Below are positions 1 to 35,960 of a stretch of 35,960 nt of DNA, piece by piece. Every line of letters starts with the position of its first letter. Position 1 is the first letter of the stretch. The notes under the pieces were generated by a model. It was given only the letters and a program-made list of their open reading frames with translations, did no database searches and was not told the origin of the DNA. The translations under genes were made by a program, and so were the position numbers. The stretch comes from an uncultured bacterium (GTDB lineage: Bacteria; Planctomycetota; Phycisphaerae; Phycisphaerales; SM1A02): positions 1 to 35,960 of the forward strand of contig CAIWCL010000340.1 in NCBI GenBank assembly GCA_903911205.1, in the 5' to 3' direction.

Positions 1-827
1 AGCATCAGCGTGAAAGAGATGTATTCGCTCAAGCGATACACCTGCGCAATTCCTCCGACAACCGTCAGTGGCACTTCGAGGATCGAAAGCGTCTTCGTTG
101 GATCCTGTCCATTCCCTGTGATCGCCGCGGAAAGGTCACTCGTTGCTTGAACGAGTGCGTTGGGGGAGATCTTCTCAAGCGGCACCGCGATACGGAGTAC
201 CTGCGTCTTGGCCGAGATCCATACGTCGCCCGCCTTGGGGTGAGGCGGATCTTCATCAAGTACGAGGATGTTCAGCGCTGTTCCCGCAGGTGGCGTGGAG
301 ACTTCTGTTCCAACATCCGCACCCGGCTCGGGGACCGGCACGGTTCTCGGTTGAGAGGCGCCAAAACCGACTAGGAACAGCAGGGTGAAGGGCAGCAGCA
401 CCCAATAGAAGAGCGCGATTCCGAGGAAAGTCAGTACGGCCGACAGCGGCACGAGGAAGTGGACGTATCGACGTTCGTGGCGGTAAAGCCCTGGCTCGAT
501 GAAGCGCCAAAGCTGCAGCAGGATCCACGGTGCTGACAGGGCGATCGCCGCGATGATCGCGAGCTTCATGTCGGTCGAGATCGTCTCGGCGGGGGAGAGC
601 GCTTGCACCTGCTCGGGTTGGCCATTCGCGCGTTGGGCCGCGAAAAGCGGCCGGATGAGGAGGTCGCGAATCTCGGGCGCGTAAAAAAAGAGCAGTACCG
701 CAAGTGGCAGCGGCACAACGAGCGCTCGGAAGACGCGCGTGCGAAGTTCCTGGAGGTGATCTCCGAAACTCATCGTGCCGAGGTCGGTCGGCTGGTCGGT
801 GGGTTGGTCGCGCTCGCGCCCGAACAT
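1..827 (-). CDS. tatC: Twin-arginine translocase subunit TatC (3' end cut by window edge)
   Basis: TatC is the membrane receptor that binds twin-arginine signals and exports folded proteins. Reading the minus strand from 827 gives 275 open codons with no stop before the edge. Residues 19-29 read MSFGDHLQELR, the classic TatC cytoplasmic N-terminus. Hydrophobic helices lie at about 33-50, 88-105 and 125-155, and the conserved loop EPGLYRHERR is at 111-120. After helix 3 there is an insertion of about 105 residues (157-263) before the chain returns to membrane-like sequence (LSEYISFTL). The matching loop in E. coli TatC is only about 15 residues. The start at 827 has no SD but has TACACT nine bases upstream. 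An alternative ATG at 773 begins directly at MSFGDHL. Family assignment is firm; the start choice is moderate. Confidence 0.93.
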   Translation of the reverse strand, partial: MFGRERDQPTDQPTDLGTMSFGDHLQELRTRVFRALVVPLPLAVLLFFYAPEIRDLLIRPLFAAQRANGQPEQVQALSPAETISTDMKLAIIAAIALSAPWILLQLWRFIEPGLYRHERRYVHFLVPLSAVLTFLGIALFYWVLLPFTLLFLVGFGASQPRTVPVPEPGADVGTEVSTPPAGTALNILVLDEDPPHPKAGDVWISAKTQVLRIAVPLEKISPNALVQATSDLSAAITGNGQDPTKTLSILEVPLTVVGGIAQVYRLSEYISFTLM

Positions 828-836
828 GAAGCGACG

Positions 837-842
837 AGTGTA
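837..842 (-). promoter_or_regulatory. Probable -10 element of tatC (leaderless type)
   Basis: The minus strand reads TACACT here, nine bases before the ATG at 827. No SD and no clear -35 are visible. It fits the TANNNT-plus-start pattern seen at other unit heads in this window. Confidence 0.4.
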
Positions 843-932
843 CGGAACCCGTCAGCAGTTCACACCGAAGGGTTCGCGCCCGCGTTCACGGGTTCGCGCC
901 CACGTCCACAGGCCTGCGGTCTTCGTCCCCGG

Positions 933-938
933 TACCCT
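933..938 (+). promoter_or_regulatory. Probable -10 element of tatD (leaderless type)
   Basis: TACCCT lies seven bases before the GTG at 946, with no SD between. The spacing would place transcription start at or next to the start codon. No good -35 is visible. Confidence 0.4.
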
Positions 939-945
939 CTCCGTC

Positions 946-1740
946 GTGATCGACACACACTGTCACCTCACCTTTCCTGAGTACGAGGGCCGCGTCGCCG
1001 AGATTCTCGCTGAAGCGCGGGAGGCGGGGGTGTTCGGCGCCATCACCATCGCCACGACCACGCGTGATGCGCGTCGAACCGTCGCCCTCGCCGAAGCGCA
1101 CGCCAATCTCTGGGCAAGCGCCGGGGTGCACCCGCTGTACGCCGACGAACCCGCGGACTGGGAGGAAATGCGGTCGGCCGGCCGCTCGCCCAAGTGTGTG
1201 GCGTGGGGCGAACTGGGCCTCGATCGCCATTACGCCAACCCGCCGCAGGAGGTCCAGCGGCCCGTTCTTGAGGCCCAACTTGAGGCGATCGCTCGTTGGC
1301 ATCGCGAAGAGCCCGCTCTCGCGAAGCCAATCGTCCTTCATTGCCGCGAGGCGTTCGATGAACTCATCCCGGTCCTCCGGGAGAGCGGCCTCCCGCCCGA
1401 GCGCTTCGTTTTCCACTGCTTTACGGCCGGTCCGCGAGAAATGCGGCTTTTGCTCGATTTTGGCGCCTCAGTCTCGTTCACGGGCGTCGTGACGTTCCGA
1501 AACGCAAAGTCGACCCACGAGGCGGCTCGGCTCGCGCCCCTCGACCGGATCATGGTGGAGACCGATGCCCCGTTTCTGACGCCGGAACCCCACCGGACCG
1601 TCCGTCCGAACGCCCCGAAGTACGTCGTGCACGTGGTCGAAGCTCTGGCGGCGCTTCGCGGGGAGCCGGAGGGTCGCGTCCGCGAGGCCGTTTTTGCAAA
1701 CGCGAAATCATTCTTCGGGGTCCAGCCGACCGGCGCGTGA
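946..1740 (+). CDS. tatD: TatD family metal-dependent hydrolase / DNase
   Basis: TatD proteins are soluble TIM-barrel metal hydrolases with 3'-5' exonuclease activity, linked to DNA repair and turnover. They often sit near tat genes without being part of the translocase. The 264-residue product has the family's usual length. It opens with IDTHCHL (the H-x-H metal pair), then GELGLDRHY with the bridging Glu, then VLHCREAF and FHCFTAG with metal His, and METDAPFL with the final Asp. The frame is open upstream to 775 but would then overlap tatC, and the extra residues look non-coding. GTG 946 starts the conserved region directly and has a TACCCT hexamer seven bases upstream. It is divergent from tatC with a 118-base gap. 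Confidence 0.93.
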   Translation: MIDTHCHLTFPEYEGRVAEILAEAREAGVFGAITIATTTRDARRTVALAEAHANLWASAGVHPLYADEPADWEEMRSAGRSPKCVAWGELGLDRHYANPPQEVQRPVLEAQLEAIARWHREEPALAKPIVLHCREAFDELIPVLRESGLPPERFVFHCFTAGPREMRLLLDFGASVSFTGVVTFRNAKSTHEAARLAPLDRIMVETDAPFLTPEPHRTVRPNAPKYVVHVVEALAALRGEPEGRVREAVFANAKSFFGVQPTGA

Positions 1741-1765
1741 GCGTGTCGGTCCAAGGCCTCGTGAG

Positions 1766-1800
1766 CGAGGGGCATCCAAGTACAAACCTCGCGCCCCTCG
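1766..1800 (+). terminator. Weak stem-loop after tatD
   Basis: CGAGGGGC at 1766-1773 pairs with GCCCCTCG at 1793-1800 across a 19-base loop. No T-run follows, so intrinsic termination is doubtful. It may only be an mRNA 3'-end structure. The rest of 1741-1881 shows nothing recognisable. Confidence 0.25.
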
Positions 1801-1881
1801 ACCCACCGCGCGCGCAACGTTCAAAACAAGTTTGGAGGGCCGAGAACCGCTCGGCCGATCACGACCCAAGTTGTCGACGGA

Positions 1882-1910
1882 TTGACGGCCTCGGCGGCTC
1901 GGTCTAGTAT
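1882..1910 (+). promoter_or_regulatory. Promoter of the act-cox respiratory operon
   Basis: TTGACG at 1882-1887 and TAGTAT at 1905-1910 are separated by exactly 17 bases, the best sigma-70-like promoter in the window. Transcription would start at about 1917, which coincides with the ATG of the small leader ORF. Confidence 0.6.
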
Positions 1911-1916
1911 GGCCAA

Positions 1917-2057
1917 ATGGACTTCGTGAGATTTTTCACGATGTCCGTACAGGCCTTTTTCGGTTCCCTCGATTCTGTTGTCGGTTCTTTACACGGGTCA
2001 CTCGTTGGTCGCGCAGCACTCGCTTCGCGATCCACTCAGGAGCTCTTCCAGAGATGA
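1917..2057 (+). CDS. Possible leader ORF coupled to actA
   Basis: This is an open frame of 46 codons starting MDFVRFFTMSVQAFF, with its ATG six bases after the promoter's -10 hexamer. The mRNA would therefore be leaderless. Its TGA (2055-2057) overlaps the actA ATG (2054-2056) as ATGA, the arrangement typical of translational coupling. It uses AGA and TTA codons that are rare in the neighbouring genes, and I recognise no family. It could be a real small protein, a regulatory leader, or a chance frame in a 5' untranslated region. The geometry is the main argument for translation. Confidence 0.35.
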   Translation: MDFVRFFTMSVQAFFGSLDSVVGSLHGSLVGRAALASRSTQELFQR

Positions 2058-2707
2058 GCAGGTTTCTCTTCCCCAAGTGGTCGAACCTTCTGCTGCCGAC
2101 GATCATCGCTGCAGCACTGACCATTCCGCTCTACGCCGTGTTCTTCGTGGCGTACGGCCTCAGCCCAAAGACGCTTGAGGTTGGTTACCAACCGAAGCAA
2201 CCTGTGCCATTCAGCCACGCGCTGCACGCGGGCGAACTGGGCATGGACTGCCGCTACTGCCATACATCGGTTGAGAAGGCCGCGCACGCAAGTGTTCCTC
2301 CGACGCAGACCTGCATGAACTGCCACACGCAGATTCGTCCGCAGAGTCCGAAGCTCGAGCCGGTGCGTGAGAGCTACGAGACTGGTCTGCCCGTCGAGTG
2401 GACGCGCATTCACAAGCTGCCTGATTTCGCGTACTTCGATCACTCGGCGCACGTGAATCGCGGCATCGGGTGCGTTTCGTGCCACGGCCGCATCGACACG
2501 ATGGAAGTCGTCTATCAGAAGTCGCCGCTCTCGATGGGTTGGTGCCTTGAGTGCCACCGCAACCCCGAGATCAACCTGCGTCCGACGAGCGAGATCACCA
2601 ATCTCGGATTTGACTCGGCGACCGACCTCACCGCGGAAGACCGAGAAGCACTCAAGAAGAAGTACCACATCAGTCCGAGCGAAGATTGCTCGACCTGCCA
2701 CCGCTGA
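2054..2707 (+). CDS. actA: ACIII subunit ActA, pentaheme cytochrome c
   Basis: ActA is the multiheme electron-transfer subunit of Alternative Complex III, the quinol:electron-acceptor oxidoreductase that replaces the bc1 complex. The 217-residue product has an N-terminal membrane anchor at about 10-35. It has five CxxCH heme c motifs, starting at residues 66 (CRYCH), 87 (CMNCH), 140 (CVSCH), 164 (CLECH) and 212 (CSTCH, almost at the C-terminus). The hemes face the periplasm and receive electrons from the ActB iron-sulfur clusters. AGGAG at 2038-2042 lies 11 bases before the ATG. It is the first recognised gene of the operon and may be coupled to an upstream leader ORF. Confidence 0.95.
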   Translation: MSRFLFPKWSNLLLPTIIAAALTIPLYAVFFVAYGLSPKTLEVGYQPKQPVPFSHALHAGELGMDCRYCHTSVEKAAHASVPPTQTCMNCHTQIRPQSPKLEPVRESYETGLPVEWTRIHKLPDFAYFDHSAHVNRGIGCVSCHGRIDTMEVVYQKSPLSMGWCLECHRNPEINLRPTSEITNLGFDSATDLTAEDREALKKKYHISPSEDCSTCHR

Positions 2708-2816
2708 TCGCACGCCGCGTTTCGCGCGGAAACGAACGCAAGAAACGAACACAAAAGGTAAGCCCGAAGACCGGAACTGGCGCGAGCCAGATCACCCGCG
2801 ACCAAGAGAGAATTCG

Positions 2817-6089
<3,273 letters not shown>

Positions 6090-6101
6090 GAGCTGCTCAC
6101 C

Positions 6102-7574
<1,473 letters not shown>

Positions 7575-7646
7575 ACAGCACCACCCTCGCCGATCGGGCC
7601 TCGCGGCCATCGATGAGGAATGACTTCGCACTCTGAAGGTTGAATC

Positions 7647-8267
7647 ATGGCGACGATCGTCACAACACCAACTGAAACCGGCGCAGGACAGCCCGCGGCG
7701 AAGCCGACGCGGATCTACGGCTTGCTCGCGGAATTCGAAACGCCCGGCGACCTCATGGCCGCCGCTGAGAAGTGCCGCGATGCGGGCTACCGCTGGTGGG
7801 ATTGCCATACGCCGTTCCCAGTGCACGGGCTCGATGGAGCGATGGGCATCAAGCGCACCATCCTGCCGTGGCTTGTCTTCGGCGCGGGCGCGACGGGCAC
7901 GCTTGCCGCGTTCCTCCTCCAGGCGTACACCAACTCGTGGAATTTCCCGATGTGGGCCGGAGTGTGGGTGCACGGCTATCCGTTCCTCATCTCGGGTAAG
8001 CCTGCGATGAGCCTTCCGGCGTTCATCCCAGTCATGTTCGAGTTGACCATCCTCTTCTCGGCGCTTGCGACCGTGAAGTTGATGTTCCTCTTCAACGGGC
8101 TGCCGCTCCTCTATCACCCGCTCTTCACGTCGAATCGTTTCCGTCGCGCGTCGAACGACCGCTTCTTCATCGTGATCGAAGCACGTGACCCGAAGTTCCT
8201 CCCGAAGCGCACTGAGGAATTCCTCAAGACGCTCTCACCTGTCTCTATCGAAACGGTGCAGGACTAA
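7647..8267 (+). CDS. actD: ACIII subunit ActD (DUF3341)
   Basis: ActD is a small membrane subunit of ACIII with no cofactor. The 206-residue product begins with a low-complexity stretch, then the DUF3341 core RIYGLLAEFETPGDLMAAAE and the signature GYRWWDCHTPFPVHGLD. Two transmembrane helices follow (about 72-92 and 131-153), and the end is a soluble tail (RFFIVIEARDPKF). AAGGTTG just upstream of the ATG can serve as SD. The 72-base gap after actC holds no other gene. Confidence 0.93.
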   Translation: MATIVTTPTETGAGQPAAKPTRIYGLLAEFETPGDLMAAAEKCRDAGYRWWDCHTPFPVHGLDGAMGIKRTILPWLVFGAGATGTLAAFLLQAYTNSWNFPMWAGVWVHGYPFLISGKPAMSLPAFIPVMFELTILFSALATVKLMFLFNGLPLLYHPLFTSNRFRRASNDRFFIVIEARDPKFLPKRTEEFLKTLSPVSIETVQD

Positions 8268-8270
8268 CGC

Positions 8271-8981
8271 ATGATTCCGCTTCCTCCACGTTGGATGATC
8301 TTCACCGGAATTCTCGCAGCGTGCGCGCTTGCGATCCCGCCCGTTGTGATTGCGCGTGTTCGCGCGACGCCGGATGAGAATCGCGCCGTGCACATCTTCT
8401 TCGACATGGACTTCCAACCGAAGTTCAAGTCGCAGGCAGAGAACCCGCTCTTCGCCGACGGTCGCGCGCAGCGCTACGCCGTTGAAGGCACGGTTGCGCA
8501 AGGCGAGACCATGCTCGACTCGCACCTCTACGAGGGCGCCGTCAACGGAAAGTGGGCGGAGACGCTGCCTGAAGGCATGTCGATGACGCCTGAGTTCCTC
8601 GCGCGTGGTCAACAGCGCTACAACATCTATTGCTCGGTTTGCCACGGCTACGCGGGTTGGGGTGACGGCACCGTCAACAAGCGCGCGATGGAACTGATGT
8701 CGAATAGCGAAGGCCCGGTGCAGGGTACGAGTTGGGTGCAGGCGAAGAGCTTGCACGACCCAGTCGTACGCGAACATCAACTGGGCATGCTTTACAACAT
8801 CGCGACCAACGGCATCCGCAACATGGCGGGCTATGGCGCACAGATCGATCTCGAAGATCGCTGGGCGATCGCCGCGTACGTGAAGGCGCTGCAACTCTCG
8901 CAGGATGCGTCGCTCCAAGACGTTCCGCCGGAACTCCGCGCCAATCTTCAGACCAATTCGAAGCAGGGTGAGGTGAAGTGA
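8271..8981 (+). CDS. actE: ACIII subunit ActE, monoheme cytochrome c
   Basis: ActE is the single-heme cytochrome c of ACIII and a likely electron exit towards the oxidase. The 236-residue product has a hydrophobic N-terminus with a lipobox-like ILAAC (Cys18) inside it, so it is either a lipoprotein or anchored by an uncleaved helix. The heme motif CSVCH starts at residue 121, and NIATNGIRNMAGYG supplies the probable Met axial ligand. It starts 3 bases after actD, and its TGA overlaps the actF start, indicating coupled translation. Confidence 0.94.
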   Translation: MIPLPPRWMIFTGILAACALAIPPVVIARVRATPDENRAVHIFFDMDFQPKFKSQAENPLFADGRAQRYAVEGTVAQGETMLDSHLYEGAVNGKWAETLPEGMSMTPEFLARGQQRYNIYCSVCHGYAGWGDGTVNKRAMELMSNSEGPVQGTSWVQAKSLHDPVVREHQLGMLYNIATNGIRNMAGYGAQIDLEDRWAIAAYVKALQLSQDASLQDVPPELRANLQTNSKQGEVK

Positions 8982-10291
8982 TGGGTCACGCTACGACGCA
9001 TGCCGATCTCGGCACTTCCAACATTCAACTCCCTGCGTTTGCGCTCGGCTTCCGCAACGTCGCCATCGCGCTCGCGGTGATCGGCCTCGGCGGTGGCGCG
9101 GCGATCGGTTACACCGGCATGTTCGGCACCGACGGCCATCACTTCTGGCGCGCGTACATGATCGCGTTCCTCTTCGCGCTCACGCCATGCCTTGGTGGTC
9201 TCTTCTTCGTCTTCGTTCAACACCTGACGCGTGCAGGTTGGTCGGTTGCAGTGCGCCGACCGGCGGAAGCGCTGGCGGCGAATCTCCGCTGGGTGTGGAT
9301 TCTCTTCGTGCCATTCGCTGTGCTCTGGTTCATGGGCAAGGCGAATCTCTTGTGGGTTTGGGCGGACATGGAGTCGCTCAAGGCCAACAACGAAGCTGAG
9401 TACCACATCGTGCACGCGAAGGAAGCGTTCCTGAATCCGACGTTCTTCTGGATTCGCGCTGCGGTCTACTTCGCGGTGTGGGCCGCGCTTGCGAGCTTCT
9501 ACTTTGGCGGCAGCGTTCGCCAAGATGCATCGGGCGACATCTCGATCAGTGAGCGCATGCAGAAGTGGTCGGGCCCAGCCGCGATCCTCTTCGGCCTCAC
9601 GACGACCTTCGCTGCGTTCGACTGGATCATGTCGATTTCGCCAGCCTGGTTCTCGACGATGTTCGGCGTCTACTTCTTCTGCGGCTGCGCAACCGCAGGC
9701 TTCTCGGCCATGATTCTCATCACGGTGCGTTTGCGAAGCCTCGGCCTCTTGAAGGGCATCGTCACCGCAGAGCACTTCCAAGACATGGGCAAGTTGCTCT
9801 TCGCGTTCGGCATGGTGTTCTGGGCCTACATCGGCTTCAGCCAGTACATGCTGATTTGGTACGCGAACATCCCAGAAGAAACGGGTTGGTTCCTCGCGCG
9901 TCAACTTGGCGGCTGGGCTCCTGTTTCGTGGGCACTTCTCTTCGGCCACTTTGTGATTCCGTTCGTTGCTGTGATGAGCAAGTGGCAGAAGCGCCGCACG
10001 CTCGTTCTTGCTGCAGCTGCGGTGTGGATGCTCTGCTTCCACTACGTCGATCTTTACTGGTTGATCATGCCGGAAATTCCGCATGACATCGGTACGTTTA
10101 AGACCTATGGTGAGATCTCAGCGAAGTACGCCGATACCCCGTCCCACTTCGGCAATCCTGTGAATTTCCTCCTCGCGATCGGCGCGCTTGCGGCGGTTGC
10201 TGCTGGAACGCTCGGCACACTCTCGCGCGTCGCGCTCGTGCCGAAGCAGGATCCACGTCTTGGTGAGAGCATCCGCTTCGAGAATCAGTGA
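8981..10291 (+). CDS. actF: ACIII subunit ActF, second NrfD-type membrane protein
   Basis: ActF is the paralogue of ActC and the second quinol-module membrane subunit of ACIII. The 436-residue product has about ten hydrophobic helices with soluble loops, including the ActF-like SKWQKRRTLV turn, a Tyr/Asp-containing helix HYVDLYWLIMPE and the helix pair at FAAFDWIMSISPAWFSTMFG. The start is ATG 8981, sharing one base with the actE stop; the in-frame GTG at 8978 is an alternative. AGGTGA just upstream can act as SD. Its place after actE is the standard actABCDEF order. Confidence 0.94.
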   Translation: MGHATTHADLGTSNIQLPAFALGFRNVAIALAVIGLGGGAAIGYTGMFGTDGHHFWRAYMIAFLFALTPCLGGLFFVFVQHLTRAGWSVAVRRPAEALAANLRWVWILFVPFAVLWFMGKANLLWVWADMESLKANNEAEYHIVHAKEAFLNPTFFWIRAAVYFAVWAALASFYFGGSVRQDASGDISISERMQKWSGPAAILFGLTTTFAAFDWIMSISPAWFSTMFGVYFFCGCATAGFSAMILITVRLRSLGLLKGIVTAEHFQDMGKLLFAFGMVFWAYIGFSQYMLIWYANIPEETGWFLARQLGGWAPVSWALLFGHFVIPFVAVMSKWQKRRTLVLAAAAVWMLCFHYVDLYWLIMPEIPHDIGTFKTYGEISAKYADTPSHFGNPVNFLLAIGALAAVAAGTLGTLSRVALVPKQDPRLGESIRFENQ

Positions 10292-10340
10292 GCGTTTGAA
10301 GATGTGATTTCGCGGCGAGCGCCGCAGTCAGGAAACGAAC

Positions 10341-10670
10341 TTGGCCAACGCAACTTCCACCAACGAAGCAGCCGTTCAGATCGACGACCCCGAAATGGGC
10401 GCGACGTGGTTCTACTCCTTCGTCGGCATCATCTTCTTCGTCGTGTTCTGCCTCGCGGTGAGCGTGCTCTTCTTCGGTGTTGAGCGCAATTTCACCGACG
10501 AGAACGTGCTCGACGTACCGCCCGCCTTCTCAACCGATCTTCGTCAAGAGCAGCAGGGGCTGCTCGGTCAGTACGGCACGTATGTCGAAGAGGTCGACGA
10601 GAAGAAGGTCGAGCGTGTCCGCATCCCAATCGAACGCGCGATGGAATTGATGGCGAAGCAGGGCAAGTAA
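10341..10670 (+). CDS. Small single-helix membrane protein of the ACIII operon
   Basis: The 109-residue product has a polar N-terminus, one transmembrane helix (about 25-46, YSFVGIIFFVVFCLAVSVLF) and a charged C-terminal part rich in Glu/Lys/Arg. I do not recognise a named family. Its position between actF and the SCO gene suggests an accessory subunit of ACIII or of an ACIII-oxidase supercomplex, comparable in size and topology to the small ActG-type subunits, but homology is not shown here. The start is TTG 10341: AGGAA at 10330-10334 sits six bases upstream, and the next ATG (codon 20) lies just before the helix. Confidence 0.75.
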   Translation: MANATSTNEAAVQIDDPEMGATWFYSFVGIIFFVVFCLAVSVLFFGVERNFTDENVLDVPPAFSTDLRQEQQGLLGQYGTYVEEVDEKKVERVRIPIERAMELMAKQGK

Positions 10671-10721
10671 CAAACAAGAACGGAAGCCCGATGGGGCACG
10701 CCGAGTGAAACTCAGCACACC

Positions 10722-11693
10722 ATGACGAACGCAGCCAACATCATCCGACAGACTCGCGCGGCACTCGCCGCTGCGTTTGTCGCTTCGATGACGATGGTTG
10801 GGACGATGGTTGGGACGATGGTTTGGACGATGGTTGGGACGATGGTTGGGTCGATGGTTTGCATGACGTCAACCGCTCACGCGCAACTCAACCTCGGTGT
10901 TCCCGAGGAGTTGAAGGGCGTCGACATCATCGAGAATCTTGACGCGCAGTTGCCACTCGATGCGCGCTTCACCGATGACGCTGGCCGTCAGGTGTCGCTC
11001 CGCGATTACTTCGATGGCAAGCGACCAGTGCTGCTGCAACTTGGCTACAACCGTTGCCCAATGCTGTGCTCGCTTGTCTTGAATGGTGCATTCGACGGCC
11101 TCAAGGGTGTCGATTGGACTCCGGGCAACGAGTTTGAAATGGTGTCGGTTTCGATCGACCCGACCGAGACGGCCACGCTCGCGAAGGCAAAGAAGGAGGC
11201 GTATCTCGCCGACTTCGACCGCGCGGGCGCCGCACCGGGAGTGCATTTCCTCACCGGCACGGAAGTGATGTCGAAGGCCGTCGCGGACGCGGTCGGCTTC
11301 CAATTCAAGCGGCAGCCCGACGGCGAGTACGCGCACGCGGCGGCGATTTTTCTCATCAAGCCCGACGGCAAGATCAGCCGCTACATGTACGGTGCCAAGT
11401 TCGAGCCGAAGGATCTGCGTATGGGCCTGCTTGAGGCTTCGCAAGGTCGCATCGGCACGACGCTCGACCGTTTCATTCTGTGGTGCCACATCTACGACCC
11501 CGACGCGCGCGGCTATGTGCTGCAGGCGCGCAAAGTGATGACCATCGGCGGCGCTGTGACGCTCGTCGCCCTTGCAGGCGGACTTGGCGCGTTCTGGCGT
11601 GCTGAACTGCGGAAAAAGAACGAATCGAAGAAGCACGAAGCGAAGAAGCACGAGACGAAAGAGAACGAGTTGACGAACTCCTCGGCGGCATAA
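10722..11693 (+). CDS. sco: SCO1/SenC-type copper chaperone
   Basis: SCO proteins deliver copper to, or reduce, the CuA site of oxidase subunit II, which is encoded by the next gene. The 323-residue product has a signal peptide, made unusually repetitive by a 12-bp tandem repeat and probably cut after AHA. A thioredoxin-like domain follows with CPMLC (Cys112, Cys116) and His205 in YAHAAAIFLI, the three copper ligands of the family. Unlike most SCO proteins it ends with a second helix (VMTIGGAVTLVALAGGLGAFW) and a Lys/Glu/His-rich tail, so the mature protein may be anchored at its C-terminus. Confidence 0.92.
   Translation: MTNAANIIRQTRAALAAAFVASMTMVGTMVGTMVWTMVGTMVGSMVCMTSTAHAQLNLGVPEELKGVDIIENLDAQLPLDARFTDDAGRQVSLRDYFDGKRPVLLQLGYNRCPMLCSLVLNGAFDGLKGVDWTPGNEFEMVSVSIDPTETATLAKAKKEAYLADFDRAGAAPGVHFLTGTEVMSKAVADAVGFQFKRQPDGEYAHAAAIFLIKPDGKISRYMYGAKFEPKDLRMGLLEASQGRIGTTLDRFILWCHIYDPDARGYVLQARKVMTIGGAVTLVALAGGLGAFWRAELRKKNESKKHEAKKHETKENELTNSSAA
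10791..10862 (+). repeat. 12-bp tandem repeat in the SCO signal peptide
   Basis: Six back-to-back 12-base units based on ACGATGGTTGGG occupy these positions; four are identical and two vary. They are in frame and encode Thr-Met-Val-Gly units in the hydrophobic core of the signal peptide. Each gain or loss of a unit would change the core by four residues without a frameshift. Confidence 0.95.
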
Positions 11694-11704
11694 CCCGCCC
11701 GGAT

Positions 11705-12880
11705 ATGACGAGGCGAACGAAAGTGTTGAACATGATCCCCACCCTCCTCTCTCAGGCCACCAATGACCCGGCGCTCGCCGCCGGGCAGCCGGTTACGCCC
11801 AAGACGTTCTGGCTCCCGGAAGGTGCGTCGACGATCGCGCCGGAGATCGACTGGATCTTCAACTTCATCAACTACATCAACTACTTCTTCTTCGTGCTCG
11901 TCATCGGCATCATGCTGGTGTTCATGTGGAAGTACCGTCAGCGCGGCCGAGAGGTCTACGCGCGAGGCCCCAATCACCACACGATGCTCGAACTCGGTTG
12001 GACGATCATCCCAACGATCATCGTCGTGTTCATCTTCTTCATCGGCTTCAAGGGATTCATCATCGCGAAGACCGTGCCGGACAACGCGTACCAAATCGAC
12101 GTCACCGCGGCGAAGTGGTACTGGAAGTTCAAGTATCCAAACGGCGCGACGAGCGACGACCTCTACGTCCCCGCGGGCCGCCCAGTCAAGCTCGTCATGC
12201 GCAGCGAAGACGTCCTGCACTCTTTCTACATCCGCGATTTCCGCGTCAAGCAAGACGTCGTCCCTGGCCGCTACACGAGCCTTTGGTTCCAAGCGGACAA
12301 CCCAACGGAAGGCGAAGACTTCCACCACATCTTCTGCACCGAATTCTGCGGTACGGGCCACTCGGATATGAACCGCAAGGTGTTCGTGCTTCCCGAGTCG
12401 GACTTCGACAGCTGGGTGGTCGAGCAGGGACGTTGGCTCGACAAGGTGACCGACAAAGATCTCTGGTGGAAGGCTGGCCCGCAGCTCTACCGCGCGTGCG
12501 CGAGTTGCCACACGCTCGATGGCTCCGTTGGAACTGGTCCCTCGTGGGGCAACTACGACGGCACGGGCGACGTGTGGGAGCGCACGAAGGCTGGCTCCAC
12601 GCACAAGATTGACGGCGGCAAGAATCTCGGTGACATCATCGGTTCCGGCAAGGAGTACGAGACGCCCGAGGGTTACCTCCGCGAGTCGATTCTCAATCCT
12701 GGAAAGCACCTCGTTGATCCGTACGGCAACGTGATGCCCACCTTCAAGGGACAACTCAGTGATCGCGGCATCCAAGCCCTGATCGACATGATGAAGAACC
12801 TCGACAAGTTCAACAAGGATGGCACGGTCAAGCCCGACGCCATTCCGAATGCTGGCGGGGCCGCCGGCGCAGCGAAGTAG
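11705..12880 (+). CDS. ctaC: caa3-type cytochrome c oxidase subunit II (CuA plus cytochrome c)
   Basis: Subunit II takes electrons and passes them to subunit I via the binuclear CuA centre. The 391-residue product has two helices (about 52-77 and 95-117). Its cupredoxin domain has His172 (VLHSFY) and the loop [12 protein letters not shown] (Cys211, Cys215, His219, Met222), the full CuA ligand set. A fused cytochrome c domain has CASCH (265-269) and a Met ligand at 344 (NVMPTFKG). That fusion defines the caa3 type. ATG 11732 is an alternative start that removes nine residues. It lies 11 bases after the SCO gene. Confidence 0.96.
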
Positions 12881-12941
12881 TACCGCAGGATTTTCAACCA
12901 CGCTCCGACCCCAACCCGGCACAACGACAGGAACGGAAGCC

Positions 12942-14636
<1,695 letters not shown>

Positions 14637-14639
14637 CTC

Positions 14640-15605
14640 GTGTCAACCTCCCACGCACACGCTGATTCGCACGGTCATGATGGGCATGGTCACGGGGGCC
14701 ACGATGCCCACGGCGACCACGCGAAGTACCCGTTCCTCGCGCACCACTTCGACACCCCGAACCAGCAGTTCGAGTCGGGCAAGCTCGGCATGTGGGTCTT
14801 CCTCGCGACGGAAGTCCTCTTCTTCGGTGCGCTCTTCGTGATGTACACGATTCTGCGCTTCAAGAACCCTGAGGTCTTCTCGTACTCGGCGAACTACCTC
14901 AACACCATCCTCGGAGGCGTCAACACCTGCGTGCTGATTCTTTCGAGCCTCACGATGGCGCTTGCCGTGCGCGCAGCGCAGACCAACAAGAAGGGCATGC
15001 TCGTCGTGTGCCTCGCGCTCACGCTCGCGGGCGCGTGCGGCTTTATGGTCATCAAGTACTTCGAGTACACGCACAAGTTCCATGAGAACTTGAAGTGGGG
15101 CATCAGCTTCTACCAGCCAGTCGATGAGGCGGAGAAGGTGATCGTGACTTCCGAGCCGAAGCCGGTCGACAATCCAGTTCTCGCGATCTCGTCGCCGAAT
15201 CCGTCGGCGGGTCTTGAGACGATGCCGACGGCGGCCATTCCTGCCATGGATCGCAGCGCGATTGCGCTTCCGAAGTCGGGCCCCGACGGCGTCTCGACGG
15301 TTGCGATGGTTGAGAAGGCTGCTGAGGGTTCCCACGGCATCCATCCTGAGACCGACGCCCACCTCACCGACCCAGCGATGCCGGTGAATACCCACCAGTT
15401 CTTCGCGATCTATTACATCATGACCGGTCTTCACGGCATTCACGTCGTGATCGGTATCGGTGTGATTGGATGGTTGCTGGTCGCCGCGATGCGCGGACGG
15501 TTCTCGAGCAACTACTACACGCCCGTCGACCTTGTGGGCCTCTATTGGCACGTGGTCGACCTCGTGTGGATCTTCCTCTTCCCGCTCTTCTATCTCATCC
15601 ACTGA
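14640..15605 (+). CDS. ctaE: Cytochrome c oxidase subunit III with His-rich start and internal insertion
   Basis: Subunit III surrounds the catalytic core and stabilises proton pumping. The 321-residue product begins at GTG with about 27 residues dominated by His, Gly and Asp. Helices follow at 47-72, 90-111 and 118-141 (GLGMWVFLATEVLFFGALF type). About 90 residues of Ala/Pro/Ser-rich, membrane-unlike sequence (160-250) are inserted before the last two helices (FFAIYYIMTGLHGIHVVIG; LYWHVVDLVWIFLFPLFYL), which carry the COX3 signature. The insertion is absent from usual bacterial subunit III. Confidence 0.93.
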   Translation: MSTSHAHADSHGHDGHGHGGHDAHGDHAKYPFLAHHFDTPNQQFESGKLGMWVFLATEVLFFGALFVMYTILRFKNPEVFSYSANYLNTILGGVNTCVLILSSLTMALAVRAAQTNKKGMLVVCLALTLAGACGFMVIKYFEYTHKFHENLKWGISFYQPVDEAEKVIVTSEPKPVDNPVLAISSPNPSAGLETMPTAAIPAMDRSAIALPKSGPDGVSTVAMVEKAAEGSHGIHPETDAHLTDPAMPVNTHQFFAIYYIMTGLHGIHVVIGIGVIGWLLVAAMRGRFSSNYYTPVDLVGLYWHVVDLVWIFLFPLFYLIH

Positions 15606-15665
15606 TGCATCCATTCGCGATCGTGCCGTGGTGGTGAAAGCCCCACGCCCGAACCGGAGATACCC

Positions 15666-16076
15666 ATGGCAAGCGCAAACTCTCACGCCCACCACGGTCA
15701 CGGCGAGCCCCATCCGCTCGTCGGCCACCTTGTTCCGTACTCGACGCTCTTCGCGACGGGCTTCGCGCTCCTCGTACTGACCGTCATCACGGTTGCGGCG
15801 CGTTACATCGACCTCGGTGAAGCGAACATCTACCTCGCGATCGGCATCGCCGTCGTGAAGGCGACCCTGGTGTCGCTCTTCTTCATGCACCTTCGCTGGG
15901 ACCGACCCTTCAATCTGATGGTGCTCATCGGTTCGATGCTCTTCGTCATCCTGATGATGGTCTTCTGCATGATGGACGTCGGTCAGTACATGGGATCGCA
16001 GATTCCGGGTAACGCCCCGAACGTGCAGAAGTACCTCGATGCGAACGCTCCGTTCGCGCCGATCACCTCGAAGTAA
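15666..16076 (+). CDS. ctaF: Cytochrome c oxidase subunit IV (CtaF-type)
   Basis: This is a small oxidase subunit of three helices with no cofactor. The 136-residue product has a His-rich N-terminus (SHAHHGHGEPHP) and helices at about 25-46, 54-76 and 83-104. The second carries IGIAVVKATLVSLFFMHLRW, the hallmark of bacterial subunit IV proteins. GGAG lies seven bases before the ATG. It is separated from subunit III by a 60-base gap without other features. Confidence 0.9.
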   Translation: MASANSHAHHGHGEPHPLVGHLVPYSTLFATGFALLVLTVITVAARYIDLGEANIYLAIGIAVVKATLVSLFFMHLRWDRPFNLMVLIGSMLFVILMMVFCMMDVGQYMGSQIPGNAPNVQKYLDANAPFAPITSK

Positions 16077-16111
16077 GCGCGCCGCGGATTGGCCGACGAG
16101 ATACACGCGGC

Positions 16112-16702
16112 ATGTCCCAGCGCGACACCCCATTCGACGACCCGAAGGCCCGCTTCCAAGCGGGCCTTTTCGGCATGTGGCTTTTCCTCGTGGTGCTCGC
16201 AATCGTGTTCATTTCCACGATCATTGGGTACCTCGTGGTTCGGATCGACAACGGAGCCGCCTTCATCCCCGAGAACGCCCCCAAGCCACCATTGCTGCTC
16301 TTGGTGAGTACCGGGGTTCTGCTCCTCTCAAGTGTCACCATGCAGAAGGCGCTGCGTGCAGGGCGAGAAGGCGATCCGCGGCAGGGTGGGCTGATGGTGG
16401 CGACGCTGACGCTCGCGCTTGTGTTTCTCGTTGCGCAAGGCGTCGCGTGGCGCGAGCTCTACCTCGAGAATCTTGCCATCAGCGACAACTTGTACGCGTG
16501 GACGTTCTACGTCCTGACGGGCCTCCATGCCGCGCACGTCCTTGGTGGACTGCCTCCGATGCTTGTGACGACATGGCGTGCATCGCGTGCCGCGTATGGT
16601 CCCGATGAGCACCGCGGCATCACGTACTGCGCGATGTACTGGCATTTCCTCGATGCGATTTGGGTCGTGCTCTATGCCACGCTCTGGCTTGGTTCGCGCT
16701 AG
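16112..16702 (+). CDS. Second heme-copper oxidase subunit III-like protein
   Basis: The 196-residue product has five helices (about 18-42, 58-76, 89-108, 125-146, 166-192) and COX3-family features: FQAGLFGMWLFLV at the start, YVLTGLHAAHVLGG in the middle, and YWHFLDAIWVVLYATLWL at the end. It is shorter than the upstream subunit III and has neither the His-rich start nor the insertion. Its place as last gene of the oxidase operon suggests an extra or alternative subunit III. No SD is visible before the ATG. It could also serve another oxidase made elsewhere. Confidence 0.88.
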   Translation: MSQRDTPFDDPKARFQAGLFGMWLFLVVLAIVFISTIIGYLVVRIDNGAAFIPENAPKPPLLLLVSTGVLLLSSVTMQKALRAGREGDPRQGGLMVATLTLALVFLVAQGVAWRELYLENLAISDNLYAWTFYVLTGLHAAHVLGGLPPMLVTTWRASRAAYGPDEHRGITYCAMYWHFLDAIWVVLYATLWLGSR

Positions 16703-16710
16703 AAACGCAG

Positions 16711-16739
16711 CCGCCGCCACCAGTTTCCTGGGGCGGCGG
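16711..16739 (+). terminator. GC-rich hairpin ending the respiratory operon
   Basis: CCGCCGCC (16711-16718) and CCAG (16720-16723) pair with CTGG (16728-16731) and GGCGGCGG (16732-16739) around a TTTC loop, with one bulged A. It is a 12-bp stem starting eight bases after the last stop. No T-run follows, so it may act with Rho or protect the mRNA 3' end. Confidence 0.55.
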
Positions 16740-17224
16740 TGCGCGCCGATCTAGTCGTGATGCTCGAGCTGAGTCGAGGTTCAAGTGGTGCAGTCTGTCA
16801 AGGCTCGCGCGGTAACCTCAAATGGCCCTGACGTGCATGTGCAGGTCGTTTGGAGTGCGCTGGCGGGCCACCTCCCGTCAACCCACTCTTCAGACCAACC
16901 GCACGCCGTTTCGTGCGATTTCTTCCGGCGGCTTTTCCGGTGACTACTCCCGGTGGCCTTTCTCAATCGCGTCTGCCGCTGGGAAGCCGGAAGCGGTTCT
17001 CAGCGGAGAAAGCGATGCCGAAAATTGCAACTTGCACTCCAACTTGAAATCTCAACCCGACTGAACATTTTCTTTCGCTCCCCTGGCGGACCCCGAAGGG
17101 AGACATGCTCCGGTGATCCTTGAGAGAACTTTGTCTCTCTCTACAAGCGACAGCCGCGCCGTTGGCGGCACGAAAATTCTGACATTTCACAAAAATCGGT
17201 GGGTGAAGTCGTTCTCGGCTGCGC
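16740..17224 (+). other. Intergenic stretch without recognised gene
   Basis: About 485 bases lie between two converging units. Short open frames here show no family motif, start signal or convincing composition. Small inverted repeats occur (CTCCC 17078-17082 with GGGAG 17098-17102; GAGAGA 17122-17127 with TCTCTC 17134-17139), but none forms a convincing terminator. Confidence 0.5.
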
Positions 17225-18454
17225 TCAAGGATTCGCACCAGGCGTCTTCGGAACTTCGATCCAAGTGAGCGGCTCGCCGCGGCCAAGCACCGCGTGCGCA
17301 GCGAACGCAAGGCAGGGGATCGTCAACAACGGCTTGCCATCGGCTCGACGGATGCGAGCTACCGCGGGTCCCTTCGGCATGAAGACTTCGAGGTCGACCC
17401 CGTCGACCGTGAGTTTCGTTTCTCGCGATCCATCCGCCCCGGGTGCGATGGCGTCGAGCAGCGATTCGATCGCGAGCAGTCGCCATGTGCCCGTCATGGC
17501 GTCGTCGCCAAGGTTGATCGCAACCACGGGGCTCTTCTCACGCAGTCCGCGTGCGGCGAGGTCGGCGGCATCGGGGAGCGGCGAAACCGGTGACTCGAAC
17601 TGCGGCGTCAGGAAGTAACGCGAGTACGAGATTTCCTTCATCCGGCGGATCATTTGAGGATCGCGCTCAGCCACGGTTGTATCGGGATGGGCCTTGAGCC
17701 AGTCTGCCCAGGTCGTGATGCAGACATCTGGGAACATTGTGATCTCGCCGCCCTTGGCGAGTGGTCCGGCGACCGGCTTGCGCGCGAGTTGGAGGAAGAG
17801 GCTCGGCCGATGGTCCTCTCGAGCGTCACCTTCTTCTGACTTGTCGTAGAAGACGAGGTTCGAATCGGAAAGCAGTCCGCTGACTTCGAATTTCGACGCG
17901 CCCCCGCCGTCGCCAACACGGCGATCAAAGACGATCGCCGCGTCACAGAGCGGCGAGTACGTCGCGGCGACCGGGATCCCTGCGACGGTGTCGTTCACGA
18001 TCTCGTGGGCGTTCATCATCGAGAGCGGCCAGGCATGCGGCTGCCCATTGATCACGGCGCCGATCACGCGATCGCTCGTCACCACGTACTTCGGGCGATT
18101 TTGCTCATTGAAGATCGCCATTTCGCGACCCGCGAGGTGCTTTGGATCGTCGCGCGAAGGCAAAAACCCGCGCGGAAAGCCCGAACCGACGAGTTCATCG
18201 CGATTGATCGCGAGCGACGACAAGTCGTAGCCGTAACTCTCCAGCGAGTAGCCGTCACCGATCGGCCGGCGGCCGAGGAGGGGACCGAGAAGGCTCCACC
18301 CCATGACGAGAAAGACAAGCAGCACCGAGAGGAGGATGACCCATCCGCCACCCTTGAAGGTCAGAGTCGGTGAACCCTGCGCGGCATCCGATGGCGAGCC
18401 CGTCGACGATTTCGGAGATGCGTCGATCGGTCGTTCAGGCTGCGTATCGCTCAT
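17225..18454 (-). CDS. DUF3179 domain membrane-anchored protein
   Basis: The 409-residue product has a low-complexity cytoplasmic N-terminus, one helix (37-60), and an extracytoplasmic DUF3179 domain with DRVIGAVINGQPHAWPL, HEIVNDTVAGIPVAATYSPLC (His150, Cys170) and FEVSGLLSDSNLVFYD. The biochemical role of DUF3179 is not established. Here YCPLC, common in the family, reads YSPLC, so one of the two cysteines is missing. Its ATG overlaps the ctaB stop as ATGA, so it is translated with heme O synthase. This suggests, but does not prove, a role near oxidase or heme assembly. Confidence 0.85.
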   Translation of the reverse strand: MSDTQPERPIDASPKSSTGSPSDAAQGSPTLTFKGGGWVILLSVLLVFLVMGWSLLGPLLGRRPIGDGYSLESYGYDLSSLAINRDELVGSGFPRGFLPSRDDPKHLAGREMAIFNEQNRPKYVVTSDRVIGAVINGQPHAWPLSMMNAHEIVNDTVAGIPVAATYSPLCDAAIVFDRRVGDGGGASKFEVSGLLSDSNLVFYDKSEEGDAREDHRPSLFLQLARKPVAGPLAKGGEITMFPDVCITTWADWLKAHPDTTVAERDPQMIRRMKEISYSRYFLTPQFESPVSPLPDAADLAARGLREKSPVVAINLGDDAMTGTWRLLAIESLLDAIAPGADGSRETKLTVDGVDLEVFMPKGPAVARIRRADGKPLLTIPCLAFAAHAVLGRGEPLTWIEVPKTPGANP

Positions 18455-19662
18455 GGGGCAGTTCCTTCCACTCCGGTCGATGCGCCGACTCCAGTCGATG
18501 TACTGGCTTCAGCGGATCCACTCACGGCCGGCTCCGCAGTGCTGCTGCGGGATTGCACGTAGGGATTCTCGCCATCGCGCGGTGCGGAACGGAGATTCTT
18601 GATCAGGAAATCCTCAACCGCGAGATTGCTTCGCCCGCGCAGAAGCGCTTCAACCGAGGCTGGCCCTCGGTCAATCGTCATCGCCGCAAGCACAACGGGC
18701 AGGTACGTGATACTCGCGAGGAACACGCGCCGCGCACTGCGATTGTCGCGCGCACGATAGAACCCAAACGCAAGCCATGAGAACGCAAGACCAGCGAGCA
18801 GCGTGACGAGCGCGCTCCAGACGCCGGCAAGCCCGATGAGCGTGGCGCTGACACCGAGCGGCACAAGGGGCAATGTCGTGAGTAGCACCACTTGCGCGGT
18901 GATTTCGCCGCCTTCATCGCGGACTGGCAGCATCGCGTGCCCGCCGCGGGCGTAGTCCTCGCGATAAAGCCACGCCAACGCGAGGAAGTGGGGGATCTGC
19001 CACACAAAGAGCAGTCCACCAAGAAGCCACGCGCCTGGTTCAAGTTGTCCGGTCGCCGCAGTCCAACCGATCATCGGTGGAATCGCACCGCAGACGGCGC
19101 CAATGAGTGTGTTGAAGGTCGTTCGCGGCTTGAGCGGCGTGTAAAGCAACGCGTAGAGCAGAATGTTGAAGGCCGCGAGTGCTGCTGGCAGGAAGCCAAC
19201 GGTCATCGCGAGGAGCGTGGCGCCGGCATACCCGGTCAACATGGCCGCGGCAAAGACGGTCGCCGGACTGATCTGCTGCGCGGGAAGTGGACGACCGCGC
19301 GTTCGCAGCATCAGTGCATCGCGTCGGCGTTCGAAGAGTTGGTTGAAGAGCGATGCGCTCGCAGCAGCGAGTGCCGTGCCGGCGCAGGTCCAAGAAAGTC
19401 GCGCCCAATCGATGGGGCCGATTTCGGCAAGCGCGTACCCAACTGCGGTCGTCACGAGGACGAGCGCGTTCAAGCGCACTTTTGTCAGTTCTGCCCAAAC
19501 GCCAAGTGTGCCGCGCGCGCGCGGAGTCGGCGCGGCGCGGAGGTCAGCGCTGCGCACGTCGGGGTCACGCGTGTCACCGCGATACGCGCCGTCTTCCACG
19601 CCATCGGCGCGAGGCTTCGCATGCGCAGAACGCGCGGAGATTTCAGCAGAATCCGAACTCAT
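18451..19662 (-). CDS. ctaB: Protoheme IX farnesyltransferase (heme O synthase)
   Basis: This UbiA-family membrane enzyme adds a farnesyl group to heme B, giving heme O, the precursor of heme A for the caa3 oxidase upstream. The 403-residue product has a polar N-terminus of about 50 residues and about nine helices. The first prenyl-diphosphate motif reads NQLFERRRDALMLRTRGRP, and the second conserved loop is YREDYARGGHAMLPV. The C-terminal 60 residues are a Ser/Thr/Gly/Ala-rich tail that looks disordered. It is divergent from ctaA and coupled to the DUF3179 gene. Confidence 0.94.
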   Translation of the reverse strand: MSSDSAEISARSAHAKPRADGVEDGAYRGDTRDPDVRSADLRAAPTPRARGTLGVWAELTKVRLNALVLVTTAVGYALAEIGPIDWARLSWTCAGTALAAASASLFNQLFERRRDALMLRTRGRPLPAQQISPATVFAAAMLTGYAGATLLAMTVGFLPAALAAFNILLYALLYTPLKPRTTFNTLIGAVCGAIPPMIGWTAATGQLEPGAWLLGGLLFVWQIPHFLALAWLYREDYARGGHAMLPVRDEGGEITAQVVLLTTLPLVPLGVSATLIGLAGVWSALVTLLAGLAFSWLAFGFYRARDNRSARRVFLASITYLPVVLAAMTIDRGPASVEALLRGRSNLAVEDFLIKNLRSAPRDGENPYVQSRSSTAEPAVSGSAEASTSTGVGASTGVEGTAP

Positions 19663-19695
19663 CAGGAGAGGGCAAGAATCCTACCATAGCCACCC
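19663..19695. promoter_or_regulatory. Divergent ctaB-ctaA promoter region
   Basis: Only 33 bases separate the two starts. On the plus strand TACCAT (19682-19687) ends eight bases before the ctaA ATG. On the minus strand TAGGAT (19678-19683) ends 15 bases before the ctaB ATG. The two hexamers overlap, so transcription of the two heme A genes may be mutually exclusive or jointly controlled. No SD is seen for either gene. Confidence 0.4.
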
Positions 19696-21252
19696 ATGAC
19701 GACTTCGCTCGTTCTCATTTCTGCAGTTTCTTCAGCGCTGTCCGCAACGCTTCCGATGAGCGATGCCGTCTCCGTTGAAGCATCAAGCGTCAACGCGGTC
19801 GCAGCGGAACCGCCCACAGCGCTTGGCGTCCTGTTCGTGGTCTTCGCAGTGCTCGCCGCGATCGCCTACGGGGCGGCGTATCTCGTCCGTCCCGTCCATC
19901 TGGCATTGGGATTTGCAACGACCGCCGCGATGTGGGCGATCGGCTATGTCTCCATGATGGCACCCGGGCTCTGGATTGGCGAAGCGCTTTTCGCGCTCAC
20001 ACTCGCAGTACCCGTCGTTTTCGGCGCGATTGCGCGCCGCGCAGGCGCATCCCCGCTCGTCACGGGCCTTGTAAGCGCCGTCGCGAACCTCCTCGTCATC
20101 GGCGCTTTCCTTCGCGACGCGAATGCGGACGCGACGTGGGTGCCGCTCGCGTACGTCGGTGGTCTCTTCGCGGCGAGTGCGGCACTCGCGTGGTTTGGCG
20201 GGTTTCTCGCGCGCGGTGCAACGCCGATCCAATTGCCGACACCGGCAAGTCTCTTCGCACGCGTCGCGGCCGTGACGGTCTTCATTCTCCTCGTGACTGG
20301 AGGACTGGTGACTGGCCTCGAGAGTGGCCTTGCGGTACCCGACTGGCCGAACTCCTTCGGACACAACATGCTGCTCTACCCGATCAGCGAAATGAAGGAA
20401 GGCATTTACTACGAGCATGCCCATCGGCTCTTTGGCATGTTGGTTGGTGTGACGGCGCTTGTACTGGTGAATGTTGTCTTCCGGGACGGGCGCCGATCCC
20501 TGCTTGCTCGCGCACTCGTGATTGCATTCCTCGCGATGGTGTGCGTCCAAGGCCTCTTCGGAGGTCTGCGTGTCACCGGAACGCTGACGACGGCGACAAG
20601 TGGAACCGAGCTCTCACCAAGCACGCTGCTTGCGATTGTGCATGGCATGTTCGGTCAAATCGTCTTTGCAACGGCCTGCGTCATCGCCTGCGTGACGAGC
20701 CGCACGTGGACAGAAGGTCTCGGCGCCGGCGGCCGCGCGGCGCTCAACCTTCCGAACGCTGAGCGCCTTCGTGCGCTACCGATCATCTTGGTTGCCGCCA
20801 TGCTCGTGCAACTCTTCCTCGGTGCGAGCTACCGACACCTTCAGATTCCACCCGCAGATGGAAACCCTGCAGTCCACCCGGCGTGGCCAATCTGGGGACA
20901 CATTTTCGGCGCGTTCGTCGTGCTGATTCTTGCGGTGGTTGCAGGGGCACACGCGTCGAGTCGCGCGAAAGACATTCGCCCGATCCGCTTCTTCGGAAAG
21001 GCCCTCGTCCACGGGGTTGGCCTGCAGTTTGCTCTTGGAATCGGCGCACTTGTGGTCGTTCTGATCCGCACCGACGCGCGCATTCCGGCCTACGAAGTTG
21101 CGACGACCTCCGCACACCAAGCACTCGGTGCGCTCCTTCTTGCATCGGCATCGATGCTCGCGGTGTGGAGTTTGCGCTTGGTCGCAGCGCCGTCATCCAC
21201 CGCGCACGACATACTCACTCCGTCGGCGCCCGCTCCGGCATCCGGGGCTTGA
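19696..21252 (+). CDS. ctaA: Heme A synthase (COX15/CtaA) with extra N-terminal membrane module
   Basis: CtaA oxidises a methyl group of heme O to the formyl group of heme A. The catalytic part starts at about residue 184. It contains GGLVTGLESGLAVPDWPNSF (202-221), YYEHAHRLFG (His241, His243), HGMFGQ (His316) and a later SAHQALGALLL, which together give the conserved heme His ligands. The product has 518 residues, while most family members have 300-360. The excess is a polar start followed by five helices (about 43-64, 67-87, 92-113, 120-139, 148-171) of unknown role. It starts leaderlessly after TACCAT. Its 3' end overlaps the next gene on the other strand by 38 bases. Confidence 0.9.
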   Translation: MTTSLVLISAVSSALSATLPMSDAVSVEASSVNAVAAEPPTALGVLFVVFAVLAAIAYGAAYLVRPVHLALGFATTAAMWAIGYVSMMAPGLWIGEALFALTLAVPVVFGAIARRAGASPLVTGLVSAVANLLVIGAFLRDANADATWVPLAYVGGLFAASAALAWFGGFLARGATPIQLPTPASLFARVAAVTVFILLVTGGLVTGLESGLAVPDWPNSFGHNMLLYPISEMKEGIYYEHAHRLFGMLVGVTALVLVNVVFRDGRRSLLARALVIAFLAMVCVQGLFGGLRVTGTLTTATSGTELSPSTLLAIVHGMFGQIVFATACVIACVTSRTWTEGLGAGGRAALNLPNAERLRALPIILVAAMLVQLFLGASYRHLQIPPADGNPAVHPAWPIWGHIFGAFVVLILAVVAGAHASSRAKDIRPIRFFGKALVHGVGLQFALGIGALVVVLIRTDARIPAYEVATTSAHQALGALLLASASMLAVWSLRLVAAPSSTAHDILTPSAPAPASGA

Positions 21253-22612
21253 GTGCTTCTTCGAGCGCGAGTACTGCATAGATCGTCGCGAGCGTTTCCT
21301 TGGACTCTTCCCAGCGTTCGACGTCGTTCTTCCACGAGCCGTCGCCACGCTGCCGCGCGACAATGGCGTCGATGAGTTCCTTGCGCCACGCACGATCCTT
21401 CCCAGTGGCATCACGAATTGTGTCGGCTTGCGACGCATGCAGCGCGCGCGACATGGCGTGCAGGTAGTAGTAGTAACCTTGTTGGCCGAGCCCTGGATTC
21501 TCGTCCAAGGTGAAGTGAAGCGTGATCCATCCGAGCGCATCCTTCACGCGCGGATCATCCTTCGAAAGCCCGGCGTAGAGCAGACTCTTGAATCCTGCAT
21601 ACGTCATCGATCCGTAACTTCGCAGGCTCTTCACCGCGAGTTTTTCGCCGTAACGACCTTCACCCGCGGCATCGGAGGCGAAACTCTCGCCTCCGTTTGC
21701 GCCGGAGTACACGAAGCCGCCATCGCCAGAACCCGCTTGCGACCACGCGGCGGGATTCGAGGCTTTCCGATTCTGGGTTCGTTCAAGGAACGCGCGCGCA
21801 CGCGCGAACGCTGGATCATCTGCCGACACGCCCGCATCGTGCATCGCATCCAACATCATCTGCGTGTTCGAAAGGTCGGGTCGCTTGCCGTTTCCGTAGC
21901 CCGCGCCGCCGTACCAATCCGCGGTTTTGTTCACGCCCTCCGATTCGTCCCACTGTGCCTCGCGCAGCCATGCGATCGCGCGCATCGCGCCGCTCTTCGC
22001 ATCGGGGTCGCCCACCGCAGCGAGTCCGCTCGCGACCGCGCTCATCACGTAGTTTCCGATGCCACCTTCTGCAACGAGGGTGAGCGTTTGCGGATCGATG
22101 AGCGCGCGATCGACCGCAGCGCGCGCGCGCTTCGATGCTTCGGCGTCGGCCGTACCTTCCGCCTGTGCGAAGGCCTTCAGCGCCATCGCCGTCACTGCGA
22201 TGCTTGAGGCGCGTTTACGCGGATCCATGTCGGTCGGCGTGACTTCCTCTTGTTCGAACCACGTGCCGCGCGAGGTCTGCGTTCGGGCGAGGAGAGCGAG
22301 TCCAGCGGCGATGGCTTCGCGGGCCTTCGCGTACGTCGCCGCGTCAACACCCGCCGCCTGTGCATCTCGCGCAATACGAAGCACCGGTTGCGGCGCAGGT
22401 GCACGAACAGCGCTGCCCTCGGCTTCGATGTGCGGTGCCGGAAGTGTGGTCATACGCGACGCATCAATCCGAGGATCGAGCGGCGTGGTCGGCGGCGCGT
22501 TTTGCCCTTGTGCGAGTGTGCTGAAGCAGGACATCACGCATGTTGCAACGAGCATCGTGAGGAAGAAAGAGCGTGGTGACCGATCGGTTCGGCCTGCTTG
22601 GATCGCGTGCAT
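21215..22612 (-). CDS. Secreted prenyltransferase/squalene-oxidase-repeat protein
   Basis: The 465-residue product starts with a basic region and a hydrophobic signal segment (about 15-35), consistent with export. The body is alpha-alpha barrel-like with repeat signatures such as ALLARTQTSRGTWF, AIAWLREAQWDES and IVARQRGDGSWKND. These match the prenyltransferase/squalene oxidase repeat fold. No DxDD or other cyclase catalytic motif is visible, so terpenoid cyclase activity is unlikely. Planctomycetes carry many such secreted proteins without known function. TAGACT lies six bases before the ATG. Confidence 0.8.
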   Translation of the reverse strand: MHAIQAGRTDRSPRSFFLTMLVATCVMSCFSTLAQGQNAPPTTPLDPRIDASRMTTLPAPHIEAEGSAVRAPAPQPVLRIARDAQAAGVDAATYAKAREAIAAGLALLARTQTSRGTWFEQEEVTPTDMDPRKRASSIAVTAMALKAFAQAEGTADAEASKRARAAVDRALIDPQTLTLVAEGGIGNYVMSAVASGLAAVGDPDAKSGAMRAIAWLREAQWDESEGVNKTADWYGGAGYGNGKRPDLSNTQMMLDAMHDAGVSADDPAFARARAFLERTQNRKASNPAAWSQAGSGDGGFVYSGANGGESFASDAAGEGRYGEKLAVKSLRSYGSMTYAGFKSLLYAGLSKDDPRVKDALGWITLHFTLDENPGLGQQGYYYYLHAMSRALHASQADTIRDATGKDRAWRKELIDAIVARQRGDGSWKNDVERWEESKETLATIYAVLALEEALKPRMPERAPTE

Positions 22613-22618
22613 CCTCGC

Positions 22619-22624
22619 AGTCTA
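22619..22624 (-). promoter_or_regulatory. Probable -10 element of the repeat-protein gene
   Basis: The minus strand reads TAGACT, six bases before the ATG at 22612. It follows the leaderless pattern of the window. Confidence 0.4.
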
Positions 22625-22635
22625 TGAGTGATCCA

Positions 22636-22684
22636 TGCAAAAAGTGTCCGACGCTCCTCGCGAGGGCCCGCAAGGAGCGTCGGA
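22636..22684 (-). terminator. Intrinsic terminator of the phaR-like gene
   Basis: A perfect 12-bp inverted repeat (22647-22658 with 22673-22684, TCCGACGCTCCT type) encloses a 14-base loop. On the minus strand it is followed by CACTTTTTG. It lies about 50 bases after the stop of the phaR-like gene. Confidence 0.85.
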
Positions 22685-22731
22685 TCGAGTGGTGGAGATC
22701 CACAAATTCGCAACGCGTTCAAACGAACGAA

Positions 22732-23121
22732 TCAGCGAGCGCGCGCCAAGGCAGGGGTGGCGGCTGCGGTTGGTGCCGTTGCTGCGACCTGCGCGCTGTT
22801 CGCGCGAAGTGCGTCGGTCAATGGAGAGAAGGCGTTGTGCGCGGCACCGATGGCTTCCGGAGTGGAGCGAGCGATCGCGAGCAATGACGTCGTGGGCAGC
22901 GCCGAGACGAGTGCCGGGTCGCGCGCCACGAGGATTTGGAGCAACACCTCGTTGGTGATGTCGGCCTCGGTGCGGCTGTCCGAAATCTGCACGCGATTTC
23001 CGCGCCGGATGATGGCGAGAACTTCGTCGTGGGTCAGGTGCGTCGAACGACTGGTGTCGTAAAGGCGCCGATTCGGATACTTCCGGATGCGAATGACGTC
23101 GGAGGCGGCGGTTTGAATCAT
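22732..23121 (-). CDS. PhaR-type polyhydroxyalkanoate regulator, DNA-binding domain protein
   Basis: The 129-residue product contains IRIRKYPNRRLYDTSRSTHL followed by LTHDEVLAIIRRGNRVQI and EADITNEVLLQIL. This is the N-terminal DNA-binding domain of PHA accumulation regulators, which sense polyhydroxyalkanoate and control phasin genes. Only this domain is present; the rest is an Ala-rich tail of about 60 residues. No PHA synthase or phasin gene is in the window, so the target is unknown. The frame is open upstream, but ATG 23121 sits just before the domain. There is no clear SD or TANNNT. Confidence 0.85.
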   Translation of the reverse strand: MIQTAASDVIRIRKYPNRRLYDTSRSTHLTHDEVLAIIRRGNRVQISDSRTEADITNEVLLQILVARDPALVSALPTTSLLAIARSTPEAIGAAHNAFSPLTDALRANSAQVAATAPTAAATPALARAR

Positions 23122-23227
23122 GGCTCGCTGCGTTCGCCATCGCGCCCTGCCGGATTCGCCGCGCGGCGAGATTGGTTGGTAGTCCGCAGTTGCGAGCGCA
23201 AAACAGTCGATGGCCTGTCGGTTTGGG

Positions 23228-24340
23228 TCAGCGAACACAGCCATAGAGCAGGAAATCCGCCTGCTTCTGGGCGGTCTTGAAGCGACAGGACCGAAGGAAC
23301 GTGCCCTTGGGAAGCGCGACATCGGTGAAACGGACTTTCGCGAGGAGCGCCTCACCATCCGAAGTCTGGGAGAGGAGTTCGACCTTGAATGCGGGATCAA
23401 GACTCTCGACCCCGGTGAGGCGCTGCGTGCCCATGTTCTTGATCTGAACCTCGACTTCCGTGGAGCCTTGCGGCTTCAAAATCCCGACGTTCTCCCGAAA
23501 CTCGGCAAACGACAGCGCAGGACTGATGCGAGTCGTTTCGTGTCGCACTCGGAGATCGACGAGCGGCGACTTCGGGTGATCCGTTTCAACGATGAGATAG
23601 GGCGGCACGGGGCGACTGCCGAGTTGCGTGAAGTCGTACGAGACAACGTGGCGCACCGCAGGCGTCATCGGGCTCCCATCCGCATGCTTCGCAGGTGCTC
23701 CATCCACGGTCAGCACCATGAAGGGTTGATTGTCCCGTGCAATCAGCTCGAAAAACCCCTTCATGCGTTCGGGCGCGAGGGCATCAATGAACGGTGGATT
23801 CGCACGAACTTGGTAGGCGGTCTCGGCGACAAGTTCGACGGAGAGCAACTGATCCAATCCTTCGAAGACCAAGTTGATCTTTGCGCTGCGCTTTCCCACC
23901 GAACTCGCCGTTTTCATCGACATGGGCATCTCGATGAAACCCTTGGCAGGAATCACTTTCCCCGTCATATCCACGGTCGTGCACGTGCAACTTGGTTTCG
24001 CGAGTTTGATCTTGACGGGTTGATCGAGTGGATTGACGAGTTTGATCGTCGCCGAAACGGTCGTTCCTGGTTCGATCAGTCCGAAGTCAACGCCGGGCGG
24101 ATCGGCGAGAATTGGGCCGGAACTCGGGGCTTGCTGCGCGGAAGCAGGGCGTGTGGTTGGAGATGCTTGCGCGCTTGGTTGGTGCAAAGCAGAGATCGTG
24201 GCCTCTGCCGAGATCGCATGACGATCGCCTTCGGCGCGTGCAGCGGAGTCGAGCGAAACGGCGCTCGTGAGAGCGAAGCATGTTGCGAGGCAGGCGTGAA
24301 GCGTGGAAGAGCGGCGACGGCAGGAGGAAGCGATGGCCAT
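23228..24340 (-). CDS. Exported DUF1573 domain protein
   Basis: The 370-residue product has a basic start and signal peptide (about 1-36), then an Ala/Ser/Pro/Thr linker. A DUF1573 domain (about 84-175) includes VDFGLIEPGTTVSATIKLVN and a CTC pair (Cys118, Cys120). DUF1573 is an immunoglobulin-like fold common in planctomycetes and Bacteroidetes, of unknown role. A second beta-rich region follows with EVQIKNMGTQRLTGVESLD near the end. The frame continues far upstream, but those residues lie over the divergent oxidoreductase gene. ATG 24340 has TATCAT seven bases before it and begins the signal peptide. Confidence 0.82.
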   Translation of the reverse strand: MAIASSCRRRSSTLHACLATCFALTSAVSLDSAARAEGDRHAISAEATISALHQPSAQASPTTRPASAQQAPSSGPILADPPGVDFGLIEPGTTVSATIKLVNPLDQPVKIKLAKPSCTCTTVDMTGKVIPAKGFIEMPMSMKTASSVGKRSAKINLVFEGLDQLLSVELVAETAYQVRANPPFIDALAPERMKGFFELIARDNQPFMVLTVDGAPAKHADGSPMTPAVRHVVSYDFTQLGSRPVPPYLIVETDHPKSPLVDLRVRHETTRISPALSFAEFRENVGILKPQGSTEVEVQIKNMGTQRLTGVESLDPAFKVELLSQTSDGEALLAKVRFTDVALPKGTFLRSCRFKTAQKQADFLLYGCVR

Positions 24341-24347
24341 GGGGAGG

Positions 24348-24353
24348 ATGATA
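24348..24353 (-). promoter_or_regulatory. Probable -10 element of the DUF1573 gene
   Basis: The minus strand reads TATCAT, five of six matches to TATAAT, ending seven bases before the ATG at 24340. No SD is present. Confidence 0.45.
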
Positions 24354-24383
24354 CGGACGCCTTCCGGTGGCGCTGCGATTCCG

Positions 24384-24389
24384 TACACT
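24384..24389 (+). promoter_or_regulatory. Probable -10 element of the MDR oxidoreductase gene
   Basis: TACACT ends eight bases before the ATG at 24398, with no SD. The identical hexamer precedes tatC. It stands 30 bases from the divergent DUF1573 promoter. Confidence 0.45.
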
Positions 24390-24397
24390 CGGCGCGT

Positions 24398-25435
24398 ATG
24401 CGCGCAATCGTGATTCAAAAACAAGGTGCTCCAGTTCTCCCTCATGTCGCGTTTGTGGGCGACTTTCCTGAACCGAACGTCGGTCCGGGGCAAGTCGTTG
24501 TCAAAACGGAGGCAGCCGCGCTGAATCACCTTGATCTTTGGGTTGGCCGCGGCTTGCCGGGAATCGACATCCGCTATCCCGCGATTTCCGGATCGGATGG
24601 CGCTGGGCTGATCGAATCTGTCGGAGCGGGAGTTGATCCTGCGTGGGTGGGCAAGCGAGTCCTCCTCAACGCGGCGGTGCCGAAGCCCGATCCGCTCCGT
24701 CCGAGCATGCGACCGGCGGCGGCGGACATTTTCATGATCGGCGAGCATGGACCGGGCTGCTTGGCGGAGCGCTTTGTCGCTCCCATCGAGAATCTCCTTG
24801 AGATCGGTGACGCAGATCCTGTCGAGGCCGCCGCGTTTGGCCTGACACACCTCACTGCGTGGCGGATGATGGTCACCCAAGCGGGCCTTCGCTCGGGAAT
24901 GCTCGTGCTGATTACCGGTATTGGTGGGGGCGTCGCGCTTGCTGCGCTCGCCATTGCGCGGCACTTTGGCTGCGAAACGATCGTGACAAGCCGCCATCAA
25001 TGGAAACTCGATCGCGCGAAAGCGCTCGGTGCATCGCACACGGTCCTCGACGCGGGACAAGATTGGTCGAAAGAGATTCGGCAACTCACCGGTCGCCGGG
25101 GTGTCGATCTTTGCGTCGACAGCATCGGGAAAGCCGTGCACGGATCATGTATCAAGAGCCTCGCCCGCGGCGGGACCTTCGCCACGTGTGGCGCAACAAC
25201 CGGACCGGACGCGACGACCGATCTCACGCGTATCTTCTGGAATCAACTGCGACTTGTTGGCTCGACGATGGGCGATATGCGCGAGTTTCGGGAGGTCGTT
25301 TCGCTCTTCCGAAGCGGTGCCATTCGTCCCGTGATCGACGAAGTGTTTGCGCCGTCCTCGGGCACGTCCGCATTTGCGCGGCTTGAGGCTGGGGAGCAGT
25401 TCGGAAAGCTGGTTGTGGACTGGCGACGAAGTTGA
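24398..25435 (+). CDS. Zinc-independent MDR family oxidoreductase (quinone-oxidoreductase-like)
   Basis: The 345-residue product has the medium-chain dehydrogenase/reductase layout: a GroES-like N-terminal half (MRAIVIQKQG to about 140) and a Rossmann NAD(P)H domain starting at VLITGIGGGVALAALAIARH (170-189). AALNHLDLWVGRG replaces the catalytic-zinc Cys region, SGSDGAG replaces the GHE zinc motif, and no structural-zinc Cys cluster is present. It is therefore closer to quinone reductases than to zinc alcohol dehydrogenases. The substrate is unknown. Open frame upstream to 23210 lies opposite the DUF1573 gene and is not coding. Confidence 0.88.
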   Translation: MRAIVIQKQGAPVLPHVAFVGDFPEPNVGPGQVVVKTEAAALNHLDLWVGRGLPGIDIRYPAISGSDGAGLIESVGAGVDPAWVGKRVLLNAAVPKPDPLRPSMRPAAADIFMIGEHGPGCLAERFVAPIENLLEIGDADPVEAAAFGLTHLTAWRMMVTQAGLRSGMLVLITGIGGGVALAALAIARHFGCETIVTSRHQWKLDRAKALGASHTVLDAGQDWSKEIRQLTGRRGVDLCVDSIGKAVHGSCIKSLARGGTFATCGATTGPDATTDLTRIFWNQLRLVGSTMGDMREFREVVSLFRSGAIRPVIDEVFAPSSGTSAFARLEAGEQFGKLVVDWRRS

Positions 25436-25492
25436 GTCGTGCAGTTTTACGGAACTTTCGCCGTAGAAAGTGAATCGACTGGCCTCTGTGCT

Positions 25493-25498
25493 TATACT
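25493..25498 (+). promoter_or_regulatory. Probable -10 element of clpS
   Basis: TATACT matches five of six bases of the -10 consensus and lies 64 bases before the clpS ATG. No clear -35 is seen. Confidence 0.4.
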
Positions 25499-25562
25499 CC
25501 CTGCCACCCGTGTCTCTTTGAGGCACTCTCCGGATTGTGCGCTGCCAGACGAGTCAAATGCG

Positions 25563-25862
25563 ATGAGCCAAGCGAGCACTCCCCTCCCTACCCGTCCGAC
25601 TCCCGCGCCCCTCAAGCCCACGGAGAAGCTTCCGCTTTGGAACGTCCTTCTTCACAACGATGAGGTCAACGAGATGGGATTTGTCGTTGAGTCGTTGTGT
25701 CGCTTTGCGCGACTCAGCGTGCCGACGGCAACGCGTTGCACGATGGAAGCACACAAGAAGGGGCTCTCTTTGGTACTCGCGACGCATCGCGAGCACGCGG
25801 AACTCGTCGCGGAGCAACTCACATCGCTTCGCTTGACGGTCACGATTGAGCCTGGGAACTGA
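25563..25862 (+). CDS. clpS: ATP-dependent Clp protease adaptor ClpS
   Basis: ClpS recognises N-degron substrates and hands them to the Clp unfoldase. The 99-residue product has a disordered Pro/Thr start of about 22 residues, then PLWNVLLHNDEVNEMGFVVE. The N-D pair of the N-degron pocket is kept (Asn32, Asp33), followed by Glu34 where many homologues have Asp. EAHKKG holds the conserved pocket His64. The usual YTPMEFV reads VNEMGFV, which may alter substrate preference. ATG 25563 gives the family length; the frame is open to 25470. No clpA lies nearby. Confidence 0.9.
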   Translation: MSQASTPLPTRPTPAPLKPTEKLPLWNVLLHNDEVNEMGFVVESLCRFARLSVPTATRCTMEAHKKGLSLVLATHREHAELVAEQLTSLRLTVTIEPGN

Positions 25863-26075
25863 GTTTCCCCCGTCGAATCCCGGCGCCGCGAGGGTTGACT
25901 ACTCGTTCGATTCGCTGTTGTCGTTTTGCGGCTGTGGATTCAGTTTGGGCAGGTTCGCCCAACAAGGCTTGACCCCAGCAAGGACTCGATCTCGAGAACA
26001 CGGTTTCTGACTCGGCTGGAGACGGAGTTCTTGCGTTCTCGCGAGCGTCGTCCTGAGGTAAGCAGCGGCGCACTG

Positions 26076-26093
26076 GGCCGCGCAGAAGCGGCC
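26076..26093 (+). terminator. Possible terminator hairpin downstream of clpS
   Basis: GGCCGC (26076-26081) pairs with GCGGCC (26088-26093) over a six-base loop. A T-rich stretch including TTTTT begins only some 12 bases later, so strength is uncertain. Confidence 0.3.
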
Positions 26094-26113
26094 TCTTCTC
26101 GCTGCTTTTTCGT

Positions 26114-26212
26114 GCTGCTTCGTGAGCCTCTGCGCTGCTTCGTGAGTCTTTGCGCTGCTTCCTCGAGATTCGCGCCGCGTCCTGAGGTTTGCGCGGATTC
26201 TTGAGGTCTGCT
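26114..26212. repeat. Degenerate 20-bp tandem repeat
   Basis: Five consecutive units of 19-20 bases occur. The first two (starting at 26114 and 26134) read GCTGCTTCGTGAG followed by CCTCTGC or TCTTTGC. The later three diverge but keep a TCNTGAG or TCGAG core. A 20-base period breaks any reading frame, so the array is probably not coding. Confidence 0.75.
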
Positions 26213-26467
26213 GCTTCTTTTGACACGTTTGTGGTTGGGTTCGACGCGAGCATTTTGCGCGGAAGGGGCGTCTCAGCCCGAGATGTGGCCTCGCGCTCAG
26301 CCGTTCCTGCAAAGGGCGACTATTTCCAGCAAACCGCGACGGAATGTGGCTCTCCTAGCCCAGTGAGTTCTCGGACTGCTCAAGTCACGATTCCGTGGAG
26401 GTCGCGACGATTCCGCAACCGCGATGAAAGTGGTGAGCGGAATTCTCATTTCCCTCGAAGATTCTGT

Positions 26468-26495
26468 TTGGATCATCCGATCACGGAACTAGATT
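26468..26495 (+). promoter_or_regulatory. Candidate promoter of the secreted dockerin protein
   Basis: TTGGAT (26468-26473) and TAGATT (26490-26495) are 16 bases apart. This would give a leader of about 160 bases with a small hairpin and a strong SD, unlike the leaderless units elsewhere. Confidence 0.35.
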
Positions 26496-26664
26496 GGAAA
26501 GTCGCGCCGTCATCGCGCGCTGTGTTTCTGCACAGCGTTCGACCAAGACGCGAAGAGTGACGAACCCGTCCGTTTCGGTGTTCGTCCGGTGAGTCCCGAC
26601 GTGGCAGTGCGCTGCGTCCCAACAGTCGAGGCCCGGAGTTCGGGCTATTTCAAGGAGCGATGCG

Positions 26665-29163
26665 ATGAAGAATACGTACGGAACGAGCCTGCTCGTTGCC
26701 ACCGTCCTCGCGACGGGTGGTTTCACGACGCTGGCGATGGCCCAGGACGAGTGTTCGACCGCTGTTTCCGCCGTGATCGGCGCGAACGCGTTCAACACGA
26801 GCAGCGCAACGACGAGCCCTCAAGCCGTCAGCGATGCACAGTGCACCGGCACCTACCTCTCGTGGGGCACCGCGAACAAGGACGTTTGGTTCTCGTGGAC
26901 CGCGGCTGAAGACGGTCTCGCGACCTTCTCGACCTGCCAGACCGGCTCGTTCGACACCTCGATGGTGATCTACACCGGCCCATGCGGCGCTCTCGCCCAG
27001 GTCGCTTGCAACGGCGACGCCACGGCGGACGCTGGTTGCCAGCAGTACTTCTCGGCCGTGAAGGATTTCGCGGTCACGGGTGGTACGACCTATTACATCC
27101 GCATCGGTGGTTATGACGATGGCACCGCAGTCGCTTCGGGCGCTGGTAGCCTGGGTATCAGCTTCACCGCGGTTGCTGCTGGTTGCGCGGGCTCGACTGG
27201 CCCCTGCGGCTCAGCCCACGCGGGAACCGGCTGCAGCGATGCGGTCTGCTGCTCGGCAGTCTGCGCGATCAACGATTCGTGCTGCTCGATCCAGTGGGAC
27301 GCTGACTGCGTCGCCATCGCGGTCGATGCGTGCGGTATCTACCTCTGCACCCCAGTTGCGGGCGCTCCGGCCAACGACTGCGCTGCGAACGCAACCGTGA
27401 TTTCGGGCACCACCAACAGCCAGTTCAACTTCAACACCGCCACCGCGACGACCGACGGTCCGGATCACCCCGGCGCCAACTGCAACTCGGGTAGCGACAT
27501 CTTCGACCAGGACATCTGGTACAAGGTGACCCCGGCTTTCAACGGCGATTTCGTTGCCTCGACCTGCGGTACGGTCAACTACGACAACAAGCTCGCGATC
27601 TATGACCTCGGTACGGATCCGGCTTCGTTTGACTACAACAACCTCGCAGACGCTCTGCTCGCCTGCAACGACGACGGCGCATCCGGCGCATGCAACACAA
27701 CCACCGGTACGACCTACGCGTCGGAACTCCCGGTCGCTGTCGTTGCTGGTCGCACGTACCTCGTCCGCATGGGCTCGTTCGCCACTGGCGAAACGGGTTC
27801 CGGCACGATCCGCTTCACCGTTCCAGTGGCTTGCGCGCTTGACGCCGCAACCGCTTCGGAAGTCGAGACCTGCGGTTCGGCCACGAACAACGGCTGCAAC
27901 GCCGCTGGTGAGTTCGGCTCGATCGCAGTCGGCGCCACCGTGGGCGGCACCTTCTGGGCCGACGCCGACACGCGCGACACCGACTTCTATCAGTTCTTCC
28001 TCACCGAGCCGGCGCAAGTCACGCTCGATGCGAAGTCGGCCAGCTTGACGACCGTCCTCATCCTCAAGGGTGACCTCACCGTTGCGGATTGCGCGGGCAT
28101 TCAGGTCATCACTGCTGGTAGCGGTTCGTGCCCGAACTCGGCCACCTACTGCCTCGGCGCGGGTACCTACTACGCGTTCGTCGCTCCGGCTGCCTTCACG
28201 GGTATCCCCTGCGGAACCGGCGTCCAGAACAACTACTCGCTCAAGCTCTCGGCCACCCCGGCGACCTGCCCGCTCCTCATCTCGGGCGGTTGGGACGGCA
28301 CCGCGGTTCAGCCTGGCGTTTGCGATAACCCGGGTCCGGACACTGTTGTCACCAGCACCGCAGCTCCAGGCGGCGGTCTCGTGGCCTGCGCCGTGAACCC
28401 AGCGTTCCCGAACTGCAGCGGTGGTGGTACGACCGTCAACTCGTTCGCCCGTTCGATCAACGCTGGCCTCGTTGCTGGCTCGATCTCGTGCATCGACATC
28501 GGCGTCTTCTCGGTTGCTCGTGATGTGAACGCCGCGAACACCGCGTGCGCCAGCTACATCAGCGACATCCCGCTCCCGGCGACCATCGGCATCTACGCCG
28601 ACCTCGACGGTGGCGCACCGCGCTTCAAGACCGCTGACGACGGCGTCGACGGCGGCGACCTCAAGGCGCTCGTCACTCGTGACGTCTTCATCAACGGTGG
28701 TGCATACAAGGCGACGTGGAACCTCGAAACCGAGGCCTGCGTTGAAGACTACGCCACCAAGAACATCGTCATCATCATGGACTGCCCAGACCTCTTCACC
28801 GGTACCGACACGGTTCCGGGCGCAAGCGGCTACGGCATCCGCGCTGGTGGTGGTACCGTCGCTGGCCAGGCCTCGAACACCTACGTTCGTCTGAGCTGCG
28901 CTGACGGCGCTGGTCAGTACGTCCTCGCCGAAACCGTCGGCGCGTCGTTCACGGCCCAGTGGATTGTCAACGTCAACGGCGACAACTCGGGTTGCGGCGC
29001 TGCCTGCCCGGGCGACTTCGACGGCGACGGCTTCATCACCGCTGCTGACCTCTCGACCCTCCTCGGTTCGTGGGGCGGCGCTGGTGGCGACATCGACGGC
29101 GACGGCACGACGACCGCGGCTGACCTCTCGGCCCTCCTCGGCGCGTGGGGTCCCTGCCAGTAA
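26665..29163 (+). CDS. Large secreted Cys-rich protein with C-terminal dockerin-like calcium loops
   Basis: The 832-residue product has a signal peptide (1-26, cut after AMA). Repeated beta-sandwich modules resemble bacterial pre-peptidase C-terminal domains (NKDVWFSWTAAEDG at about 71; DIWYKVTPAFNGDF at about 290; DTDFYQFFLTEPAQVTL near 445). A compact Cys-rich segment lies at 181-223. The end (781-832) has two calcium-loop repeats, DFDGDGFITAADL (784-796) and DIDGDGTTTAADL (809-821), each followed by a G-x-WG turn, and closes with GPCQ. Such paired loops are typical of C-terminal dockerin-like sorting or anchoring domains in planctomycetes. AAGGAG (26652-26657) is the strongest SD in the window, and a strong terminator follows, suggesting abundant expression. 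No enzyme motif is seen. Confidence 0.85.
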   Translation: MKNTYGTSLLVATVLATGGFTTLAMAQDECSTAVSAVIGANAFNTSSATTSPQAVSDAQCTGTYLSWGTANKDVWFSWTAAEDGLATFSTCQTGSFDTSMVIYTGPCGALAQVACNGDATADAGCQQYFSAVKDFAVTGGTTYYIRIGGYDDGTAVASGAGSLGISFTAVAAGCAGSTGPCGSAHAGTGCSDAVCCSAVCAINDSCCSIQWDADCVAIAVDACGIYLCTPVAGAPANDCAANATVISGTTNSQFNFNTATATTDGPDHPGANCNSGSDIFDQDIWYKVTPAFNGDFVASTCGTVNYDNKLAIYDLGTDPASFDYNNLADALLACNDDGASGACNTTTGTTYASELPVAVVAGRTYLVRMGSFATGETGSGTIRFTVPVACALDAATASEVETCGSATNNGCNAAGEFGSIAVGATVGGTFWADADTRDTDFYQFFLTEPAQVTLDAKSASLTTVLILKGDLTVADCAGIQVITAGSGSCPNSATYCLGAGTYYAFVAPAAFTGIPCGTGVQNNYSLKLSATPATCPLLISGGWDGTAVQPGVCDNPGPDTVVTSTAAPGGGLVACAVNPAFPNCSGGGTTVNSFARSINAGLVAGSISCIDIGVFSVARDVNAANTACASYISDIPLPATIGIYADLDGGAPRFKTADDGVDGGDLKALVTRDVFINGGAYKATWNLETEACVEDYATKNIVIIMDCPDLFTGTDTVPGASGYGIRAGGGTVAGQASNTYVRLSCADGAGQYVLAETVGASFTAQWIVNVNGDNSGCGAACPGDFDGDGFITAADLSTLLGSWGGAGGDIDGDGTTTAADLSALLGAWGPCQ

Positions 29164-29217
29164 TCACCTGAATGTTGGGTCAAGCTTCGGCTGAACCCAG
29201 CACTCGATGAGAACATC

Positions 29218-29254
29218 ACACACCCCCGGCTTCGGCCGGGGGTGTGTCTTTTTT
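29218..29254 (+). terminator. Strong intrinsic terminator of the secreted protein gene
   Basis: A perfect 13-bp stem (29218-29230 with 29235-29247) with a TTCG tetraloop is followed by C and six T. A second, imperfect TTCG hairpin (29176-29199) lies just upstream. Confidence 0.95.
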
Positions 29255-29378
29255 GCGTGATGCAGTGAGGGGCGTGCGTTCCGTTGTGTTTTTGTGCAAC
29301 TTGGCAACCGTGCGGTCGTCATTCGGAATACGCTCGCCCCTCGCGGCATTCGCCGCGCTAGAACGGAGCAGCGACCTC

Positions 29379-30743
29379 GTGCGGACTTTCTTGATTGTGA
29401 TGGCGGTTCTCCTCGGAGTCGGCGTTGTCGGCCTCGTCGTTGCAGGACCGTCGGCGTTGGAGATGATGCCTTCATTCGGTGCAGGCGAAGACGCGCTCGA
29501 GGTGCGCGTTGCCAAAGTCGAAAGCCGCGAACTCCTCGAGACCGTTTCGGCGCCAGGGGAACTCGATCCGGAAGTCAAAGTCGATGTCTCTGCAGAAGTG
29601 AGCGCGCGGATTCTCGAGCTCCCTTTTCGCGAAGGCGCGACCGTGCGCAAGGGTGAACTTGTCGTCAAACTCGATGACCGCGATTTGCAGGCGTCGTTGC
29701 AAGCACAGATGGCGCGCCGTGACGGCGAACGCTTTCGCCTGCGCAGCGAACAAGAACGGCTCGCCGGCCCCAATTCCCAACTCGCCAACGCTCGTGCGAC
29801 GCTCGAACGACAGCAGACGTTGTTCAAGACCGGCGACGTGAGTCGAGCCACACTCGACGATGCGATCGCACGTGTTCGCGATCTCGAGGCACAAATCGCT
29901 TCGGCACGCGAAGGGCTGTCGGTGATCGAGGCTTCGCTTGTCGCCGCAGAAGCAGACATCGAGCGGGCGCGCGAACTCCTGAAGAAGACGACGATTTTCG
30001 CGCCGATCGATGGGCAAATCACCGAGTTGAATGCCGAAGCGGGCGAACTCGTCGTCGTCGGCACCATGAACAACGCCGGGACGAAGATTCTCACGATCGC
30101 CGACCTCGGATCGGTGCGTTTGAAGGCAAAAGTCGCGGAGAGTGACGTCGCGCGCGTCGCGGCCGGACAAGAGGCAACGGTGCGCGTCAACGCCTACCGC
30201 AATCGTGATTTCAAGGGTTCGGTCGAGCGAGTGGCGCTTGCGCGCGGTACCGAGCAGTCGTTTGGGTCGAGCGCGGGTGGCGCGGGGAGCGGCACCGGTG
30301 GTTGGTTCAAATGCGAGGTCAAGCTCGATCTTGCGGATGGTGAAACGCTTCTCTCGGGACTTGCCGCGAACGTCGACATCGTCGTTGCGCGGACCGAAGG
30401 CTTGTTGATCCCGAGCCAAGCGTTGATGGAGAAGAAACTCGACGATCTTCCGCCTGAGGTTTCCAATAGCCTGCTCGTCGATCAGGTGCGCAAGAAAGCG
30501 ACCTTCGTCTTCACCATGAAGGACGGCAAGGCCAACATGGTCATCGTGCGCACGGGTGCTTCCAATCTCTCGGACACGATGATTCTGGAGGGGCTCAACG
30601 ATGGTGATGTGGTGGTCACCGGTCCGTATCGCGTACTCGAGCGTTTGAAGGACGGCGACAAGGTGCGCGAGGAAGTCGCGAAGGACGCCTCGAAAGAAGA
30701 TGGCGCAAGCGAGTCTCGCGCAGCGGGGAAATCGGATGCCTGA
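29379..30743 (+). CDS. MacA/HlyD-type periplasmic adaptor of a tripartite exporter
   Basis: This membrane-fusion protein links an inner-membrane ABC transporter to an outer-membrane channel. The 454-residue product has one N-terminal helix (3-22) and a lipoyl-like half ([19 protein letters not shown], about 75-93). A coiled-coil hairpin of about 100 residues is rich in Glu/Arg/Ala. The second lipoyl half reads [20 protein letters not shown], and beta-barrel and proximal domains follow ([36 protein letters not shown]). I chose GTG 29379, ahead of the helix and ten bases after CGGAG. The frame is open to 29244, but that lies inside the terminator. Its stop overlaps the ATPase start by eight bases. 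Confidence 0.88.
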
Positions 30744-31536
30744 TCCAGGCGCAACCGCCATCATTGAAGTTCGCGCGCTCACGAAGATCTATCGCGTTGG
30801 CGTCGAGACGATTCACGCGTTGCGCGGGCTTGATCTCTCCATCGCGCGCAATGAGATGGTCGCCATCATGGGTTCGTCGGGCTCTGGCAAGAGCACGCTG
30901 ATGAACATGCTCGGCTGCCTCGACCGACCGACGTCGGGTGCCTATCACCTCAACGGCCGCGACGTGAGCCGCATGAATGCGCGTGAACTCGCACATGTTC
31001 GCAACGAAGAAATCGGCTTCGTCTTCCAGAGTTTCGAGCTTCTGCCGCGGCAGACGGCCCTCGAGAACGTGGAGTTGCCGCTCGTCTACGCCCGAGGTGG
31101 CTGGCGTGGCCGACGGCAGCGCGCGCTCGCGGCGCTTGACCGCGTCGGACTGTCGAAGCGCGTGGATCACCGTCCGAATCAGTTGTCGGGCGGTCAGCGG
31201 CAACGTGTCGCCATTGCGCGCGCGATCCTCAACAACCCTTCGATTTTGCTCGCCGACGAACCCACGGGAAATCTCGACAGTCAAACGACGGTGGAGATTC
31301 TCGCGCTCTTCCGTCAGTTGCATGCAGAGGGACAGACGGTCGTGATTGTGACGCACGAAGATGAAGTCGCAGCGCACTGTCAGCGCGTCGTTCGCTTGCG
31401 TGACGGGCGCGTCTTGAGTGATTTGCCCATCGAGCAGGATACGGCTGGACGGCATCTCGCGACCGTGCGCGCGGCGGCCGCGAACGCTGATGTCGCTCCA
31501 AGCGCGCCGGCGCCAAGTGGGGGTGTCGCGTGCTGA
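30736..31536 (+). CDS. MacB/LolD-type ABC transporter ATPase
   Basis: This is the ATP-binding subunit that drives the MacB-like permease encoded next. The 266-residue product has Walker A GSSGSGKS (46-53), Q-loop Gln98 in VFQSFELLP, signature LSGGQRQR (150-157), Walker [13 protein letters not shown] (170-181) and switch His207. The pattern [10 protein letters not shown] is typical of the MacB/LolD/FtsE group. About 40 C-terminal Ala/Pro-rich residues follow the domain. ATG 30736 overlaps the adaptor gene, and the 3' end overlaps the permease start by seven bases. Confidence 0.94.
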
Positions 31537-32771
31537 ATCCGCTCTTCTGGCTTCAGGCGATCTCGCTTGCCTTCTCGCAGATTTGGGCGAACAAGTCGCG
31601 CGCATTCCTGACCGCGCTCGGCATCATCGTTGGCGTCGCAAGTACGACGGCCGTCATCGCTGCGCTCACGGGACTCAAATCGAAGGTGTTGGCAGAGTTC
31701 GAATCGGTCGGTGCGAGCAAGTTCTTTGTCTTCCCCGATCGACCGGACAACGCACCGCGGAACATGTATCCGTGGGAGAAAATCCTGCTGAAACCCGATG
31801 AGGTGCGCGCCATTCGTGATGAGTGCACATTGGTGAAAGCAGTCACGCCGATCACCGAAGTTGGTCTTGACGTCGAGTCCGGTGATAAGCGCATCGAGGG
31901 AATCACCATTGCGGGCATCTGGCCAGACTGGCACATGGTGCAGAATCGATTCGTCGAGGAAGGTCGGCCATTCACTTCCATTGACGTCGACAGCGAGCGC
32001 CAAGTTTGTCTCATCAACAGTGACGCGATCAAGGAACTCGACCTCCCGGCCAATCCAGTGGGCGAAGCCATTTTGATTGGTGGGCGGCGCTTCCTTGTGG
32101 TCGGCATTGTCGAGACAACGCAGGCGCGGTTTTTCGGCATGAACACATCGAGCGCAGAGATTTTCATCCCGTTTTCGGTCGCCGAGAAAATGCAAGATCG
32201 CAACTTCTTTATGCGCATTGAAGGCATGTTTACAAGCCCCGAGGTTGCTGAGCAAGGCGAAGATGAAGTGCGGTTTGTGCTGCGTCGCATGCGCGGGCTT
32301 GCGCCAAGTGATCCGCAGACGTTTCAGGTCGCAGCGATCGACAAGTTCATCGAGCAATTCAAGGCGCTTGCGACGGGCATCACGGCGATTGCGGGCGGCA
32401 TCGTGGGTATCTCGCTGCTCGTTGGCGGCATCGGCATCATGAACATCATGCTCGTCTCGGTGAGCGAACGCACACGCGAGATTGGTTTACGCAAGGCTGT
32501 TGGGGCGACTCCGATGGCGATTCTCCTTCAATTCCTGCTCGAAGCCGTCACGCTTTGCCTCGTTGGTGGATTCATCGGAATCGCGATCGGGCGTATTGCC
32601 GCGTTCGGACTCACGCGTATCCCGGGCGCTCAACTCGAGCAGGCGGACATTCCTTTCTGGGCGGTCGCGTTGAGTTTCGCCTTCAGCGCGGTAACGGGCA
32701 TCGTGTTCGGTATGTTCCCGGCGATCAAGGCGGCGCGGCTCGACCCGATCGAGGCACTGAGACACGAATGA
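31530..32771 (+). CDS. MacB-like ABC transporter permease (FtsX family)
   Basis: The 413-residue product starts at GTG with a first helix at about 25-48 ([20 protein letters not shown]). A large extracytoplasmic MacB core domain spans about 50-270. Three C-terminal FtsX-type helices follow, with the signature [17 protein letters not shown] between them. The ATPase is a separate polypeptide, unlike E. coli MacB where both are fused. The transported substrate could be a peptide, lipoprotein or small molecule and cannot be told from sequence. The stop overlaps the next ATG as ATGA. Confidence 0.93.
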
Positions 32772-34600
32772 CCATGCGACGCGCACCCCATCTCCTCTCT
32801 GGATCTGCGCTCTTCGCGTCGCTTGGAGCGTCGCTGTTGGCCGGCGGCTGTCGTACGGGCATCTTCGACAACGAAGATCCGCGTTGGCGCGTGCCAGAAG
32901 CGGAGTTGCGTCGCATCGAGGCAACCGATCCAACGGCGCAGTCGACCGAGCCACCCGTCACGCTCGAAGACGCGGCGAAAGAGGCACTCGCGTCGATCTC
33001 GGTACCAGCCGCGCCTGCGGATGGCGTTGGTGTTTCGCTCGCGGACGTCCGCGCGGCGGTGCTCGCCAACAACTTGGATCTGAAGACGGTATTGGTCGAC
33101 CCGGCGATCGCGCGAGCAAACCTCTCGGCGGAAGAAGCGAAATTTGAAGGCGTGTTCTTTGCCGAGTACGACCGCAGCAATAACAACGTCTTCGCGGATC
33201 TCGCGACAGGTGAAACGCCCGATGCCGACTCGTTCAATGCGGGCTTTCGGTTGCCGCTTGCAACGGGCGGCGACATCACGATTTCTTCGCCTTTGACGCG
33301 CGGTGCGACCGGTCTCACCTTCGGCGGATCAAACGATGACTGGTTAGCGGCGGTGAGTTTCTCGATGAGCCAGCCGCTCTTGCGTGGCGCAGGGGTCGAT
33401 GCGAACACGCACTCGATCCGTGTCGCGGCGTGGCAGGGTCAAATCACGGATACACGCACGAAACTCGAAGCGATTCGCGTCGTGGCGAACGCCGACAAGG
33501 CGTACTGGAATCTCTATTCCGCGTATCGCGAACTCGGCGTACGACGTGCACAGTACGACGTCGCAGTTGAGCAACTCGAGCGCGCGAAGCGTCGTGTTGC
33601 GCAGGGCGACGCGCCGGAGATTGAAGTTGTCCGCGCGGAAAGCGGCATTGGTCGCACGCTCGAACAGATCATCGTGGCCGATTCGAACTTGCGCATTCGC
33701 CAGCGTGCGCTCAAGCGCTTGATGAATCGCACGGATTTGCCGGTCTCATCCGAAACCGCGGTCCGACCCGCAAGCGATCCGAACCCCGTCGGACTCAAAC
33801 TCGACGGGAATGAACTCGCCGACAAAGCCGTTTCGAATCGCATGGAAATGCTCGAGCTCGAGCTCCAACTCGCGATCGATCAGAGCGAGATCAGTTTCCG
33901 CCGGAACGCAGCGTTGCCGCTCTTTGTCCTCGACTATGGCTACAACCTGCAGGGCACTGGTCCCGAGGCGAACGAGGCGTATGGAAACCTCGGAAACGAC
34001 GACAGTTTTGCAGTCGGCTTGCGCGCGGAGATTCCGCTTGGAAATGAAGCGGCGGAATCACGCGTGAATGCCGCGATTTTGCAGCGCGTGCAGCGGCTCG
34101 GCACTCGTGAAGCGCGTCGGCAAGCGATTCGCACAGAGGTCTACGACGCGCTCGACAATTTGGCGCAGAGTTGGCAGCGCATTCTTGCGGCGCGCCTCGA
34201 GACGATTCTCGCGGCACGCACACTCGCCGCGGAAGAACGGCAGTTTGACGTTGGACTCCGCACAAGTACCGATGTGCTTGATGCGAACGCGAGTCTTGCG
34301 GATGCGCAGAGTCGTGAAGTTGCGGCGCTTGCGAGTTACCAAGTGGCGCTCGTCGACATCGCGTTTGCGACGGGTACGTCGCTCGGTGCTGCACGCATTC
34401 GTTGGGAGCCCTTCTCCAAAGAAGAACTGCCAGCGCTTGAGAATCTGCCGGGAGCGGAAGCGCCTTCCACGAAGGGCGGATTCCGCCAAAGCTCAGATCC
34501 TCCGGTTGGCACACCGATGCCTGCGGCCGACGCTGCGTCTCGCGACATGACCATGTCTGATGCGCCAACGTCTGGTACTACGCCCGCCGCGCAACCGTAA
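32768..34600 (+). CDS. TolC-like outer membrane efflux protein
   Basis: This protein would provide the outer-membrane channel for the adaptor and ABC transporter. The 610-residue product begins with a signal peptide ending in LLAGGC (a lipobox-like Cys, though the -3 residue is Ala). Two long helical halves follow, with typical outer-membrane-factor repeats: VRAAVLANNLDLKTVL, ANADKAYWNLYSAYRELGVR, and later NLAQSWQRILAARLETILAA with GLRTSTDVLDANASLADAQ. The C-terminal 70 residues are Pro/Ala/Thr-rich. The start overlaps the permease stop, and the end overlaps the opposite-strand gene by 23 bases. Confidence 0.9.
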   Translation: MTMRRAPHLLSGSALFASLGASLLAGGCRTGIFDNEDPRWRVPEAELRRIEATDPTAQSTEPPVTLEDAAKEALASISVPAAPADGVGVSLADVRAAVLANNLDLKTVLVDPAIARANLSAEEAKFEGVFFAEYDRSNNNVFADLATGETPDADSFNAGFRLPLATGGDITISSPLTRGATGLTFGGSNDDWLAAVSFSMSQPLLRGAGVDANTHSIRVAAWQGQITDTRTKLEAIRVVANADKAYWNLYSAYRELGVRRAQYDVAVEQLERAKRRVAQGDAPEIEVVRAESGIGRTLEQIIVADSNLRIRQRALKRLMNRTDLPVSSETAVRPASDPNPVGLKLDGNELADKAVSNRMEMLELELQLAIDQSEISFRRNAALPLFVLDYGYNLQGTGPEANEAYGNLGNDDSFAVGLRAEIPLGNEAAESRVNAAILQRVQRLGTREARRQAIRTEVYDALDNLAQSWQRILAARLETILAARTLAAEERQFDVGLRTSTDVLDANASLADAQSREVAALASYQVALVDIAFATGTSLGAARIRWEPFSKEELPALENLPGAEAPSTKGGFRQSSDPPVGTPMPAADAASRDMTMSDAPTSGTTPAAQP

Positions 34601-35051
34601 GCGCTTGCGCGGCGATCGCGCGGATCGCGTCTGTCATCGAGGTGTCTGCCTCAAGTTCAGAGAATGCGCGCACGAGCGCTTCGCCGCGCTGACTTGTAAT
34701 TAGTTGGCCGTGTCGTACAAGCGCGGCGGCGATTGTTGCTGCGTACAGGCGCGCCGCGAGACTTCGCTCTGCCGCGGTCGAACCAGTGGTGCGGAGCATT
34801 TTGTAGGCACTCTTCAGTTGTTCGAGAGCATCGATCGTTGTAGTTGGTGCCACGATCGCTTCGAACGGATCGCGCGCATCTGGCACAATCTCTCGCGTGA
34901 GCCACGTCGCGCCGGCGAGGGCGGGGGAGGCATCGAGTTCGAACGCCCAGCGGAGCGTGTCGCCGAGTTGTGGTGAAGATCCGCTCGGGCTCTGCGCGGA
35001 TTCGTTCGGGCTCTTGGCGGGTCCACTGGTATTGTCTTGCGCGTGCGGCAT
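34578..35051 (-). CDS. Uncharacterised protein downstream of the ECF sigma gene
   Basis: The 157-residue product has a Ser/Pro-rich disordered start (about 1-28), then a helical body rich in Ala/Leu/Arg (LEQLKSAYKMLRTTGSTAAE; LAARLYAATIAAALVRHGQL). It has no signal peptide, transmembrane helix or Cys. I recognise no named family. It starts eight bases after the sigma factor stop, so the two are almost certainly co-transcribed. A role as a partner or modulator of the sigma factor is inference from position only. Confidence 0.75.
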   Translation of the reverse strand: MPHAQDNTSGPAKSPNESAQSPSGSSPQLGDTLRWAFELDASPALAGATWLTREIVPDARDPFEAIVAPTTTIDALEQLKSAYKMLRTTGSTAAERSLAARLYAATIAAALVRHGQLITSQRGEALVRAFSELEADTSMTDAIRAIAAQALTVARRA

Positions 35052-35059
35052 CGTTGATC

Positions 35060-35824
35060 TCAGCGGTTTCCGTTCCGTCGTTCACTACTTCGGCGCTCGC
35101 CAAGGAGCGCAAGGAGTTCATGCACTTCTTCGGCGACGTCATTTGGATCGTCCACCGTTGCGCGAAGTTCATCCATCAGAATCGTGGCGAACCGCCGCTT
35201 GGCGACGAGAAGCCTTGCGGCGCAGGTGCCCTTCTCGAGTCCAAATCGGGGGGCTATTTCGTCGTACCCAACCGCGACCCCTTCGGCGGCTGCTTGAAGC
35301 ACGCGCAAGCGGAAGATCTCCCACGAAGCTTCGTCACCGGCGGCCAGGAGATCGCGTTGGAGTCGTTCGGCGGCGGCGCGGATGAGTGTTGCGACGAATC
35401 GCGCGTTGAATGCGCGCTCGGGCGAATGCGCGCCGTGCTCTGCTGGTTCAAGACCATGTTCCGACATCGCATCGATGGCAGCGATGCCGCCTTTCGGCAT
35501 GCGTGTCCCCGCGGTTTTGCGGCGGTGCATGTCGGCGAGGTAGTTGCGGACGGAGCCGAGCAGCAGCGTGCGAAAGCGACCGCGCTCGGAGTTCGCCTTC
35601 TCAAGGAGATTGCGCGAAAGGAAGACGTCGCAGAGGAAGCCTTGTGTGAGGTCGGTCGCTTCTTCGTGCGTCCGGCCTGAGGCGCGGATGAACGCGTAGA
35701 TCGCTGGCCAGGAGCGGCGTGTGATCGCGTCGAGACTCGCTTTCGACGAGGCGGAGTCGCTGGCCGCGTCGCGGATCAGTTCCCAGTTCGTCTGGGTGAG
35801 GGAGGGGTTCGCGCGTGGACCCAT
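35060..35824 (-). CDS. ECF-type RNA polymerase sigma factor
   Basis: The 254-residue product carries a sigma region 2-like segment (about 32-105) with SWPAIYAFIRASGRTHEEAT and DLTQGFLCDVFLSRNLL, then RGRFRTLLLGSVRNYLADMH. This matches the ECF group common in planctomycetes and acidobacteria, often near Ser/Thr kinases. A region 4-like helix-turn-helix lies near 186-225 (YDEIAPRFGLEKGTCAARLL). It is longer than usual ECF factors (about 180-200), with an acidic C-terminal tail. ATG 35824 has TACCTT seven bases upstream; the frame continues to 35842. Confidence 0.85.
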   Translation of the reverse strand: MGPRANPSLTQTNWELIRDAASDSASSKASLDAITRRSWPAIYAFIRASGRTHEEATDLTQGFLCDVFLSRNLLEKANSERGRFRTLLLGSVRNYLADMHRRKTAGTRMPKGGIAAIDAMSEHGLEPAEHGAHSPERAFNARFVATLIRAAAERLQRDLLAAGDEASWEIFRLRVLQAAAEGVAVGYDEIAPRFGLEKGTCAARLLVAKRRFATILMDELRATVDDPNDVAEEVHELLALLGERRSSERRNGNR

Positions 35825-35831
35825 GTGGGAC

Positions 35832-35837
35832 AAGGTA
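35832..35837 (-). promoter_or_regulatory. Probable -10 element of the ECF sigma gene
   Basis: The minus strand reads TACCTT, ending seven bases before the ATG at 35824, with no SD. This is again the leaderless arrangement. Confidence 0.4.
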
Positions 35838-35891
35838 CGCACGAGTGGCGGCTCGGTGAGGGTGTGGTGGTGGAAAATGCGGGAGGTTGAG

Positions 35892-35960
35892 ATGGCTGCG
35901 GCGGCTCACTCTGGCACGATCCACGTCAAAGCGAGCGAAGGCGGCGCGTCGGAGCGAGCA
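35892..35960 (+). CDS. Start of an unidentified gene (cut by window edge)
   Basis: An open frame of 23 codons (MAAAAHSGTIHVKASEGGAS) runs off the right edge. GGAGG at 35882-35886 sits five bases before the ATG, a strong SD. An in-frame ATG at 35877 is an alternative. Too little is present to name a family. It is divergent from the sigma factor gene. Confidence 0.5.
   Translation, partial: MAAAAHSGTIHVKASEGGASERA

Follow-up and report, generated by a model that had tools for sequence, protein, structure and literature searches.

The window analysed here is a stretch of 35,960 nucleotides (contig CAIWCL010000340.1 of assembly GCA_903911205.1) from an uncultured bacterium of the Planctomycetota, within the Phycisphaerales. 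It contains a gene for a copper chaperone of the SCO1/SenC family, and a short minisatellite lies inside the part of this gene that encodes the predicted signal peptide (Table 1). The open reading frame matches Pfam SCO1-SenC with an E value of 4.6e-10, and the next reading frame matches COX2. The score against PF02630 is 40 bits, compared with a curated cut-off of 22.8, which places the protein in the SCO1/SenC family. Its relatives of solved structure are 3me7, named as a putative uncharacterized protein (E 1.6e-07), and the SCO protein 4bpy (E 2.5e-04). The defining feature of SCO1/SenC proteins is a CxxxC motif followed by a conserved downstream histidine. Both are present in the window's protein, the histidine being H205, which is aligned with a histidine of 3me7. 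The CxxxC motif presumably binds copper, and the position of the gene directly before COX2 fits a predicted role in copper binding and delivery to CuA. The protein is the single SCO match in the genome of the window (G000). A plasmid origin of the gene was rejected, as no megablast match was found among 72,556 plasmid records.

Table 1. Position of the SCO gene and of its features in the window
Feature	Position	Strand	Basis
Gene for a SCO1/SenC-family copper chaperone of 323 aa, immediately followed by COX2	10722..11693	+	ORF, Pfam, solved relatives
Predicted 54-aa signal peptide (34 aa in each sister species)	10722..10883	+	N-terminal comparison
Minisatellite of six 12-bp units, arranged A A B A A C	10791..10862	+	TRF and unit reading
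Unit 6 (TCGATGGTTTGC), closest to the single unit of the sister species G002 (GCGTTGGTTTGC, 2 of 12 bases different)	10851..10862	+	DNA comparison
CxxxC motif (C112, C116), intact	11055..11069	+	Read from sequence
Hydrophobic C-terminal segment (residues 272-292), probably a membrane anchor	11535..11597	+	Translation; inference
Second, weaker SCO repeat with about 3 copies of 15 bp, in the lysine/glutamate-rich, charged C-terminal tail	11612..11659	+	TRF

The Array and Its Units

TRF reports the array at 10790-10859, with a period of 12, 5.8 copies, 94% matches and a score of 126. Only one repeat in the window has a higher score, a 75-bp repeat of 1.9 copies at 29011-29150. This other repeat lies at the end of an 832-aa ORF and encodes segments of the type GDxDGDGxxTAADLSxLLGxWG, which we take to be dockerin-like.

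Read unit by unit, the array comprises two copies of ACGATGGTTGGG, one of ACGATGGTTTGG, two more of ACGATGGTTGGG and one of TCGATGGTTTGC, and is translated as TMVG TMVG TMVW TMVG TMVG SMVC. Compared with the four identical units, unit 3 has one base change and unit 6 has three. Tandem units of a multiple of three bases thus lie within a reading frame, so that the array is an in-frame coding minisatellite. The original prediction of an in-frame 12-bp minisatellite in the core of the SCO signal peptide has been borne out by TRF, by the in-frame reading and by Pfam. It had also described six repeated TMVG units; the number of units is correct, but TMVG is encoded by only four of them, the third giving TMVW and the sixth SMVC.

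The array cannot be ascribed to chance, because order-2 Markov resampling of 61 sampled stretches of G000 yielded no array with at least 3.5 copies. A mobile or dispersed repeat family was ruled out as well. In a scan of the whole genome with a 20-base pattern and up to three mismatches, five matches fell inside the array and two were scattered, with three mismatches each; the SCO unit is therefore confined to one site, and the motifs with at least three copies in the genome sample are all distinct (77 of 77).

Each unit contains one in-frame ATG, and several alternative starts had been proposed on this basis. Their use is unlikely. The 23 codons before the array are conserved, and internal starts are disfavoured because both arginines of the positively charged n-region (R9 and R12) would be lost.

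Comparison with Related SCO Genes

Sixteen genomes of the genus, including G000, were searched. SCO is present in 15 of them, and the N-termini of the other 14 proteins were compared with that of the window. The array is absent from all 14 of these same-genus genes. The nearest two species, G002 (L040) and G011 (L041), are represented in public records by the pond MAG contigs JAIXVI010000283 and JAIYCA010000301. Their signals read ...FVASM-ALVC-MTSTAHAQ and ...FVASM-ALVS-MTPTAHAQ, respectively, and that of the window reads ...FVASM-(six units)-MTSTAHAQ. Cleavage would occur after AHA and before Q55, as judged from the AHA-Q that the three proteins share. When the DNA of the window is aligned with both sisters, a single gap of 60 bp appears, equal to five units, and the sisters are left with one unit. 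A comparison with related SCO signal peptides had been suggested as a check, and it revealed that unit number varies between lineages, with one unit in the two sister species and six here.

The left-over unit differs from unit 6 at two bases in G002 and at three in G011. A T at position 10 of the unit is found in units 3 and 6 and in both sisters, and is absent from the other four units. The state of both sisters, together with the absence of the array from the rest of the genus, suggests that a single unit is ancestral and that the 60-bp difference represents a gain. Because G002 and G011 are closely related (dS 0.089), they constitute nearly one witness for the ancestral state.

The mature protein is conserved: over its 260 codons, 239 and 241 residues are identical to those of the two sisters, with dN/dS values of 0.055 and 0.060. 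These values are no proof of present function, because they mostly reflect the period that preceded the expansion of the array. The roughly 75 bases leading to the array (10717-10790) are nearly identical in the window and both sisters. The 23 codons before the array are base-for-base identical to those of G002 and differ by one base from those of G011. The first 23 codons contain no synonymous change in 18 synonymous sites, compared with a dS of 0.97 and 0.88 in the mature part. A special nucleotide constraint on the signal peptide was considered and rejected, since the same sister alignment has other identical runs, as long as 224 bases, which give it a mosaic look; the near-identical signal start is accordingly read as mosaic exchange or as general constraint.

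Repeats have been observed around two other SCO genes of the genus. In G009 (L011), a 12-bp doubling in the signal was seen by eye, and the SCO tail carries a 12-bp array of 3.3 copies. In G006 (L010), a 15-bp array of 3.8 copies at 2361-2417 ends 23 bases before the SCO start.

Minisatellites across the Genome

The genome was sampled through the window and the stretches L047-L106, picked by contig number, which make up 61 stretches and 549,560 of 3,874,628 bases (14%). Arrays were counted as strong when they had a period of 6-40, at least 3.5 copies and a score of at least 80. The sample of G000 contains 44 strong arrays in 549,560 bases (80/Mb), that of G002 10 in 210,658 bases (47/Mb), that of G011 4 in 136,063 bases (29/Mb), and that of the sibling G013 6 in 400,000 bases (15/Mb). 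One resampled copy of each of the four samples contained none. At a score of at least 50, the observed numbers in G000, G002, G011 and G013 were 161, 41, 22 and 36, compared with 5, 1, 3 and 6 after resampling. In 150,000 bases of E. coli, one row with a period of 6-40 and a score of at least 50 was obtained. With a period of at least 10 and at least four copies, arrays are more frequent in G000 than in G013 (40 v 6, p 3e-5). The array density of G000 does not differ significantly from that of its sisters (40 v 10 for G002, p 0.27; 40 v 5 for G011, p 0.19). In G000, 12 of 57 arrays are perfect, some of them at contig ends, compared with none of 31 across the samples from G002, G011 and G013; this surplus suggests that part of the arrays in G000 are young.

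The published SATFIND rule (PMC6749651) was also applied, in a re-implementation of our own that is similar, but not identical, to the original. It yielded 35 arrays in the 549,560 bases of G000 (63.7/Mb), and densities of 38.0, 7.3 and 12.5 per Mb in G002, G011 and G013. None were detected in 150,000 bases of E. coli, nor in 54,917 bases from 15 loci of other genera of the family. Table 1 of the same paper gives 23.0/Mb as the highest bacterial value, 4.06/Mb for Rhodopirellula baltica and, on the archaeal side, 89/Mb for Methanosarcina vacuolata (PMC6749651). The 63.7/Mb of G000, which refers to our version of the rule and to 14% of a draft, thus stands against the highest bacterial value of 23.0/Mb in that table.

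The reading frame appears to act as a filter on these arrays. Among arrays with at least three copies and a score of at least 60, eight at stretch ends having been dropped, the period is divisible by three in 22 of 27 inside ORFs of at least 150 aa and in 11 of 32 outside (Fisher p 5e-4), the ORFs being those of a simple script in which stop-free repeats can open false ORFs. With ORF limits of 90 and 200 aa, the p values were 7e-4 and 2e-4. The bias fits a random birth of arrays followed by the loss of frame-breaking cases.

Turnover was examined at six array sites by comparison with the sisters: SCO, L051 and L086, which were informative, and L088, L072 and L096. At two of the three informative sites (SCO and L051), the array is missing from both sisters; at the third (L086), the sisters have one or two seed copies. 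L051 carries a 10-bp array of 9.9 copies, and 138 bases separate its flanks in G000, compared with 44 in both sisters, where the array cannot fit. At the 14-bp array of L086 (6.3 copies), one seed copy is found in G011 and two copies at a period of 17 in G002; repeats seem to have begun twice at this spot, in different register. By eye, the L086 array (11891-11978) has its start at a stop codon and is followed by a terminator-like hairpin. The flanks of L096 were located in G011 only, and its 15-bp array was not called there. Where the samples overlapped by chance, six of nine weaker non-SCO repeats of G000 (2.0-3.3 copies) lay inside an unbroken alignment with a sister, although some of these alignments have 77-80% identity and perhaps involve paralogs. 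Low-copy repeats are thus often shared, and many of them are older.

Origin of the Array

Generic slippage growth, retained when in frame and tolerated in a forgiving signal peptide, is the likely explanation of the SCO array. One 12-bp unit of the signal code would have been multiplied to six in the G000 lineage, through replication slippage or unequal exchange. The final step may have been the doubling of a 36-bp block of three units, as the A A B A A C arrangement suggests. This doubling is proposed because units 3 and 6 carry the sister-like T at position 10. The same generic process would have made dozens of unrelated minisatellites across the genome. Plain slippage is taken as the default cause, and from the sequence comparisons we infer slippage as the process, the doubling of the block and the absence of a selected role. 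The many unrelated arrays in the same genome mean that the SCO array needs no such role.

Within the signal peptide, the array places mildly hydrophobic residues, in frame and with no added charge, behind the hydrophobic core and ahead of the cleavage site. Beyond the last arginine, the uncharged run has grown from 22 to 42 residues. The best 19-residue Kyte-Doolittle mean of the signal is 1.72 in the window, compared with 1.83 and 1.61 in the sisters; the hydrophobic peak barely moves with one unit or six because TMVG averages 1.25, against 3.08 for ALVC. Since no charge is added, the frame is kept and the residues are mildly hydrophobic, SCO export probably persists, and cleavage would be expected at AHA-Q.

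Other causes of repeat growth were considered. Loss of repair was rejected as a simple cause, as all three genes examined are present in G000. A PolA-type 5' nuclease domain was identified in 14 of the 16 genus genomes, including G000 (the exceptions being G010 and G014), MutS in all 16, and RecJ in 15, again including G000 (over the cut-off in 14 of them; absent from G007 and found only as a fragment in G011). Structure-driven expansion was rejected as well. On the coding strand, the SCO unit has the potential for a two-tier G-quadruplex. Across the motif set, however, neither this potential (16 of 77 motifs, compared with an average of 20.7 over 60 shuffles) nor the folding energy (-0.137 compared with -0.129 per base, sd 0.009) is clearly enriched.

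A broader reading is that this Phycisphaerae-like lineage is amid a genome-wide burst of minisatellite birth that brings its density close to the values of the richest archaea and that was caused by a heritable change in its replication or repair; proteins (signal peptides included) would be undergoing rewriting in multiples of three bases, and the SCO array would be a currently polymorphic case. This reading is doubtful. The density of G000 is not significantly above that of both sisters, and hence a burst specific to this genome is not supported.

It is unlikely that the longer uncharged stretch has turned the signal into an uncleaved anchor, leaving SCO held in the membrane at both ends. 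In many other SCO proteins, an N-terminal helix provides the membrane attachment, and the near doubling of the uncharged run would suit such a conversion; however, the added TMVG block is weakly hydrophobic in comparison with ALVC, and the adjoining AHA-Q site is unchanged.

The array had also been interpreted as a tunable expression switch, in which the number of units within a population would tune the signal peptide and, through it, SCO export and cytochrome oxidase assembly. Near-identical repeat units are prone to slippage, and unit number does differ between lineages. A phase-variable copy number of promoter tandem repeats was reported for M. tuberculosis in 2025 (PMC12817950). Nevertheless, the array is one of many unrelated ones in the genome, which make a special role unnecessary, and steps of weakly hydrophobic TMVG leave the peak hydropathy nearly the same. 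A selected length switch is therefore not supported, and it is considered very improbable. An assembly artefact, in which the contig has the wrong number of units, is just as improbable: the draft is fragmented (393 contigs) and seven arrays of at least 3.5 copies lie within 20 bases of stretch ends, where minisatellites may have broken the assembly, but the 72 bp of the array are shorter than an ordinary short read, units 3 and 6 can be told apart from the rest, the array is situated 10.8 kb into the window, and a wrong count would still leave an array.

Relation to Known Repeat Systems

Bacterial coding VNTRs are usually located in surface proteins or linkers. The SCO array resembles in-frame members of this group in its unit of a multiple of three bases, in its near-identical head-to-tail units and in changing protein length without a break of frame. 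It differs in being located in a signal peptide, predicted to be cleaved, that belongs to a housekeeping chaperone, and in having been compared between species. With phase-variable contingency loci it shares a repeat tract capable of slippage, but it alters neither a frame nor a promoter, and it is known here as a difference between species. Among the titles and abstract openings listed in searches of the open-access literature on tandem repeats in signal peptides, no report of a minisatellite in a bacterial signal peptide was found. The word 'tandem' is absent from the main text of PMC6461901.

Satellite-rich prokaryotes, as described in PMC6749651, are similar to G000 in having many short arrays, the coding ones in multiples of three. 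In the same survey, Subirana and Messeguer (2019) stated that about 40% of bacterial satellites are unique in sequence (PMC6749651). In lake Planctomycetota, disproportionately many structural variants have been reported, and noncoding deletions were often tied to intergenic tandem repeats; slippage was named as a route for these variants (PMC9426551). They resemble the present case in the phylum, in the attribution to slippage and in the origin of the two sister records from pond MAGs, but they are intergenic and occur within populations, whereas the SCO array is coding and was compared between species (PMC9426551).

In-frame coding repeats are an already established kind; the SCO array stands out by its somewhat unexpected location and by the interesting genome around it. 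A bacterial signal peptide has apparently been lengthened from 34 to 54 residues by the growth of a minisatellite at a site that holds one unit in two close relatives. The protein that follows this signal shows no evident harm from the lengthening. More generally, the genome points to a lineage of bacteria that is dense in minisatellites, part of which are young, and that could serve to ask what starts and what limits such repeats in bacteria.
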